Positions 1 to 64,000 of a DNA stretch of 64,000 nucleotides are shown one piece after another. Position 1 is the first letter of the stretch. Every line of letters begins with the position of its first letter. Under the pieces are notes generated by a model, which saw only the letters and a list, made by a program, of their open reading frames with translations, had not been told where the DNA came from and searched no databases. Source of the stretch: Oryzomonas sagensis (GTDB lineage: Bacteria; Desulfobacterota; Desulfuromonadia; Geobacterales; Pseudopelobacteraceae); NCBI RefSeq assembly GCF_008802355.1, contig NZ_VZRA01000002.1, positions 405,642-469,641 on the forward strand, in the 5' to 3' direction. Position numbers and translations under genes: made by a program.

Positions 1-284
1 ACATAGAGATCGGTCTGGCTGGTGCCGAGCATGCCGCTCAGCCCCGACAGACCGCCGCCGACCTGGCTCAACAGCTGGGAGGCCGTCCCCGCGTTGTTCT
101 GCTGGGGCGGCAGGATCCTGGTTTCGGCCCGGTATATCTTTGGCAACATAAGACCCGCTATCGCCGTGACGGCCATGCAGGCGAGGGTTATCCCCACAAT
201 GAGCCGTTTCCATTTCATGATGACGATCACATAATCGAGGAGATTTATCTCATCCTCTGCATGGTGGGTCTTTTCGGTTTGCAA
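1..284 (-). CDS. Wzz/GumC-type polysaccharide chain-length protein (partial, N-terminal part)
   Basis: The reading frame starts at a TTG codon (282-284), six nt after a good GAAGGAG ribosome site (291-297), and runs off the window start without a stop; 94 residues are visible. The N-terminus is hydrophilic, then a membrane segment (about residues 27-50, rich in I/V/A/L) is followed by a periplasmic stretch with a GGGLSGLSG run. This is the layout of Wzz/GumC polysaccharide co-polymerases, which set chain length in the inner membrane together with an outer-membrane exporter. It begins 12 nt after the SLBB exporter gene ends, so the two are co-transcribed. Missing C-terminus: whether a tyrosine kinase domain is attached cannot be seen. 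Confidence 0.75.
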   Translation of the reverse strand, partial: MQTEKTHHAEDEINLLDYVIVIMKWKRLIVGITLACMAVTAIAGLMLPKIYRAETRILPPQQNNAGTASQLLSQVGGGLSGLSGMLGTSQTDLY

Positions 285-295
285 CGCGGTCTCCT

Positions 296-2464
296 TCAAA
301 ATACGACGATCAATACGCCGGCGGCCACGGCGATCTGGTACATGATCTGGGTTATGTCCTTGATGTTGCGCATCCAGGCGATCCGGTCGAGCTGCTCGGG
401 GACGACGACGGTGTCTCCGGAACCCAGGCGCTGGCCGAAGCCGAGGAAACTCCCGCCCGCCTTGAGAGCGGTGCCGTTCGCCTGCAGGATAAAGACGTTG
501 CCCTTGTCCGCATTGGAGGTGTAGCCCCCGGCCAAGTCCACGTAGTAGCCGTATTCCTTGCTCTGTTCGTAGACAAAGGCGCTTTGATTGTAGACCGAAC
601 CGATCACCTGGACGGTCTTGGGGTCCGAAGGCACGGTGATGGTATCGCCCTGCTCCAGCTCGATATCGTAGGCCGACCCCCGGAAGGTGGTCATTTCGGT
701 GATGTTCAGGGCGATCCGCCCCTTGGCCCTGGCCGCCTTGAGCTGTGCAATGAATTGCCTTTTCTGCTCCAGTTCGAACTGGACCATCCGGGCATCGTCC
801 GGGGACGAAGCGGTGGCGACCTGGGCGGCTCCGGCACCGCTCAGTTCCCGCTCAAGCCGTTCCGCCATCTCGTTGATCTGCCGCTGCTGCTGCTCCCGGA
901 CCCGTTCCCTGGTAAACATGGCGCCGCGCAGGTACGCCCGCGGGGTGAAGCCGCCGGCCCGCTCAATCAGGGATGACAGGGGCTCCCCCTGCTTGAAGGT
1001 ATAGGTTCCGGGAAATCTGACTTCGCCCTTGATGGCCGCGGTCCGGTAGATGCTCCATTCGGGAATGGTCCGCACCAGCAGGTAGTCGTTCGTCTGCAGC
1101 GGCACATTGTGCTGGGGGGCGCCTGCCAGGGCCTTGGCAAGATCGATACTGAATATGTCGGTCTTCGGCCCTGACTGAGTCGCCGTTACCCGCGTCATTT
1201 CGGCCTGGTCGGACGTGTAGTAAAGCAGTCCGCCCGCCAGGGAGATGATGTCCTTGACCGTTGTCACGCCGGGGGTAACGCCGTATTCCCCGGGGTTGGC
1301 AACCGCACCGGTAACCGTGACGGTCTTGGAGTTGTCGGCAACCGCGAAGATCTTTGCCAGGTCGCTATCCTGGAGCACGAGGTTCTTTGCCGGATTATGT
1401 TCGATGTCGAGGAGGTCGCCCTCGAACACGATCCTGGAATGATGATCTTCGGTCCGCTGAATCTGCACCCGGCCTTTGTAGGCGGTCCCGGTGATGCCGC
1501 CTGCCATCGCGATGAGGTCGAGCAGCCTGGTTTCGCCCTTCAACTCGTAGATCGCGGGGGTATTGACCGTCCCGGCAATCCCGGCAAGGGGGCCGACGGG
1601 CGGGATGAAGATCACGTCCTCGGGCATGAGCCGGAGATCCCTGGTCTTGTCGCCCTGCAACAAAAGATCATAGAGGTCGAAGGTAACCACGGTCTTGCCG
1701 TTCCTCTTGACCTGTATGTTCCGCATCGAACCGGTTTTCAGCGGTCCGCCGCTTTCGAACAGGGCATTGATGACGGTGGAGAGCGACGATATGGTGTACG
1801 CTCCGGGCCGTTGCGCATTCCCCACCACATAGACCTGGATGGTTCTCAGGGGGCCCAGGCTGACGTTCATGTCAAAGCCGCCATAGTATTTGGAAAATTT
1901 TTTGTGCAGAAGTTCTTTCAATTCCTTGAAGGAGACCCCGGCGACGCCAAACACGCCGATCTTCGGCAGGCTGATGGTGCCGTCGTTGTTGACGACGACA
2001 CTCCAGTTCCCTTCGAACCGCCCCCACACGTCGATCTTGATTGCGTCGCCGGGGCCGACGACATAGTCGGGACCGACCGGAACATTTGGGGACGGCGCAA
2101 ATGTGGACGGCGGCTTGGCAAAAAGATCGTAGCCGAACTGGCCGATATCGAGGGATATGGCTGCCGGACTTTTGCCGGAGACATATCGTTCAAAATCGGA
2201 TTTTTCCCCGGGGGCTCTCGGTACGGTGCCGAGGGGTGTCGGCGCTTGCCCGGAAGGCTGGGGAGACAATGGTTGCCCCTGCTGGGCGGCTTGAGGGACG
2301 GATTTGCCCTGGACGTCCATCGGTCGTGAGGACTCCGCAGACGCAGGTGTTGTTGCCGACGCCCCTGTACCGGGAAGCGCCAGATGCGCGCAGAACATGA
2401 GGACAATAAACCGGCAGGCAAGCACAAGGACCTTGTTCCGTCGTTTCATGGAGGCGCGTCGCAT
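296..2464 (-). CDS. SLBB-domain polysaccharide export outer-membrane protein
   Basis: Capsule/exopolysaccharide exporter of the Wza/BexD type, 722 residues from the ATG at 2464. A signal peptide (MKRRNK then a hydrophobic run ending near GASA) is followed by a Pro/Ser-rich linker, a Poly_export domain beginning around residue 132 (PDYVVGPGDAIKIDVWG), several SLBB repeats (for example GNAQRPGAYTI, GAVANPGEYGV, GEVRFPGTYTF) and a C-terminal hydrophobic segment. The open frame extends to a TTG at 2503, but that lies only a few nt from the predicted transcription start, so 2464 or 2449 is preferred. It is the first gene after the shared promoter at 2515-2569 and is followed by the Wzz-like gene. 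Confidence 0.85.
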   Translation of the reverse strand: MRRASMKRRNKVLVLACRFIVLMFCAHLALPGTGASATTPASAESSRPMDVQGKSVPQAAQQGQPLSPQPSGQAPTPLGTVPRAPGEKSDFERYVSGKSPAAISLDIGQFGYDLFAKPPSTFAPSPNVPVGPDYVVGPGDAIKIDVWGRFEGNWSVVVNNDGTISLPKIGVFGVAGVSFKELKELLHKKFSKYYGGFDMNVSLGPLRTIQVYVVGNAQRPGAYTISSLSTVINALFESGGPLKTGSMRNIQVKRNGKTVVTFDLYDLLLQGDKTRDLRLMPEDVIFIPPVGPLAGIAGTVNTPAIYELKGETRLLDLIAMAGGITGTAYKGRVQIQRTEDHHSRIVFEGDLLDIEHNPAKNLVLQDSDLAKIFAVADNSKTVTVTGAVANPGEYGVTPGVTTVKDIISLAGGLLYYTSDQAEMTRVTATQSGPKTDIFSIDLAKALAGAPQHNVPLQTNDYLLVRTIPEWSIYRTAAIKGEVRFPGTYTFKQGEPLSSLIERAGGFTPRAYLRGAMFTRERVREQQQRQINEMAERLERELSGAGAAQVATASSPDDARMVQFELEQKRQFIAQLKAARAKGRIALNITEMTTFRGSAYDIELEQGDTITVPSDPKTVQVIGSVYNQSAFVYEQSKEYGYYVDLAGGYTSNADKGNVFILQANGTALKAGGSFLGFGQRLGSGDTVVVPEQLDRIAWMRNIKDITQIMYQIAVAAGVLIVVF

Positions 2465-2514
2465 GGAATCAATTCCGATCGTTGTTGGTGGTTTTAACGT
2501 CAATATTTGAAATT

Positions 2515-2569
2515 AGTATATCCGATCGTAACGCCTTGTCTTATCGGTGTTTGTCTGATATTTGCATCA
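2515..2569 (-). promoter_or_regulatory. Shared regulated promoter, copy 1 (exopolysaccharide export)
   Basis: On the minus strand a TGATGCAAATATCAGACA box (2552-2569) lies about 31 nt upstream of a TATACT -10 hexamer (2515-2520). The 55-nt stretch aligns without gaps with the stretch at 11775-11829 and with 19719-19773. No good -35 hexamer is present, as expected if an activator bound to the box recruits polymerase. Predicted leader to the ATG at 2464 is about 45 nt. Confidence 0.7.
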
Positions 2570-2606
2570 GCGCGGTTCTGAAGGAAGACAGAAATACGCC
2601 TGGTAT

Positions 2607-3107
2607 TTACCGATTCAATTCGTGCTCTATTTCGCGTACCACTGCCCGCTCCTCGGCGGCCTGTGCCTGCACCTCCCTGAGGGCTGAGTTCAACACGCCG
2701 TCAAATGAACTCGTCGTTCCACCGTTTTCACCAATGAAACTCCTGGCTCCTTCCATACGGGCAAAGGCCCACGTGGGCAGTGCGGTCATCACGCCCTGCT
2801 TCTTGCCGCCAACGACCCAGATGGCCGTCGTTACATCCACCAGCTTTTTGGTCGTGTAATCGGCAACCATGAGCGACCTGACCTGTTTTCCCCTGTTCCG
2901 CTGCATTTCCTCAACTGCGCAGTGGAGACTACAGACGCCGACGGTGGTTCCATCGGCATACATGACCAGCATCCGGCTTCGGGCAAAAGCGGTCCTGTCC
3001 ATGCCGCACCGTTTACAGGCCTTCGGCCCTTCAACCGTGTCCGGAACGCCTGCGAGGACGAAGGTTGACAGCAAGATCAGCATAAGGAACACGATGTAAT
3101 GTTTCAT
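2607..3107 (-). CDS. NosL-like copper/metal-binding secreted protein
   Basis: 166 residues with a cleavable signal peptide (hydrophobic run ending FVLAG). The mature start carries CKRCGM (residues 31-36), the Cys/Met motif typical of NosL, a copper(I)-binding accessory protein of nitrous oxide reductase assembly; a second conserved stretch GVCSLHCAVEE also holds Cys and His. A Glu/Arg-rich C-terminal tail is added. It is the last gene of a long unit that contains a second NosL-like gene (8071-8538) and an ABC exporter directly upstream. No NosZ is in the window, so the client is unlikely to be nitrous oxide reductase; a copper-handling role for another exported protein is inference. Confidence 0.8.
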   Translation of the reverse strand: MKHYIVFLMLILLSTFVLAGVPDTVEGPKACKRCGMDRTAFARSRMLVMYADGTTVGVCSLHCAVEEMQRNRGKQVRSLMVADYTTKKLVDVTTAIWVVGGKKQGVMTALPTWAFARMEGARSFIGENGGTTSSFDGVLNSALREVQAQAAEERAVVREIEHELNR

Positions 3108-3171
3108 AGCGGCACCTGTCGAATGGATTCTTTGCCAATCTGATCTATCGCCGAGTGGCAGGTATGTTCCG

Positions 3172-3867
3172 TCAGCCCTCGAACGCTTTGCCGTCCCGCA
3201 TCTCGATCAGTCTGCCGCCGAGCCTGGCAAGGTCGGGGTTGTGGGTCACCATGACGATGGTGAGCCCCGCGTTTCTGTTGAGATTCCGCAGGATCTCGCC
3301 GATTTCCCCCGACCGTTTCGTGTCCAGGTTTCCCGTCGGCTCATCCGCCAGAAGAATCTCGGGGCAGTTCACCAGGGCCCGGGCGATCGCCACCCGCTGC
3401 ATCTCCCCCCCCGAGATCTGCCCGGGCAGATGGTTCATGCGGTGCCCCATGCCGAGCATCTGGAGGAGCCGGTCCGCCTCCCCCTCCACCCGGGGCTTCC
3501 GGTAGAACGCGAGCGGCAGGGCCACGTTTTCGCGGACCGTGAGGGTCGGGATGAGGTAGAAGTTCTGGAAGATATAGCCGAACATCTCCCGGCGTATCCG
3601 CGTCAAGGCCCGCTCCCCCAGGGCCTGTCCCGTGCCGAAGATCTTTTTGCCGGCGAGTTCCAGTTCCCCGGTGGACGGGTTCTCCAGGCAGCCCAGGAGG
3701 TTGACCAGGGTGGTCTTCCCCGACCCGGACGGTCCCATGAAGGAGACGAACTCTCCGCGCCGGATCGTGAGCGATACCCCGTCAAGGGCCCGGATCTCCT
3801 CGTTGCCGCGCGAATAGATTCTCGTCAGACCGCGCGCCTCCATCGCTACGCCATTTCCGGCCATCAT
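3172..3867 (-). CDS. ABC transporter ATP-binding protein (MacB/LolD type)
   Basis: 231 residues. Walker A GPSGSGKTT, Q-loop region YIFQNFYLIPTLTV, signature ISGGEMQRVAIARAL, Walker B ILLADEPTGNLD and switch His VMVTHNPD are all present, with the N-terminal MEARGLTRIY start typical of MacB/LolD/FtsE-like ATPases. The ATG at 3867 overlaps the TGA of the upstream permease gene (ATGA), and the GGAGGGAAGG ribosome site lies within the permease end, so the two are translationally coupled. A much longer frame continues upstream to 4455 but is only a shadow of the permease gene. Energises the permease at 3864-5048. Confidence 0.9.
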   Translation of the reverse strand: MMAGNGVAMEARGLTRIYSRGNEEIRALDGVSLTIRRGEFVSFMGPSGSGKTTLVNLLGCLENPSTGELELAGKKIFGTGQALGERALTRIRREMFGYIFQNFYLIPTLTVRENVALPLAFYRKPRVEGEADRLLQMLGMGHRMNHLPGQISGGEMQRVAIARALVNCPEILLADEPTGNLDTKRSGEIGEILRNLNRNAGLTIVMVTHNPDLARLGGRLIEMRDGKAFEG

Positions 3868-5048
3868 CCTTCCCTCCGTATGGATTCCAGGGGACGTACC
3901 CTGCCGGCCCGCCAGGCCGGATAGATTCCGCTCATGAGCCCCACCCCCACGATGACCGCCATGGTCAGGAGGGCAAGACGCATGTCGATGGCCACCAGAT
4001 TCCCGCCGGGGGCATAGGGGAGGACGCGTCTGACCAGGAGATCGGAGAGCCGGGCAAAGGCGAAGGCCAGGCCGATCCCCGCGATGCCGCCGCAGGTGCA
4101 GAGGATCAATGTTTCGGTCCAGACGAGGCGGAAGATGTCCCCCGGCATCGCCCCCATGGTCTTCATGATGCCGATCTCCTGCATCCGTTCGAGCACCGAC
4201 ATGAGAACGGTGTTCACGACGCCGACCATGGCGATCAGGAGGGCGATGATCGCGATGGACAGCACCATAACGCGGGCCGTGGCGATGAGCTTCATGATCG
4301 TCTGCTTCACCTGGGTGAAACTCACCACCTGTACGTCCGGGAGCTGGTACAGGGCATTCTCCAGCTTGGCGCTGTCCGCGCCCTTTTTTACCTTGATCCC
4401 GATGGTGGTGATCTTGTCCGTGGCGGCGATCCCCTGCAGGGTCTTCAGAGGGCAAAAGATCGTGCCGTCGTCCTGGGTCCCGCTCCGTTCCAGAATGCCC
4501 ACCACCTTGAGCTGGACGTTCTTTTCCGGGACGAGGATCATGTCCCCCACCTCACGCTGCTCCAGTTCGGCAGCCTCGTACCCCATGACCGCCTCGGCAG
4601 CCTGTGCGTCGCGGAACCACCCCCCCTGGCGGAAGCGGAGGAACGGCTTCATAGCCGGGAACGTGGCGGGATCAACGCCGTAATAACCGGCGATCCCGCC
4701 CCCGTCCCCCTTGTTGGGGTCGAAGAACGCCTGCATCAAAATCGGGGTGACCCTGTCCACCTCCGGTTTGTCGACTATGGAATCCACCATGGACCGTGCT
4801 ATGTAGCGCAGCCCCGTACCCCCCTGCAGCATCATGGTGGCAGCCTCGTAGGGGCATCCCTTGGCCATGACCATGAGCTGGTATCCCATGTTGTCGATGT
4901 CGCGGTTCAAGGCGTTCTCGTAGCCGCGGTTGAAACCGAGCAGGCTCACCAGGACCCATGAGGAGAGCATGATGCCCACCAGGGTGAGAAGGGTACGCAT
5001 CTTTTTTCGCAGAAGGTTTTTGTAGGCGATCTGGAATCTGCTGATCAT
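3864..5048 (-). CDS. ABC transporter permease, MacB/FtsX family
   Basis: 394 residues with the MacB arrangement: one N-terminal membrane helix (RTLLTLVGIMLSSWVLVSLLGF), a large periplasmic domain of about 200 residues (MacB_PCD-like), then three C-terminal helices of an FtsX domain (MVLSIAIIALLIAMVGVVNTVLM; ETLILCTCGGIAGIGLAFAF; LALLTMAVIVGVGLMSGIYP). MacB-type transporters couple ATP hydrolysis to work in the periplasm (export or extraction), not to transport across the membrane. The RMQEIGIMKTMGA coupling motif is present. Four nt separate it from the upstream gene. Its placement between a NosL-like and a cytochrome-type gene suggests a metal or cofactor loading role; the substrate is unknown. 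Confidence 0.88.
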   Translation of the reverse strand: MISRFQIAYKNLLRKKMRTLLTLVGIMLSSWVLVSLLGFNRGYENALNRDIDNMGYQLMVMAKGCPYEAATMMLQGGTGLRYIARSMVDSIVDKPEVDRVTPILMQAFFDPNKGDGGGIAGYYGVDPATFPAMKPFLRFRQGGWFRDAQAAEAVMGYEAAELEQREVGDMILVPEKNVQLKVVGILERSGTQDDGTIFCPLKTLQGIAATDKITTIGIKVKKGADSAKLENALYQLPDVQVVSFTQVKQTIMKLIATARVMVLSIAIIALLIAMVGVVNTVLMSVLERMQEIGIMKTMGAMPGDIFRLVWTETLILCTCGGIAGIGLAFAFARLSDLLVRRVLPYAPGGNLVAIDMRLALLTMAVIVGVGLMSGIYPAWRAGRVRPLESIRREG

Positions 5049-5052
5049 ATCT

Positions 5053-5706
5053 TTACCTTTCAGCCGAATAGAAGAACTCGTCCATCAGGACGAGGTTTTT
5101 TTTCACCGCCCGGAGCAGGCCGAAAAAATCGGTCGCCGCCTCGGGCGCCGGATTCTCTATGGCGGCCACCCTGCCCGTGCCCCTGCCGCCGACGGTGTCG
5201 TAGCGCTCGAAATCCCTGATGGAAAGCCCCACGAACTGCCTCCCGAACCGGGGAGAGGTGAACTTCCTCGCCCATTGCCCCGCCATCCTCTGGATATAGA
5301 ACGCCCTGATGGTGCCGGCCATGTCCAGGGAGACGAAGACCTCCAGGACACCGAACTGCCCTTTCTGATTCACGCCGTGGATGTAGCCGATCTGCTTCTT
5401 CCCCTTGTAGATCTCGTAGAGGGTGTAGGGGACATTGAGGGGGGCATAGAGGCTCGGCGCACCCCCGAGTCGCGATTCGACCTTCCGCAGCAGCGGCTCA
5501 CCTCCACGGGTGGCGAACGAGAAGTAGGCCGTCTTGAAGCTCGTGGATTCCGGGAAGAGCCTGGTCACATCGTTGACGGGATTGTTCAGTTCGCAGTTGA
5601 CCGCCGCCGGGACCGGAGCGGCCAGGACAAGGCACAAAAGCACTGCCCACCAGACGGGCGCGAGCGCCGCCCGGCGCCTTGATCCTTTGTCGGCATGAGA
5701 TGTCAT
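5053..5706 (-). CDS. Secreted protein with possible FMN-binding-like fold
   Basis: 217 residues from the ATG at 5706, which follows GGGGGAACG. A signal peptide or anchor (ALAPVWWAVLLCLVLAAPVPAAV) is followed by a soluble domain with YEIYKGKKQIGYIHGVNQKGQ and FVSLDMAGTIRAFYIQR, spacing that resembles the FMN-binding domains of NosR/RnfG periplasmic proteins. The usual flavin-attachment Ser/Thr-Gly-Ala-Thr motif is not obvious, although DTVGGRGTGRVAAIE near the C-terminus is in a comparable place. I therefore name only the family resemblance. It sits between a cytochrome/PBP fusion and the ABC permease in the same operon, which would fit an electron-transfer or sensory partner of the exporter. 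Confidence 0.6.
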   Translation of the reverse strand: MTSHADKGSRRRAALAPVWWAVLLCLVLAAPVPAAVNCELNNPVNDVTRLFPESTSFKTAYFSFATRGGEPLLRKVESRLGGAPSLYAPLNVPYTLYEIYKGKKQIGYIHGVNQKGQFGVLEVFVSLDMAGTIRAFYIQRMAGQWARKFTSPRFGRQFVGLSIRDFERYDTVGGRGTGRVAAIENPAPEAATDFFGLLRAVKKNLVLMDEFFYSAER

Positions 5707-5752
5707 CGTTCCCCCATCGCAGTTCGTCGGCAACCAGACCTTCCGGCAGGGA

Positions 5753-7540
5753 TCACCGGGTCGTCCAGCCGCTCCCCCAACTGTTCTTCACGAGCCCGCT
5801 CTTCGAGAGCCGGACGATGTAGCATTCCCTCGATACATACCGCTGCCCCGGGCCGAAGCTGAGGCGTTCATACAGGGGGACATCCAGGTCCATGATCGTG
5901 CCGATCGCATCGAGGAGATTGTCGCGGTAATAATTCCCTTTCATCTCCCATAGCGCCGTATCCAGGACCAGGGTGAGTATGTATGACTGCTGCGATATCC
6001 TGGTCGTGGCCACGGCGTTCGCCTCGGGGTTGAACTTTTTCACCCCCATGGTCGGCGAGGTATTGACCTTGTCCTGGGGCGACCGGGACATGCCGTAGGG
6101 ATAGGTGAGGTAGGTGAAGCCCCGGGCCTTCTCATCCAGGGAAAACAAGCCACTGCCCAGGTAGGTCGATGAAGCCAGGACCATGGCCGGCCTGTCCTTC
6201 CCGTCGGCCGCGGCCGCCAGCGCCTTGAGCGATTCCGGCCCGTCCCACAGGATAATGGCGGCCGGGTTCTCCCGGGCCTGCTCCTGTTGCAGGAATTCCC
6301 CGGTCAGCGCCTCACCCTGCTTGAGGGTGACCGTCACCGGAGGCTTTTGTTCGAAATCGCGCCAGCTTTCCAGAAATCCCTGGGAAAGCGCCCGGCCTTC
6401 CGGGGTATCGCGGACAACCTGGATTACCGGCCTTCCCTTGAGCTCCTCCCTGGCGGCGAGGAAACGGGCGGCACCTTCTCCCTCCAGATAATACCCCTTT
6501 GACAGGTACAGGGTATACCAGTCGGTCGGGGATATGACCGGATAGTCGGTAATCGGGAAGATGCACGGGATGCGGTTCTCCTCGCAGAACTGGTGCACCG
6601 GCTGCCACTCCCCGGTCGTAATCCCACCCAGGATGGCGAATACCGGCTCCTTGCGGTAGTACTCCGCCAACTGGTCGCGCCAGGTTCCGGGGGGCCCTTT
6701 GAGCACCCAGCGGGACAGGGCCAGTTTCTTGATCCCGATCCCTCGCAGCATGAACTCTATGTCGGCCATGATGCGGGACCGGTAGCCCGCTGACCTCGAC
6801 ATGAGCCCGACCTGCCGCGGGTCGCGATAATTCGTCTGGTTCTTGTTCCTGATGAAATTCTCCAGGGGGGCCAGCATCGCGTTCCGCTCCCCGGGGCCGA
6901 CGTCATCCGCGACGATCGTCGCAAAGTGGACGGTCGTGTCCGTCACTCCCGGCGAATACTCGCTGGACAGCGATCTCAGGTAGAAGATGAGGGACTTCAT
7001 GTCCGCGTCGCTCAGGATGTAACGCGGCATGACGTCGCTCAGGACGCGTCCGGCCGAATCGACGCCGTTGCGCACTGCGGCGGCCAATGTCGCATCCGTA
7101 TAGACCGGGCGGCGTTGGGCCGACCGGTGGGATTTCAGGGTTTGCTCGATAACCTGGGAGGGGGGGAGGGGGACGGCCTTGTTCGTGGGGGTCGAGTAGG
7201 CCTGGAAGGGTTTGAAGAGCTTGGCGCCGTTTATGGAAGGGGTGACGACGCCGTTGTCGGTCGAGCCGAGTCCGCTGCGCAGATGGCAGCTCACGCAGGC
7301 ATAGGTCGTGCCGGGGATTGCGGCGCCGTCCTTGAGGGTGGCCGGCAGCGGTTTCCCCGACGGCAGGACCCCCTCGCGGTAGATCCGCTCTCCCTGACGA
7401 AACGCCTCCTGGAAAGATGGGGAAGAGGCAGGTGGCGCAGCGAAAGAGCGTGCCGGCCTGAACAAAAGGGAAAGGACGGCAAGGAAGGCCGCTACGACCG
7501 TGAGACACCGCGCGTGACCCTGTTTCATCGGATTTTCCAT
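5753..7540 (-). CDS. Cytochrome c / type-1 periplasmic binding protein fusion
   Basis: 595 residues from the ATG at 7540 (AGGAG lies upstream). Signal peptide to about residue 35; a monoheme cytochrome c domain follows with CVSCH at about 82-86 and a distal-Met candidate SDVMPRY near residue 180. The remaining 380 residues look like a periplasmic binding protein of the branched-chain amino-acid type (ANYRDPRQVGLMSRS..., GPPGTWRDQL, AILGGITTGEW, DPL-like end). Cytochrome-PBP fusions are unusual; the binding domain may sense a ligand or redox partner rather than feed a transporter, because no matching permeases are nearby. It is a middle gene of the unit running from 11702 to 2607. Confidence 0.75.
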   Translation of the reverse strand: MENPMKQGHARCLTVVAAFLAVLSLLFRPARSFAAPPASSPSFQEAFRQGERIYREGVLPSGKPLPATLKDGAAIPGTTYACVSCHLRSGLGSTDNGVVTPSINGAKLFKPFQAYSTPTNKAVPLPPSQVIEQTLKSHRSAQRRPVYTDATLAAAVRNGVDSAGRVLSDVMPRYILSDADMKSLIFYLRSLSSEYSPGVTDTTVHFATIVADDVGPGERNAMLAPLENFIRNKNQTNYRDPRQVGLMSRSAGYRSRIMADIEFMLRGIGIKKLALSRWVLKGPPGTWRDQLAEYYRKEPVFAILGGITTGEWQPVHQFCEENRIPCIFPITDYPVISPTDWYTLYLSKGYYLEGEGAARFLAAREELKGRPVIQVVRDTPEGRALSQGFLESWRDFEQKPPVTVTLKQGEALTGEFLQQEQARENPAAIILWDGPESLKALAAAADGKDRPAMVLASSTYLGSGLFSLDEKARGFTYLTYPYGMSRSPQDKVNTSPTMGVKKFNPEANAVATTRISQQSYILTLVLDTALWEMKGNYYRDNLLDAIGTIMDLDVPLYERLSFGPGQRYVSRECYIVRLSKSGLVKNSWGSGWTTR

Positions 7541-7612
7541 ATGATCACTATCTCCTGACCGGGTCCCATGGGATGTATGCTTGGGAACCTGTTCGTAACC
7601 GTGCCCGGACAT

Positions 7613-8053
7613 CTAAAGATCAAACAGGTAGGCGCCGCGGAACACCGTCTTCCCCTGCTTCACGAAGGTGAGGCTGACCTCCCAGTCGCCGGGCATGACC
7701 AACCTCACGGGGAGGAGGTAGGCCCCCTTTGCGGAACGGGAGAAATCCTTGTCGCCGCTGGCATGGGCTCCCCTCATGGAGGGCATGTCCGCATCCCCCT
7801 TGACGGCGAACGACGTGTCGCGCACGCCGCCAAGGGTGAATATCTCCACCCGCATGACGGCCGTCCCCAGTTTCGGCGGTTTGACGAAGCTGTAGGTGAA
7901 GTAATTCTGCGCCCCAAGGGGTATCTTCTCCCCCGGTTTCGGAAGGGGCTGAAAGCCGCTTCGCATGCTGGATAGGGGCGCGGCAGGGGCTCCCGACAAC
8001 AATACGGCGTCTGTGATGAGCACAACCATCAGCGCAGGGATTACAATCCTCAT
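7613..8053 (-). CDS. Small secreted beta-sandwich-like protein (YtkA/FixH-like), function unknown
   Basis: 146 residues from an ATG at 8053, six nt after a strong AGGAGGAG. An N-terminal signal peptide (IPALMVVLITDAVLLSGAPAAP) precedes a soluble domain with beta-type sequence ending AKGAYLLPVRLVMPGDWEVSLTF and a short tail. The PGDWEVSLTF pattern resembles the YtkA-like/FixH-like secreted domain found near copper and cytochrome genes, but I cannot confirm the family. A longer frame runs upstream to 8428 only because it overlaps the NosL-like gene out of frame. It is 17 nt downstream of that NosL gene and 72 nt upstream of the cytochrome-PBP fusion start, so it is in the same transcript. Confidence 0.7.
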   Translation of the reverse strand: MRIVIPALMVVLITDAVLLSGAPAAPLSSMRSGFQPLPKPGEKIPLGAQNYFTYSFVKPPKLGTAVMRVEIFTLGGVRDTSFAVKGDADMPSMRGAHASGDKDFSRSAKGAYLLPVRLVMPGDWEVSLTFVKQGKTVFRGAYLFDL

Positions 8054-8070
8054 ACCATGCTCCTCCTGAA

Positions 8071-8538
8071 TCAGTGGGACGTAGGGGCGATCTCCCCTTG
8101 GGCGGCGGCCAGCGCCTCGGCCCAGTTCGCGGTCGTTCCACCATTGGCCGCAATGAACGAGCGGGCCGCGGCTTCTGTCCCGAAGGCCCATTTGGGACGT
8201 TGGGTCATGACCCCGCGCTTCCTGCCGCCGATCACCCAGATCGCCTTCCCGGCATCGATCAAAAGCCGCGTGTCGCGGTCGGCGACCAGGATCGAGGTTA
8301 CGGGACGCCTCTTGTTGGCATCCAACTCGGTAACGGCGCAGTGCAGGCTGCATACCCCCGCCCGGCCGCCGTCCCGATAGTGGATCAGCATCCTGCTGTA
8401 ACCATAGGCCTTGCGATCCATGCCGCACGTGGTGCAGGAACGGTGTTCCCGGATGTCGTCCTGGGCCGGTGCGGGAGCGGCCAGGCAGGCGAATGCGCCG
8501 ATGGCAAAGGTGAGTATCACGAGTATTCTGGAAATCAT
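8071..8538 (-). CDS. NosL-like copper/metal-binding secreted protein (second copy)
   Basis: 155 residues with a signal peptide (ILTFAIGAFACLAAPAPAQ). The mature domain holds CTTCGM (35-40), GVCSLHCAVTEL, LVADRDTRLLIDAGKAIWVIGG and a C-terminal FIAANGGTTANW. It is clearly homologous to the protein at 2607-3107 (same WVIGG/WVVGG-KK-GVMT, RSFI-NGGTT pattern) and is either an old duplicate or a paralogue with a different partner. Both Cys and the Met of the NosL motif are kept, so copper(I) binding is likely. Neighbours are a TlpA-like lipoprotein upstream and the YtkA/FixH-like protein downstream, both plausible for thiol reduction and copper delivery in the periplasm. Confidence 0.82.
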   Translation of the reverse strand: MISRILVILTFAIGAFACLAAPAPAQDDIREHRSCTTCGMDRKAYGYSRMLIHYRDGGRAGVCSLHCAVTELDANKRRPVTSILVADRDTRLLIDAGKAIWVIGGRKRGVMTQRPKWAFGTEAAARSFIAANGGTTANWAEALAAAQGEIAPTSH

Positions 8539-8568
8539 TTTTTGCCCCTTGCGTCAGGATTGAAACGG

Positions 8569-9105
8569 CTACGGCAATGCGGCAAGAACGGCGTCGAACC
8601 GGGAACCGTTCTGGTAGTCCTCACTCATCCGGATGATGCCGGTGCTGTCGATGACGACGGTGGTCCCCATGGTTGCCTGATAATTATTGAGCAGGACATG
8701 CCCCGTGTCCGCCAGGACCTGGAAGCTGCCGGCAAAACCGTTCGCCGCGGCCGAACCGGCGGCGTCCGCGACGGAGCCGGAAACGTAATCAACGGCATAG
8801 AAGCCGACAGCGGGATAGGAGGGCATCGTGCCGCGGATGCTGTCCATGTGACTGTCGCAGACCGGGCACCACATGGTGAAGTACAGGACAATGCCCTTCC
8901 GGGCGGCGAGTGCCGACGCAAGGGTAACGGTTGCGCCGCTGGTGTCGCTAACCGAGAAATCGGGCGCCCGCTGGCCCACGGAGGGTCCTGTGGAGCCCGG
9001 CTGGACCGGGGGCCGCTTGTCCTCCCCGGAGGGGAACAGGTTATCGCCGCACCCGGCCAGGACCAGCATCGCGAGCAGCAGGCAGCAGTGTCTAGCGAAA
9101 CGCAT
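8569..9105 (-). CDS. TlpA/thioredoxin-like redoxin lipoprotein
   Basis: 178 residues. Lipobox LAGC (Cys19) follows a hydrophobic signal, then VGQRAPDFSVSDTSGATVTLA, the usual AhpC/TSA-TlpA start, and a CPVC active site (Cys80 and Cys83) in YFTMWCPVCDSH. TlpA-type proteins are periplasmic thiol-disulphide oxidoreductases used in cytochrome maturation and copper-site assembly. The ATG at 9105 lies inside the end of the upstream beta-barrel gene (14-nt overlap), which points to translational coupling. The frame reaches further upstream to 9237 but that part is the barrel gene in another frame. Confidence 0.85.
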   Translation of the reverse strand: MRFARHCCLLLAMLVLAGCGDNLFPSGEDKRPPVQPGSTGPSVGQRAPDFSVSDTSGATVTLASALAARKGIVLYFTMWCPVCDSHMDSIRGTMPSYPAVGFYAVDYVSGSVADAAGSAAANGFAGSFQVLADTGHVLLNNYQATMGTTVVIDSTGIIRMSEDYQNGSRFDAVLAALP

Positions 9106-10090
9106 AGCGGACCCCCACGGTGATGATATCGGTGGTGGGAAAATTCTTCCCCCAGCCGTCCGCCTGGATGGCATGGTTCCATCCGGCCCGCACGGTCCAG
9201 TCGCTGTCGGTGTTGGCATAGGCAAGGGTTCCCCCAACCGACTGTTTCGTGAAGGCGGTCGTGCCGTCCCGCATACCGTTGAAGCTGCCGTCCCCCTCGG
9301 TCAGGTACGTATAGGAGACGGTGCCGATCACCTGGTCACCGCCGGTGCCCAGGACATAGCTGTAGCTCAGGGACGCGCCTACCGACAACCGGTCTCCCAG
9401 CTGTTTGCGGTACGGCTCCACGTATCTGCCGTACTCCCGGTTGACGGAACGTTCGAAATAGGTGCCGTAACTCAGGGCAACGGAGGCGCTCCAGGGCTGG
9501 ATGGTCTTTTCGATGAGCAGGTTGCCGTCGAGGCGGTAGAATCCACGGCCGGTGATGTCGAAACTGCTCTTCTCGTCGTCGTAGGGGGAGATGCCGGTGG
9601 GGAGGAGGAGGGACAGCCCCAGGTTGACGGACGGGATCATGTCCTCCGGTTCGCGCACCCGCCAGGCCGACGTGTCCTCAAACAGCTCGTACCACAGGGA
9701 AACCGTGGCGTCGCCGAGGCCGTCCGAGTGGGAGGAAACCCCGGAATAGTTGTTGTCGTTCCACACGTAGGGAAGTACGACGCTCGCCTGCCAATCCCTG
9801 AAAAACCTCTGGGCGTATCCCAGGTTCACGCGGTACTGCTTCAGGTCCGATCCGGGCGGATCGGGGGTGTGCCTGCCGTCCTGGTTCCAGAAGCCGTCGT
9901 AGATCTCCATGTCAAGGGAAAGGTCGGCCACGGCCCGGGCGTATTTCGGCACGAGCAGGGAGGTGGGGGAACCGCCGCCGCAGCAGGAGCCTGCCCAGGA
10001 AGGTCGCGGGACGATTGCGGCGCCCCCTGCCAGGAGGGCTGCCGCAATCATGAGTGCCGGCATACGGCCGATCTGCCGTGGCGCGCCCAT
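9092..10090 (-). CDS. Outer-membrane beta-barrel protein (meta-pathway transporter-like)
   Basis: 332 residues; a signal peptide ending PSWAGS precedes a Cys-Cys-Gly-Gly start, then alternating amphipathic strands (YRVNLGYAQRFFRDWQASVVLPYV, LSVGASLSYSYVLGTGG, WTVRAGWNHAIQ) to the end. The C-terminus is VGVRYAFR, so the usual terminal Phe is followed by Arg. Pattern and length match the MetA-pathway of phenol degradation transporter family (PF13557-like barrels), widely used as generic outer-membrane channels. It lies between the lipoprotein at 10092-11702 (2 nt away) and the TlpA-like gene. A role as the outer-membrane part of this export unit is inference. Confidence 0.75.
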   Translation of the reverse strand: MGAPRQIGRMPALMIAAALLAGGAAIVPRPSWAGSCCGGGSPTSLLVPKYARAVADLSLDMEIYDGFWNQDGRHTPDPPGSDLKQYRVNLGYAQRFFRDWQASVVLPYVWNDNNYSGVSSHSDGLGDATVSLWYELFEDTSAWRVREPEDMIPSVNLGLSLLLPTGISPYDDEKSSFDITGRGFYRLDGNLLIEKTIQPWSASVALSYGTYFERSVNREYGRYVEPYRKQLGDRLSVGASLSYSYVLGTGGDQVIGTVSYTYLTEGDGSFNGMRDGTTAFTKQSVGGTLAYANTDSDWTVRAGWNHAIQADGWGKNFPTTDIITVGVRYAFR

Positions 10091-10091
10091 G

Positions 10092-11702
10092 TCAGGGGAT
10101 GACGGTGAAGCTCTGGTAGCCGTTCGTTGCGGAGGGGGCGGCGCCGTCGGTCGTCTTCTGCTCGCCGTTGACCGTGACCTTGACGTAGACCTTGCCGGGC
10201 ACCCCGGACGAAAGCCCGGTCAGCCCGGCGGCCGACCAGTGGCCGTTGCCGCCGTCCGTGGCGCTGACCCAGTTCGCGGCGTCGGTGGATACCTGGACGG
10301 CTATGGCGTTGACCGTCCAGGTTGCGCCGGTCTGGTCCTTCAGTTGGCTCCCCACCTTCACCGCAGGGAAGCTCATCATGGTTTCCTTGGTGGCGAGGAA
10401 CAAGCCGAAGGTGTAGCTTCCCCCGGCACCGCTGGCAAGGCCGTCGTTGAACAGGTAGTAGGTCCGTTTCTCTGCGCCGGTCATGCCCGGTATGGCGTCA
10501 CTGACGCCGGAGAGCTTGGCGAGGGTGGTGCTCCCCATGGGCATGGCAACCGTGGGATAGAAGGAGGCCGTCTCGCTGCCGATCATCACCTTCAGTTCCC
10601 AGACCCCCATGGAGAGGCCGTTCATCATGTTGGCCATGACATAGTAGACCGTGCAGGTATAGGTCCCGTCTCCGTTATCGATAACCGGATCAGCGGGGGT
10701 GGAATGGTTCCCGCTCGACATGTGCATCAACGGTTGCAGGGAAACGGGTTTCCCGGCAGCCGGCGTGCCGCCGCCCAGGTTGGTCAGCTTGATCCTGAAG
10801 CTTGTCCTGCCCTGGACGGGAGCCATCGTGCCGGGAATGTATTCGACCCGGTAGCTCGTGGTCAGTGCGGTCTTGTTGAAGGGAAGGGGGCCGAGCTTGT
10901 CGATGGTCAGCCTGGTCTTGTTCAGGCTGCTGCTTTGGAATTCCACCAGGGCTGTGGTGTAACGGTTGGCTATGTCCTCAGGGATGGCTGTCCCCGACGC
11001 CGTGGACACCGCAGCACCTAATTTCCTGCCGTCGAGCGTGCCATCGGCAAGGTCGTCGGCCAGGACATCGATCAGCTCGAACTGTTTGGACGGGTCGTTG
11101 ATGAGGTCCTTGGTCAGTTGGCTGAAAGCGGCGACGTGGAGCCCGGCCAGCCGCTGCTTGTCGGAGGATGCGGTGGACATGTTCACGAACGCCGGCTTCA
11201 CGGAACAATCGGGGGTAAAGCCGAAGGCGGCGTTAAATTCGGCCTCGGCGGCGGCCTTGCTCGTGCCGCCGGCCACCATCTTCCGGATGATGGTGCTGGA
11301 AGGGTCTATGGTCACATTCGAGCCGCCGGCCAGGCTGCCGCCTGCGATATAAGCGCTGAGCGTCCCCAGAACTACCGCCCTGCCGCTGGCCGTCTGGTCC
11401 GCCTCGTCGTCAAAGGTGCCGCTCGTGGCCTCAAAGACCAGATCATTGGCAAGGGCCGCCGTGGGGATGGCGATGGTGTACGATCCGTCGCCCGCCGTGA
11501 TTGCCGGGCCCGCCACCACCGTCCCGGCAACCGTTGTTACCTTGACCTTCGCGCCGTTTGCCGGACCGGCCAGGACCGAGCCTGAGACCGTTGTCGTCGC
11601 CACAGGGGAACTGCCGCCACCCGAACCGCCGCCACAGCCGGACATGATGATGGCCATACACGGTAACAACAGAGTTTGCATACAACGCCGGAATGATCTC
11701 AT
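10092..11702 (-). CDS. Large surface lipoprotein with carboxypeptidase-regulatory-like domain
   Basis: 536 residues from an ATG at 11702 with AAGGAG six nt upstream. The signal ends in a lipobox (MSGC, Cys23) followed by a Gly/Ser-rich tether. The first domain (TVSGSVLAGPANGAKVKV...GDGSYTI) is a beta-sandwich of the carboxypeptidase-regulatory/Big type, repeated in spirit at the end (GNGHWSAAGLTGLSSGVPGKVYVKV). A Met/His-rich patch PLMHMSSGNHS could bind copper. It is the first gene of the ten-gene unit and follows shared promoter copy 2 with a leader of about 70 nt. Function unknown; the Met/His patch and the NosL neighbours suggest metal binding, which is inference. Confidence 0.75.
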   Translation of the reverse strand: MRSFRRCMQTLLLPCMAIIMSGCGGGSGGGSSPVATTTVSGSVLAGPANGAKVKVTTVAGTVVAGPAITAGDGSYTIAIPTAALANDLVFEATSGTFDDEADQTASGRAVVLGTLSAYIAGGSLAGGSNVTIDPSSTIIRKMVAGGTSKAAAEAEFNAAFGFTPDCSVKPAFVNMSTASSDKQRLAGLHVAAFSQLTKDLINDPSKQFELIDVLADDLADGTLDGRKLGAAVSTASGTAIPEDIANRYTTALVEFQSSSLNKTRLTIDKLGPLPFNKTALTTSYRVEYIPGTMAPVQGRTSFRIKLTNLGGGTPAAGKPVSLQPLMHMSSGNHSTPADPVIDNGDGTYTCTVYYVMANMMNGLSMGVWELKVMIGSETASFYPTVAMPMGSTTLAKLSGVSDAIPGMTGAEKRTYYLFNDGLASGAGGSYTFGLFLATKETMMSFPAVKVGSQLKDQTGATWTVNAIAVQVSTDAANWVSATDGGNGHWSAAGLTGLSSGVPGKVYVKVTVNGEQKTTDGAAPSATNGYQSFTVIP

Positions 11703-11774
11703 TGCGCACTCCTTTGATCGGTTGTCTTGCGGGAAAATCGTTTGCAGGCTCTCTGCTCCGGGAGGATGATGATA

Positions 11775-11829
11775 AGTATATCTGTCTGCATCGCTTTGTG
11801 TCGTCAGGGTATGTCCGATATTTGCATCG
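11775..11829 (-). promoter_or_regulatory. Shared regulated promoter, copy 2 (NosL/ABC/lipoprotein unit)
   Basis: Minus strand: CGATGCAAATATCGGACA (11812-11829) and a TATACT -10 (11775-11780) with exactly the same spacing as copy 1. About 34 of 55 positions agree between the two, mostly in the distal box and the -10. It lies between the terminator of the multicopper oxidase gene and the lipoprotein gene. Confidence 0.72.
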
Positions 11830-11906
11830 GTGGGGGATTGCCGGGAACTCGGAATTTGTCCTATGGTCACTCCTGTTCCTCCCCCGGCGTCGAGATGCAA
11901 AAAACA

Positions 11907-11934
11907 GGGTGCGCCCCGTGATGGCGACGCACCC
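11907..11934 (-). terminator. Rho-independent terminator after the multicopper oxidase gene
   Basis: Seven-base-pair GGGTGCG/CGCACCC stem (11907-11913 with 11928-11934), followed on the minus strand by TGTTTTTTG. It lies about 30 nt past the stop at 11964 and separates the oxidase unit from promoter copy 2. Confidence 0.75.
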
Positions 11935-11963
11935 GTTCTGCTGTTACATCTTACAACCCGATG

Positions 11964-14900
11964 TTACCATTTGCCTGCTACCGGAGTATCTCCGGCAATG
12001 CCGAAATTGTAGATGACGTCTGTCGGCGGTGTCCACGTTCCAGTGCCGCTCACGTTCAGGAAGAACTGACCGGCTCTGAACACGCCGACCTTGGTTTTAC
12101 CGGTACCGTTCCAGTCACCCGTTACCGGAGTGTCCCCTGACAATCCGAAATTATAGATGACGTCCGTTGGTGGGGTCCAGGTCCCGGTGCCGCTCACGTT
12201 CAGGAAGAACTGACCGTTTCTGAACACGCCGATCTTGGTTTTACCGGTGCCGTCCCAATCTCCGGTTACCGGAATATCCCCTGCCATGCCGAAATTGTAG
12301 ACGGCATCTATGCCCGGATCAAACACGCCGTTGCCGTTCATGTCCAGGAACCATTGACCGTTTCTGAACACGCCGACCTTGGTTGTCCCGTTGCCGTTCC
12401 AGTCTCCGGCTACCGGGATATCTCCTGGGAGCCCGAAATTGTAGATGACGTCCGTTGGCGGGGTCCAGGTCCCGGTGCCGCTTACGTTCAGGAGAAATTG
12501 GCCGGCTCTGAACACGCCGATCTTGGTCTTCCCATTGTTGTTCCAGTCTCCGAACACCGGGACATCCCCCGCGATACCGAAGGAGTGCGTCGCATCAATG
12601 CCGCTGTCCCATGCTCCGTTGCCGTTCGAGTCCAGATACCACTCGTCGGTTGTGCTACGGAAGACGCCGATCTTGGTTGCCACTATGGGTGCCGCAGGCG
12701 GGGTCACCGTAACCGCCACGGGCGCGGAAACGGCCGTGGCTCCCAAGCTGTTATAAACCTTGGCCGTCAGTGACAACGTTCCCGCATTAACACCGGAAAA
12801 GTTGAACGTGTACGGCGAGACGGTGGCCGAACCTATCAGGCTGGGGCCGTTGTAGTATTCCACCCTGAGGACCGTCGCCGTGCCGCCGGCCGTGGCGGTG
12901 GCCGTCAGCGGAATGGTTGCCGGTGCGACATAGGCCGCCCCGGCCAACGGTGTGGCAATGGCCACGGTTGGTGCGGTCCAGGTGGGGGTTGTTACGTTCC
13001 TGACGGCCGATGCCGGCGAATTGCCTATATCGTTGAAAGCAAGGATTCGATAACGATACGTCGTGGCCGAAGCGACCGTTGTGTCGGTATAGGTGAGCAC
13101 GGTCTTGTCGTATATGGTCGCTATGGTGGTGTACGTGGTGCTTGTGGCGCCCGTGGCCCGCTGGACCAGGTAACCGGTCGGCGCATTGGTCGCGGTCGAA
13201 GCGGCATTGGCTGTCCAGGTCACGACTACCTGTCCTATGGTTGCCGCGGCGGTGGGCCGGCCCGGGGCAAGGGGCGCGACACCGGCGACCGTCAGGACCA
13301 AGGGGCGCATCATGTCGTTTTCTTCATGTCCCAGCAGATGGCAGTGCCATACGTATTCCCAACCGAAGTTGGTCACCACGTTGCTTTGCTGGGCCACCGC
13401 CGCCACACCCGGCGGAGGAAGCACAGGATAGAAGTTGGTCGTGGAGTTCGCCGGGGTAGTCGGATCCAGCACCCGGCTGCTGTTGGGGATCGGGAAGGGG
13501 AGTATCTGGGAGGTGGGCCTGATGGCCACGATGAGGTCTTCCATCGGGTTCGTCCTGATGGTTTCCTTCCAGCCGATCTCTTCCGGGTACGGGGGTTTCA
13601 GGACGTTGGTCCAGTCGACCCGGTTGACCACCTGCATGTTGAACAGGTGGAAGTGCATGGCATGGGAGTCGACGCCCAGGTGGGAAAGGCGCCAGATGAT
13701 GGTCTCGCCATCGTTCATGATCTCGGTCGGCGGGTCGATGTAGCGGGCGAGGCCCAGGACAAAGCCGGCGCCGACGCTCGGCGTAAGCGGGTTGGGGGTC
13801 GAGCCGAGCCTGATGTCCATCCGCCCGTAATCCACGTCGAACCCTTCGGTCAGATTTTTCCCGGTCATTGCCAAGTCCCCGGTAAGCAGGGCGACAGCCG
13901 TGGCGCCCGAGGCGTTGCTGCCCGCAGGCGGCACCAGGAAGACCTCCGGTTGGCTCGTGTAACCCGAGCCCGGGTTGGTGATGGTGATGGAGCCGACGGT
14001 ATTGAGGGTCGGGATCATTACCGAGCAGGTGGCTGCCACGCCAGGGGCGGGAGGCGCCGATACGGTGCAGGTCGGGGCCGTCACGGTGTTGGTGTAGTTG
14101 GAACCCGGCTCGTCGATGGTGATGGCGTTGACCGCACCGCCCGATATGGTTGCCACGGCAGTCGCCTGCACGCCGCCGGCGGTCGGGGCGCCCAAGGTGA
14201 CGGTCGGCACCGTGGTATAGCCGCTGCCGGTCGTCAGGAGCGTGATGGCGCCGATGGGATTAAGGCCCGCCGTGGCGGTAGCGCCCGTGCCGCCGCCGCC
14301 GACGATGACAACGCTCGGGGCCGTCGCGTAATTGGCGCCTGGTGCCGTTGTCTTGATCCTGGAAAGGGCCTTGGCCGTGCCTGAAATATTCAGGGTTGTC
14401 TGGTAACCCATGACATAGTTGTCGGTCGTCCCCGTTTTGAAGTGGGGGCCGGAGGGAAAGGCTGCGTTATAGGCCAGTTGGGGCACGATGGGCGGCGGCT
14501 GGGATGCCGCAAATACCTGGGGCAGGGCCGCTTTCAACGCCTTCAGGCTGGGGCCGTCGGTGGCCGGGGTTTCGATCGCGGGCAGGGTGCCGGTTACGGG
14601 CGAGTTGCGGTTGAAACCGGGTTTAGCCGAGGAGCTGAAGTCCATGCTTGAAGATTTCGTCCCCGCGATCCTGATCTGCATGACGGTACGGGTGTTGGGA
14701 CCGAAACCGGGCGGGGTCGTGGGCGCGGCGCCGACGCCCCTCTGGTCCGGGTCGTCGCTGTAGAAGTCGTTGAGCGGCCAGAAGTTGGGCATGGGGGCCG
14801 GCGCGTCGTTGTACAGCATGACCACGTCGCCGTTGCTGAATTTTGACAGGTCCACGATGACGTCCGCGCGCACCGCCGGCAGAATGAAGAGCGTTTTGCT

Positions 14901-16757
14901 GGTGACGCCGGCCAGGGGGATGCTCTGACGGTTATATTCGAAATCCACCGGTTGCTGCGGGAGCATCGCGACCTGAGCCAGGAGTCCTCCCTCGTTGCCG
15001 ATCTGGATCCACGGAGGTCCTTGGGTCGTCGGGTCGGGGACACCGCCGTCGCGGCCGTCGATCGGCCAGGTCGGATAGGTTGCGTTGGGCGCCGCCGGCA
15101 CCATGGAGACCTCGGTGCAGTTGGCCGCAGTGAAGGTATTCCCTGTCTTGCATATGGCGCCGGTCACCCGGTCCTTCGCGTAGTACAACTGCAAGTTGAG
15201 CGCGCGGTCGTTGCAGGCGTTCAGGATGCGGAAACGGAGGGCATCCGGCGGCAACGTGACGTAAGGGAAGGCGGTGCCGTTGACGACCATGGTATCGGCA
15301 AAGGTCTCCGGGATGAGGGTCGGGCTCGGCAGGGTGAGGTTCAGGGGGAGCGCCGGCGGAATCATGAACGGGGCATAATCCCACCTGCCGTTGGGGGTGT
15401 TCCCCGTCGGGTCGAAGGGGTTCTCTATGGGCATATACTCGTGGGGCATCCACAGGTTTCCGCCCGTGGTGTTGACATAATACGCCCAGAGCGGGTCCGT
15501 GTTCAGGGTGTAATCGGTGTGGACATATTTCCCGGCGGGCAGGGTGGCCCAGGCCGCCGTTGCCGCAGCCGAGAGGGTTGTGGCGTCGTTCACGAAGAAC
15601 TTGTCCTGGATGACCAGGGGGATGCCATAGTGGTACGCGCCCCCACCGGCAACGGGCGCCCCCGGTGCAGGCCCCTGGAGTACGCCTGACTGGTCGGGCA
15701 GGAGCTTGGCATTGGTCGGATTCATGCCGTAGACGTTGGTGCCCGAGATCATGTCTTCCTCGTACTGGTCATACAGTAGATAGGGCGCGGCCATGCCGGC
15801 ATAGACGTTCAGGCGGGTGATCCCGTAGGCGTGGTCGTGGTAGAACATCAGCCTGGCACTCTGCTCATTGGTATAGTAGTAGGTCCCGATCCCGTCGTTT
15901 CCGATCGGCGAGAAGCAGGTCGTGCCGCCCTTGCACGGAACTGCGGTGCCATTGACGACAGAGCCGTTGACCATGTCGGGCACGTTCTGGAAACTCGCCC
16001 CCTTGGGATAGGAGGTGATTTCCCCGGCAGGGGTAATCCACTGGTGAGGCGTCCCGTCGCTGATCCACGGGGTTGCGCCGCCGTGGAGGTGAAGGTCCGC
16101 GCGGTTCTGGGAGTACATCTCAATGCCGCCATTGGGTCCCGTCCCGGCCCCCATGATGGTGGTGTCCACCGGCAGGGGGAGGAGGCTTCCCGCCGGGAGA
16201 TTGTTGTGGAACTTGAGGCGCACCGGCTTGCCGTTGCCGTTCACGCCGGCCGGCTTGGTCGGATCATAGGACTTGGCAATGATCGCCGGACCAAGGTACT
16301 GCTGAATACCATTGGGGGCGCCGGCCGGGCCGTTGATCTGCGCGTACCCCCTGAGGGTGGCCCCGGTTGCGGGCAGGTCCGAGTGCATCTGCTTGTTGAA
16401 CTGTCCCACCTCGATTTCGTAATAATCCGAGGCCGGGTTGGCGGATGTGCCGTTGCCCGCGAAGGTCGTCGTATCGGGAACAGCCAGGGGGATGTACTGC
16501 CCCAGGTTGTTCGCGTTCGTGGCCCCCAGGCCGGGGAGCGAGTCGACGAACTTCCTGATGTTCGGGCTGTAGGCGAAGTTGGGCTTGGTATAGTCGACGA
16601 CAGGGTTCCATCCGATCCCCGGCGGGTAGAGGGGGTTGGCCGGAGCGTTCGGTATGGGCCCGGGCAGCGGAGCCGCGGCCACGGCCATGGGAGCGGCCAG
16701 CATGGTCACCACCAGGACCAGCTTTTGCCATAGTAATGAGCAGCATCGCTTATTCAT
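11964..16757 (-). CDS. Giant secreted multicopper oxidase (CotA-like) with repeat-rich C-terminus
   Basis: 1597 residues, signal peptide ending AVAAAP. All four copper-ligand regions are visible: LHLHGG (about 224), FYHDHAYG (about 305), HAMHFHLFNMQ (about 1034) and WHCHLLGHEENDMM (about 1140), the last very like the CotA laccase HCH...H....M type-1 site. Between the second and third lies a long insertion of GSGYT-x-P repeats (14.0-14.4 kb). After the oxidase come a fibronectin III domain (about 1160-1250), an Ig-like domain (about 1265-1350) and five to six KIGVFR...GDWNGNG repeats of about 43 residues resembling FG-GAP/VCBS units. Likely extracellular oxidation of metals or phenolics. Its ATG overlaps the stop of the small gene upstream (ATGA). 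Confidence 0.9.
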   Translation of the reverse strand: MNKRCCSLLWQKLVLVVTMLAAPMAVAAAPLPGPIPNAPANPLYPPGIGWNPVVDYTKPNFAYSPNIRKFVDSLPGLGATNANNLGQYIPLAVPDTTTFAGNGTSANPASDYYEIEVGQFNKQMHSDLPATGATLRGYAQINGPAGAPNGIQQYLGPAIIAKSYDPTKPAGVNGNGKPVRLKFHNNLPAGSLLPLPVDTTIMGAGTGPNGGIEMYSQNRADLHLHGGATPWISDGTPHQWITPAGEITSYPKGASFQNVPDMVNGSVVNGTAVPCKGGTTCFSPIGNDGIGTYYYTNEQSARLMFYHDHAYGITRLNVYAGMAAPYLLYDQYEEDMISGTNVYGMNPTNAKLLPDQSGVLQGPAPGAPVAGGGAYHYGIPLVIQDKFFVNDATTLSAAATAAWATLPAGKYVHTDYTLNTDPLWAYYVNTTGGNLWMPHEYMPIENPFDPTGNTPNGRWDYAPFMIPPALPLNLTLPSPTLIPETFADTMVVNGTAFPYVTLPPDALRFRILNACNDRALNLQLYYAKDRVTGAICKTGNTFTAANCTEVSMVPAAPNATYPTWPIDGRDGGVPDPTTQGPPWIQIGNEGGLLAQVAMLPQQPVDFEYNRQSIPLAGVTSKTLFILPAVRADVIVDLSKFSNGDVVMLYNDAPAPMPNFWPLNDFYSDDPDQRGVGAAPTTPPGFGPNTRTVMQIRIAGTKSSSMDFSSSAKPGFNRNSPVTGTLPAIETPATDGPSLKALKAALPQVFAASQPPPIVPQLAYNAAFPSGPHFKTGTTDNYVMGYQTTLNISGTAKALSRIKTTAPGANYATAPSVVIVGGGGTGATATAGLNPIGAITLLTTGSGYTTVPTVTLGAPTAGGVQATAVATISGGAVNAITIDEPGSNYTNTVTAPTCTVSAPPAPGVAATCSVMIPTLNTVGSITITNPGSGYTSQPEVFLVPPAGSNASGATAVALLTGDLAMTGKNLTEGFDVDYGRMDIRLGSTPNPLTPSVGAGFVLGLARYIDPPTEIMNDGETIIWRLSHLGVDSHAMHFHLFNMQVVNRVDWTNVLKPPYPEEIGWKETIRTNPMEDLIVAIRPTSQILPFPIPNSSRVLDPTTPANSTTNFYPVLPPPGVAAVAQQSNVVTNFGWEYVWHCHLLGHEENDMMRPLVLTVAGVAPLAPGRPTAAATIGQVVVTWTANAASTATNAPTGYLVQRATGATSTTYTTIATIYDKTVLTYTDTTVASATTYRYRILAFNDIGNSPASAVRNVTTPTWTAPTVAIATPLAGAAYVAPATIPLTATATAGGTATVLRVEYYNGPSLIGSATVSPYTFNFSGVNAGTLSLTAKVYNSLGATAVSAPVAVTVTPPAAPIVATKIGVFRSTTDEWYLDSNGNGAWDSGIDATHSFGIAGDVPVFGDWNNNGKTKIGVFRAGQFLLNVSGTGTWTPPTDVIYNFGLPGDIPVAGDWNGNGTTKVGVFRNGQWFLDMNGNGVFDPGIDAVYNFGMAGDIPVTGDWDGTGKTKIGVFRNGQFFLNVSGTGTWTPPTDVIYNFGLSGDTPVTGDWNGTGKTKVGVFRAGQFFLNVSGTGTWTPPTDVIYNFGIAGDTPVAGKW
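11967..12680 (-). repeat. Tandem FG-GAP/VCBS-like coding repeats in the oxidase C-terminus
   Basis: Five to six copies of a unit of about 130 bp encode alternating K-[IV]-GVFR-x-GQ-[FW]-[FL]-L and G-D-W-[ND]-G-x-G motifs. Copies at about 12.0-12.15, 12.16-12.29 and 12.45-12.58 kb are nearly identical at the DNA level, so recombination or expansion is plausible. Confidence 0.8.
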
Positions 16758-17077
16758 TGTCCGCCCCCCTTTCCTGTTGTGTCAGGAGCCGCTGTTCCGG
16801 ATTCCTGTCCTTCCACGACCTTTTTGATGTACTTTTTGGCATCCTGCCGTTTCTTGATCGCGGCATCCCTCTGCTCACGCGCGCGTATGGCAGCGGCTTT
16901 GTCCCGTCGTTCTGCCGCCGCTTTCTGCTCGGGCGTCAGGGGGACGGCGCCTGAATCCTGCTGCGCGTAGGTTGCGCCGATCCCCAGGGAGGATGCAGCT
17001 ACCACCACGATGCACGTCGTTACTACTAAAAGTCTGAATCGGTTCATGGCCAGCAGAAAAAGTTTGAATCTATTCAT
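16754..17077 (-). CDS. Small exported Lys/Ala/Arg-rich protein, unknown
   Basis: 107 residues from an ATG at 17077 behind AAGGAGAG. A duplicated MNRF start (MNRFKLFLLAMNRFRLLVV) leads into a signal peptide (ATYAQQ), then a charged helical stretch (EQKAAAERRDKAAAIRAREQRDAAIKK, given here in part) and a Gly-rich tail. Its TGA overlaps the ATG of the multicopper oxidase by four nt, so the two are translated together. It may be an accessory or chaperone of the oxidase, but no family is recognised. Coiled-coil potential is high in the central third. Confidence 0.65.
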   Translation of the reverse strand: MNRFKLFLLAMNRFRLLVVTTCIVVVAASSLGIGATYAQQDSGAVPLTPEQKAAAERRDKAAAIRAREQRDAAIKKRQDAKKYIKKVVEGQESGTAAPDTTGKGGGQ

Positions 17078-17190
17078 AATATCTCTCCTTCCTTTTTGAT
17101 TTGCCAACACGACAAATCGGCCTCATTAACAGCACGGTCACGTTGCGGCACAAATCCTCCTTTCGTGTTTGATGAAGCGATCCCGGGAGT

Positions 17191-17490
17191 TCATTGGCGC
17201 GACATGGTTTTGAGCCAGGAGGCCCCATGCAACTTGGCCAGATCGTTCCTCACGATCATCTCCGGAGGGACATCCGCCGTCTGTTGCTGCTCGGATTCCC
17301 GGGCAGCGGCACTCGTCTGTTCCTGTGCTCCCTCCCCCGCCTGTCCGGGGCGGTTGGAGACGGGCACCTGTTCGGTTGTTCCGATACATACCGCCTCATA
17401 ATGATCCGGGTATTCCACGACCCGGCAGTCAGTGGCCCCAAAGACCACGCACGGCATCAACACTATCCCCGGCAAAATAATCTTTTTCAT
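17191..17490 (-). CDS. Small secreted protein, unknown
   Basis: 99 residues from the ATG at 17490 (GAGGG eight nt upstream). A signal peptide (IILPGIVLMPCVVFG) is followed by ATDCRVVEYPDHYEAVCIGT, with two Cys that could form a disulphide, and then a Gln/Ala/Glu-rich low-complexity tail. The upstream frame continues to 17664 without an ATG of its own and overlaps the FKBP gene. It lies 17 nt downstream of the FKBP stop and 113 nt upstream of the next small gene, inside the oxidase operon. No function can be given. Confidence 0.6.
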   Translation of the reverse strand: MKKIILPGIVLMPCVVFGATDCRVVEYPDHYEAVCIGTTEQVPVSNRPGQAGEGAQEQTSAAARESEQQQTADVPPEMIVRNDLAKLHGASWLKTMSRQ

Positions 17491-17507
17491 GGCTTCAGCC
17501 CTCTCGA

Positions 17508-18419
17508 TTACTGCTTGACCTCGAGAAGCTCCACTTCGAATACCAGCGTGGCATACGGCAGGATGAGATTGCCCGCCCCCTTCTCCCCATAGGCGATCTC
17601 CGGGGGGCAGACCAGCTCTGCCTTGCCTCCCGGTTTCATCCTCTGCAGCCCCTCGTTCCAGCACTTGATGACGCCGTCCATCTTAAGCTCGAGCGGCTCC
17701 CCCCGTTTGTAGGAACTGTCGAATTCCTTCCCGTCGGGGAGTGTGCCGCGGTAGTTGACCTTTACCGTGGCGGTCGGGCTCGGACTGGGCCCGCTGCCAT
17801 CCTTGATCGAGCGATAGACCAGTCCGGAATCGGTCTTGAGCGCGCCCTTTTCCCCGGCTGACTTTTCAAGGAACTCCTTGTTCTGTCCGGCCAGCTTTTG
17901 CCCCAGGGCCTTGCGGCGCTCAACGGCCAGCTCGTTGATCTTCCCCGCGTAGGCGCTGAGATCCCCCGTAGGGCCCTTGCCGGTTGCGGCGTGGGTGAGC
18001 CCCTGCTTGACCAGTTCCAGTTCGCCGCGCGTCAGGTTGAAGTCGGCAAGATCACGGTATAAAACCAGGCCGATGGCATAGATCGTCTCCAGGTTCTCGA
18101 TCCTGGTCTGATCTTCCTGTGCCGTGGCCTGCTTGTCTTTTTGCTGTCTCGCCTTTCGTTCGGCGGCAAAGTTTTTCATGGTTGCCACCAGCTCCTCATC
18201 GGACATGAGGAGCTTCTCGCCCCCCATCGCGTCCTTCATGCCTTTAAGCACCATACCCGGGTCCATCTCGGCCCCTTGCCGCCTGAGGTTTCTGCCCATA
18301 TCGACCCCAAGGCCATAACTCTGTTTCTCTATGGGCGTTTTGAGGGCCGGTGCCTCGCCGGCAACCATCTGGGCGGACAGAAGCACCACCCCTAAAACAA
18401 CAATCCATTTGAATGTCAT
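17508..18419 (-). CDS. FKBP-type peptidyl-prolyl isomerase (FkpA/Mip-like), internal start
   Basis: Alternative or additional product from ATG 18419, preceded by AAAGGAG at good spacing: 303 residues with a signal peptide (VVLGVVLLSAQMVAGE), an FKBP_N dimerisation domain (KQSYGLGVDMGRNL ... helical to about 190) and a C-terminal FKBP domain (VKVNYRGTLPDGKEFDSSY, WNEGLQRMKPGGKAELVCPP, AYGEKGAGNLILP, LVFEVELL). Active-site Tyr, Phe, Asp and the I/L-P pair are present. This is the classic periplasmic FkpA/Mip layout and helps fold exported proteins; here it lies ahead of a 1597-residue secreted oxidase. It shares its frame with the upstream transferase because no stop codon separates them. Confidence 0.75.
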   Translation of the reverse strand: MTFKWIVVLGVVLLSAQMVAGEAPALKTPIEKQSYGLGVDMGRNLRRQGAEMDPGMVLKGMKDAMGGEKLLMSDEELVATMKNFAAERKARQQKDKQATAQEDQTRIENLETIYAIGLVLYRDLADFNLTRGELELVKQGLTHAATGKGPTGDLSAYAGKINELAVERRKALGQKLAGQNKEFLEKSAGEKGALKTDSGLVYRSIKDGSGPSPSPTATVKVNYRGTLPDGKEFDSSYKRGEPLELKMDGVIKCWNEGLQRMKPGGKAELVCPPEIAYGEKGAGNLILPYATLVFEVELLEVKQ

Positions 18420-19526
18420 AGTCGTCTCTCCTTTGTGGGCTAAGCCCGGGTTGGGATTAGTATAGTGGCTGAACCCAGCCGAATCTGTTTCCATGCTGGT
18501 TTGGTGGCCTTCCACCCTGCTCGGCTGTACCGGTGCCAGGCTGGCGCTCAACAGGCCCAGGAATGCGGACGCTGACAACACGAAGCCGAGATACGATGTG
18601 GAGGCCCTGTTGGTGAGGAAGAGCGCGATGCCGCCGAACAGCGCGGTCAAGGTCCAGAACAGGAGCGTCACGTTCACTGGAGAGATGTTCTTCCGCACCA
18701 TCAGGTAGTGCAGGTGAAGGGTGTCTGCCTGAAACGGATTCCTGCCGTTCATGAGCCTCACGAACAGCACCCGGAGCGTATCGAAGATAGGGATGAGCAG
18801 CACAAGCACCGGGAACAGGCAATCCACCGGAGATTTTGCATCCTGTGTCAAAAGCACGGCGGTGAAGGACAGGGAGAAACCGAGAAAGAGACTCCCCGAG
18901 TCTCCCATGAAGATTCTGGCATTGGGGAAGTTGTACAGGAGGAATGCGCCCAGAGCCCCTGCAAAGGCAAAACAGACAACCGCCACCGGCATGTTGCCCG
19001 TGAGGAGGGCGGTAATCCCCATGAACAGGAACCCCAGGAGCGATACGCCTCCGGCAAGGCCGTTGAGACCGTCCAGAAGGTTGATGGCGTTGGTGATGCC
19101 GATGACGCTCAGGTAGGTGAAAGGGGTACTTAACCAGCCCAACGCAACCAGCCCCAGCGGGCCGTACGTCCCGACATGGTGAATCGTCAGATCACCGCAG
19201 AATATGACGATCGTTGCCGCTGCCGTCATCCCGGCAAACTTGGTTTTCCACCCGAGGGACGCGAGGTCGTCGATGGCTCCCATGCCGACCAGAAGGAACG
19301 ACGCGACAATGTAAGGCGTCAGGGCGCCGGTGTCGTTTTCCATGAACAGAAACGGCAGTACGCCGACAAAGAACGCCACCCCACCCCACCGGGGGGTTGT
19401 CTTGCTATGCAGTCGTCGTCCACCCGGCGCATCCAGGCATCTGCATGCCGTGGCAATGCGGATGACAAACGGCATGACGGCGGCCGTGAGCAGGAACGAA
19501 ACGAGACAAGGAATGACGGGTTTCAT
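17508..19526 (-). CDS. WecA/TagO-like glycosyl-1-phosphate transferase read in frame into an FKBP isomerase
   Basis: The frame opens at an ATG (19526, GAGGA five nt upstream) and has no stop until 17508, giving 672 residues. Residues 1-330 are a polytopic membrane protein with the MraY/WecA family signatures: DDLASLGWK, NAINLLDGLNGLAGG, FPNARIFMGDSGSLFLGF and a LHLHYL histidine motif. It should transfer sugar-1-phosphate from a UDP-sugar to undecaprenyl phosphate, starting exopolysaccharide synthesis. A 40-residue hydrophilic tail follows and continues straight into the FKBP protein (17508-18419). That part has its own ribosome site and signal peptide, so separate translation is also possible. 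First gene after promoter copy 3. Confidence 0.65.
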   Translation of the reverse strand: MKPVIPCLVSFLLTAAVMPFVIRIATACRCLDAPGGRRLHSKTTPRWGGVAFFVGVLPFLFMENDTGALTPYIVASFLLVGMGAIDDLASLGWKTKFAGMTAAATIVIFCGDLTIHHVGTYGPLGLVALGWLSTPFTYLSVIGITNAINLLDGLNGLAGGVSLLGFLFMGITALLTGNMPVAVVCFAFAGALGAFLLYNFPNARIFMGDSGSLFLGFSLSFTAVLLTQDAKSPVDCLFPVLVLLIPIFDTLRVLFVRLMNGRNPFQADTLHLHYLMVRKNISPVNVTLLFWTLTALFGGIALFLTNRASTSYLGFVLSASAFLGLLSASLAPVQPSRVEGHQTSMETDSAGFSHYTNPNPGLAHKGETTMTFKWIVVLGVVLLSAQMVAGEAPALKTPIEKQSYGLGVDMGRNLRRQGAEMDPGMVLKGMKDAMGGEKLLMSDEELVATMKNFAAERKARQQKDKQATAQEDQTRIENLETIYAIGLVLYRDLADFNLTRGELELVKQGLTHAATGKGPTGDLSAYAGKINELAVERRKALGQKLAGQNKEFLEKSAGEKGALKTDSGLVYRSIKDGSGPSPSPTATVKVNYRGTLPDGKEFDSSYKRGEPLELKMDGVIKCWNEGLQRMKPGGKAELVCPPEIAYGEKGAGNLILPYATLVFEVELLEVKQ

Positions 19527-19718
19527 AGATGTCCTCGCAGAGCCTGGCTGAGATGGCACTTATGGGGCCGGTTGTTGTACATCAGCTACCGGGGTGGTCT
19601 GTGACTTTGCCGCTTGCTCAAATGTTCACTGTACCAACCTGACCGCGATATAGAGACGGCGGAGTTGGCCGGGGAAAGTGCAGCAAGCAGTACTTAGCAG
19701 GGATCGGCATTTGAAATA

Positions 19719-19773
19719 ATTATATCCGATCTCGTAAGTCGGAAAATTCGGTGGATGTCCGTATTATTTATAG
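19719..19773 (-). promoter_or_regulatory. Shared regulated promoter, copy 3 (transferase-FKBP-oxidase unit)
   Basis: Minus strand: CTATAAATAATACGGACATC box (19754-19773) and a perfect TATAAT -10 (19719-19724), 61-nt gapless alignment with copy 1 including GATCGGATATAMT and TATTTC/AATTTC flanks. The distal TGCAAA part is weaker here (ATAAAT) while GGACATCCACCGA is strong. Confidence 0.7.
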
Positions 19774-19906
19774 GTATTTCAAACGTACTACTTAGGTGTT
19801 TGTATGGTGGGGAAATGCCGTCTGTCCTAGGAGAGGCACAACGACGTCAGCAACAGGAGAGGTGAACGGTGTTGCCTGAGCCATGCCGGTCCCCAGGGGG
19901 ATAAAA

Positions 19907-19938
19907 ACGAGGCCGTTTGCACCGGCAAACGGCCTCGT
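19907..19938 (-). terminator. Rho-independent terminator after the CxxCH/Ig-like gene
   Basis: Fourteen-base-pair ACGAGGCCGTTTGC stem with a four-nt loop, followed on the minus strand by TTTTTATCC. It is 97 nt past the stop of the 20035-22455 gene. Confidence 0.85.
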
Positions 19939-20034
19939 CAGACCTTGGGCAGAGGACATCACCATGCGGATCTGCCACTCATTTCATTCCGTTCTCTCAG
20001 GTTCATTCGTCGCCATGGCGGTCTAAAGCCGCCG

Positions 20035-22455
20035 CTACCACCTCTTGCCATGACAATTGTAGCAACTCAGTGGCTGGCCTTTGGAGGCGGAATCGATGCT
20101 GTGGCAGCTGATGCAACTGCTCACGCCGTTTTTCTCCACATACGTGGGATGGCTGCTCTTCGGATTGGTCCAGCCAAAGGGATGGGACGTGGTGCCGGTG
20201 GCCGTACCTCCCGTGTTCACGGTGTCCGTACTCGTACCGGTGGAACTCCCTTCGCTGCTCCGACTTTCATACTCATTTTCACCACTTTTGGCGGGCCGGT
20301 AAATCACGTTCCGGGTTACGGTGCTGCTGTTGCCGGAGGCATCCGTCGCGGTGACGGTAATGGTGTACAGTTTGGCGCTGGTAAAGGTAAGCCGCTGCCT
20401 GAAAATGCCGTTTGTCACCAACTGGGTGTACGTTTTGCCGGCCATGGTGATAGCCACGGTGATCTCCTTGGTACTGTTGGTGACCGTACCGAAGAGGATC
20501 AGGTAGGAACGGCTGGTGGTCATGTCCTGGGCGGGATTGGTGACCGCCAGTGTGAACTTGGATGTATCGTATGACACTGTCCGCTTGACGCTGGAGGTGT
20601 TGCCCGCCAGGTCGGTCGCCACGATAGTGATGGTATTCACGCCCGGCGCCAGATTGACGGAGGCGCTGAAATTGTTGCCGCTCATGGTGGCGGATTGGGG
20701 GCTGCCGCCGTTGGTGGTGATAGCCACCGTGGAGGTTTCGTTGACGCTGCCGGTCACGGCGGCGAATGACGATGTCGTGGTGCTGTTGTCGATGGGGGCC
20801 GCAACCGTCAGTACCGGAGCAGCCGGATCATAGTTGATGGTGCGGGTATCGCTTTTCTGGTTGCCGGCGCTGTCGGTGGCGATGACCGTAATGGTGTTGG
20901 CCCCGGCAATCAGGGTGATGGCGGTGGAGAAGGAGCCGTCGGACATGATGGTGACGTTCTGGCCGTTGACGGTGACGGACTGGGTGCCGGCACTGACGCT
21001 GCCGCTGATGTTGAGCGTGGCATTGTTGGTATATGAACCGTCGGAAAGAGCCGAGACCGTAAGTGTCGGGGCGCTTGACCGTATCGTAATGCCGAAGGCG
21101 CTGGAGGCGCTCCCCCCGGCCGTGGTGACGGTGACGGTTCCGGCGCCGGCGGCGGCATTGGCGGCGACGTTGACCGGCAGGCTGACCGAGGTGGCGGTGG
21201 CGGTGGCGGTGGCCGTACCGCCGGTAACCCCGCTGTTGCTGAAGCTTACCGCTGCGCCGGCCAGGTTGGCGCCCGCGATGGTGACGACCTGATTGACTGC
21301 CCCCTGCACGAGGCTGTTGGGGGAGACCGAACTGATTGCCGGTAGCGGAACGGCGCTGGCGGTGACGCTGAAGGCCTTGGAGGCGCTGCCGTTGGCCGTG
21401 GTGACGGTGACCGTCCCGGCACCGATAGCAGCGGCGGCCCCGACACTGACCGGTACGTTGATGGCGGTGGCGGTCCCGGTGGCTGTGCCGGCGGTGATCC
21501 CGCCGTTACTGAAGCTCACCGTGGCGCCGCTCAGGTTGGTGCCGGTTATGGCGATGGTTTGACCGGTAGCTCCCTGGGCGAGGCTGTTGGGGGAGACCGA
21601 ACTGATCGTCGGCGTCACGGCGGGGCTGGCGGTGACGTTGAAGGTGCTGGAGGCACTGCCCCCGGCCGTGGTGACGGTGACCGTCCCGGTGCCGATGGCG
21701 GCGGTGGCTGCCACGCTGACCGGCAGGCTGATGGACGTGGCGGTCCCGGTAGCCGTTCCGGCGGTGATCCCGTTGTTACTGAAGCTTACCGCGGCGCCGC
21801 TCAGGTTGGTGCCGGCGATGGTGACGGTCTGGCCGGCAGCCCCCTGTACGAGGTTGTTGGGAGCCACCGAACTGATCGTGGGCGCCGGCAGGGTGGCCGG
21901 GGCAACGGTAAAGGGGGCGGCGATATTCACGATCTCGGAGCCATGGTCAGGGTTGTTGGCGTCTGGGGTCCAGCCGGAACCGAAGGCCGCTCCCCCGGCG
22001 TCGTACTGGTTGCCGTACCAGCCGACCTTCCAGGTGTAGGTGCCCGGCGTTGCCGGTGCAGGCGCGCTCAGGGTCGCGGGGTAGGTGGCCGAGTTGCCCA
22101 TGCCGCTGTCATTGCCGGTGGAGCGCGTCAACTCGACGCTGTTCTGGTCATAAAGCACGGCCCGGAACCAGCCGGTGCGGTAGCCGCCGGTAATGGTGAC
22201 CGTTACCAACTCGCCCGGGGCGTAGGAACTCTTGTTGGTTGTGCCCGCCACATTGATGGAGCTCTTGGCGCTGCTCGGATGGGTGCCGTGGGCATGGCAC
22301 CCGTTGCAGGTGGCAACGACCGGCGAGGAATGGCAGCCGGAGCATCCCTGGCTGGTGAAGTAGCTGGATTGGGCCAACGCCTCGGAACCCCACAGGTGTG
22401 CCATAATCACTACTATTGCGAAGAAACTGAGTAGAGTCGCCGCGACTATCTTCAT
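20035..22455 (-). CDS. Secreted CxxCH / IPT / Ig-like repeat protein
   Basis: 806 residues from the ATG at 22455 (AAGGAGAG upstream). The signal peptide ends ALAQS. Two heme-type motifs follow at once (CSGCH, CNGCH with HGTH), then a domain with GGYRTGWFRAVLYD (reeler/DOMON-like region near 80-190), three IPT/TIG domains that each begin ISSV-x-PN-[NS]-L-x-QGA, at least three bacterial Ig-like domains (PVLTVAAPIDNSTTTSSFAAV and neighbours), and two final CISCH and CYNCH motifs. It is a surface or secreted cytochrome-like fibre; CxxCH pairs at both ends could let it bridge redox partners. First gene after promoter copy 4. Confidence 0.82.
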   Translation of the reverse strand: MKIVAATLLSFFAIVVIMAHLWGSEALAQSSYFTSQGCSGCHSSPVVATCNGCHAHGTHPSSAKSSINVAGTTNKSSYAPGELVTVTITGGYRTGWFRAVLYDQNSVELTRSTGNDSGMGNSATYPATLSAPAPATPGTYTWKVGWYGNQYDAGGAAFGSGWTPDANNPDHGSEIVNIAAPFTVAPATLPAPTISSVAPNNLVQGAAGQTVTIAGTNLSGAAVSFSNNGITAGTATGTATSISLPVSVAATAAIGTGTVTVTTAGGSASSTFNVTASPAVTPTISSVSPNSLAQGATGQTIAITGTNLSGATVSFSNGGITAGTATGTATAINVPVSVGAAAAIGAGTVTVTTANGSASKAFSVTASAVPLPAISSVSPNSLVQGAVNQVVTIAGANLAGAAVSFSNSGVTGGTATATATATSVSLPVNVAANAAAGAGTVTVTTAGGSASSAFGITIRSSAPTLTVSALSDGSYTNNATLNISGSVSAGTQSVTVNGQNVTIMSDGSFSTAITLIAGANTITVIATDSAGNQKSDTRTINYDPAAPVLTVAAPIDNSTTTSSFAAVTGSVNETSTVAITTNGGSPQSATMSGNNFSASVNLAPGVNTITIVATDLAGNTSSVKRTVSYDTSKFTLAVTNPAQDMTTSRSYLILFGTVTNSTKEITVAITMAGKTYTQLVTNGIFRQRLTFTSAKLYTITVTATDASGNSSTVTRNVIYRPAKSGENEYESRSSEGSSTGTSTDTVNTGGTATGTTSHPFGWTNPKSSHPTYVEKNGVSSCISCHSIDSASKGQPLSCYNCHGKRW
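21080..21890 (-). repeat. Three near-identical IPT/TIG coding repeats
   Basis: Each unit of about 270-280 bp encodes the start ISSV-[AS]-PN-x-L-[VA]-QGA, the middle GTNLSGA-[AT]-VSFSN and the end GTVTVTTA-x-GSAS. DNA identity between units is high enough to suggest recent duplication or gene conversion. Confidence 0.75.
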
Positions 22456-22514
22456 AATTCTCTCCTTTCTGTTGTGTCCTCTACGGCCATTCGCCGAACT
22501 AATCATGAGTTCAA

Positions 22515-22570
22515 AGTATAATCCAGCACGCCGGGCTCCATGTAGCGGAAGATGTCCGATTTTTGCATCA
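22515..22570 (-). promoter_or_regulatory. Shared regulated promoter, copy 4 (CxxCH protein)
   Basis: Minus strand: TGATGCAAAAATCGGACATC box (22551-22570) and a TATACT -10 (22515-22520); one nt longer than copy 1. Leader to the ATG at 22455 is about 53 nt. Confidence 0.7.
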
Positions 22571-22695
22571 GTGTTTGGAACACGGTTGCTGGGTCGTTAT
22601 CTTATTTATTGCCGGGGCTTGCCCAAAAACGGAGCTGATAGGACAAACACTTAACGCAATCGGGAGAACAACCTACGAATTTCATCCGGTTCTCC

Positions 22696-22750
22696 TAGTG
22701 CAAATACGGACATCTGCTCATTTAATCTTCGGAAACGGCATGTTATCTAA
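22696..22750 (+). promoter_or_regulatory. Shared regulated promoter, copy 5 (histidine kinase/regulator genes)
   Basis: Plus strand: TAGTGCAAATACGGACATC (22696-22714) with a TTATCT/TATCTA -10 candidate at 22743-22749 and the same distance between them as in the other copies. It faces the two-component genes, suggesting autoregulation. Confidence 0.6.
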
Positions 22751-22936
22751 TAGGAAAAGCAAACAATTTCGGCCGAGTCGCGTGAACCGGTGAACCTCCT
22801 CCTTTTGCGTCATTCGCCCGCCTTGCTCCGGGGGCGGCCTGCCTGGAAAAATTGTTCCGGTTTGAGACAAACGATTGTTTATCTGGCATAATGTAAACAC
22901 TATGTCCACTGCTTGCAGCGGGCATGTGAGGTTGCC

Positions 22937-24319
22937 GTGGAAACAAACAATAATGGGAATTCGACAACCCCATCCTCAAAAATGAGGCCCCGCAGGGAGG
23001 CATCTCAGCCGGGCTCCGTGTCGATAGCGCCCCCGGCCCGAGCGAAGGGTGGGACACAGATGTGGTGGCTTGAACTTGAGGCGCAGAGGAACGAACTGGA
23101 GATGCGGAATGCCGAGCTTCTCCGGTCCGTGAACGAGACGGAAAAGGTCTTGCAGGAATACAAGGAACTGTTCGATCTTGCGCCGGTCGGCGGCGTCATC
23201 CTCGGGCCGGACGGGTGCATTCGCACTGTCAACCGGGCGGGCGCCAAAATATTGGGGAGCGGACCTTCCGAACTGGTCGGCCTGCGGTTGGAGCAGTTTG
23301 TCCCGGATGCCGCACGCCAACTCTACCTGGACTTTGCCGGTAAGTTGTTGGGGGAAAGACGGCAAGCCGACTGCGAGGTGGAGCTCGTGAAGGAGGGAAA
23401 CTGCTCTGTTATCCGTTTCGAGGGGGGAAGCAGTACGTCGGGTGATGAATGCCTTGTCGCAATGATCGACATTACCGACCAGAGGGCGCCCGACGAGTGG
23501 GTGGGCAGGCCCACGGGTAATCCGGAGTCGCGGATGCAGGCGTTGGCCGAAGAACTGGCCCGGACAAAACAGGAATGTTCGAGAGAAGCCTCCCGGCATA
23601 AGAAATGGGAGGAGACGCTGAAAGATTCACTGATGCGGCAGCGGATACTCGCGTCCCATCTCGTGACCATCCGGGAAGAAGAGCGGGCGAGCGTTGCGCG
23701 GGAGATCCACGACGAACTGGGGCAGATGCTGGCGTCCCTCCAACTGAACGTGTCGCTCATAGCGCTGGAATACCGCGACCACAAACAGCTTGTGGCCAGG
23801 GCCAAGCAAATGGAGCAGTTGGTCAGTTCGTCGATCATGACCGTGCAACGCATCTCTGCGGGGCTACGGCCCGTGATGCTTGATCTGCTGGGGCTTGCCG
23901 ATGCCATGGAGTGGCAGGCCCAGGAGTTCCGGAAGATGAGCGGAATCCCTTGCACGATCAACATGCAACCGATGGAAAAGAAGCTGGATCGGAACCTGTC
24001 AACGGCGATTTTCCGGATCTTCCAGGAAGCGCTGACCAATGTCGTTCGCCATTCCGGCGCGACGCGCATCCAGGCGGACCTGGCGGTACGGAAGGGGTGG
24101 CTGACCCTGGCGGTGCGCGATGATGGCCGGGGCATTACCGAAGAGGAAAAGAAGGCCCATTTCTCTCTCGGTATAGCAGGGATGCGGGAACGGGCCGAGG
24201 CGTTCGGAGGCAAACTGAGGATCTGTGGTTCCCTGCACCGTGGGACCATACTCTTTGCACGCGTCCCATTGGGAAGGAAGGAGGAACGTAATGCCCACGA
24301 GGATTCTTGTAGCGGATGA
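22937..24319 (+). CDS. PAS histidine kinase, DegS/NarX type (HisKA_3)
   Basis: 460 residues from a GTG at 22937 behind GTGAGG; an earlier TTG at 22913 is in frame but has no ribosome site. No membrane segment is visible, so it is cytoplasmic. Order: short coiled coil (WLELEAQRNELEMRNAELL), PAS domain (about 75-180, ELFDLAPVGGVILGPDG), second coil, HisKA_3 dimerisation domain with the phospho-accepting His258 in REIHDELGQML, and HATPase_c with N-box EALTNVVRHSG and G-box DDGRGI plus GIAGMRERAEAFGG. The family phosphorylates LuxR-type regulators; the partner gene overlaps its end by 29 nt. The PAS ligand is unknown. Confidence 0.9.
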   Translation: METNNNGNSTTPSSKMRPRREASQPGSVSIAPPARAKGGTQMWWLELEAQRNELEMRNAELLRSVNETEKVLQEYKELFDLAPVGGVILGPDGCIRTVNRAGAKILGSGPSELVGLRLEQFVPDAARQLYLDFAGKLLGERRQADCEVELVKEGNCSVIRFEGGSSTSGDECLVAMIDITDQRAPDEWVGRPTGNPESRMQALAEELARTKQECSREASRHKKWEETLKDSLMRQRILASHLVTIREEERASVAREIHDELGQMLASLQLNVSLIALEYRDHKQLVARAKQMEQLVSSSIMTVQRISAGLRPVMLDLLGLADAMEWQAQEFRKMSGIPCTINMQPMEKKLDRNLSTAIFRIFQEALTNVVRHSGATRIQADLAVRKGWLTLAVRDDGRGITEEEKKAHFSLGIAGMRERAEAFGGKLRICGSLHRGTILFARVPLGRKEERNAHEDSCSG

Positions 24320-24923
24320 TCACGCAATATTCCGGGAAGGGCTCAAGATGGTTGTTGCTTCGACGGTTGACATGACCGTTGTCGATGAGGCGGTCAACAC
24401 GCAGGAACTACTGAGCAAGGTGCAGAGCAACGACTACGACATGGTGGTTCTCGATATCTCCATGCCCGGCAGGAACGGGCTCGATGCCCTGGTGGAGATG
24501 AAGAACATCAAGCCGAGGCTGCCGGTTCTCGTACTCAGCATGCATCCCGAAGAACAGTACGCGCTCCGCGCGTACAAGTCAGGGGCATCCGGCTACTTGA
24601 CCAAGGGAAGCCCCTCCAAGGACCTCCTCGATGCGTTACAGAAGATTTCAATGGGGAAAAAATATGTGAGTGCCGCCCTGGCGGAATCACTCGTCACCGT
24701 TATCAGCGACCCCAATGGACAGGATCTCCTCCATAGCCTCTCCAACCGGGAATACCAGGTGATGAACCTGATCGCCTCCGGGAAGACGGTCGGCAAAATT
24801 GCCGTCGAGCTTTCCCTAAGCGTCAAAACCGTTAGTACCTACCGCGCCCACATCCTTCGCAAACTGAACATGAAAAACAATGCCGAGCTTACCCGGTTTG
24901 TCATCGAGAATGATATGCTGTAA
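24291..24923 (+). CDS. LuxR/NarL-family response regulator
   Basis: 210 residues; ATG at 24291 with GGAAGGAGG six nt upstream, inside the end of the kinase gene. Receiver domain with acidic pocket Asp9-Asp10, phospho-acceptor Asp55 (VVLDISMPG), LSMHP and the SGYLTKGSP lysine; DNA-binding domain about 145-205 (LSNREYQVMNLIASGKTVGKIAVELSLSVKTVSTYRAHILRKL in parts) is a typical GerE/LuxR helix-turn-helix. It is the best candidate to bind the shared TGCAAATATCGGACATC element found upstream of this pair and of four other units. That assignment is inference from position and co-occurrence. Confidence 0.92.
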   Translation: MPTRILVADDHAIFREGLKMVVASTVDMTVVDEAVNTQELLSKVQSNDYDMVVLDISMPGRNGLDALVEMKNIKPRLPVLVLSMHPEEQYALRAYKSGASGYLTKGSPSKDLLDALQKISMGKKYVSAALAESLVTVISDPNGQDLLHSLSNREYQVMNLIASGKTVGKIAVELSLSVKTVSTYRAHILRKLNMKNNAELTRFVIENDML

Positions 24924-25085
24924 TAGCAACGCTACCGGCACCCATCACGGCTACGGTATATCGGTCCGGGTAGCGGGGCGCTTTCGTGAACCGTCAGTGG
25001 TTATGCCGGATCAGGGGTAAAAACTGTAGCAGATTGCTTTATAATTCATTGGTTTTATAGTTGATTATTTTGCTTTAGAAAATTG

Positions 25086-25114
25086 TTGACAGGATGCCGG
25101 CAAAAGTGTAAATA
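25086..25114 (+). promoter_or_regulatory. Sigma-70 type promoter for the tandem riboswitch transcript
   Basis: TTGACA (25086-25091), 17-nt spacer, TAAATA (25109-25114). Transcription would start near 25120, just upstream of riboswitch 1. Confidence 0.6.
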
Positions 25115-25142
25115 TAAAGAAAATTTGTTGAGTAGTAGATAG

Positions 25143-25252
25143 ACGACAATACTTAACCATCCGCAAGGGTGGGGCGGAAAGCCTACAGGGTCTCACCGAG
25201 ACAGCCGGGTTGCCGAAATATCGCAAAGATATTTGGCCCCGGCTGTTTTTTT
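25143..25252 (+). ncRNA. GEMM-I (GEMM-Ib-like) cyclic-dinucleotide riboswitch 1 with terminator
   Basis: Aptamer 25143-25215: paired P1 ends, AACCATCC-GCAA-GGGTGGGG hairpin, GGCGGAAAGCC core, and GTCTC-ACC-GAGAC hairpin, then AGCCGGGTTGCCG. It closely matches the Geobacter cGAMP riboswitches as I remember them. The expression platform is a terminator: ACAGCCGGG (25201-25209) pairs with CCCGGCTGT, followed by TTTTTTT (ends 25252). Because the terminator uses the 3' part of the aptamer, ligand binding should block termination and turn the gene on. Confidence 0.9.
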
Positions 25253-25285
25253 ATTTTCTTCTCGTCGACTACTCAACAAGGCGAT

Positions 25286-25394
25286 AGCCGATAATACTAA
25301 ACCATTTGCGAGAATGGGGCGGAAAGCCTACAGGGTCTCACCGAGACAGCCGGGTTGCCGAAATGTCACCTCACTTCGGTCCCCGGCTGTTTTT
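25286..25394 (+). ncRNA. GEMM-I riboswitch 2 (tandem copy) with terminator
   Basis: Second aptamer (25286-25360) with AAACCATTTGCGAGAATGGG hairpin and the same GGCGGAAAGCC, GTCTCACCGAGAC and AGCCGGGTTGCCG blocks; terminator 25346-25394 again pairs ACAGCCGGG with CCCGGCTGT before TTTTT. The loop of the terminator differs entirely from copy 1, so the two units are old, independent switches in series in front of the cytochrome gene. Confidence 0.9.
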
Positions 25395-25543
25395 GTGTCC
25401 GGACACGGAAACAACCGAGGGCAGCCACAAGGAGGGATGCAGCGGTTTAAGATTGCATGGTTGACGTTTTTCAACAGTAAACGCAGTGACCACCACCGAG
25501 TACAAACGTGTACAAAACAACAAAGATGATGGAGGAAAGACCT

Positions 25544-26167
25544 ATGTATTGTAAGTCCAGGAAGTTCGTTGCAGTGTGCAGCATCAGCAGTCTTCTCGTG
25601 GCGGGACTCGCTTCTGCCGGTTTAGCCGACTATTATTATGGTGGAAGGGACGACTCGCGCAACGGTTATGGTGAGCGGGAACACAGGACATATCCGACCC
25701 CCACACCGAGGCCTACTTCTACACCTGCTCCTACTCCGAAGCCTACTCCTACCCCGACTCCGAGGCCTACTCCTACCCCGACTCCGAGGCCTACTTCTAC
25801 CCCTGCACCGACTCCAACACCTACTCCGAAGCCGACTCCGACTCCGACCCCGGCTCCTACTCCAACTCCTACTCCGAAGCCGACTCCGACTCCGACCCCG
25901 GCTCCTACTCCTACTCCTACTCCGGCTCCTACTCCGACTCCGACACCGAAGCCGACGCCTACTCCTACTCCGGTCCCCACTCCGACCCCGGCTCCGACAC
26001 TCAGTTGGACTCAGTATAATGCCACCTGCGCTGGATGCCACGGCTCCTCGAAGCAGGGCGTGACCCTCGCCCAGGTCCAGGCGGCAATCGCTTCTAATCT
26101 CGGTGGCATGGGCTTCCTCTCCACCCTGAGTGTCGCCCAGCTTACCGCGATTGTCAGTGGTCAGTAA
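25544..26167 (+). CDS. PgcA-like extracellular cytochrome with Pro/Thr repeats
   Basis: 207 residues; ATG at 25544, GGAGG eight nt upstream. Signal peptide ([14 protein letters not shown]), an Arg/Tyr-rich start, then about 100 residues of PTPTP repeats (residues 52-153) with Lys, Arg and Ala as the only other residues, then a C-terminal cytochrome domain [17 protein letters not shown] with one CAGCH and MGFLSTLS (Met as possible sixth ligand). PgcA of Geobacter is an extracellular cytochrome with similar repeats used for Fe(III) oxide reduction and is under cGAMP riboswitch control; this version has one heme where PgcA has three. The repeats are also typical O-mannosylation targets. Confidence 0.82.
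25699..26001 (+). repeat. Pro-Thr coding microsatellite-like repeat
   Basis: Tandem CC(T/G/A)AC(T/C) codon pairs with internal longer periods of about 30-36 nt (TCCTACCCCGACTCCGAGGC and similar). Prone to slippage; repeat number is likely to vary between strains. Confidence 0.85.
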
Positions 26168-26261
26168 CCGTTCCCGCAGTTTTTGCGCCGCCGGTTTTCC
26201 GACCATGGCCCAACTGCCGGACAACTCGGCCTCTCAGACCTGCTGACGCCGGGATCACTCC

Positions 26262-26297
26262 GACCGGGAGAGCTGTACGGCTCTCCCGGTCTTTTCT
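26262..26297 (+). terminator. Rho-independent terminator after the PgcA-like gene
   Basis: Twelve-base-pair GACCGGGAGAGC stem (26262-26273 with 26280-26291) followed by TTTTCTC. Confidence 0.85.
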
Positions 26298-26378
26298 CAT
26301 CATGTATTGTTTGCATCGGGGCAGGCCAACGATAGAGTTGGGGAGGCAGGAAGGGAATTGTTTTATTGTGCCGCTTAT

Positions 26379-26407
26379 GGGACAATAAACTGTAAAAACA
26401 ATATAAT
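26379..26407 (+). promoter_or_regulatory. Promoter for riboswitch 3
   Basis: Perfect TATAAT (26402-26407) with a weak GGGACA (26379-26384) at 17-nt spacing, a few nt upstream of the riboswitch. Confidence 0.5.
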
Positions 26408-26413
26408 ATTGGC

Positions 26414-26527
26414 AGGATACACGATACTACTCAACCATCCGCAAGGGTGGGGCGGAAAGCCTACAGGGTCTCACCGAGACAGCCGGGATGCCGAAATATC
26501 TTTACCGATATGGGCCCCGGCTTTTTT
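26414..26527 (+). ncRNA. GEMM-I riboswitch 3 with terminator, before the O-mannosyltransferase gene
   Basis: Aptamer 26414-26493 shares AACCATCCGCAAGGGTGGGG, GGCGGAAAGCC, GTCTCACCGAGAC and AGCCGGG with copy 1 almost exactly, ending GATGCCG in place of GTTGCCG. The terminator stem AGCCGGG...CCCGGCT runs 26481-26527 and ends in TTTTTT. Same expected on-switch logic. The coding sequence starts 36 nt later. Confidence 0.9.
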
Positions 26528-26562
26528 ATTGGGCCTGCTGTTACTCACGAAGGGTTGAAAAG

Positions 26563-28998
26563 ATGAGCGGATTATTACGAGCATTTTTGACGACGCTCCT
26601 GCTGCTGATGACGTCCCCACTCCTTTTTGCCGGGGAGCCGCAATCCCCCGGCGGATCGCTGAGCGCGCACCAGTGGACGAAGTACGACTGGAACGCCGGC
26701 TCCGGCAGGAACGGCGCTGCCCGTTTCGAGATCGAGCGGGGGCAGGATGGCGTACAGCTCCAGATCGTTGCGTCAGCCCCCAACGATGCGCGTTTCGTAC
26801 ATGAAGTCGCTGTGGAGCCGCAGACGCTCTATCGCTTCGCCTGCCGGGCCCGTGGCGAACATATCGGATCAGGGGCCCGGGGGGCCGGAATCTCTGTTTC
26901 GGGTATCTTGGAGGGCTCCCCTGACATCAAGGGCAGCAGCACCGAATGGCAGACGCTGGAGTTTTACGGAAGGACGGGACCGGACCAGCATAAGCTCTTC
27001 GTTACGGTCGGTATCGGCGGATACGGGAGTCTGAACAGCGGCACGGCCCGGTTCAGGGACGTAACGGTGGAAAAGGTCGGCAACCCGCCGGCAGGCATCA
27101 CGATCGCCTCGTTGCAGCCACCGGCGTCTTCCGCGAGCCATGGCGGCACAGGGGGGGCTGTCATTGCCGCACTGGGCTGTTTCGGGGTCCTGCTCGTGGC
27201 GGCAGGCGTCATCCTCGGGCGCCGCAGCCAGGATGCGGGCGAAAGGGTGCCGGATATTCCTGCCACATCCGCTGCACCGCGGGAGAGGCTCGGGCGGCGC
27301 GACGTTGCCGTGATGGCGGCGCTGACGCTTGTCTGCCTGTCGGTTTCCCTCATCAATCTCGGCGGCCATGTCGCCCCGGAAACAGGCTGGCAAGCCGCGA
27401 AAGCCGGCGAAAGCGCGACCATCGAACTCGGCCGCGAGGTGGAGCTTTCCCGTATCTATTATTACTGCGGCATCAATGACAGAAGCGGCGACGGCAGCCG
27501 GTTCACCTTTGCCGTGCGCAACCCGGCCGGGGTCTTTGTCGATGTAACCACCTTCACCAAGGATAACTCGGGAGTCTGGAAATTCAGCGAGGTTGCCGCA
27601 CGGACCAGCGCCGTCCGCCTCACGGCAGACACCTCCGGCGGACGGCTGAATGAGATCGCCCTTATCGAAAAGGGGAGCCGGGCCCCATTGGCGGGCCTCA
27701 GGATCGCCCGGAAAAATGTCTCCGCCGCTGACCAGGGCAAAGTGGAAAACCTCATCGACGAGCAGTCGTCCTTCGAGTACGCGCCATCCTTTACGACCGG
27801 TTTCTACTTCGACGAAATCTATCACGCCCGGAGCGCCTGGGAGATGCTCCACCGGATCGAACCCTACGAGACGACCCACCCGCCGCTGGGCAAGCTCCTG
27901 ATCGCCTCGGGCATCGCCCTCTTCGGGATGAACCCTTTTGGCTGGCGGATCGTGGGGACGCTTTTCGGGGTCGCGTTGGTGCCGCTGATGTATCTCTTCG
28001 GCCTCAAGCTCTTCCGCAACCGCTTTTATGCCTTCAGCAGCGCATTTCTCTTGACGGTCGAATTCATGCGCTTCGCCCAGAGCCGTGTCGCGGTGATCGA
28101 TGTCTACGGGGTCTTCTTCATCCTGGTGATGTACTACGTCATCCTCGACCTGTTCCCGGAAGGGGGGGAACGTCCCCGACGGGATGTGAACCTGACGCTG
28201 CTGCTGGCAGGAGTCGCCTTCGGTATCGGGGCGGCCTGCAAGTGGATTGCGCTCTATGCCGGCTGCGGTGTGGCCCTGCTGGTAGTCCTTCGGACGGCAA
28301 CGGAGTTGCGGCAACGGGATTTCCCCGCGGTCTGGGGGGCGACCGGATTCCTCCTGCGCCGGTTTGCCGTCTGCCTGGTCGCATTCGGCGTGGTGCCGGC
28401 CCTGATCTATCTCCTGGCCTATGTGCCGTACCTGGCCCTGCCCGGTCCGGGGCACGATTTGATTGATGTCTTCCGCCTCCAGGCCCACATGCTGAACTAC
28501 CACCGGACGCTCCAGGCCACCCATCCCTTTTCCTCGCCCTGGTGGTCGTGGCCGTTGGACCTGCGGCCAATGTGGATGTACACCGGGGAGGGGCTCCCCG
28601 CCGGAACCGTCTCCACCATCGCTTCCTTCGGCAACCCCGCCATCTTCTGGTTGGGCATGCCTTGCGTCGTCTCCGCCGCCTTTTTTGCCGTGAAGAGACG
28701 CGACCCGAGGATGGGGGCCGTGCTGGCGGCGCTGCTCTTCCAGTACCTGCCGTGGGTCGGCATAAACCGGCTGGCGTTCATCTACCATTTTTTCTCCACG
28801 ATACCCTTTATGATCCTCTGCATCGTGGCGACCGTGAGGAGCCTGGAAGCAGGCCATCCGCGCTTCCGCGCCGCAACCTGGGGATATCTGGGTATCGCGG
28901 CCGGGCTCTTTATCATCTTTTACCCGGTCCTGTCGGGACTGCAGGTTCCGCAGGCCTATGTGGCCGCGCTCAGATGGCTTCCGACCTGGCTCTTTTAA
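26563..28998 (+). CDS. GT39-family protein O-mannosyltransferase-like membrane protein
   Basis: 811 residues; ATG at 26563 with AAGGG eight nt upstream. Signal/first helix (LLRAFLTTLLLLMTSPLLFA), a soluble N-terminal part of about 160 residues with a carbohydrate-binding-like beta fold (RFEIERGQDGVQLQIV...), a helix near 190-210, then a second discoidin-like segment, then a PMT (PF02366) core: FYFDEIYHARSAWEM with the acidic pair, THPPLGKLLIASGIALFG, about ten helices and a final YPVLSGLQVP. These enzymes move a sugar from polyprenyl-phosphate onto Ser/Thr of exported proteins. Directly behind riboswitch 3 and followed by a GT2 polyprenyl-phosphate sugar synthase. Confidence 0.88.
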   Translation: MSGLLRAFLTTLLLLMTSPLLFAGEPQSPGGSLSAHQWTKYDWNAGSGRNGAARFEIERGQDGVQLQIVASAPNDARFVHEVAVEPQTLYRFACRARGEHIGSGARGAGISVSGILEGSPDIKGSSTEWQTLEFYGRTGPDQHKLFVTVGIGGYGSLNSGTARFRDVTVEKVGNPPAGITIASLQPPASSASHGGTGGAVIAALGCFGVLLVAAGVILGRRSQDAGERVPDIPATSAAPRERLGRRDVAVMAALTLVCLSVSLINLGGHVAPETGWQAAKAGESATIELGREVELSRIYYYCGINDRSGDGSRFTFAVRNPAGVFVDVTTFTKDNSGVWKFSEVAARTSAVRLTADTSGGRLNEIALIEKGSRAPLAGLRIARKNVSAADQGKVENLIDEQSSFEYAPSFTTGFYFDEIYHARSAWEMLHRIEPYETTHPPLGKLLIASGIALFGMNPFGWRIVGTLFGVALVPLMYLFGLKLFRNRFYAFSSAFLLTVEFMRFAQSRVAVIDVYGVFFILVMYYVILDLFPEGGERPRRDVNLTLLLAGVAFGIGAACKWIALYAGCGVALLVVLRTATELRQRDFPAVWGATGFLLRRFAVCLVAFGVVPALIYLLAYVPYLALPGPGHDLIDVFRLQAHMLNYHRTLQATHPFSSPWWSWPLDLRPMWMYTGEGLPAGTVSTIASFGNPAIFWLGMPCVVSAAFFAVKRRDPRMGAVLAALLFQYLPWVGINRLAFIYHFFSTIPFMILCIVATVRSLEAGHPRFRAATWGYLGIAAGLFIIFYPVLSGLQVPQAYVAALRWLPTWLF

Positions 28999-29079
28999 CC
29001 GTTGCACCGCGTGAGCGGCACGCGACCTGATCAACAACCGTTGTTGCGGGGACAGGCCCGCATGAAGAAAGGCGATATT

Positions 29080-30084
29080 ATGAAAAAGACCGTAATTTCC
29101 GTAGTAGTCCCGGTATATAACGAAGAAGCGGTGATCCATGAATCCTATTCGCGGCTCAAGGGGGTCATGGAGGGGCTGGACGAACCCTATGAGGTGATCT
29201 TCGTCAATGACGGCAGCCGCGATGCCACTCCGGTCATCATTCGCGACATCTGCAAAAGCGACCCCACGGTCCGCCTGATCGATTTTGCCCGCAATTTCGG
29301 CCACCAGACCGCCATCACGGCCGGCATGGACTACGCCTCGGGCGACGCGGTGGTCGTCATCGATGCCGACCTCCAGGACCCCCCCGAGGTGATCCCGGAG
29401 ATGATCGCCACGTGGCGCGAGGGTTTTGATGTCGTCTACGGCCAGCGCGCCCAGCGCAAGGGCGAGACCCTCTTCAAACGCTTCACCTCGGCCGCCTTCT
29501 ACCGAATCCTCCAGAAGCTGACCGATGTGGAGATCCCGGTGGATACGGGGGATTTCCGCCTCATCGATCGCAAGGTGTGCGACGCCCTGAAGCGCGTCAA
29601 GGAACGCAACCGCTATGTGCGCGGGATCATCAGCTGGCTCGGGTTCAGGCAGACCGGCGTGGAGTTCGTCCGGGAAAAGCGCTTTGCGGGCGAGACCAAG
29701 TATCCGCTCAAGAAGATGCTCCGTTTTGCCTTCGACGCCATTACCTCGTTTTCCTACAAACCGTTGAAGGTGGCGACGTATATCGGGAGCACCGTCTCCC
29801 TCGGCGGGTTCGCCTACCTCCTGGTGGTGCTCTACCTGAAGCTCTTCACCACCGCGACGGTGACCGGCTGGGCATCCATGATGGCGGTGACCCTTTTCTT
29901 CAACGGCGTGGTCCTGATGATGCTGGGGATCATCGGCGAGTATATCGGCAGGATCTATGACGAGGCCAAGGGGCGTCCGCTCTACGTGGTGCGGGAAGAA
30001 GTGAACTTTGCCCGGGCCGAGACGCCGGCGAAAGCGGTAGTCATCCCCGAGAAGGATGAGGAGCATTACCCCCTGGCGGCCTGA
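29080..30084 (+). CDS. GT2 polyprenyl-phosphate sugar synthase (DPM/ArnC/GtrB-like)
   Basis: 334 residues from the second of two in-frame ATGs (29062 and 29080; AAAGG precedes 29080 by seven nt). GT-A signatures: VVVPVYNEEAVI, FVNDGSRD, ARNFGHQTAITAG, VVIDADLQDPPEVI with a DAD metal site, DTGDFRLIDR, and two C-terminal helices (ATYIGSTVSLGGFAYLLVVLYL and SMMAVTLFFNGVVLMMLGIIG). It should load mannose, glucose or a related sugar from a nucleotide donor onto undecaprenyl phosphate, the donor the GT39 enzyme upstream needs. The two likely share a transcript. Its last 19 nt overlap the convergent gene on the other strand. Confidence 0.88.
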   Translation: MKKTVISVVVPVYNEEAVIHESYSRLKGVMEGLDEPYEVIFVNDGSRDATPVIIRDICKSDPTVRLIDFARNFGHQTAITAGMDYASGDAVVVIDADLQDPPEVIPEMIATWREGFDVVYGQRAQRKGETLFKRFTSAAFYRILQKLTDVEIPVDTGDFRLIDRKVCDALKRVKERNRYVRGIISWLGFRQTGVEFVREKRFAGETKYPLKKMLRFAFDAITSFSYKPLKVATYIGSTVSLGGFAYLLVVLYLKLFTTATVTGWASMMAVTLFFNGVVLMMLGIIGEYIGRIYDEAKGRPLYVVREEVNFARAETPAKAVVIPEKDEEHYPLAA

Positions 30085-31409
30085 TCCGGGTCAGGGAGAG
30101 TTTGGGCGACGTAGCGTCGGTATCCGGCCCGAACGAGCAGCAGCCAGAGGATCAGGTTGACCAGGGATACCGTCAGCAAGAGCGGGTCGAGCCGCGGGAC
30201 GGCATAGATGTTGTCGTGGCTGAACGCCAGAACTTGGGCTGCGTTGAGGAACTGGGTCGTGCTGAACCCGGCGAAGAGGAGCAGGGCCAGCCGGTCGCGG
30301 CTCATGATATGGAACCCCAGGGCCAGGGCCAGGGCGGGGAAGAGGTAACGTTCGTGCATCTTCGCCGACATGACGAAGACCGATGCCGAGAGGAACAGGG
30401 GCGCATACCAGAGGCGGGACGGCGCTTGGCCGCGCAGCATGACCGCGGTCGTGAAGAGTACGGTCCCGACGATGAAGATGTTGCCCCAGGCACCGTAGGA
30501 GAGGAAGAGGAACCGCTGTCCCACGGGTGCGATGTTCCCGCCGGTCAGGGCGAACAGGTTGAAGGCATTGAGGGTGGCGTAGGGATAGGAGGCCAGGGTG
30601 CTGACGTATTTGGAGATGATCCAGCCAGGGCTTTCGTTCAGGGCAAAGGGGAGGATGACCAGGCAGAAAACGGCGATCGCCGTGCCGCTGAACACCAGGA
30701 AATCCGCCATGGCATGCCGTTCGCGGCGCAGGAACCGGGTGCCGAACCAGAGGAGCGGGAGGGGGGCGAAGATAAGAGCCTGAGGTTTGATCAGGAGCGC
30801 CGCGGCAAAAGAGGCCCCGGCCCCGGCCGGGCTGGTTTCCAGCAGCATCACCCCCAAGAGGATCGGAAGCGTCAGGACGCTGTCCACCTGCCCCCAGACC
30901 GCCGAGTCGAGGATGACGGCGGGATTGAACGCGTAGAGCGCCGCCGGAAACCATGCGGCAGTGGCGTTCCCGTAGCGGCGACCGAGGCGAAAGAACAGCC
31001 CTGCGGTGGCGATGTCCGCCAGGATTGCCGGAAGCTTGAGCAGTACCAGAAAAACGGGGGTGTCGAAATCGATCCCCAGCGCAAGCCGCAGTTTGCCGAC
31101 CAGCCAGAGCAGATAGATATAGCCGGGAGGGTAGTCGGCGAAGTAGCCGGGGGAGTAGAAGGAGGTCAGGCCGTCGGCTGCGTGCGCCGCCCAGGCGCTG
31201 AAGGTCCCGATGTCGGCGGCGTAGCCTCTGGTCGTTGCCGCCAATGCCACCCGCAGCAGCGCGGCTCCGGTCAGGAGCAGGGTCAAGGTGCTGCCAAGGG
31301 ACGCGGGCGCTTCCGTTTTATGACGATCCGCCCTCCCGGCCGCCATCCAGGCCCCCAAGAGGAAGATCCCGCAGCAGAGCGACGTTATAACCCACCATTC
31401 CCCTGTCAT
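30066..31409 (-). CDS. GT-C family membrane glycosyltransferase (DUF2029/mannosyltransferase-like)
   Basis: 447 residues, with 10-12 membrane helices. A GYAADIGTFSAWA acidic motif after the first helices and FNPAVILDSAVWGQVDSVLTLP match GT-C lipid-linked sugar transferases of the PIG-M/DUF2029 group; a C-terminal MSAKMHERYLFPAL motif is also typical. Substrate unknown; likely uses the polyprenyl-phosphate sugar made by the GT2 enzyme. Followed upstream in the same strand by a GtrA gene 12 nt away. Its 3' end overlaps the GT2 gene tail by 19 nt in convergent orientation. Confidence 0.8.
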   Translation of the reverse strand: MTGEWWVITSLCCGIFLLGAWMAAGRADRHKTEAPASLGSTLTLLLTGAALLRVALAATTRGYAADIGTFSAWAAHAADGLTSFYSPGYFADYPPGYIYLLWLVGKLRLALGIDFDTPVFLVLLKLPAILADIATAGLFFRLGRRYGNATAAWFPAALYAFNPAVILDSAVWGQVDSVLTLPILLGVMLLETSPAGAGASFAAALLIKPQALIFAPLPLLWFGTRFLRRERHAMADFLVFSGTAIAVFCLVILPFALNESPGWIISKYVSTLASYPYATLNAFNLFALTGGNIAPVGQRFLFLSYGAWGNIFIVGTVLFTTAVMLRGQAPSRLWYAPLFLSASVFVMSAKMHERYLFPALALALGFHIMSRDRLALLLFAGFSTTQFLNAAQVLAFSHDNIYAVPRLDPLLLTVSLVNLILWLLLVRAGYRRYVAQTLPDPDQAARG

Positions 31410-31421
31410 GTGACCTCCCGT

Positions 31422-31817
31422 CTATCTGAATACCCAGAGTTTGTTGCCCAGAAAATTTGCCGCCAGGGCGGTGACGGTCGCTCCTCCTTTGGCCGCAGCC
31501 AGCCCCAGGCCGGCCGCGTCGTGGAGCAGGCTGAGTGCAATGACCGAAATCCCCAGCGAGACCAGGTTTACGGTTGCGAAACGGATGACCTCGGCATAAG
31601 AGAGGCCGCAGGAGCGAAATGTCCAGACTTTGTTGAGCAGATAGCTGTTGGCGGCTCCACAGGAGTAGGAAACCACCTGCGCCGGCACGTAGGGGATGCC
31701 AGCCCGTGTCAGCAGGAAAAAGATCACGACGTCGACCCCCGTATTCAACAGGCCGACGAGCACAAATTTTATGAATTCACCGATCTGGTGATGATGTCGC
31801 GCGATGAGTTGTCTCAT
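31422..31817 (-). CDS. GtrA-family membrane protein (putative lipid-linked sugar flippase)
   Basis: 131 residues from the ATG at 31817, four helices: FIKFVLVGLLNTGVDVVIFFLLTR, PAQVVSYSCGAANSYLLNKVWTF, EVIRFATVNLVSLGISVIALSLL, GATVTALAANFLGNKLWVF (in parts). The GxxNTxxD, NSYLLNKxWTFR and NFLGNKLWVFR motifs are the GtrA/DPMS-3 hallmark. GtrA helps polyprenyl-phosphate sugars cross the membrane, fitting with the GT2 and GT-C neighbours. The ribosome site for 31817 is weak; a TTG at 31871 in the same frame is another possibility. Confidence 0.82.
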   Translation of the reverse strand: MRQLIARHHHQIGEFIKFVLVGLLNTGVDVVIFFLLTRAGIPYVPAQVVSYSCGAANSYLLNKVWTFRSCGLSYAEVIRFATVNLVSLGISVIALSLLHDAAGLGLAAAKGGATVTALAANFLGNKLWVFR

Positions 31818-31900
31818 GGGTACTCGTTGTGCGTACTGTCGGAAAATGCCTCGGGTGCGGAAAATCCGCAATTCCCCTCATGCGCAACCATGGCCGGTTG

Positions 31901-34141
31901 TTATTCCGTATTCTTCGTAATGACGGCCTTCAAACCCTGTTTTTCCAGTCTTGCCCCATACTCCGCGGCCGCCTCCCGTGGGGATGCAAAATTGCCGACC
32001 GTAAGCAGAAACGTCGAAATCTGAACGGTATCATTTTTGAGAACGGTTGTGACGCCGAGAGCTGCGAGTCGCTCCTGCTCAATACTGGCCTGTTTCTGAT
32101 TGCGGTATGAGCCGGCATACACGGTGAATGTCCCCTCCTTGTCTTTTATGGCAAACCCTTCCGCCTTGAACCTGCGCAGCCTGCCAATCTCCCGCTGGGC
32201 CATTTTCCGATCCGCATGGTCGGCGATATGGAGGCGAATGAACGCTTCCGTTTTCGTCGGCCCGCGTTTTACGAGCGGTGTGAGCCCTGCGCGCTTTATC
32301 CTCCTTACGGCATCGGCCATGGCGGACTTTGTCTCGTATTCGCCGATGGTGAGCGTGTACCTGTGGGGGGCGGCAGGGGCCGGCGCAGGTGCGGTGGCGG
32401 GTGGCTTCACCTTATCGCCCGTTGTCGGTTTCTGCTCCGTGATACTCGCTGCCGGCGTAGCGGAAGGCGCAACCTTTGGGGGGTGGGGCTCTCCCTGCAC
32501 TGCCGGCGATGCTGGCGATACCGGCGGAGCGGCGGGTGGGGGAGGCTCTACCAGGAGGGCCGGATTCTGCTGTTGGCCCCCTGTCAGTTTATCCGGATGG
32601 GAGGTGTCGATGTGAATGCCGTGGCGATCGAGGAGCAACCCCGCATCCTTCCAGAGCTTGGTTACGGCATTGGAAAAGGTTTCGGATGCTTCCAGTTGCG
32701 CATTGCGGGCGGAATTCCAGTCGTTTTCGGCATTCAGGACATCCTGGAGCGTGGCGCTGCCGGCCTGGTTGTTCTTGCGGTATTCCGCGAGGCGTTGCTC
32801 GGCCAGCTGACTCGACCTGTCGGACAATTGCATCTGCAGGCGTGCCGATATGAGCGCCCGCATGTCGGACCCGACGTCGTTGCGGATCTTCCACGACAGG
32901 GCCCTGATCTGATCCTGGACCTGTTCGGTCCTGATCCTGCTCTTGCGGTAGTCGTTCGCCGCGGCCGTGTTGCCCAGCGGTACGCTGAATTGCATGCCGA
33001 CATTCCAGTAGCTGCCCGGATGGCCCCCGATCTGCTGATAACTTTCGCCGAAGTGGAATCCTGACCCGGTGAGCCCGCCACCGCCGGTGAGCGAGAGATC
33101 CGGCCACGACTGGCGCCGGTTGACCCGCTCCTGCAGTTGGGCTGTTTTGAGGCTCAAATGCAGCTGTTTCAGGTCGCTGCGATATTCCAGAGCCGCCTTG
33201 ACCGCCTGTTCGTCCGTTTCCTGCGGTTCGTCCCGGGAAGGGGGATCGCTGGGAATGATCTGGGTCGGCGAGTCCAGGCCGATCAGGTAACGGAAGTTAA
33301 TCTCCTGATCCTTGACACTGCGCGAAGCCTCGACAAGATCTTTCCGGCGTTGGGCAACGGCAAATTCCGCGTTGGCGAGCTCCATACCCTGAACAGGTTC
33401 CGGCGTCGATTTTTTCCTGACCTCGTCCAGAAGCTTCTGGGCCGACGTCAGGGCGGCCACCCGCGTTTCCATAGTCTGCCGCAGGACATAGAGGTGATTG
33501 TAGGCAGTGATGACATTGGAAACCATTTCCATGGTGGTGGCGCGAAACCGTTCCAGGGAATCCTGCTGGGTGCTGGCCGCCAGGGTGATGTTCAGCTCCA
33601 CGACTTCCCGGCCGGCATTCTTCAACAGCGGCAGGGTAAGGGTGAGGCCGGCCGTGGATTGCCAGTTCTTCGAGGCCGCCCCGGAGCTGTCAACGCTGAA
33701 GTAACCGGTCTGGGTTGTGGCGCCAATGCTGCCTCCGGTGGGGAGGTTCTGGGTCACGCCGACCGTGGCATTCAAGGTCCTGGCCGAAAAGAAGGGATCC
33801 CCCGGAATGGCCGTAACCCCGCCGGTACCGGTGGCGCTCAAGACCGGGTTGTAGATGCCCCAGCTCCTGGCGGTGTCGGTTTCGGCCATTTTGAAGTTAA
33901 GAGCCTCGATCCGCAGGTCGATATTCCTGTAGACGGCCAGGGCAACGGCGTATCCCCGCGAAAGAAAAAGTTGCGGGGGCGGCTGGCCTGTCCTCTCTGC
34001 ATTTTGAGGACTGGCGGCTAGCGCAGAGGGGACCGTTGACGGGGGGGGGGAGGGCACATCGGCTGCCTGGGCATGGGGTAACATGGGGCTGAAGACCAGC
34101 AGCGACAAGCATGCCAACATCTGTTTGGCTGGAGCAATCAT
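31901..34141 (-). CDS. TolC-family outer-membrane protein fused to SPOR domains
   Basis: 746 residues. Signal peptide ending HAQAAD, a Pro/Ser linker, then an outer-membrane efflux (OEP) domain from about 60 to 500: LFLSRGYAVALAVYRNIDLRIEALN, two halves with long amphipathic coils and SWPDLSLTGGGGLTGSGF and VPLGNTAAANDYRKSRI strand regions. A Pro/Ala/Thr linker (about 540-595) leads to two C-terminal SPOR-like units (YTLTIGEYETKSAMADAVRRI; GTFTVYAGSYRNQKQASIEQERL). SPOR domains bind peptidoglycan lacking stem peptides and often sit at the septum, so this exporter may be anchored to the wall. No matching inner-membrane pump is in the window. Confidence 0.82.
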   Translation of the reverse strand: MIAPAKQMLACLSLLVFSPMLPHAQAADVPSPPPSTVPSALAASPQNAERTGQPPPQLFLSRGYAVALAVYRNIDLRIEALNFKMAETDTARSWGIYNPVLSATGTGGVTAIPGDPFFSARTLNATVGVTQNLPTGGSIGATTQTGYFSVDSSGAASKNWQSTAGLTLTLPLLKNAGREVVELNITLAASTQQDSLERFRATTMEMVSNVITAYNHLYVLRQTMETRVAALTSAQKLLDEVRKKSTPEPVQGMELANAEFAVAQRRKDLVEASRSVKDQEINFRYLIGLDSPTQIIPSDPPSRDEPQETDEQAVKAALEYRSDLKQLHLSLKTAQLQERVNRRQSWPDLSLTGGGGLTGSGFHFGESYQQIGGHPGSYWNVGMQFSVPLGNTAAANDYRKSRIRTEQVQDQIRALSWKIRNDVGSDMRALISARLQMQLSDRSSQLAEQRLAEYRKNNQAGSATLQDVLNAENDWNSARNAQLEASETFSNAVTKLWKDAGLLLDRHGIHIDTSHPDKLTGGQQQNPALLVEPPPPAAPPVSPASPAVQGEPHPPKVAPSATPAASITEQKPTTGDKVKPPATAPAPAPAAPHRYTLTIGEYETKSAMADAVRRIKRAGLTPLVKRGPTKTEAFIRLHIADHADRKMAQREIGRLRRFKAEGFAIKDKEGTFTVYAGSYRNQKQASIEQERLAALGVTTVLKNDTVQISTFLLTVGNFASPREAAAEYGARLEKQGLKAVITKNTE

Positions 34142-34640
34142 GGGCGGCTCCTTGATGATGTCAAAATTATGATTGGTGGGGAATCCCGGGTGTTATGCCG
34201 CATCTCCCTGCCGGCATGGAGATGCGGCGCCGGTTTCGGCACGTTACTGATCCGATCCGCCTCTCTTTTCTGCTAGTATAACTGAGAATATACAGATTGA
34301 AATATCGTGCCGGGCGATATCCCATTTTTTTCGCCACAAACCGGGCAAAGGGCGTGCTACCGTGTGGGGCGAGAGTCCGGGGATGGGGGGACAGACTCGC
34401 ACATGCCAAAATGGCAGGGGCTGAAAACGCCCCCCAGAACACATTTTCAGTCCGGCGGAGTGGCAAAAAATCGTTCTCAACCGTGAGTTTGCCGGTCTTG
34501 CCGTACCGTTCGGCCGCTTCGGCCCCGTGGCCGGCCCGGCATGATGTCTCAAGCGTGTATCATCCGAACATATCGCAAAAGTTGACATATTGTTTGCATC
34601 GTTTAGTATTTGGGTACAATAACTTCCAAGGAAACAGCAT
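34142..34640 (+). promoter_or_regulatory. Long leader/promoter region upstream of the CheB-CheR gene
   Basis: 499 nt without a supported gene. A TTGACA (34582-34587) 17 nt before AGTATT (34605-34610) is the nearest promoter. Further upstream a TAGTATAACT -10-like site (about 34274-34283) precedes a stretch rich in hairpins (ATATCG...CGATAT; GCGAGAGTCC...GGACAGACTCGC; TGCCAAAATGGCA; GGGGC...GCCCC). This could be a separate small RNA or a structured leader. Confidence 0.45.
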
Positions 34641-37301
34641 ATGAAAAATGTCGGGAATAAAGGCGGCACCCGGAAAACAGACGCTGCCGAGCACGCAGCG
34701 GCACCCGAACAGGAACAGAAACGTGACGAAGTATCCTTCCCGATCGTCGCTATCGGCGCGTCGGCCGGAGGGTTGGAGGCGCTGACCCAGTTTTTGGAGC
34801 CGACGCCGCCGAACAGCGGCCTCGCCTTCATCGTCATCCAGCACCTCGACCCCGACCACGTCGGGATGCTCCCCGAACTGCTCCAGCGGACCACCAAGAT
34901 GGAAGTGGTGCCGGTCAGGGACCGGATGCGGGTCAGGCCGAACTGCGTCTATGTCATCCCCCCCAACCGGGAGATGTCGATCCTCCACGGCGTCCTCCAC
35001 CTGTTCGAGGCGGCCGAGCCCCGGGGCCTGCGCCTCCCGATCGACCACTTCTTCCGCTCCCTGGCCGACGACTGCAAGGAACGGAGCATCGGCGTCATCC
35101 TCTCCGGCATGGGCTCGGACGGTACTCTCGGCCTCAGGGCGATCAAGGAGAAGGGGGGGCTGGCCCTGGTGCAGGACCCGGAATCGGCCAAGTTCAGCGG
35201 CATGCCGAACTCGGCCATCAGCTTCGGCCTTGCGGACATCGTGGCCCGCGCGGAGGTTCTCGCCGGGAGAATCATCGAAGTCCTCCAGCACGCCCCGCAC
35301 GGGGCGGTCCCGAAAGCGAAGCTCGAAGAGAGGGACCTCTCCGCCCTCGATAAGATAGTCATCCTCCTCAGGTCGGAGACCGGCAACGATTTCTCCCTCT
35401 ACAAGAAGAGCACCCTCTACCGCAGGATCGAGCGGCGGATGGGCATCCACCAGATCGACGCCATCGCCTCCTATGTCCGCTTCCTCCAGGCGAACCGCCA
35501 GGAGCTGGATCTCCTCTTCAAGGAATTCCTGATCGGCGTGACCAGCTTCTTCCGGGACCCGGTCGCCTGGGACCACCTGAAGAGCGACGTCATCCCGGCG
35601 CTTCTGGCCGAACAGCCGTCCGGGGGGGTGTTCAGGGCCTGGTCGGCGGGGTGTTCCACCGGGGAGGAAGCCTATTCCCTGGCCATCGTGTTCAAGGAGG
35701 CGTTGGAGGAGCTCAAGCCCCAGTCCCACTACACCCTGCAGGTCTTCGCCACCGACCTCGACCGGGACGCCATCGACAAGGCCCGGCTCGGAATGTTCCT
35801 CCCGAACATCGCCGGCGACGTCTCGCCGGAGCGGCTCAACCGGTTTTTCACCAAGGAGGATGAAGGGTACCGGATCAACAAGGAGATCCGGGAAATGGTC
35901 ACCTTCGCCACCCAGAACGTTATCACCGACCCCCCCTTCACCAAGCTTGACTTCCTCGTCTGCCGGAACCTCCTGATCTACCTGGACGTGGAGATGCAGA
36001 AGAAGCTCCTGCCGCTCTTCCACTACGCCCTCAACCCCGGGGGCGTGCTGTTCCTCGGCAGCGCCGAGACGCTCGGCGTCAGCTCGGACATGTTCAGCTC
36101 CCTCAACGCCAAAATGCGGCTCTTCCGGCGTGATTACAGCATCAACCGGCCGAACGTGGTCTCGTTCCCCTCGACCATGCCTCCCCCCGCCCCGGGGAGC
36201 TTCAAAGAGCCGCCCGCCGTGAAACCGGACATCAACCTCCAGATCCTGGCCGACCGGGTCCTGCTGCAGAAGTATTCCCCCCCCGCCGTACTGGCCACGC
36301 ACGAGGGGGACATCGTCTACCTCAGCGCCCGAACCGGGAAATACCTGGAACCGCCGGTCGGGAAGGCGAACTTCAATCTCTTCGCCATGGCGCGGGAGGG
36401 GCTCCGCGCCGAGCTGTTCAGTACCTTCCAGAAGGCCCAGCACCAGAGCGATCCGCTGGTCGTGCAGAACATTCGGGTCGGCCCTCAGGGCGGCAGCCAG
36501 ACCATTGACCTGGTCGTCCAGAAGCTGGACGAGCCGGAGTTGCGGGGGATGGTGATGGTCGTCTTCCGGGATGTCCTTACCTGCCAGCCCCCCCCCCGGA
36601 AGCGCTCCGGCAAGGCCAAGGACGCCGTGAGCGCCCGGATCACCGAACTGGAGGCGGAGCTCCAGCAGGCCCAGGAAAGCCTGCGGGTCAACCGGGAGGA
36701 GCTCCAGACCACCCGGGAGGAGATGCAGACCTCCCAGGAGGAGCTGAAGGCGTCCAACGAGGAACTCCAGTCGATCAACGAGGAACTCCAGTCGACCAAC
36801 GAGGAACTGACCACCTCCAAGGAAGAGATGCAGTCGATGAACGAGGAGCTCCAGACGGTCAACTCCGAGCAGCAGGCCAAGGTGGACGAGCTCTCCCACT
36901 TAAACGACGACATGCGGAACTTCCTGAACAGCACCGAGGTCGCCACCATCTTCCTCGACAGCCGGCTGAACATCCGCCGCTTCGCCAACGCCTCCAGCAA
37001 GCTGTTCAAGCTGATCCCGAGCGACGTGGGGCGCCCCCTCTCCGACATCGTCAACGAGCTCTCCTATCCGGAGTTGACCGCAGACGCCGAGAACGTGCTT
37101 AGGACCCTGGTCTTTTCCGAAAAGCAGGTTTCCACCACCGACGGCCGCTGGTTCTCGGCCCGGATCCTGCCGTACCGGACCGTGGGCGACGTGATCGACG
37201 GGGTCGTGATCACCATGACCGACATCTCCTCCTTCAAGCAGTTGGAAGAGGAACTGCGGGCGCAGATCCGGCGGTACGAGGGGGCGCAGAAGAATGGATG
37301 A
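34641..37301 (+). CDS. CheB-CheR fusion with coiled coil and PAS domain
   Basis: 886 residues, ATG at 34641 behind AAGGA. CheB methylesterase domain (about 30-215; GASAGG nucleophile loop, QHLDPDHVG, LSGMGSDGTLG with the catalytic Asp); no CheY receiver in front of it. CheR methyltransferase domain (about 235-500; LKDxV-like, SAGCSTGEEAYSLAI SAM site, ATDLDRDAIDKAR, CRNLLIYLD), a PAS-like part (about 530-640), a heptad-rich coil made of repeated EEL-x-S-[ST]-NEEL units (about 665-755) and a C-terminal PAS domain (about 760-880). It is the CheBR sensor type that feeds a kinase, here the gene whose start overlaps it by 8 nt. No membrane helix. Confidence 0.92.
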   Translation: MKNVGNKGGTRKTDAAEHAAAPEQEQKRDEVSFPIVAIGASAGGLEALTQFLEPTPPNSGLAFIVIQHLDPDHVGMLPELLQRTTKMEVVPVRDRMRVRPNCVYVIPPNREMSILHGVLHLFEAAEPRGLRLPIDHFFRSLADDCKERSIGVILSGMGSDGTLGLRAIKEKGGLALVQDPESAKFSGMPNSAISFGLADIVARAEVLAGRIIEVLQHAPHGAVPKAKLEERDLSALDKIVILLRSETGNDFSLYKKSTLYRRIERRMGIHQIDAIASYVRFLQANRQELDLLFKEFLIGVTSFFRDPVAWDHLKSDVIPALLAEQPSGGVFRAWSAGCSTGEEAYSLAIVFKEALEELKPQSHYTLQVFATDLDRDAIDKARLGMFLPNIAGDVSPERLNRFFTKEDEGYRINKEIREMVTFATQNVITDPPFTKLDFLVCRNLLIYLDVEMQKKLLPLFHYALNPGGVLFLGSAETLGVSSDMFSSLNAKMRLFRRDYSINRPNVVSFPSTMPPPAPGSFKEPPAVKPDINLQILADRVLLQKYSPPAVLATHEGDIVYLSARTGKYLEPPVGKANFNLFAMAREGLRAELFSTFQKAQHQSDPLVVQNIRVGPQGGSQTIDLVVQKLDEPELRGMVMVVFRDVLTCQPPPRKRSGKAKDAVSARITELEAELQQAQESLRVNREELQTTREEMQTSQEELKASNEELQSINEELQSTNEELTTSKEEMQSMNEELQTVNSEQQAKVDELSHLNDDMRNFLNSTEVATIFLDSRLNIRRFANASSKLFKLIPSDVGRPLSDIVNELSYPELTADAENVLRTLVFSEKQVSTTDGRWFSARILPYRTVGDVIDGVVITMTDISSFKQLEEELRAQIRRYEGAQKNG

Positions 37302-38676
37302 TTCCTCCGACGGAAAGGCCGGGACGCCCCGGCTCCGCCGCCGGGCCGAAAAGTTCCTCAACGGTTCCGTCCCGGCTGCGCCCCCCCCGGAGACGGAGGT
37401 CGATACCCTGAAGCTCCTCCACGAACTGCAGGTCCACCAGGTCGAGCTTGAGATGCAGAACGAGGAACTGCAACACTCCCACGAAGAACTGCGGGTCTCC
37501 CGGGACCGGTACGCCCTCCTGTACGACTTCGCCCCGGTCGGCTACTGCACCCTCGACCGGGACATGGCGATCCGGTCCGTCAACCTGACGGGAGCGGTCC
37601 TGCTCGGGATGGAGCGCTCCCGCTTGATAAAACGGCGCTTCTGCCAGTTCGTTGCCGACGAATATCTCGCAACCTGCGCCAATTTCCTGGCAAAGACGTT
37701 TTCGGACCAGGGGACGGTGTCGTGCGAACTGGCGCTCAAGGCGGGGAAAGGCCGGCAGCTTGTGGTGCAGGCCGAGGCCGCAGCCGTCGGACAGGGGAAT
37801 GAATGTCTCGTCGCACTGGTGGACATTACCGCACGCAAGGAGGCGGAAGCGGCACTCCACAAGTCGCGGGAAGAACTGGAGCAGCGGGTCGTCGAGCGGA
37901 CCGCCCAACTCGCCGTGTCGGCCGACCGTGAACGGGAGCAGATGACCGGCCGGTTGCGGGCGTTGGAAGAGTTGCGGCAGAACGAGCTCCTGATGGTCCA
38001 GCAAGGGCGGTTGGCGGCCATGGGAGAGATGCTTGACAACATCGCCCACCAGTGGCGCCAGCCGATGAACTATCTCGGGCTCCTGCTCCAGCAGATCGGA
38101 CTCTCTCTCGAACTGGGTGACTTGAACAAGGAGCAGTTCGACGAGAACCTGGACAGGGCGATGGAGACCCTCCGGCACATGTCGGAGACCATTGACGATT
38201 TTCGCTGGTTCAGCGCTCCGGACAAGGCAAAGAAGGAGTTCCTGGTGGATACGGTCGTCACCAAGGTGCTCCACCTCGTTGAGGACAACTTCAAAGCACA
38301 GGGCATCGCGATCGACCGGAGCGCCACCGGCGCCCCCTCCGTCAACGGCTATCCGAATGAGTACGGCCAGGTGCTGCTGAACCTGCTGATGAATGCCCGG
38401 GACGCTTTCCCCGAATCGGCCAAGGCCGGCAAACGGATACGCATCCAGCTCTGGGCCGAGGGGGGGAAAGCCGTCCTCACCGTCGCCGACAACGCCGGCG
38501 GCATCGACGACCGGATTATGGACAGGATTTTCGATGCCTATTTCACCACCAAGGAACTCGGGAAGGGAACCGGCATAGGCCTGTTTTTGTCGAAGATGAT
38601 CATCGAGAAGAACATGGGGGGGCGTATCACGGTGCGCAACGTCGCGAAGGGGGCGGAGTTCAGGATCGAGGTCTGA
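37294..38676 (+). CDS. PAS histidine kinase
   Basis: 460 residues, soluble. An N-terminal coil (LKLLHELQVHQVELEMQNEEL, in parts) leads to a PAS domain (about 75-180; LYDFAPVGYCTLDRDMAIR), a coil, a DHp helix with the acceptor His in ENIAHQWRQPMNYL-type context (near 250) and an HATPase_c domain with LLNLLMNARDAF, DNAGGIDD, FTTKELGKGTGIGL and GGRITV. The HQWRQP form marks the RQP-type kinases common in Deltaproteobacteria. Its ATG lies in the end of the CheBR gene and a single-domain regulator follows two nt after its stop, so the three form one phospho-relay. Confidence 0.92.
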   Translation: MDDSSDGKAGTPRLRRRAEKFLNGSVPAAPPPETEVDTLKLLHELQVHQVELEMQNEELQHSHEELRVSRDRYALLYDFAPVGYCTLDRDMAIRSVNLTGAVLLGMERSRLIKRRFCQFVADEYLATCANFLAKTFSDQGTVSCELALKAGKGRQLVVQAEAAAVGQGNECLVALVDITARKEAEAALHKSREELEQRVVERTAQLAVSADREREQMTGRLRALEELRQNELLMVQQGRLAAMGEMLDNIAHQWRQPMNYLGLLLQQIGLSLELGDLNKEQFDENLDRAMETLRHMSETIDDFRWFSAPDKAKKEFLVDTVVTKVLHLVEDNFKAQGIAIDRSATGAPSVNGYPNEYGQVLLNLLMNARDAFPESAKAGKRIRIQLWAEGGKAVLTVADNAGGIDDRIMDRIFDAYFTTKELGKGTGIGLFLSKMIIEKNMGGRITVRNVAKGAEFRIEV

Positions 38677-38677
38677 C

Positions 38678-39073
38678 ATGCAAGCCGGAAGTAGCACATT
38701 GCCCGCGCGGGTTATCTTGATCGTCGAGGACGACCACATATCCGGCATGATTCTCCGCGACATGGCTGCCAGGAAATTTCCCGGTATGGCCGTCTACGTT
38801 GCGGAAGACGGCGAAGCCGGGATAGATTTCTGCCGGGAGCATCACCCCGACATTGTGGTGACCGACATCAACCTGCCGGGAATCAGCGGCGTCCTGATGG
38901 CCGGGGAAATCAAGCGTCTGAAGCCGGATACGAAGTTCATTGTTTTGTCCGGTTGTAATGACACGATGCACTTGCAGGAGTTCGCCGCTATCGACGTTCA
39001 GGACTTCCTTGTCAAGCCGGTCGAACTGAAACAGTTGTTCGCTGCGATTCAGGCGTGCATCGATGCGCTCTGA
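38678..39073 (+). CDS. Single-domain response regulator (CheY-like)
   Basis: 131 residues: a receiver only, with acidic pair EDD (17-19), phospho-acceptor Asp63 in VVTDINLPG, VLSG and the VKP lysine. No output domain, so it acts by protein contact or passes phosphate on. It follows the kinase stop by one nt. The ATG is preceded by GAGGTCTGAC. Confidence 0.9.
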   Translation: MQAGSSTLPARVILIVEDDHISGMILRDMAARKFPGMAVYVAEDGEAGIDFCREHHPDIVVTDINLPGISGVLMAGEIKRLKPDTKFIVLSGCNDTMHLQEFAAIDVQDFLVKPVELKQLFAAIQACIDAL

Positions 39074-39332
39074 AAGCGAGGTGGATTCTACTCGAAAGTC
39101 TCGCGTGCCCGGTGAACCGGAGTAAAGGCTGCGGCCAACTATGGGCAGGGAAGCTTACGGTATTCCCTGATTACTTTGGTGCCGGCTTGTCATAGATGCC
39201 CATGACGGGGATTGTATCGGAATGAATATGGTTAAGGCTGAAGAGAAATGATTCTATACTGCGTATCGTATCCCCTGCGTCGGGCCAACAAAAAAGCCAG
39301 TTGGCTTTGTGGGCCAACTGGCTGTAATGTTT
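39074..39332. other. Intergenic region before tRNA-fMet
   Basis: About 260 nt between the receiver gene and the tRNA. Only the tRNA terminator (39289-39323) is recognised; no clear terminator for the CheBR operon was found. Confidence 0.5.
39289..39323 (-). terminator. Terminator after tRNA-fMet
   Basis: Eleven-base-pair AGCCAGTTGGC stem (39295-39305 with 39313-39323), minus strand, followed by TTTTTTG. Confidence 0.88.
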
Positions 39333-39409
<77 letters not shown>

Positions 39410-39426
39410 TCAATTGAAGAATCCCA

Positions 39427-39455
39427 TTTATAGTCCAAACTGAATCCGCTGTCAA
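39427..39455 (-). promoter_or_regulatory. Promoter of tRNA-fMet
   Basis: Minus strand TTGACA (39450-39455), 17-nt spacer, TATAAA (39427-39432), 18 nt upstream of the tRNA. Confidence 0.8.
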
Positions 39456-39492
39456 TGGAAAAAATGGTTGATGGCGAAAAAAGCGGTATACG

Positions 39493-40266
39493 TCAATCCT
39501 TGTCCGGGATGACGATGGCTCCTTTGCCGATCTTGCCGGACAATTCCTTGGCCGCGTCCTGATCCAGCCTTCTGCCGACCCGTACCCGGTACCAGGTCCC
39601 CTTGTCCCCCTGGTTGGACTCGCTGAGGAAGACGTTGTACCCCTTGCCCGCCAGTTTGCTCCGCATGGCCTCTGCCTCGGATTTCAGGCTGTAGGATGCG
39701 ACCTGCACCGTGAAACCGCCCGCATCGCGCCGCGCCGGTTTTTCCGGAGCCTGCGCCTTCTCGCCAGCCGGTTTGGCCGCGTCGCCGCCGTCCTGCTGGG
39801 GCTGCCTGTTCACGTTCGCCGGCATGGCGGCCTGGAGCGGCTGTTTGCCCTTTTCTTCCTTGGCATTGACGCCGCTCCCCATGACGTTGCTCTTCTGGCC
39901 GCTGGGCAGGGTCTTGTAGAAACTCAAGGGCGGTTCGGGCATGGTCTGGCCGTTGGAAGGCGGGGTTGCACCCGCCTGGGGCGGCTGGGTGGGCGTCGGT
40001 GCTGCCGGTTGGGGCGGCACCGGTTTGGCCGCTCCGGCGTCCTGGCGCGGCGAGCTTTCCAGGCTGGTCTGCTCCATGGCGGCCTGGAACGATTTCTTGG
40101 CTGCCCGCTGGGAGAGGAACCAGCCGCTGCCGAAACCGGCGGCGAAGGTGGCCAGGCCGGTGACGACGATGATGACCGAGAGCCGCGCCACCGGCTCCTT
40201 GCGGGGACGGTTGCCGGTGGGTGGGGTGACGAATGACTTCTTTGGTTCGCTGTAATCGATCCTCAT
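39493..40266 (-). CDS. Membrane-anchored SPOR-domain protein
   Basis: 257 residues. A short cytoplasmic N-terminus, one membrane helix (LSVIIVVTGLATFAAGFGSGWF), a long Pro/Gln/Ala-rich periplasmic linker and a C-terminal SPOR domain (about 180-250; GGFTVQVASYSLKSEAEAMRSKL, FLSESNQGDKGTWYRVRVGR, in parts). FtsN-like layout: it should bind glycan strands at the division site. It follows argS with an 11-nt gap, a pairing often seen in this group. Confidence 0.88.
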   Translation of the reverse strand: MRIDYSEPKKSFVTPPTGNRPRKEPVARLSVIIVVTGLATFAAGFGSGWFLSQRAAKKSFQAAMEQTSLESSPRQDAGAAKPVPPQPAAPTPTQPPQAGATPPSNGQTMPEPPLSFYKTLPSGQKSNVMGSGVNAKEEKGKQPLQAAMPANVNRQPQQDGGDAAKPAGEKAQAPEKPARRDAGGFTVQVASYSLKSEAEAMRSKLAGKGYNVFLSESNQGDKGTWYRVRVGRRLDQDAAKELSGKIGKGAIVIPDKD

Positions 40267-40277
40267 GGGAGACTCCG

Positions 40278-41969
40278 CTACATCCGTTCAGGTGCTGATA
40301 TTCCCAGGACCGTGAGGGCGTTTTTCAGGGCCTGGGCGGTGCGTTTGAGCAGGTAGAGGCGCGCGGCGGTCAGGGCGGTGTCTTCGGTGATGACCCGGTT
40401 CTTGTTGTAGAAACTGTGGAAGCAGCCGGCCAGTTCGGTCAGGTAGTAGGTGAGGCGGTGCGGCTCGAAGTGGACGGCGCTGTCGTCGATGGTGTCCGGC
40501 AGGGCGCACAAAAGCTTGATGAGCTGCAACTCCTCCGGGGTGGAAAGGCAGGCCAGCGCTGCCGCTGCCGGATGCTCTGGAGCGGTAAACCCTTTTTCGG
40601 CCGCGTTTTCGAAGATGCTGCAGATGCGGGCATGGGCGTACTGGACGTAGTAGACCGGGTTCTCGTTGGTCTGCTGCTTGGCCAGGTCGATGTCGAACAC
40701 CAGTTGGGCGTCCACTTTGCGCATCAGGAAGAAGAAGCGGGTGGCATCGCGCCCCACCTCGTCGATCAGGTCCCGCAGGGTGACGTAGCTGCCGGCCCGT
40801 TTGGAGATCTTGACCTCTTCGCCGCCGCGCATGACGGTCACCATCTGGTGCAGCACATACTCGGGCCACCCCTGGGGGATGCCCATATCCAAAGCCTGCA
40901 GGCCGGCCCGCACCCTGGTGATGGTGCTGTGGTGATCGGCCCCCTGCTCGTTGATGACCCGGGTGAAGCCCCGTTTCCATTTTCCCAGGTGATAGGCCAC
41001 GTCCGGGATGAAGTAGGTGTAGGCGCCGTCGCTCTTGCGCATCACCCGGTCTTTGTCGTCGCCGAAATCGGTGGTGCGCAGCCAGAGTGCGCCGTCCTGC
41101 TCGTAGGTGTGCTTGTTGGCGATGAGCCTTTGCACCACCTCGTCGACGCTGCCGTCGGCGTACAGGGCCGATTCCAGGGAGTAGACGTCGAAGGCCACGT
41201 CGAAGGCGGCCAGGTCCAGGTCCTGCTCCCGGCGCAGGTAGGCCACGGCAAAGGTGCGGATGGCATCCAGGTTGTGGGGGTCGCCGTTGGCGATGGTGTG
41301 CTGGTCGCTGGCCTCCACGGTCTCCCGGCCCAGATAGGCGTTGGCCACGTCCTTGATGTACTCGCCCCGGTAGCCGTCGGCCGGCCAGCGGGGGTCCTCC
41401 GGTTCGATGCCGAGGCAGCGGGCCTGGACGGAGAGCGCCAGGTTGCTGATCTGTTGACCGGCGTCGTTGTAGTAGAACTCACGGGTCACCGCCCAGCCGG
41501 CGGCCCCCATAATGCGGCAGAGGGTGTCGCCGATGGCGGCGCCGCGGCCGTGGCCGATGTGCAACGGCCCGGTGGGGTTGGCGCTGACGAATTCGATCTG
41601 CACCTTTTTCCCGGTGCCGGTCGCGGTACGGCCGAAGGCCGCGCCCTGGCTCTCGATCTCCAGGAGTGCGGACTGCCAGGCCCCTGGGGCGACGAACAGG
41701 TTGATGAAGCCGGGGCCGGCGATCTCGGTTTTGGCCAGGAGGCCCTTGCCGTCGCCCAGGTGGCGGATGACGATCTCGGCTACCTGGCGGGGGGCTTTAC
41801 GCTCGCCCTTGGCCATCTGCATGGCGATATTGCAGGAAAAATCCCCGTGATCCGGGTTGTCCGGCGTACCGATGATAACGGCGGGGAAGGGGGACGAGAG
41901 AAGTTCTTCTGCGGCGGCAGCGGTCTGCAGGGCGGTTTCGACAAGGGCGGCAATTCTGTTTCGCATCAT
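40278..41969 (-). CDS. argS: Arginyl-tRNA synthetase
   Basis: 563 residues, class I synthetase. N-terminal Add-1 domain, the HIGH motif ([20 protein letters not shown] in part), an ISKRAG stretch in place of a strict KMSKS as is usual for ArgRS, and a C-terminal DALR anticodon-binding domain ([13 protein letters not shown] onward). Charges tRNA-Arg in the cytoplasm. Two adjacent ATGs (41969, 41966) could start it; AAGGA lies 12-15 nt upstream. Housekeeping gene. Confidence 0.97.
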
Positions 41970-42006
41970 TGTGTGGGTGGTTCCTTACGATCGGCTTGTT
42001 TGATGT

Positions 42007-42135
42007 TTATTCGCCGCTGTCACGGATACTGACGTCGCGGGAGAAGTCGGGGCAGTGCGCTCCTCCGTCGGAGACGCTGAATCTTTTGGCGCATGTTTCG
42101 CGCCAGGCACAGACGGCGCAGCTTTGTCGTGACAT
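42007..42135 (-). CDS. Small four-Cys protein (42 residues), conserved-looking
   Basis: ATG at 42135, TAA at 42007-42009, with AGG a few nt upstream. The product has Cys at CAVC, TCAK and HCPDF (C-x2-C ... C ... C), and the pattern CAWRETC...RFSV...HCPDFSRDVSI. It is too short for most gene callers, but the Cys spacing and codon use look real. I recall a similar small protein next to argS in other Geobacter-like genomes. It could bind zinc or an iron-sulphur cluster; function unknown. It lies between divIC-like and argS genes on the same strand. Confidence 0.6.
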   Translation of the reverse strand: MSRQSCAVCAWRETCAKRFSVSDGGAHCPDFSRDVSIRDSGE

Positions 42136-42165
42136 GGCACCTATCCTGAAAACGGTGGATTTCGG

Positions 42166-42459
42166 TTATTTCTTTTCCTGGGGGAACTGGTAGATCACTT
42201 CGTTCGAACGCACAAACCCGAAATCCTTGCGGGCGATGCTTTCCAGGTAACGGCGGTCGGACTTGAGGGCGACGATCTCCCGTTTCAGCTTTTCGTTTTC
42301 GAGCCTGGTGCCGTTCAGCCGTTCCTCGACGCCGACGATGTCCTGGCGAATCTCGTAGATGCGCAGGAGCCCCTTGTCGCCGAAAACGGTAAAGAAAAGG
42401 ATGAATGCGAGGCATCCGGCGGGAAAGAGGTATATCCTTTTCTGGAAAGGCAGGTTCAC
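42166..42459 (-). CDS. Septum formation initiator (DivIC/FtsB-like)
   Basis: 97 residues from a GTG (42457-42459) with AAAGGA seven nt upstream. One N-terminal membrane helix (LFPAGCLAFILFFTVFGDKGLL) then a coiled coil (RQDIVGVEERLNGTRLENEKLK, in parts) and the end DRRYLESIARKDFGFVR, typical of FtsB/DivIC. These proteins link FtsL and FtsQ in the divisome. Confidence 0.85.
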   Translation of the reverse strand: MNLPFQKRIYLFPAGCLAFILFFTVFGDKGLLRIYEIRQDIVGVEERLNGTRLENEKLKREIVALKSDRRYLESIARKDFGFVRSNEVIYQFPQEKK

Positions 42460-42479
42460 GTGGTCATCCTTTGGCGCCG

Positions 42480-42634
42480 TTCACATATAACATGACTATC
42501 CTGCATCTCATCTTCCGGCCGTCTTTGGCCGAACCTCAATCGTAAAATCCTCTGCGTAGCTCAGGCTACGCCTGCGGTTTTCCTCAAGCGGTTCAACCGA
42601 ATCCGGCCTGAATCCGAGCGCAATTTCGTCCATG
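42480..42634. repeat. Possible REP-like intergenic element
   Basis: Between the divIC-like and uxs genes. It contains a CGTAG-CTCAGG-CTACG hairpin (about 42556-42572) within a stretch of AATCGTAAAATCC, CTGCGG and TTCAACCGAATCCGG that looks like a dispersed repeat seen in this group. No second copy occurs in this window, so the call rests on memory and the hairpin. Confidence 0.35.
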
Positions 42635-43582
42635 TCATTTTTGAACAGCTCCTTTGCCGATCCGCGCGGCAAAATACTCGGCCGTCCTGGCCAGCCCCGC
42701 GTCCAGTTCCACCTGGGGTTTCCACCCCAGCCGCTCCCCGGCCAACGAAATATCCGGCCGGCGCTGTTTGGGATCGTCCTGGGGGAGGGGGCTGAAGATC
42801 ACCTTGGACTTTGATCCTGTAATTGTAATGATTTTTTCGGCAAACTCAAGGATTGTATTTTCAACCGGGTTGCCCAGGTTGACCGGTCCGGTGAAGTCGT
42901 CGCACTCCATCATGCGGCACATCCCCTCCACCAGGTCGGAAACGTAGCAGAAAGAGCGGGTCTGGGAACCGTCGCCATAGACCGTGATGTCTTCGTTGCG
43001 CAGCGCCTGGAGGATGAAGTTGGACACCACGCGGCCGTCGTGTTCGGCCATGCGGGGGCCGTAGGTGTTGAAGATGCGGATGAGGCGGATATCCACCTTG
43101 TTCTGGCGATGGTAGTCCATCATCAGGGTTTCCGCCACCCGTTTCCCCTCGTCGTAGCAACTGCGGATGCCGATGGGGTTGACGTTGCCCCAGTAGGCCT
43201 CGGTCTGGGGATGCACCTGGGGGTCGCCGTAGACCTCGGAGGTGGATGCCTGGAGGATGCGGGCCTTGACCCGTTTGGCCATCCCCAGCATGTTGATGGC
43301 GCCCATGACGCTGGTCTTCAAGGTCTTGACCGGGTTGTACTGGTAATGCACCGGCGAGGCGGGGCAGGCCAGGTTGTAGATGCGGTCCACCTCGAGAAGG
43401 ATCGGCTCCACGATATCGTGGCGGACCAGTTCGAAGCGATGGTTGTCCATCAGGTGGATGATGTTGTCCTTGCTGCCGGTGAAGAAGTTGTCCAGGCAGA
43501 TGACGTCGTGTCCTTCGCTAAGGAGCCGTTCGCACAGGTGCGAACCGAGGAATCCGGCGCCGCCGGTGACCAGGATACGCAT
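42635..43582 (-). CDS. UDP-glucuronate decarboxylase (UDP-xylose synthase)
   Basis: 315 residues, extended SDR. NAD-binding GGAGFLGSH at residue 7, [32 protein letters not shown] and the catalytic pair in [10 protein letters not shown] (Tyr/Lys). These match UXS enzymes that turn UDP-glucuronate into UDP-xylose. The gene upstream makes UDP-glucuronate and overlaps by one nt (TAATG), so the two form a pathway. Product may feed exopolysaccharide or lipopolysaccharide synthesis. Confidence 0.93.
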
Positions 43583-44940
43583 TATTTCACCTCTCCGCAG
43601 ATCCCGACGCCGCAGCGCCCCAGGGGGAGGTAGCGGAATCCGGCGGCCGCCATGCGGTCAGGCTTGTAGAGGTTGCGGCCGTCGATGACGAGCGGACTCT
43701 TCAGCGTGCTCTTGATGCGGTCGAAGTCCGGGTTGCGGTACTCGCTCCAGTCGGTGATGATGGCCAGGGCATCGGCGTTTTCCAGGATCGCATACTGGTT
43801 CGTGCTGTATTCGATGCGGTCGCCGAAGTGCTTCTTGGCCTCCTTGAGCGCTTCCGGGTCATGGGCGCGGACCGTGGCGCCGGCCGCCAGCAGACGCTCG
43901 ATGATGGTGATGGCGGGTGCTTCCCGCATGTCGTCGGTGCGCGGCTTGAAGGAAAGGCCCCAGCAGGCCACGGTGCGGCCGGTGAGCGGCTGCTCCTCGT
44001 CCGGGGAGCCCAAGGCCGTGATGAGCTTGTCCGCCAGGACCTCTTTCTGGCGCTCGTTCACGTCCTCCACGGCCTTGAGCAGCAGGAAGTCGTAATTGCA
44101 CTCCTCGGCGGTCTTGATCAGGGCCTTGACGTCCTTGGGGAAACAGGAGCCGCCGTAGCCGGGGCCGGGGAAGAGAAAGTCGTAGCCGATGCGCGAGTCG
44201 GAGCCGATCCCCTCGCGCACGGCGCTCACGTCGGCCCCCATGCAATCGCACAGGTTGGCGATCTGGTTCATGAAGGAGATGCGGGTGGCCAGCATGGCGT
44301 TGGCGGCGTACTTGGTCATCTCGGCGCTGCGGATGTCCATGACGATCAGGCGGTTCTGCTTGCGCATGAAGGGGTCGTACAGCTCCTTCATGATCTCGGC
44401 GGTGCGCACGTTGTCGGTGCCGATCACCACCCGGTCCGGTTTCATGAAGTCGTCGATGGCCGCTCCCTCCTTGAGGAATTCGGGGTTGGAGACCACGTCG
44501 AACTCAAAGGCGACGTTGCGGGCGGCCAGCTCTTCCTTGACGGCCGCGCGGACCTTGTCGGCCGTGCCGACCGGGACGGTGGATTTGTCCACGATGATCT
44601 TGTAGCCGTTCATGGCTTGGCCAATATTGCGGGCAACGCCCAGAACGTATTTCAGGTCGGCGGAGCCGTCCTCGCCGGGAGGGGTCCCCACGGCGATGAA
44701 GCAGACCAGGGACGCCTGGACCGCCTCGGCCATCTCGGTGGTAAAGGAAAGGCGACCCTCGGCCTGGTTGCGCAGTATCATTTCTTTCAGGCCCGGTTCG
44801 TAGATCGGGACGATGCCTTCTTTGAGGCCGTCAATCCTGGATTTGTCAACATCAACGGCGATGACGCTGTTGCCGCTTTCGGCAAAACAGGCCGCCGCCA
44901 CAAGGCCCACATAGCCGGCACCAAAGATACAGATTTTCAT
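43582..44940 (-). CDS. ugd: UDP-glucose 6-dehydrogenase
   Basis: 452 residues. NAD site [18 protein letters not shown] at the start, [38 protein letters not shown], the catalytic Cys in [15 protein letters not shown] and the C-terminal domain [16 protein letters not shown]. Oxidises UDP-glucose to UDP-glucuronate in the cytoplasm. GGAG lies seven nt upstream of the ATG. It feeds the UXS enzyme encoded next. Confidence 0.96.
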
Positions 44941-45007
44941 GCAGTCGCTCCGGAAGTTAGGGTAATTGGTTTTCTATAACACATATCCACTTGTAATTCC
45001 AGCATAA

Positions 45008-45850
45008 CTAATGCTCATTCATGCCATTTTGCACCCGCAGGGCCTCGGAATAGGCCGTGTTTTTGGAAACGCCGGTCATTTCAGCGGCTTTCCGGGCGGC
45101 GTCCTTGACCGTCAGCCCCTCGTCGTGCAGCAGGCGGCGCAGCAGTTCGGGCAACGGTTCGGCCTCCCGCTCCACCGCTTCGCCCGGCGCCACCAGTATG
45201 ACCACCTCGCCCCGCACCTTGGCCTGGCCGACCGTTGCCAGCACCTCGCCCACCGTGCCCCGGATGAACTCCTCGTAGATCTTGGTCAGTTCCCGGGCCA
45301 CCACGATCTGGCGCTCGCCCAGCATCTCCCCCATATCCCGCAGGGTTTCCTCCAGCCGGTGGGGCGCCTCGTAGAAGATCAGGGTCCCCGGCTGGGAGGC
45401 CAGGGCGCTCAGGAACGCCCGGCGCTTGCCCTGGCGGTTCGGCGGGAAACCGGCGAAGGTGAAGGTGTCGCTGGGGAGCCCGGAGGCGGAGAGGGCGGTG
45501 ATGGCGGCGCAGGAGCCGGGGACGGGGATGACCCGGATGCCCTCGGCCACGGCGGCGCGCACCAGGTTGAAGCCGGGGTCGGAGATGCAGGGGGTGCCGG
45601 CGTCGGAGATCAGGGCCACCGACTTTTCCTGGCGCAGGGCCTGGAGGATCCGTTCCCCCTTGAACTGCTGGTTGTGGTCGAAATAGGAGGTGAGCGGCTT
45701 GGAGATGCCGAAGTGGTTGAGCAGCTTGAGGGAGTGGCGGGTGTCCTCGGCGGCGATCAGGTCCACCTCGCCCAGGATGCGGACCGCCCGGTAGGTCATG
45801 TCCTCCAGGTTGCCGATGGGCGTGGCCATGATGTAGAGGGTGCCCGCCAT
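45008..45850 (-). CDS. rsmI: 16S rRNA (cytidine-1402-2'-O)-methyltransferase
   Basis: 280 residues of the tetrapyrrole-methylase fold: LYIMATPIGNLEDMTYRAVRIL, AAEDTRHSLKLL, ISDAGTPCISDPG, PGSCAAITALSASGLPSD, FIFYEAPHR-type motif (TLIFYEAPHRLEETL). Methylates C1402 of 16S rRNA. The ATG directly follows the TAG of the amidase gene. Confidence 0.96.
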   Translation of the reverse strand: MAGTLYIMATPIGNLEDMTYRAVRILGEVDLIAAEDTRHSLKLLNHFGISKPLTSYFDHNQQFKGERILQALRQEKSVALISDAGTPCISDPGFNLVRAAVAEGIRVIPVPGSCAAITALSASGLPSDTFTFAGFPPNRQGKRRAFLSALASQPGTLIFYEAPHRLEETLRDMGEMLGERQIVVARELTKIYEEFIRGTVGEVLATVGQAKVRGEVVILVAPGEAVEREAEPLPELLRRLLHDEGLTVKDAARKAAEMTGVSKNTAYSEALRVQNGMNEH

Positions 45851-47122
45851 CTATTTGAGGCTGGTGATATAACCGCGGATGCCTTCCATGATGCCTTCCG
45901 CGGTCTGTTCCTGGTAGGCGGGGTCCGTGAGGCGGGACTCTTCCTGCGCGTTGCTGACAAAGGCGGTCTCCACCAGGATGCTCGGCATGGTGGCGCCCAC
46001 CAGGACGTAGAAGGGGCCCTGCTTGACCCCCAGGTTCCTCACGTCGGGGTGGCGGCTTTTGATCTTGCCGTGCAGGGAGCGCTGCACTTCGTCCGCCAGA
46101 TGGGCCGAGTCGTTGAGTTTGTAATTGGCCATGAGGTCGAAGAGGATCGCCTGCAGGACGCTGACCTTCTCCAGGGTGGTGCCGTTCTCCTTGGCGGCCA
46201 GTTGGGCGGCCTTTTCGGTCTTGGCCAGGTTGAGGTAGTAGGTCTCGATGCCCGAGGCCCCGCGGTTCAAGGCGGCATTGGCGTGCACCGACACGAACAG
46301 GTCGGCGTTCACCTTGTTGGCGATGGCAGTGCGCTCCTCCAAGGGAATGAAGACGTCGGTGGCGCGGGTCATGACCACGTCCAGCCCCAGCTCATCCCGC
46401 AACAGGTCGCGCAGCTTCAGGCCGATGGCCAGGACCACGTCCTTTTCCTTCACCCCGTTGGGGCCGAGGGCCCCGGAATCATGCCCGCCGTGCCCCGGAT
46501 CGACGACGATCCGGCGGATCTTGGCGATGAGCGGTTTTTTATGGGGCTTGACCTTCTTTTCCACGACCGGCGGGGTTGCGGGCTTCGGCTCCGGGGCCGG
46601 CAGCGCAACCGGAGATTGAGCCGGAGCCGGTTTGGCGGCGATGGTGTTCTCCAGGCGGGAGATCTCGGCGCGCCGCTCCCCGCGTACGTCGATGACCAGC
46701 CGGGCAGGCTCGGAGAGCGGGAAGATCTTGTAGTCCTTGATATTCTCCGTATCCAACACCACCCGCACCACGTCCGGCTTGTGCTGGCCCAACCGGACCC
46801 CCTTCAGGAGGCCGTCGCCGATGGTGATGTCCTTCGCCCCCGGCCCCAGCTTGGCCCGGTTGATGTCGATGTAGACCCGGCCCGGCTTGCCGCGGCTCCC
46901 CTTGCCCAGTTCATGGGCCTCCCAGGTGACGTCCCGGTCGAACTCCAGGGAGATGCGGGTGTAGTCAGGGTTCGACCAGTGCTTCATCTCGCTCAGTACG
47001 GCCAGGGGGCGGCTGCCGGCGGTCTGGTCGCTGTTGGTCTTTTTCTTGGCCGCCAGGGCGGGGTAGGGGAGGAGTAACGCGAGGATGAGAAGGTTTGCAA
47101 CTATGTGAAGAAGTCGGGTCAT
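45851..47122 (-). CDS. N-acetylmuramoyl-L-alanine amidase (AmiC type, AMIN + Amidase_3)
   Basis: 423 residues. Signal peptide (VANLLILALLLPYPALA), an AMIN domain (about 45-140; WSNPDYTRISLEFDRDVTWE, VRLGQHKPDVVRVVLD), a Pro/Ala linker, and an Amidase_3 zinc domain (about 200-420; VVDPGHGGHDSGALG, EERTAIANKVNADLFVSVHANA, GIETYYL, SILVETAFVSN) with the Zn His/Glu ligands. Splits septal peptidoglycan in the periplasm. Housekeeping gene for cell separation. Confidence 0.95.
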   Translation of the reverse strand: MTRLLHIVANLLILALLLPYPALAAKKKTNSDQTAGSRPLAVLSEMKHWSNPDYTRISLEFDRDVTWEAHELGKGSRGKPGRVYIDINRAKLGPGAKDITIGDGLLKGVRLGQHKPDVVRVVLDTENIKDYKIFPLSEPARLVIDVRGERRAEISRLENTIAAKPAPAQSPVALPAPEPKPATPPVVEKKVKPHKKPLIAKIRRIVVDPGHGGHDSGALGPNGVKEKDVVLAIGLKLRDLLRDELGLDVVMTRATDVFIPLEERTAIANKVNADLFVSVHANAALNRGASGIETYYLNLAKTEKAAQLAAKENGTTLEKVSVLQAILFDLMANYKLNDSAHLADEVQRSLHGKIKSRHPDVRNLGVKQGPFYVLVGATMPSILVETAFVSNAQEESRLTDPAYQEQTAEGIMEGIRGYITSLK

Positions 47123-47251
47123 TGGGTCGCTTTGTGCCGCAACGGAATCGGATTGAAAAAGTAACGTATTCTTTTAACAGAAATAATTGAATGTTTCAAC
47201 TTATTGGGGCAGATCTGTTCCGATGGGATGAATTGGTGAGAGCCGCCCCCC

Positions 47252-47833
47252 TCAGGTATCGGCTTTCTCCACCCACTTTTGCACGGTCGGCGGTGCGTAA
47301 CCGGCGAACCGGTCCAGCAGCGCATTGGGGCTTTGCTCCACGAGCAGCATGGAGCGGTGCGGTGCTCTCACGAACTGTTCCGCCACGGTGTGATCCAGGA
47401 ACGCAATCAGCGCGTCGTAGTACCCCGCGATGTTGAGCAGACCGCACGGTTTGCTGTGAAAGCCCAGTTGGGCCCAGGTCCAGATCTCGAAGATCTCCTC
47501 CAGGGTGCCGATCCCTCCCGGCAGGGCGATGAACCCGTCGGAAAGCTCGGCCATCATGGTTTTGCGCTCGTGCATGGAGCGGGTGACGTGGAGTTCGGTC
47601 AGGTTCGGGTGGGCGATCTCCTTGCGCATGAGCGCATCGGGGATGACCCCCACCGCCTTCCCGCCCAGTTCCAGCACCGTATCCGCCACCATCCCCATGA
47701 TGCCGACACTGGCGCCGCCGTAGACGAGCCGCAGGTTACGATCGACCAGGGATTTTGCAAGGTCACGGGCGGCGCCGGCGTAGTCTTCCTGGCGGCCGGG
47801 ATTGGAACCGCAATAGACGCAGATGCTTTTCAT
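47252..47833 (-). CDS. LOG-family protein (TIGR00730, cytokinin-riboside-monophosphate phosphoribohydrolase-like)
   Basis: 193 residues. The start KSICVYCGSNPG, LVYGGASVGIMGMVAD, the MHERKTMM Arg/Lys motif and PGGIGTLEEIFE are LOG hallmarks. Cleaves nucleoside 5'-monophosphates such as AMP or cytokinin forms; the in vivo role in bacteria is often unclear. Confidence 0.93.
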   Translation of the reverse strand: MKSICVYCGSNPGRQEDYAGAARDLAKSLVDRNLRLVYGGASVGIMGMVADTVLELGGKAVGVIPDALMRKEIAHPNLTELHVTRSMHERKTMMAELSDGFIALPGGIGTLEEIFEIWTWAQLGFHSKPCGLLNIAGYYDALIAFLDHTVAEQFVRAPHRSMLLVEQSPNALLDRFAGYAPPTVQKWVEKADT

Positions 47834-47869
47834 GACGAAACTCCAACTGTAAAGATGGCTACCACCCCC

Positions 47870-48085
47870 GGCCCCTCCTAAACTAGGAGGGGAGGAAAAC
47901 GCCTCGTTCTTCTCCCTCCTTGATAAGGAGGGGGGCAGGGGGTGGTTGATTAATTAGTGACAAGCCTCTGCTTTATCCCCTCACCCGGCCTTCGGCCACC
48001 CTCTCCCTTAGGGAGAGGGGATAATGAGCATCCCTTCTCCCTAGGGGAGAAGGTGCCCCGAAGGGGCGGATGAGGGGGATTTTGA
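47870..48085. repeat. Cluster of palindromic intergenic repeats
   Basis: Between LOG and mutS genes. It includes CCCCTCCTAAACTAGGAGGGG, CCCTCCTTGATAAGGAGGG, CCCTCACCCGGCCTTCGG, CTCTCCCTTAGGGAGAGGG and CTTCTCCCTAGGGGAGAAG, five head-to-head palindromes in about 215 nt. This type of CT-rich palindrome is widely dispersed in bacterial genomes. They may act as transcription stops or as targets of REP-associated transposases. Confidence 0.7.
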
Positions 48086-48126
48086 TGTTGCTTGCAAAAC
48101 TAATTTCAGCCCCAACCTCGACCTTG

Positions 48127-50739
48127 CTACACCATCCGCTTCAACTCATCCAGCAGGTTGAGCGCCTCCAGGGGGGTGAGGGTGGCGATGCTGAGCTTCT
48201 TCAGGCGCAGGCGCAACTGGTCCTCCGTGCTCTCGAACAGGGAAAACTGGGGGGATGGCGCTTGGGGCTGGCTCTTCTTGCTCTTGGCCAGGCGCGGGGC
48301 GCCTTCCTCGAACTCGCCGTGCTCCAGGTTGCGCAGGATCTCCTTGGCCCGCTCGATCACGTCCGCCGGCATGCCGGCCAGCCGGGCCACCTGGATGCCG
48401 TAGGAGTGGGAGGCGCCGCCGGGGATGATGGTGCGCAGGAAGATGACCTGGTCGTTCCACTCCCGCACCGCCACGGTGAAATTCTTGATCCGCTCCCTGG
48501 TGGCGGCCAGCTCGGTCAGCTCGTGGTAATGGGTGGCGAAGAGGGTGCGGGCCCGGCAGCCGGGGGTGTCGTGGATATACTCGGCCACGGCCCAAGCGAT
48601 GGAGACCCCGTCGAAGGTGGAGGTGCCCCGGCCGATCTCGTCCATGACGATCAGGCTCCTGGGACCGGCGTTGCGCAGGATGGTGGCCGCCTCCATCATC
48701 TCCAGCATGAAGGTGGACTGGCCGCGGGCCAAGTTGTCCCCGGCGCCGACCCGGGTGAAGATGCGGTCGGCGATGCCGATGCGGGCCTCGGCGGCCGGGA
48801 CGAAGCTGCCGGCTTGGGCCATGAGGCAGATCAGGGCCACCTGGCGCATGTAGGTGGACTTGCCGGCCATGTTGGGGCCGGTGATCATGAGGATCTGGTT
48901 CTCGTCGGCGTCCAGGCGGGTGTCGTTGGGGACGAAACGCTCCCCCAGCTTCATGGCCTCGATGACCGGATGGCGGCCGTCCCTGATGTCGATGACGTCC
49001 GTATCGTCCATCTGGGGCTTGCAGTAGTTCCGTTCCCCCGCCACGATGGCCAGGGAGATGAGCACGTCCAGCACCGCCAGGCCGTCGGCGGTGCGGCAGA
49101 TGCGTTCGGCCTGGGCCGCCACCTGTTCGCGGATTTCCTGGAACAGGGCGTATTCCAGGTCGCAGATGCGCTCCTCGGCCCCCAGCACCTTTTCCTCGTA
49201 GTTTTTCAGCTCCTCGGTGATGAAACGCTCGGCGTTGGCCAGGGTCTGGCGGCGGATGTAGTCGGCCGGCACGGAGCCCAGGTTGCTTTTGGTCACCTCG
49301 ATGGAATAGCCGAAGACCCGGTTGTAGCGGATCTTGAGGGTGGAGATGCCGGTGCGCGCCTTCTCCTGGGCCTCCAGGCGGGCGATGAACCCCTTGCCCT
49401 CGTGGCTTATGGCCCGCAGTTCGTCCAGTTCGGCGTTGTGGCCGGTAGCGATGATGCCGCCCTCCCGCAGGGAGAAGGGGGGGCTCTCCACGATGCCCCG
49501 TTCCACCAGGGCGCGGATGTCGTCCAGCGGGTCGATGGTGCCGGCCAGGGAGTGGAGGAGCCCGGCCTGCAACGGGGCGAGGCGCTCCAGGAGCTGCGGG
49601 AGGCGGCGCAGGGAATCGTGCAGGGCCCGCAGGTCGCGCCCCGATGCCGAGGCCATGCCGATGCGGCCGTTGAGGCGTTCCAGGTCGGCGATCTCCCGCA
49701 GATGGGCCGTCAACTCCTCCCGCAGGTCGGCGGCTTCCAGCAGCTCCTCCACCGCCTCCAGGCGCCGGCGGATCGGCTCCAGCCCCACCAGGGGGTAGCT
49801 GAGCCACTGCTTGAGCCGCCGGGCGCCCATGGCGGTGGCGGTCCGGTCCAGGCAGCCCAGGAGCGATCCGGCCTTCTTTCCTTCGGCCATGGTGGCGGTG
49901 ATTTCCAGGTTGCGGCGGGTGGCCGGGTCCAGGGCCAGGTGCTCGGTGCGTTCGTAGACCTTGATATCCCGGATATGGGGGATGGCGGACTTGCGGTTCT
50001 CCCGCAGGTAGTACAGGGCCGCCCCGGCAGCCACGAGGCCCGCCGGCATGGCGCCAAGGCCCAGGGCCTCGGCCGATGCGGCGCCGAACTGGCCGCAGAG
50101 AAGCGACGTGGCATAGTCCCGTTCAAAGACCCAGCCCGGAGCGCGGGAGACGATCCGCTCTCCCAGAAAGGCCCGCAGGTCGGCGGGCAGGTCGTCCAGT
50201 TCCAGGGTGTCGGCCAAAAGCACCTCCCGGGGGGCGATGCAGGCCGCCTCGCCGGCCGCCGCCGCGGCGCCCGCCAACTCGGTCACCCGGAATTCGCCCG
50301 TGGACAGGTCCAGCCAGGCGCACCCCCAGGTGGTGCCCGCGCCCTGGGAGAGGGCGAGCAGGTAGTTGTTCTCGTCCGGCGACAGGCTCTCGGTCTCGAT
50401 GAGAAGCCCCGGCGTGACCACCTTGACCACCTCGCGCCGCACGATCCCCTTGGCCTGCTTGGGGTCTTCCACCTGCTCGCAGATGGCCACCTTGCGGCCC
50501 GATTCGATCAGCTTGGCGATGTAGGGGGAGGCGGAGTGGAAGGGGACGCCGCAGAAGGGGATCTCGTCGCCGCTCCCCTTGTTGCGGGAGGTCAGCGCGA
50601 TGTCCAGGATGCGGGAGGCGGTCAAGGCGTCGTCCAGGAACATCTCGTAAAAGTCCCCCATGCGGAAGAAGAGGATCGCGTCCGGGTATCCCGACTTGAT
50701 CTCCAGATATTGCCGCATCATGGGGGTCTGGTCTGCCAT
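48127..50739 (-). CDS. mutS: DNA mismatch repair protein MutS
   Basis: 870 residues from the ATG at 50739; GGAAGG lies upstream. MutS_I mismatch-binding domain ([30 protein letters not shown] with the Phe-x-Glu of mismatch contact), connector, core and clamp, then the ABC ATPase ([38 protein letters not shown]) and a short C-terminal helix for dimer contacts. Recognises mismatches and recruits MutL. The longer frame to 50790 lacks a ribosome site. Confidence 0.97.
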
Positions 50740-50878
50740 GCGTTGTGAACCTTCCGTTTCGTAGAATGGGTGTTGGTGGTTGTAGCACACGGCCTGCGGC
50801 TTTTCAAGGCCAAGGGGGGAGGGCGGGCGCTGCTGCGGAACTGCGGCCGGTAGAACGTGGGTGCTGAATTGCGCTGAC

Positions 50879-50906
50879 GAAAAAACCCCGGACCACTGAT
50901 CCGGGG
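50879..50906 (-). terminator. Terminator after the outer-membrane barrel gene
   Basis: CCCCGGA/TCCGGGG stem (50886-50892 with 50900-50906), minus strand, followed by TTTTTT. Confidence 0.85.
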
Positions 50907-50949
50907 CTTTGTGCGTTCGGCTGGTGCCGTTACCGGGGAAAGGCCGGGG

Positions 50950-51627
50950 TTAAAACTTTGCCCTGAAGCCGACCATGGCGTTGTGGCTTTCGAAGCGGAT
51001 GCCGCTGGTTGTCAGCAGGTCCCCGTTGAAGCTGGCCCGGTCGGTGTTGAAGTAGCGGTAGCCCAGATCCAGCGAGTATCTGCGGTTGAGGGCGATGCCG
51101 AGGCCGGCGCCCACCTGATAGGCAAAGACGGTGTCGTTATCTTGGGGGTACATGTGAAACCGGGTCGTGCCGCTGGTGGCAAAGGTATCGGTCATGTACA
51201 GCGACGCAAAGCCGATGCCGCCACCCAGGTACGGGGTGACGGGGGTGTCGTTGTGGATGTCGAAAAAGGCGTTGGCCATGAAGGCGAGCGCCCCCAGGCT
51301 GCCGTCGATATTCCGGAACTGACCGCCGCCGGCATTGTCGGTAATCGACTTGATGTCGGACTGTTTGTACGAAAGTTCGCCCTCCAGGCGCATGAAACCG
51401 AAATCGTATCCGCCCGCGCCGCCGACATAGATGCCCGGGTCGAATTCTATCCGTTCGTCGGAGGTTGTGTTGCTGACGAAGTCAGTCGTTGACGAGTCCG
51501 TACTCCGGGGCACAGTTATGCCGAGGAAGCCGGTGACATAGGGACCCGGCCGCATGGGGGTCGCCTGGCTTGCGGCGGGGATGGCAACGGCTATGAGGAG
51601 TGCAAGGGTGGTCAATGTTTTTTTCAT
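50950..51627 (-). CDS. Outer-membrane beta-barrel protein (OmpA/OmpW-like porin domain)
   Basis: 225 residues from ATG 51627, behind AAAGGAGAG. Signal peptide (LALLIAVAIPAASQA) then an eight-strand barrel pattern (PYVTGFLGITVPRSTD, GGYDFGFMRLEGELSYKQ, PYLGGGIGFASLYMTD, YSLDLGYRYFNTD, AMVGFRAKF with C-terminal Phe). Surface loops are Asp/Thr rich. It stands alone between mutS and a small Cys protein gene, with its own terminator. Function unknown beyond porin/adhesin-like barrel. Confidence 0.83.
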   Translation of the reverse strand: MKKTLTTLALLIAVAIPAASQATPMRPGPYVTGFLGITVPRSTDSSTTDFVSNTTSDERIEFDPGIYVGGAGGYDFGFMRLEGELSYKQSDIKSITDNAGGGQFRNIDGSLGALAFMANAFFDIHNDTPVTPYLGGGIGFASLYMTDTFATSGTTRFHMYPQDNDTVFAYQVGAGLGIALNRRYSLDLGYRYFNTDRASFNGDLLTTSGIRFESHNAMVGFRAKF

Positions 51628-51894
51628 GGTTTGTCTCTCCTTTGTGCATTCTGGATTCGACAGGCATCGATCTCGACAGCCTGGCTGGCCGATGTGGCGG
51701 TGCAAGGCCAAAACAGTAGATGATACTATACTACATATACGCGGCATTGTCATGGGTTGACAGACAATCCGCGTCGTCAATCTCCCGGTTCGAAGATTTT
51801 GTTTAATGGTTGCGGCGTGTTGCGAAACTGCGGCAGGAGGGGGGCGATGGGGGAAAGCAGGGGCTTGCCGGGGAGCGAAACAGGGGGGAGTGGG

Positions 51895-52134
51895 TTACAG
51901 CATGTCACATGCGAGACCCATGAAATCGAAGATATTGTTTTCCGGGGCCACGCCCTGCTCGCGCTTGAACATGCAATTCGGCGAACAGTAGTGAAGGGCG
52001 CCGGGGATGATCACCCCGTCCGTGACCTCCAGCAGATAACCGTTGCGGTCCACGCGGACGGAATAAATACCGGCGGTGCTGCCGGCATCGAAGGCTGCTC
52101 CGCAATGGCTGCAATGTGTCCGTATCGTCGGCAT
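51895..52134 (-). CDS. Small zinc-ribbon-like protein
   Basis: 79 residues with HCSHC near the start and YCSPNC in the second half (C-x2-C ... C-x3-C), a plausible treble-clef or zinc-ribbon fold, and FKREQGVAPENNIFDFMGL at the end. No ribosome site is obvious before the ATG. The second Cys pair follows LHYCSPNCMF, as in some archaeal-type Zn fingers. Function unknown; it could be a small regulator or an anti-sigma type factor. Confidence 0.5.
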   Translation of the reverse strand: MPTIRTHCSHCGAAFDAGSTAGIYSVRVDRNGYLLEVTDGVIIPGALHYCSPNCMFKREQGVAPENNIFDFMGLACDML

Positions 52135-52212
52135 GAACTGAATTTTGCCATTAATTAAATCGCAGCGTCAAGCGGTTAGAAATTATAATAATATAATTTT
52201 AAAAATAGAGCG

Positions 52213-52485
52213 CTAATCCTTCCATTTATGGCATCCGGAGCATCTGACGGGGCCTTTCGCCATCTCCGCGTGGCACCCCTTGCAGTTCTTGTGCGCCCAT
52301 TCCTTGCCGAACCCTTTGATCTTGCCGACACCCTCCGCGTGGCATGTGATGCACGTGCCGGTGATGGCCATGTGGTCTTTGTGGGGAAAGGTCACCTTGT
52401 TCTTGAAATTGATCACCTCGGGCGCGGCAAGGGCCGATCCCGAGAAGGCAAGCAGGGCAAGCAGGACAGCAGCGGTCTGTTTCAT
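52213..52485 (-). CDS. Triheme cytochrome c7-like (PpcA type)
   Basis: 90 residues from the ATG at 52485 (GGAGGAG upstream). Signal peptide ending SALAAP, then three CxxCH hemes: CITCH, CKGCH and CSGCH, with distal His in FPHKDH and WAHKNC. Length and heme number match the periplasmic c7 cytochromes of Geobacter, which carry electrons from the inner membrane toward outer-membrane complexes during Fe(III) respiration. Monocistronic between an AT-rich stretch and the divergent slp-like gene. Confidence 0.9.
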   Translation of the reverse strand: MKQTAAVLLALLAFSGSALAAPEVINFKNKVTFPHKDHMAITGTCITCHAEGVGKIKGFGKEWAHKNCKGCHAEMAKGPVRCSGCHKWKD

Positions 52486-52712
52486 GGGCGAATCTCCTCC
52501 TGGCTGTGTTTGGGGTGCTCTGCGGACGCGGCTGTCGGCGTCGGCGGGAAGTTCGGTGTGCTCCCCCGCCTTTTCCACATATACTATTTTTTATCCGTCT
52601 GCAAGGGCATATCCCTGGTTGCGCACTATTTTTGCCGCCCGGAGCGGGCGGCGCCCCCCTTGTCCCGCCTGCGCAAAAGGGGGTATACTAAAACAGAGGA
52701 GGCGAATACCCC

Positions 52713-53267
52713 ATGAAAGCATTACTGGTATCGGTGTGTTCCCTGGTGCTCCTGACCGGATGCGCCCATGTCTTCAGCGAACGGGCCGACCTGATGGTGG
52801 ACCGCACCATCGACTACGAACAGTTCAAGTTGAATCCCAAGGCCTATGTGGGCAAGTTTGTGAAGTTCGGCGGAATCATAGCGTCCACCAAGAATACCAA
52901 GGAAGGGGCCCGGATCGAGGTGGTGCAATTTAACCTGGGAAGCGACGACATGCCCTATGAGGAGCATGTCTCGGGCGGGCGTTTCCTGGCCACCAGCCCC
53001 GGCTATCTGGATGCCCTGGTCTTCAAGGCGGGGCGGCCGGTTGCGGTCATCGGAGAGGTGAAGGGCGAAAAGGTCCTGCCCCTGGGCGAGATCAGTTATA
53101 CCTACCCGGTCGTCTCGATTGTGGAGATTCATGTCTGGAACCGCTCCGACCTGTATCCGTACCCGCCGGGGTACTACGACTCCCCGTACTTTTATTACGG
53201 TTACGGCCCCGCCTATCCCTACGGGTGGGGCGGCCCCTACTGGTACGGTCCGCGTCACTGGCGATAG
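52713..53267 (+). CDS. Slp/YeaY-family outer-membrane lipoprotein
   Basis: 184 residues; lipobox LTGC (Cys17), then LNPKAYVGKFVKFGGIIASTKNT, GRFLATSPGYLDALVFKAGRPVAVIGEVKGEK and VEIHVWN in the Slp pattern, ending in a Tyr/Pro/Gly-rich surface tail (YPYPPGYYDSPYFYYGYGP). Slp proteins are stress-linked outer-membrane lipoproteins. GAGGAGG lies upstream of the ATG. Confidence 0.88.
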   Translation: MKALLVSVCSLVLLTGCAHVFSERADLMVDRTIDYEQFKLNPKAYVGKFVKFGGIIASTKNTKEGARIEVVQFNLGSDDMPYEEHVSGGRFLATSPGYLDALVFKAGRPVAVIGEVKGEKVLPLGEISYTYPVVSIVEIHVWNRSDLYPYPPGYYDSPYFYYGYGPAYPYGWGGPYWYGPRHWR

Positions 53268-53300
53268 TTTTTCCCGGGGATGAAGCAGGGAGAAACGGAC

Positions 53301-53340
53301 GCCGGAGGCGCACCGTGGGGTGAACGTCTCCGGCTGTTGT
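53301..53340 (+). terminator. Possible terminator after the slp-like gene
   Basis: GCCGGAG (53301-53307) pairs with CTCCGGC (53328-53334), followed by TGTTGTTT. Long loop, so confidence is low. Confidence 0.45.
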
Positions 53341-53355
53341 TTGCGCGGGACGGCC

Positions 53356-53967
53356 CTACTTCAGTTTGAGGGCGATGCGCGCCACGTGGGCGCCCTGGTA
53401 GCGGGCGCCGGCCAGTTCGTTGGCGCTGGGCAGACGTTCGCCCTTGCCCCCGGCGATGGTCGACGCGCCGTAGGGGCTCCCCCCGGTGATCTCGGAGATG
53501 CCCATCTGCCCGGCAAAGGCGTAGGGGAGGCCGACCACCACCATCCCCTGATGGAGCAGGGTCGTGTGGAAGCTCAAGATGGTGGATTCCTGCCCGCCGT
53601 GCTGGGTGGCGGAGCTGGCGAAGACGCTGCCCGGCTTGCCTACCAGCGTTCCCTTCACCCAGAGCTGGCCCGTGGCGTCCAGAAACTGGCGCATCTGGCC
53701 GCACATGTTGCCGAAACGGGTCGGGGTGCCGAAGATGATGGCATCGGCACCTGCCAGGTCGTCCACCGTAGCCACCGGAATATGGGCCATGCCTTTCTGG
53801 GCCTCCAGCGCCCCCATCATCCCCAACACCTCATCGGAGAGGGTCTCCGGCACGCGCTTGATGATCGCCTCGCAGCCAGCCACCTCGCGAACCCCCTCGG
53901 CAACCGCTTCGGCCATCTTGTAGATATGCCCATACATGCTGTAATAGACGATGAGTACCTTGCACAT
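53356..53967 (-). CDS. wrbA: NAD(P)H:quinone oxidoreductase WrbA
   Basis: 203 residues, flavodoxin-like. [27 protein letters not shown] phosphate loop, [33 protein letters not shown] and [11 protein letters not shown] all match WrbA. Two-electron reduction of quinones protects from redox cycling. Single gene, convergent with slp. Confidence 0.94.
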
Positions 53968-54458
53968 CCCTTTAATCTCCTTTCAAATCAAGAATATTTG
54001 CCACGGAGCCGCCGGGGTGACACATGGCGCATCATGTCGAGGGCGGGTGTCCCGCCCCAACGACGGTGATGTTCTCTGCGCCTTCGTGGCCCTACGGCCT
54101 GACTGGCATCGTATGATGAAAGGATAGCAGATAATCGGGGCTGCGCAACCGCCCGGGCGCGCCGCTCCGCGCGAATGCAGCCGAGCCTGATATGCTCTCA
54201 TCTGAATACGCGACAAATATTCAGGACTTTACACCTGTTGTGCAGTTCGTGCATCGGTATAATTTAACCGATTGATATTGTTGAAATAACCGGTCAAGCG
54301 TTAGCAAAACATGGTTGTCGGAATATTTTACATATATCTGGACCGTTCTTGTAAGGTGACTGTTATTGCTGATTTTTTTGCTTTGGTACGATATGTGCTA
54401 ATAAAAATTGCCATTAAGGACATATTTGTACACTCATATAAAAGGTGGTGAATATCAA
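53968..54458. other. Intergenic region upstream of the PEP-CTERM gene
   Basis: About 490 nt between wrbA and the PEP-CTERM gene. It is AT-rich in its second half and carries the sigma-54 promoter at 54384-54399. No gene is supported; an upstream activator site is expected in 54200-54330 but was not defined. Confidence 0.6.
54384..54399 (+). promoter_or_regulatory. Sigma-54 promoter of the PEP-CTERM gene
   Basis: TGGTACGATATGTGCT has the -24 GG (54385-54386) and -12 GC (54397-54398) exactly ten nt apart. Only two consensus positions differ. Transcription would start near 54410, 50 nt before the ATG. PEP-CTERM systems are often driven by sigma-54 and the PrsK/PrsR pair. Confidence 0.75.
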
Positions 54459-55160
54459 ATGGGAAAATTGCTAATCGGCATGATGATCGTCTTGGGCATG
54501 GCAACAAGCGGGTGGGCAACGACGTACAGCGATTATACGTATTCCGATGCGTCCGGCCGTGCGGCAACCGCAGACTTTACCCTGGACGGGACAAGCCTCA
54601 CATTGCTGCTCACCAACGCTTCGACCTCGGCCGTTCCCGATCCGACCTCTATCCTGACCGCGCTGCTGTTCGGCACCAGCAGTCCCTTGACGGCGCTGTC
54701 CGCGATAGTGCCGAGCGGCAGCACCGTCATTACTAAAAACGGGACCTTGTACCCTGCCGGCACGAACGTGGGCAGCCAATGGGCTTATAACGCCAACGGC
54801 GTTTCAAGCGCCGGCCTCGGTATCTTCGGCCCACACGACATAATTGGCGGTCCTGGTCTGATCTCCGCTCCCGGCAAGCCGCCGGCCGGCCTTCCCTACG
54901 GCATCGTCGGAACCGGCGCCATCAACTTCAACAACGGCGACCTGGGCAATGCCCAGTTGATTCGGAATGCGGTGCAGTTCACCTTCACAACCGGCAACGA
55001 TTTCACCCTGGCGGACATCTCAAATGTCGAATTCCAGTATGGTACGAGTCTGGGGGGGTATCCCGCGAATCCGGTGCCGGAACCGTGCACCCTTCTTCTC
55101 CTGGGCGGCGGTTTCGGTGTGGCCGCCCTGGCTCGGCGCCGAGCGGGCAGGGGAGTTTAG
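54459..55160 (+). CDS. PEP-CTERM sorting-domain surface protein
   Basis: 233 residues; ATG at 54459, AAAGGTGG upstream. Signal peptide (LLIGMMIVLGMATSGWA), a Ser/Thr/Asn-rich beta domain with TLLLTNASTSAVPDPTSILTALLFG, and the C-terminal VPEPCTLLLLGGGFGVAALARRR, a clear PEP motif, hydrophobic helix and basic end. The sorting signal is processed by an exosortase in the inner membrane and ties the protein to exopolysaccharide production. No exosortase gene is in the window. Followed by a strong terminator. Confidence 0.9.
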   Translation: MGKLLIGMMIVLGMATSGWATTYSDYTYSDASGRAATADFTLDGTSLTLLLTNASTSAVPDPTSILTALLFGTSSPLTALSAIVPSGSTVITKNGTLYPAGTNVGSQWAYNANGVSSAGLGIFGPHDIIGGPGLISAPGKPPAGLPYGIVGTGAINFNNGDLGNAQLIRNAVQFTFTTGNDFTLADISNVEFQYGTSLGGYPANPVPEPCTLLLLGGGFGVAALARRRAGRGV

Positions 55161-55183
55161 ATTGGCCGACACCGATGCAACTC

Positions 55184-55212
55184 AAAAGGGCTTCCACATG
55201 GGAGCCCTTTTT
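55184..55212 (+). terminator. Terminator after the PEP-CTERM gene
   Basis: AAAAGGGCT (55184-55192) pairs with AGCCCTTTT, followed by TT; the stem runs to about 55212. Confidence 0.85.
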
Positions 55213-55257
55213 TGTGGGGCTCGTTTGGGAAAAAAATGAGGGGTAGGTCTCCACTCT

Positions 55258-56109
55258 TCAAATTTTGGATTTGGAGCCGCGACCCTTTGATTTTTTCTCA
55301 AAGAGTGAGTGAATAAGTCCCTCATCTTCCCGAGTTGCCGGATTGTAAATGACGAGAGCAAGGTCGGGGCGGCCATCCACTGAAAAGGATGAATAATCAA
55401 GAGTTAACGATCCAACAACCGGATGGTGTAGTCGTTTAATACAGTCGCCATTTGCCAAAATGTCATGTTTCTGCCACAGAGAGTTGAATTCTGAGCTAGA
55501 GCGACATAGCTCGTTGATCAGTTGTTTAACCTCATTCGTTGCTCCAGTTCGAGCAATGTCGGCTCGGAACGCTGCGACTATTGAATGTGCAACGTGCTCC
55601 CAATCGGCTTGGATAGACTGGATTTGAGGGTTCATAAAGAACCTTCTCAAAATATTGCGTTGAGAACTATCTAACTCACCAAAGTCGCCAAAAACGACAG
55701 ATGCGGCTTTGTTCCAACCAACTATGTCCCATGTTGACGTTCTAACGAATGCCGGACTGTAACAGAGTGAATCAAGTATGCGCTGCAAGCGTGGTGTGAT
55801 GCCATCGACAGGCTTATAACTGACCTCAGGAAGTCTTCCCAAAGCTAGAAGAAACATATGTTCACGCTCAGCATCGGTTAGCAGCAACGCACGAGCTAGC
55901 CGGTCCAGCACATCGGCAGAAGGCGCACCACCTCGGCCTTGTTCCAGCCACGTGTACCATGTTGCACTGACATTTGCACGTTGAGCGACCTCCTCACGCC
56001 GCAGACCAGGAGTGCGACGGCGTACCATGGAAAAGCCCAGAGCTACAGGGTCAAGTTTTGTACGACGATCCTTTAAATATTCGCCTAGAGGATTTTCTCT
56101 TCCGTCCAT
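55258..56109 (-). CDS. XRE-family regulator with MmyB-like ligand-binding domain
   Basis: 283 residues. N-terminal helix-turn-helix (PGLRREEVAQRANVSATWYTWLEQGRG in parts, residues 30-65) and a C-terminal MmyB-like domain (WDIVGWNKAASVVFGDF, RRFFMNPQ, ANGDCIKRLHHPVVGSLTL). These regulators are usually divergent from the oxidoreductase they control, here the SDR gene 103 nt away. Codon use is AT-richer than the genes on either side (55.0 kb and 58.6 kb), pointing to acquisition. Confidence 0.88.
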   Translation of the reverse strand: MDGRENPLGEYLKDRRTKLDPVALGFSMVRRRTPGLRREEVAQRANVSATWYTWLEQGRGGAPSADVLDRLARALLLTDAEREHMFLLALGRLPEVSYKPVDGITPRLQRILDSLCYSPAFVRTSTWDIVGWNKAASVVFGDFGELDSSQRNILRRFFMNPQIQSIQADWEHVAHSIVAAFRADIARTGATNEVKQLINELCRSSSEFNSLWQKHDILANGDCIKRLHHPVVGSLTLDYSSFSVDGRPDLALVIYNPATREDEGLIHSLFEKKSKGRGSKSKI

Positions 56110-56212
56110 AAGCCATCCTGTTACTAATTATACTAGTATAAGGTCACTACTTTACCATTATATTGCACGAAGCTACGATTGTTTCAAATCATTTCTAGGG
56201 AGGACAATCTGA

Positions 56213-57097
56213 GTGAATATTTTCGTAACAGGTGCAACTGGATTTATCGGAACTCACGTTGCCAAAGAAATGTTTAATGCCGGACATAAAGTTATCGGTC
56301 TTGCTCGTTCAGATGCGGGGGCTCGGCGACTGACTGATATCGGCGTAAATGTCCATCGTGGCTCTCTTGAAGATCTTGATTGTCTGCGAAGCGGAGCAGC
56401 CGATGCGGACGCAGTCATTCACTTGGGCTTTGTTCATGACTTCTCAAAGTTTCAAGAGAACTGTGAAATCGACAGACAAGCCATTGAGGCTCTTGGATCT
56501 GTGTTAGCTGGAACCGGCCGCCCACTGATCATTACCTCTGGGTTGGTGCCAGCGGAAGCACCCGGGCAACTTTCTACCGAAGCCAACATTGTACCGCCGG
56601 ACTTTCCTACCCCCCGGGTTTCGGAACAGACTGCTCTTGCGCTTCAGGCTAAAAAGGTTAGCTCAGCGGTTGTACGATTGCCCCAGGTCCACAATACCAT
56701 CAAACAAGGTTTGGTCACCTATGCCATAGAGATAGCGCGAGAGAAAAGAATATCTGCATACGTGGGTGACGGACAATCCCGGTGGGCGGCGGCACATGTT
56801 ACTGATGTCGCGCGTCTTTACAGGCTTGCAATAGAAAAACATAAATCAGGTGCCATTTATCATGCAGTAGCCGAAGAAGGTATACGAATGCGTGATATTG
56901 CCGAAGCCATTGGGCGAAGCTTGGGAATGTCGGCGGTATCCATCTCTCCGGAAGAAGTCAGGGAGCATTTTGGATGGCTGGGTATGTTCGTAGAGCGAGA
57001 TCTACCGGCTTCGAGCGCCATTACAAGGGAAAAACTGGGATGGATTCCGACTGGGCCGGGGCTGATTGCTGATATTGAGCGAATAAATGCGCAATAA
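56213..57097 (+). CDS. Extended SDR / NAD-dependent epimerase-like protein
   Basis: 294 residues from a GTG at 56213 behind AGGGAGGA. NAD site NIFVTGATGFIGTHVAKEM (in part), AVIHLGFVHDFSKF, TSGLVPAEAP, and AAAHVTDVARLYRLAIE. The usual catalytic YxxxK is not clear: TPRVSEQTAL stands near the expected place with Arg/Ser instead of Tyr, so it may reduce or bind a ligand by another route. Substrate unknown; divergent from the MmyB-type regulator. Confidence 0.85.
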   Translation: MNIFVTGATGFIGTHVAKEMFNAGHKVIGLARSDAGARRLTDIGVNVHRGSLEDLDCLRSGAADADAVIHLGFVHDFSKFQENCEIDRQAIEALGSVLAGTGRPLIITSGLVPAEAPGQLSTEANIVPPDFPTPRVSEQTALALQAKKVSSAVVRLPQVHNTIKQGLVTYAIEIAREKRISAYVGDGQSRWAAAHVTDVARLYRLAIEKHKSGAIYHAVAEEGIRMRDIAEAIGRSLGMSAVSISPEEVREHFGWLGMFVERDLPASSAITREKLGWIPTGPGLIADIERINAQ

Positions 57098-57184
57098 GGT
57101 GGCGTTGACTTTAAACAGGTCGTTTTTTACGGCGTAAAAACTTAATTTGGAGTTGCATACAACATAAATAAAATCGAAAATAGG

Positions 57185-57244
57185 GCTATCCGCGTAAAAA
57201 CGCCGCCTTAGTAGGACTATGGGTGGCGTTTTTACGCGGATAGC
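57185..57244. terminator. 23-bp inverted repeat between convergent SDR and HxlR genes
   Basis: GCTATCCGCGTAAAAACGCC (57185-57204, continuing to 57207) pairs with 57222-57244 with a single G-T mismatch around a 14-nt loop. It may end transcription from both sides, but its length and near-perfect arms also suit a mobile-element end. Confidence 0.55.
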
Positions 57245-57255
57245 GGTACTGCGGG

Positions 57256-57639
57256 TCAACTTGGCTCGGAGTAGATAAATCCGCCTGACAGGGCAGCTTG
57301 TTTATTTTGATTCCTTGCTCCCCATTCGCATAATCCTTCCAAGACAGGTAAGAGCGTTTCTGCTTTAGCTGTCAAACGGTACTCAACTTTAGGCGGAATT
57401 TGAGGATACTCTTTTCGTTCTATCAAACCATCTGATTCCAGTTCTTTCAATTGCGAACTCAATATCTTAAAGGTAATCGAGCCAATTTGTCTTTTTAGGT
57501 CATTAAAGCGGATAGGTTGATTTTCTGCCAAAAGGTAAATGATAACCATCTTCCATTTACCGCCAATCACCGACAAGGTATATCCAAAAGGTGTATCTTG
57601 GATATTTTTTACTTGACCCTTATATGCAGCCATTCCCAT
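57256..57639 (-). CDS. HxlR-family transcriptional regulator
   Basis: 127 residues from ATG 57639 (AAAGGA upstream). Winged helix with GGKWKMVIIYLLAENQPIRFNDLKR, ITFKILSSQLKELESDGLIERKEYPQIPPKVEYRLT, the HxlR pattern. HxlR proteins sense electrophiles or redox signals and control a divergent enzyme, here the RidA-like gene 105 nt away. AT-rich. Confidence 0.88.
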   Translation of the reverse strand: MGMAAYKGQVKNIQDTPFGYTLSVIGGKWKMVIIYLLAENQPIRFNDLKRQIGSITFKILSSQLKELESDGLIERKEYPQIPPKVEYRLTAKAETLLPVLEGLCEWGARNQNKQAALSGGFIYSEPS

Positions 57640-57744
57640 AATTGACACTATCCTTTCTAATAGTAGCTATCAATAAAGTGCGTACTACTTTTTCATTTGC
57701 TGTCTTGTTATACTAAATTTACTTTAAAGTAAAGGAGAGATAAA

Positions 57745-58131
57745 ATGATTAACATTAAGACTTATAATCACAATCTTTGGGATCACGGCATTTCCCAAGC
57801 ATACGGAGTGAATGGCACAATTTATGTTTCCGGGCAATTTTCCCATGATTCAGAGGGCGCATTTATTGGCGAAGGTGACATTGAAACGCAAACTCGTCAG
57901 ACACTTGAAAATCTTGACCATGTATTAGCGGAGTTTGGTGTCACGAAATCCAACCTCGCGTATGTGGAAATTTATCTGGCAGATGCTGGGGAGTATTCGG
58001 ATTCCGTTATTAAGCTGTTCAAGGGATACTTAGGGAAGCACCGGCCAGCGGGAACTCTTGTAGGAGTGCCGTCTTTTGCTTTTCCGGCACAATTAATTGA
58101 AATAAGTGCTGTCGCATATACCGACTATTAA
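57745..58131 (+). CDS. RidA/YjgF-family imine deaminase-like protein
   Basis: 128 residues; ATG at 57745 behind AAAGGAGAG. Start LWDHGISQAYGVNGTIYVSGQFSHD, then IETQTRQTLENLDHVLAEFG, and RPAGTLVGVPSFAFPAQLIEISAVA. In true RidA proteins an Arg in the 105 region (here H-R-P-A-G-T) handles the substrate and is present. Divergent from HxlR. Confidence 0.87.
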   Translation: MINIKTYNHNLWDHGISQAYGVNGTIYVSGQFSHDSEGAFIGEGDIETQTRQTLENLDHVLAEFGVTKSNLAYVEIYLADAGEYSDSVIKLFKGYLGKHRPAGTLVGVPSFAFPAQLIEISAVAYTDY

Positions 58132-58170
58132 TAACTATTCAGCTCACAGCAACCGTCGAACAAGATACAA

Positions 58171-58210
58171 AAAAAGCCGACCCCACTAAGATCAATGGGG
58201 CGGCTTTTTT
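58171..58210. terminator. Terminator after the RidA-like gene
   Basis: AAAAAGCCGACCCC pairs with GGGGCGGCTTTTTT around a twelve-nt loop; usable on both strands. Confidence 0.85.
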
Positions 58211-58357
58211 AGGAATAATTTGGGTGTCAAGCCAGCACATTGACATCACGTATATTGCACCCCTCCCATAACTCGCCTCAAGCCACTCTGCCGAGCCATC
58301 CACGCCCCCGCAACCGGCCATCGTTACAAAACAATCGAAACTATTTGAAGAGATAAT

Positions 58358-58455
58358 TGGCGGAAGCACATGGGAATCGAACCCACCGGGGAGATTTCTC
58401 ATCCCCCCCACCGGTTTTGAAGACCGGGCGGCCCACCAGCGACCGACGTGCTTCC
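58358..58455 (-). tRNA. selC: tRNA-Sec (selenocysteine, anticodon TCA)
   Basis: 98 nt including an encoded CCA. Long acceptor GGAAGCAC/GTGCTTCC, anticodon arm CCGGTCTTCAAAACCGG with TCA, a large variable arm (GGGGGGGATGAGAAATCTCCCC) and T arm GGTGGGTTCGATTCCC, matching bacterial selenocysteine tRNA. It implies selenoproteins elsewhere in the genome. selA, selB and selD are not in the window. Confidence 0.95.
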
Positions 58456-58540
58456 GAAGAGGTTGTGACGAGCCGGCTGCAACCGGCCCGCAGGATTTGG
58501 GAAGGGCTCTCTTATACACTCAGTCGCGGCACTTTTGCAA
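58456..58540 (-). promoter_or_regulatory. Promoter and leader of tRNA-Sec
   Basis: TTGCAA (58535-58540), 18-nt spacer, TATAAG (58511-58516). A GCCGG-TTGCAG-CCGGC hairpin (58473-58488) lies in the leader. Confidence 0.6.
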
Positions 58541-58617
58541 GCGGTGTTGCAAACGGACCCGGTGGTGCGTAGGAGGGCAGGGAACTTATTCCCGGCCTTG
58601 ACGGGAGGGGGGATGGT

Positions 58618-60291
58618 TTACGCCACATCCTCGCAGCCGACGGCTATGACCCGGTTGCGACCCTCTTCCTTGGAGATGTAGAGCGCCTCGTCGGCGGCCT
58701 TGTAGAGCTTTTCCGCCGTGCCGAACTTGTCGAGGGAGGCGACGCCGCAACTGAAGGTGGAGTTGAAATACTCCTCGCCGGCGGGAAAGCCGATGGCGGC
58801 GAAGCTCTCCAGGATCTGCTCCAACAGGTGCCCGGCCTCCATGATGTCGCAGGCGGGAAGGATGACGGCAAACTCCTCGCCCCCGGTGCGGCCGACCACG
58901 TCGCACGTGCGGAGCCGCTGCCGAAGCAGCCGGGCCAGGGCCATGAGGACCCGGTCCCCCGCGTCATGGCCGTACTGGTCGTTGATCTCCTTGAAACGGT
59001 CCAGGTCGATCATGGCGAAGCAGAGCGCCTCCTCCCCCCTGAGGGCGTCTTCGATGGCCAGGTCGAGATGCTTCCTGGTGGCGGTGTGGTTGAATAGCCC
59101 GGTCATGGCGTCCGTGGTCATGGAGGAGCGTATGACCTTCATCCGCTCGGCCAGAACGGTCACGGTGGAGATCAGGTGATCCGGCGTGATCGGCTTGAGC
59201 AGAAATTCGTCCCCACCCATGCGCCGCGCCTCGAACTGGGCGTCCGCATTGGTTTCGCTGGAGAGGAAGATGATCGGGATGCTGAAGTAGGCCTCGATCT
59301 GCCGGATCGTCCTGGCCAACTCCGTGCCGTTGCAGCCGGGCATGTACATATCCATGAGGATCAGGTCCGGCTTGAATTCCAAGAGCAGCGGCAGCGCCTG
59401 CAAGGGGTCGTTCAGGCTCCGGGTCTCCATGCCCGCGTCCTGGAGAATGAGGGCGGTCATCTCCGTCAGGAGCGGGTCGTCGTCCACGATCATGATGCGG
59501 TACGGTTCGGGGGCCTCCCGGGTGGTAAGGGCGTGAAGGGTCGTGCAGAGGCCGGTGATGTTGACCGGCTTGACGAAATAGGCGTCGGACCCGGCCCGGA
59601 GCGCCGCGAGACGGGAAGAGAGGTCGCCCAGGGAGGAGATGAAGACCGTGGGGATAGTCCGTTCCAGCTCGGGGCGAATCTCCTTCATCACATCCGCCCC
59701 GCCGGTCGGCTGGCCGGGGTAGACCAGGTCCATGACGATGACGTCCGGGTGCCCGCCGCGGACGGCGTTGCGGAACTGCTCCAGCTCGCCGAAGGTCAGC
59801 ACCTCGAAGCCGAAACAGCCGATCTGGGTGGCCAGGTTCAGGCGTTGCAGGGGGTCGTGCTCGCAGAGGTAGACGACCCGGCGTTCCATCCCGTGGAAGG
59901 TCTCGGCGGCCGCCACGACCTCAAGGGCTTGCAGGTCCATGGCCCGGGGCGCATCGGTGCGGGCCGCCTCGCGCTCCATCCGGCCGACAAGCTCCTGCAG
60001 CAGGGGGCGCCAGGCGCTCTCGGGGCCCGCCTCTCCCTTGCGCACCTGCCGCGCCAGCCGCTCCCCCTCCGCGGCCAGGTCGCTCAATGCGTGCAGGCCG
60101 AAGTTGGCGCTCTCCCCCCGCAGGGTGTGGAAGCAGCGGTACAACTCGTTGACCGCTTCTTTGGCCGGCACCCCCTGGCCGAGGGCGGCATGCGCCTCCC
60201 TGACGGCGTCCAGCTTGGCGGGGAGCTGCCGCATGAACGTCTCGCGGAAATTCTTCAATTTTGTCGCTATTAAGGTTGATTTGCCGCCCAT
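58618..60291 (-). CDS. Diguanylate cyclase with HPt, two receivers and GGDEF
   Basis: 557 residues from the ATG at 60291 (AGAGG upstream). Order: HPt-like four-helix part (FHTLRGESANFG with the His near 44), first receiver (RVVYLCEHDPLQRLNL, acceptor Asp in VIVMDLVYPG), second receiver (IMIVDDDPLLTEM, LILMDMYMPG), then a GGDEF domain (IDLDRFKEINDQYGHDAGDRVL and GGEEF). The I-site RxxD (RTCD) precedes GGEEF by five residues, so product inhibition is likely. The GHxAGD aspartate is kept, so it should make c-di-GMP rather than cGAMP. Confidence 0.92.
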   Translation of the reverse strand: MGGKSTLIATKLKNFRETFMRQLPAKLDAVREAHAALGQGVPAKEAVNELYRCFHTLRGESANFGLHALSDLAAEGERLARQVRKGEAGPESAWRPLLQELVGRMEREAARTDAPRAMDLQALEVVAAAETFHGMERRVVYLCEHDPLQRLNLATQIGCFGFEVLTFGELEQFRNAVRGGHPDVIVMDLVYPGQPTGGADVMKEIRPELERTIPTVFISSLGDLSSRLAALRAGSDAYFVKPVNITGLCTTLHALTTREAPEPYRIMIVDDDPLLTEMTALILQDAGMETRSLNDPLQALPLLLEFKPDLILMDMYMPGCNGTELARTIRQIEAYFSIPIIFLSSETNADAQFEARRMGGDEFLLKPITPDHLISTVTVLAERMKVIRSSMTTDAMTGLFNHTATRKHLDLAIEDALRGEEALCFAMIDLDRFKEINDQYGHDAGDRVLMALARLLRQRLRTCDVVGRTGGEEFAVILPACDIMEAGHLLEQILESFAAIGFPAGEEYFNSTFSCGVASLDKFGTAEKLYKAADEALYISKEEGRNRVIAVGCEDVA

Positions 60292-60312
60292 AACGCCTCT
60301 GTGGGGAAACAA

Positions 60313-60352
60313 CGCCCGCGGCCCCGGGTCTCAGCCCTTGGGCCGCGGGCAT
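60313..60352 (-). terminator. Strong GC hairpin between the riboswitch-4 gene and the diguanylate cyclase gene
   Basis: GCCCGCGGCCC pairs with GGGCCGCGGGC (outer ends about 60318 and 60346). No good T run, so termination or attenuation is uncertain. Confidence 0.5.
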
Positions 60353-60520
60353 CCGTTGCCGGTGAAGATCGTACGATTGTCCCCGGTGCGGGCAACCGTA
60401 TGCCTTCTGCTATACCACACCAGGTTTCCATTAACAAAGTCTATTTGTGTGTTCCCTCAGGCGGGTTCTGCGGGTGGGACTCGGGGGGGGGCGGTAGCTC
60501 AGGGAGGGGGGAAGGAGCGG

Positions 60521-60874
60521 CTAAAAGGCGACGCCGAATCTGACGCTGAGGCCGCCCAAGCTGGCGACCTCCTGGCGGGGAGGAGGGGCTTTTATCCGGC
60601 TTTCCTGGGGACTGCCCCCCGCTTCGTAGCTGAAGGTGAGCGATACCCCGTTGTTGTAGCGGACCATGACGTTGCCGTCGTCGTTCAGGGTCAGGAGGGC
60701 TTTTTTCGCGGCAGGGAGCTGGGGAGCGGGTTGCTCCCGGAGTTGTTGATCCGGGGCCTGGAGGAAAAGCACGTTTTCCGCGCGGGCGGGGAGGGGGGCG
60801 AGCAGCAGGGAGAGCAGGGCACAGACCGCAGCGGCCAGGAACAAGCGGGGTGTTGCTTGGTGGTGTGCTTGCAT
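60521..60874 (-). CDS. Small exported protein under riboswitch control
   Basis: 117 residues, ATG at 60874 behind GGAAGGA. Signal peptide (LFLAAAVCALLSLLLAPLPARA), then ENVLFLQAPDQQLREQPAP and a short beta domain (ALLTLNDDGNVMVRYNNGVSLTFSYEAGG) ending LSVRFGVAF. No family recognised. It lies directly behind riboswitch 4 (36 nt), so it belongs to the cGAMP-type regulon and may be a surface or fimbria-linked factor. Confidence 0.7.
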   Translation of the reverse strand: MQAHHQATPRLFLAAAVCALLSLLLAPLPARAENVLFLQAPDQQLREQPAPQLPAAKKALLTLNDDGNVMVRYNNGVSLTFSYEAGGSPQESRIKAPPPRQEVASLGGLSVRFGVAF

Positions 60875-60909
60875 ACGTCCTTCCTTTTCCTTATTCCATC
60901 TGCGGGCAC

Positions 60910-61022
60910 AAAAAAAGCCGGGTCGCCGATATCATTATCCTGATATTTCGGCGACCCGGCTGTCTCTGTAAGACCCGTGGGCTTTCCGTCCCACCCTCGC
61001 GGATGGTTTAGTATTGTCGATA
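60910..61022 (-). ncRNA. GEMM-I riboswitch 4 with terminator (minus strand)
   Basis: Aptamer about 60943-61022: CGACAATACTAAACCATCC, GCGAGGGTGGGACGGAAAGCC and GGGTCTTACAGAGACAGCC. It differs from copies 1-3 by GGGAC for GGGGC in the core and by the shorter P3. The terminator pairs AGCCGGGTCGCCG with CGGCGACCCGGCT and ends TTTTTT (60910-60961). Confidence 0.88.
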
Positions 61023-61223
61023 CCCTATGCAATTGTTGATTCACTCTACCCCTGCCCGGGTAGATATTATGTGACGGCCGTCACATTTTGGGAGAATGTG
61101 CGTCCCTCTTCCCGGGGGGCATCCCTTCGCGGCGCACCCGCCGCGCTTTCTTGCGAGTTTCCATTTGTGCATTACAATTAGCACATCACTTTCCTACCGA
61201 GCCCCGAAAGGAGGCGTCACATC
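61023..61223. other. Divergent promoter region between riboswitch 4 and the c7-like cytochrome
   Basis: About 200 nt; contains the palindrome at 61070-61085 and an AT-rich stretch (61160-61190) that may hold the cytochrome promoter. Confidence 0.5.
61070..61085. promoter_or_regulatory. Perfect CRP/FNR-type palindrome
   Basis: TGTGACGGCCGTCACA: TGTGA-N6-TCACA, fully symmetrical. It lies 48 nt upstream of riboswitch 4 and 139 nt upstream of the c7 gene, so it could serve either. Confidence 0.6.
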
Positions 61224-61562
61224 ATGAAAAAGCTCACCGTGGCTCTTGCCGTGGTTCTCGCGACGGCCGGGACGCCCGCCGCCCTTGTTGCGGCGGATGC
61301 TCCCCAAAATGCCGGTCCTGAGATCATCAAGCTCAAGATGGGCGACCTCTATCTGGTCTTCAAGCACTGGCAGCATCAGAAGTGGACCAACCGTGAATGT
61401 CTCCGCTGCCATACGGCCCAGGAGTGGAAGATCAAAAAATGGGACAAGGAGGTCGCCCACCAGATCTGCATCTCCTGCCATGACCAGGGGAAAAAAGGGC
61501 CGGTGGACTGCAAGGAATGCCATGGCCCCACCTACACCTCGATGCAGAAGGACCGCCCGTAG
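61224..61562 (+). CDS. Triheme c7-type cytochrome
   Basis: 112 residues; ATG 61224, AAAGGAGG upstream. Signal peptide ending ALVAAD, three hemes CLRCH, CISCH and CKECH, with His in FKHWQHQKW and VAHQ. Slightly longer than PpcA-type proteins because of the first loop. Probably periplasmic electron carrier. Followed by the pentaheme gene 167 nt later. Confidence 0.87.
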   Translation: MKKLTVALAVVLATAGTPAALVAADAPQNAGPEIIKLKMGDLYLVFKHWQHQKWTNRECLRCHTAQEWKIKKWDKEVAHQICISCHDQGKKGPVDCKECHGPTYTSMQKDRP

Positions 61563-61728
61563 CGAGGTGGCCTATAGTGCTGTCGAAATCCCGGAGGGCA
61601 TGGTTTGGAAGGCCGGGCCTGCACCCGCCGGGATTTTCCCCTGGCCCGGAAGAAGCCGCGCGTCTGCGTGCCGCCCCACCTACCCCCAGTCGTCACGTTT
61701 TACCTGACAAACATGAAAGGAGCACCCG

Positions 61729-62961
61729 ATGAAAAATGGCATTACATCAGGCGTTGTATCGACCGTGGCGGCAGTTCTGGTATCGCTCACCGTGTCGGCC
61801 GTGGCAGGAGCGGAAGGGATGGCGTCCCCCGAGGGGACCGCAACGCCCTCCGAAACATGCGGGGGATGCCACAAGGCGATCTATCGGGAGTTTGCCTTTG
61901 GCTTCGGGAGCGACATTCATTACAAGCCAACGACGATACCGGCAGCACCGAATCAAAAACTGACCATGCCCGCGAATATTTCGGATACCGCCACAGCCCA
62001 TGCCTTTGCCGGTGTCGAACCGTATCCCATCCACTCCCGCGAGGCCGAAGAGGGGGGAAAATCCTGCAACGTCTGCCACTTCCCGGAACCGTTCGCCATA
62101 CCGGCCATGGGTGTCGAGGAGATGACCAAGCCGAAAGCGCGGCCAAAAGGCAAAGAGGCCGGAGGGCTGACCTGCGCCAGTTGCCACCTGACGCCTGAAG
62201 GCGTGATCCGCGGACCCCACGCCGTGAAGGCCCCCCACGCGACCGTTGCCGACCCCGCCATCCAGACCTCCGCCATGTGCGCCTATTGCCACAGCATGGG
62301 CAAGCGGGTGCCCGGCAAGCAGACCCAGACCTTCCTGGAGTGGCGGGATGACTTCAATAAGCCCGGCCTCGGCAAACAGCACTGCCAGGATTGCCACATG
62401 CCCCGTACCGTCCGCAAGGTGGCGGAAGATTTCGATAACCCGGCACGGGCCGTTGCCCGGCATCTCTGGACCGGCGGGCGTTCCCAGCAGCGGCTTGCCA
62501 GCGCACTCAGTCTGGCCATCAGCCAGCAGGATAAAGGACGATCCGATCTGTCGTTCCATGTCATCAATGTGGGCGCCGGACATTCGGTGCCCACAGGCTC
62601 CAACCGCCGGGCCATATACCTGAACGTGGAGATTATGGACAAAGACGGCAAAAATGTTGCCCGGAACGAGTGGATGTTTGCCCCGTGGTATGGTGCCCGC
62701 CCCGATGACAAGAAATTCCTGGAAGAGGATAAAAAACGGCCGGACGCGAAAGCGGCCATGCAGGCCGATGCCCAGGGCCCCCATGAAGAGATCATCCGTG
62801 CGGGTGAGGAGCGGATTCTTCCCTGGACGCCGAAGTTGCCGGCCGGCGAGTATACCGTACGGGCACGCCTCGTCTACGACCTCAACCGGTACAACGACGA
62901 GTCGTTCACCGACGACCAGACCGAGATCAACAGCGCCATCCTTGCCTTCAGGGTGCGGTGA
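61729..62961 (+). CDS. Pentaheme cytochrome c
   Basis: 410 residues. Signal peptide ending VAGAEG, five CxxCH motifs: CGGCH, CNVCH, CASCH, CAYCH and CQDCH, all in the first 220 residues (cytochrome c554-like heme part), then a heme-free C-terminal beta domain (LSFHVINVGAGHSVPTGSNRRAIYLNVE ... YTVRARLVYDLNR). It resembles the multiheme proteins with C-terminal sandwich domains of Geobacter. Likely periplasmic or outer-membrane electron transfer. Confidence 0.85.
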   Translation: MKNGITSGVVSTVAAVLVSLTVSAVAGAEGMASPEGTATPSETCGGCHKAIYREFAFGFGSDIHYKPTTIPAAPNQKLTMPANISDTATAHAFAGVEPYPIHSREAEEGGKSCNVCHFPEPFAIPAMGVEEMTKPKARPKGKEAGGLTCASCHLTPEGVIRGPHAVKAPHATVADPAIQTSAMCAYCHSMGKRVPGKQTQTFLEWRDDFNKPGLGKQHCQDCHMPRTVRKVAEDFDNPARAVARHLWTGGRSQQRLASALSLAISQQDKGRSDLSFHVINVGAGHSVPTGSNRRAIYLNVEIMDKDGKNVARNEWMFAPWYGARPDDKKFLEEDKKRPDAKAAMQADAQGPHEEIIRAGEERILPWTPKLPAGEYTVRARLVYDLNRYNDESFTDDQTEINSAILAFRVR

Positions 62962-63060
62962 GGCCGCTTATGGCCGTTACCATGCATGACAGGCCACATC
63001 AGCGTCTCTTTCCGACGGTGCACATGGGGCTGTGAAAACAGAACCATCGGGGAGATCGAA

Positions 63061-64000
63061 ATGCTGGAGAAACCGGCTGACATGATTGCAACGATACCGC
63101 TGAAACCAGCCGGACTGTGGGAGCTTGTCGGTTACTTTCTCCGCCTCGGCGCCTTCGGCTTTGGCGGGCCGATAGCCCTTGCCGGATACATGCAGCGCGA
63201 CTTGATTCCCCGCGGCTGGATTACCGAAGAAGAGTATCTCCAGGGTCTTGCCTTTGCGCAGATGATGCCCGGCCCCCTTGCCGCCCAGTTAGCCATGTGG
63301 ATAGGGTTTATCCGTCATGGGGCGGCAGGGGCCTCCCTGGTGGGAATCGCCTTCATTCTCCCCGCCTTCCTGATCGTTGTCGCCATCTCCTTCTTCTACG
63401 TGGCCTACCAGGGGCTTGCGGTCGTGCAGGCGCTTTTCTACGGCATTGGCCCGGTGGTGATCGCCATAGTCGCGCACTCCGCCGTCCGCCTCGCCAAAAG
63501 CACGGTCGGCGCAGAGCGCCGCATGTGGCTCATCTTTGGCATCGTTGCACTGATAACGATGGTGTCCCGCACCGAAATCGCCCTGCTGTTCGTTATTTCC
63601 GGTTTGATCGGCATTCTGCTCTATAGCCCGCCTGCAAGCTGGAAAAGGCGGGGAAATCTGATTCCTGCGGTTCTGGTCGCTTTTACCGGTTTATCGGCTA
63701 CGGCGCCGCTCCTCTGGAAGTTGGGAGGCTTTTTCGTCAAGGCGGGGGCGTTTACCTTCGGCAGCGGCCTTGCCATCGTCCCGTTTTTGCACCAGGGAGT
63801 CGTTCTCAATTACCACTGGCTTACCGAACGACAGTTCCTCGATGCCGTTGCGGTCGGGATCATAACACCGGGTCCGGTGGTCATAACCGCAACCTTCGTC
63901 GGCTATCTCGTGGCCGGATTATGGGGTGCGTTCATCGCGGCGGCCGGGGTGTTCCTGCCGGTTTATTTGTTTGTCCTGTTCATTGGCCGGTACATTATCC
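63061..64000 (+). CDS. chrA: Chromate transporter ChrA (partial, continues past the window)
   Basis: 313 residues visible from ATG 63061 (GGAG six nt upstream); no stop before the window end. Two CHR-domain halves: FLRLGAFGFGGPIALAGYMQRDLI with FAQMMPGPLAAQLAMWIG, and FFVKAGAFTFGSGLAIVPFLHQGVV with VGIITPGPVVITATFVGYL. The FGGP and M/T-PGP signature appear in both. Exports chromate across the inner membrane, giving resistance. Cytochromes upstream may be unrelated. Confidence 0.92.
   Translation, partial: MLEKPADMIATIPLKPAGLWELVGYFLRLGAFGFGGPIALAGYMQRDLIPRGWITEEEYLQGLAFAQMMPGPLAAQLAMWIGFIRHGAAGASLVGIAFILPAFLIVVAISFFYVAYQGLAVVQALFYGIGPVVIAIVAHSAVRLAKSTVGAERRMWLIFGIVALITMVSRTEIALLFVISGLIGILLYSPPASWKRRGNLIPAVLVAFTGLSATAPLLWKLGGFFVKAGAFTFGSGLAIVPFLHQGVVLNYHWLTERQFLDAVAVGIITPGPVVITATFVGYLVAGLWGAFIAAAGVFLPVYLFVLFIGRYII

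Follow-up and report, generated by a model that had tools for sequence, protein, structure and literature searches.

Tandem GEMM-I riboswitches of predicted cGAMP type upstream of a PgcA-like cytochrome gene, and two candidate helices of the read-through RNA

The two GEMM-I riboswitches that precede a Pro/Thr-rich cytochrome gene in the window (the whole stretch of 64,000 nucleotides of Oryzomonas sagensis DNA that was analysed) are, as the best explanation overall, very probably two cGAMP-dependent transcriptional ON-switches that control a PgcA-like extracellular cytochrome. Pairs of cGAMP switches in tandem have been described before in G. sulfurreducens, and the present pair adds one example. 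The only part that we consider new consists of two further RNA helices, P0 and H2, of which no description was found within the open-access literature subset that was searched.

Organization of the locus

The source genome (G000, 3.6 Mb, Geobacter group) contains 20 matches to RF01051, and the features of the tandem locus are collected in Table 1. The two matches of the pair span the full model and exceed the gathering score of 35 (cmscan). The predicted fold energies of the terminators are -30.1 kcal/mol (T1) and -28.1 kcal/mol (T2), and when each aptamer is folded together with its terminator the z-score is -5.2 for switch 1 and -3.4 for switch 2; 33 nt lie between the T1 U-tract and aptamer 2. 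These matches and folds, together with the downstream ORF, confirm the preliminary description of the DNA as two complete GEMM-I switches, each with its own terminator, in series before a Pro/Thr-rich cytochrome gene. Overlooked in that description were a third GEMM-I switch further downstream, an inverted repeat between leader and spacer, and a hairpin that follows T2.

Table 1. Features of the tandem riboswitch locus (window coordinates).
Feature	Position	Strand	Basis
Putative sigma-70-type promoter (TTGACA, 17 nt, TAAATA)	25086..25114	+	sequence reading
P0 5' arm (leader)	25125..25136	+	inverted repeat; covariation, 6 loci
GEMM-I aptamer 1, predicted cGAMP type	25141..25217	+	RF01051, 42.7 bits; A at model position 11
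Terminator T1	~25200..25252	+	U-tract 25246-25252; computed folds
P0 3' arm (inter-switch spacer)	25268..25279	+	inverted repeat; covariation
GEMM-I aptamer 2, predicted cGAMP type	25286..25362	+	RF01051, 43.6 bits; A at model position 11
Terminator T2	~25345..25394	+	U-tract 25390-25394; computed folds
Hairpin H2, loop CCGG	25381..25421	+	T2 descending strand and U-tract paired with downstream sequence; 9 loci
PgcA-like secreted monohaem cytochrome, Pro/Thr repeats, 207 aa	25544..26167	+	

A two-component regulator gene lies directly upstream of the locus. The TTGACA of the putative promoter is kept at the same place in orthologous loci; a consensus promoter scan did not report this promoter, which indicates that its -10 element is weak. 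Transcription would be expected to start at about 25120-25122.

The downstream ORF encodes a protein with a signal peptide, extended Pro/Thr repeats and a single CXXCH motif. It gave no match in Pfam, and its C-terminal haem domain recurs across the order. The traits of PgcA, that is a signal peptide, Pro/Thr-X repeats, a CXXCH haem domain and an upstream cGAMP-type switch, were all found. PgcA, which G. sulfurreducens needs for Fe(III) oxide respiration, carries three haems in that species and one in G. metallireducens (PMC5732950). The pgcA switch of G. sulfurreducens, GSUR3008, is likewise a cGAMP switch before a Pro/Thr-repeat cytochrome, but it is described as a single switch before a three-haem PgcA, whereas the present locus has two switches and a one-haem product (PMC5732950, PMC6456294). 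The stringency with which pgcA-like genes are controlled is relevant to metal reduction and to the design of cGAMP reporters.

Predicted ligand of the two aptamers

Both aptamers have an A at RF01051 model position 11, which we take to be the ligand-reading position 20 in Vc2 numbering and at which c-di-GMP switches have a G. The same A was found in 15 of the 20 RF01051 aptamers of the source genome, where G-type (c-di-GMP-like) aptamers occur as well. Of the 73 distinct tandem GEMM-I pairs that were identified in Geobacterales, 72 have the A in both members and the remaining pair is G/G. In Geobacter an A at the ligand-reading position accompanies cGAMP selectivity and the A20G change shifts selectivity to c-di-GMP (PMC6456294). 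The source genome also contains a Hypr GGDEF gene (G000:C3:469734-470201) with Ser in the GHxxGSxxL position (GHLVGSQVL), for which the closest solved structure is 6d9m, the GGDEF domain of G. metallireducens GacA (231 bits versus 152 for the next structure), and the encoded protein is a candidate cGAMP synthase, like GacA. Given the A at position 11 in both aptamers and the presence of this gene in the genome, both switches are predicted to bind cGAMP and to be of the GEMM-Ib type.

Aptamers whose body is of cGAMP type but whose ligand-reading position is a G (GATAATGCTAAACC) were also observed, namely at locus L003 (G000:C2:254256-254331) and in both members of the tandem at locus L055 (1498-1717); these are the natural counterpart of the engineered A20G change.

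Two decisions in series

Each aptamer shares its 3' strand (GACAGCCGGG..GCCG) with its own terminator, in which this strand is the ascending one, and therefore the bound aptamer and the terminator are mutually exclusive. The Geobacter pilM ON-switch has been published with the same exclusion (PMC9262584). In the absence of cGAMP, each aptamer would lose its 3' strand to the terminator hairpin and RNA polymerase would halt at one of the two terminators; bound cGAMP would let each aptamer keep this strand and elongation would proceed, provided that both decisions are passed. The output would be the product of two responses to one signal, with a lower leak and a modestly steeper curve. For two identical and independent switches, ideal arithmetic lowers EC90/EC10 from 81 to 40, gives an effective Hill coefficient of 1.19 and squares the leak.

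The preliminary description had suggested that the pair acts like an AND gate or sharpens the response. The first suggestion does not hold in the Boolean sense, because both aptamers carry the same specificity base and are predicted to read the same ligand. A Boolean AND gate in the strict sense, responding to two distinct ligands such as cGAMP and c-di-GMP, would agree with the two complete switches in series and with the G-type aptamers elsewhere in the genome, but it is very improbable given the A at the discriminating position of both aptamers and the A/A or G/G composition of the 73 tandem pairs. Since each of the two switches is complete, has an expression platform of its own and is predicted to read the same ligand, the pair is expected to act in series and pseudo-cooperatively; pseudo-cooperative is the term used for same-ligand switches in series in preference to AND gate (PMC9481103; 347 c-di-GMP-I doublets had been counted there by 2022). 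The second suggestion, a sharpened response, fits the anatomy of the locus and published work on tandem GEMM switches (PMC9481103, PMC4759541 and PMC6456294), the ideal sharpening being modest.

Two published systems are close to the pair. The G. sulfurreducens tandem before GSU2885 omcAHG, in which RNA is lost at the second switch without gacA, shares with the window pair the GEMM-Ib subclass, the ON logic, two complete switches before a cytochrome gene and a GacA-type synthase, but the downstream gene is a different one and neither P0 nor H2 is mentioned in the part available (PMC6456294). The Bc3-5 triple tandem of Bacillus thuringiensis likewise consists of complete same-ligand GEMM-I ON-switches in series and was shown to be more stringent and digital, the double also being more digital; it differs in its ligand, c-di-GMP, in having three units, and in that a leader-spacer helix is not noted in the available part of the paper (PMC4759541).

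A leader-spacer helix, P0

The inverted repeat between leader and spacer (25125-25139/25265-25279) contains P0, a 12-bp perfect complement whose arms lie 131 nt apart and enclose switch 1; some 4 nt would separate its 5' arm from the site where transcription probably starts. P0 can form only in read-through RNA because its 3' arm emerges only once T1 is passed. A run of complementarity as long as P0 was obtained in 1 of 20000 base shuffles of the leader and spacer stretches. P0 is kept in six orthologous loci, in which 71 of 72 cells pair and three base pairs have changed in both partners, one of them appearing as U-A, A-U and C-G, and the pairing is destroyed by sliding the register. When the arms were permuted among loci, 12 of the 720 permutations were as good as the own arms by pair count and 8 of 720 matched them or were better by energy, the sample being six sequences that are few and mutually related and the statistics taking no account of the tree. 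The arms were registered by hand, MAFFT having set the arm gap in the wrong register, and are joined with an artificial linker in alignment A3. Two neighbouring paralogous loci in G055 differ in P0 by one compensatory pair. It was also observed that two consecutive PgcA-like genes at locus L050 (369-1733) each have their own tandem switch, P0 and H2, with arms that differ by compensatory changes.

P0 occurs in only 6 of the 73 tandem pairs. As a general feature of tandem switches it was rejected, since leader-spacer pairing in most of the 73 pairs was no better than with mismatched leaders, and several of the strong leader-spacer scores stemmed from untranscribed promoter sequence. The idea that the leader acts as an anti-aptamer by pairing with aptamer 1 along its 5' strand (8 bp in the window) was likewise rejected, since L048, with GCUGAG as its leader arm, does not retain this pairing.

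In tandem glycine riboswitches a helix also named P0 pairs the leader with the inter-unit linker around unit 1, but there two aptamers share one expression platform and a kink-turn is present, whereas each aptamer in the window has its own terminator (PMC5666159). Unlike the glycine P0, the window P0 encloses a whole switch including its terminator and forms only past T1; if functional, it would be the terminator-containing counterpart of the glycine leader-linker helix.

A hairpin that excludes T2

The 5' arm of H2 is the descending strand of the last terminator together with the U-tract, and the 3' arm lies downstream. H2 was found in nine loci, eight of them tandem or triple and one, G022, with a single switch, and its loop is CCGG (CUGG in G006). 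H2 and T2 are mutually exclusive and H2 can form in read-through RNA only; as T2 of the window is predicted to be more stable than H2 (-28.1 versus -23.6), H2 would need the bound state or kinetics to form.

The energies of H2 with its own arms were reached by 2 of 20000 permutations, and those of the outer arms alone by 16 of 20000. The inner 11 pairs contain three two-sided changes and their covariation score was reached in none of 500 shuffles, while the number of covarying pairs was ordinary (127 of 500 shuffles). The core of H2 is a near-invariant 12-bp palindrome, and the centre of the hairpin is the palindrome GTGTCCGGACAC. The centre TGTGTCCGGAC is rare, being present in 10 of 141 genomes and mostly at these loci; L176, which also bears TGTGTCCGGAC, is an unrelated locus. 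A conserved short upstream ORF after H2 was considered and rejected, as frames and lengths vary among the orthologs (judged by eye).

Possible roles of P0 and H2

For the same polymerase, P0 and H2 form after the termination decision and can therefore not drive it. In read-through RNA the 5' end of the transcript would pair with the spacer, and the descending strand of T2 and the U-tract would pair downstream. The role that we tentatively favour is that the two helices may shield the read-through mRNA, i.e. its 5' end and the exposed U-tract, from RNase attack, in which case the switch would set mRNA survival as well as elongation. A broader proposal is that P0 and H2 form an additional RNA layer, confined to read-through transcripts, in the GEMM-I tandems that precede pgcA-like genes. 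The two helices would together fix the switch in the ON state and protect the mRNA, and a single ligand decision would then govern both elongation and transcript survival. This proposal is conceivable and on balance rather doubtful. Should P0 and H2 prove functional, GEMM switches would include structures that work at a stage later than the termination decision, which riboswitch models usually leave out.

Alternatively, P0 might be a folding insulator that closes switch 1 as a domain of its own, so that the near-identical switch 2 folds independently, as in tandem glycine riboswitches. P0 bounds switch 1 exactly, its 3' arm emerges just before aptamer 2, and in tandem glycine riboswitches the leader-linker helix is needed in vivo (PMC5666159). 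Against this, P0 is absent from most tandem pairs and cross-unit pairing at equilibrium is negligible both with P0 (0.00 pairs) and with the 5' arm disrupted (0.09 pairs), so that P0 as an equilibrium barrier to cross-unit misfolding is not supported. Insulation is placed next after mRNA protection in our preference and is regarded as unlikely.

The arms could also be features of the DNA and not functional RNA helices, serving as regulator binding sites, in particular the H2 palindrome, or resulting from mutational correction of quasi-palindromes. The near-invariance of the 12-bp H2 core and the two-component regulator gene immediately upstream agree with this, a c-di-GMP switch is known whose terminator DNA binds the regulator Zur (PMC11218506), and quasi-palindrome template switching can yield matching H2 arms without selection. 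However, compensatory changes were found outside the palindrome and in the P0 arms that are 131 nt apart, including those between the two G055 paralogous loci, and an origin at the DNA level is considered improbable.

Age of the tandem pair

Genes of the same cytochrome family are preceded by tandem loci in G006, G007, G023, G055 (two loci), G086 and G096 (triple). The two aptamers of the window are about 90% identical to each other, within-locus identity across loci is about 88-99%, and some homogenisation of units within loci is possible. In a tree of the units, the second switch of the window groups with the second switches of G006 and G023 with 100/100 support, and the position labels are clustered on the tree (values as low in 0 and 2 of 500 shuffles), most inner branches of the tree being weak. 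This clustering of second units across species indicates that the pair predates these species, and a recent duplication as the origin of the window pair is rejected. The preliminary description had concluded from differing terminator loops that the pair is not a recent copy; the loops do differ, and the conclusion stands on the cross-species tree rather than on the loop differences alone. The single switch of G022 is of the second type only.

In the closest congener, G001, no whole match to the tandem leader was found, and other genes flank its nearest-scoring switch. Loci L058 and L070 have a spacer that directly repeats the leader, which points to a recent duplication there. Triple-tandem GEMM-I switches were observed at L189, L085 and L052, two of them before PgcA-like cytochrome genes.

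Other elements in the window

The third GEMM-I switch (26419-26495, plus strand; 38.1 bits, A-type) is 94% identical to unit 1 over 85 nt and precedes a PMT-type mannosyltransferase gene. A promoter-like site of its own follows a terminator-like hairpin, and the third switch is therefore regarded as a separate unit. A fourth GEMM-I switch (60947-61022, minus strand; 49.6 bits, A-type) has a terminator, and a possible ATG on the same strand lies some 50 nt beyond the switch. A selenocysteine tRNA gene was also detected at 58362-58455 on the minus strand (RF01852, 79.5 bits).
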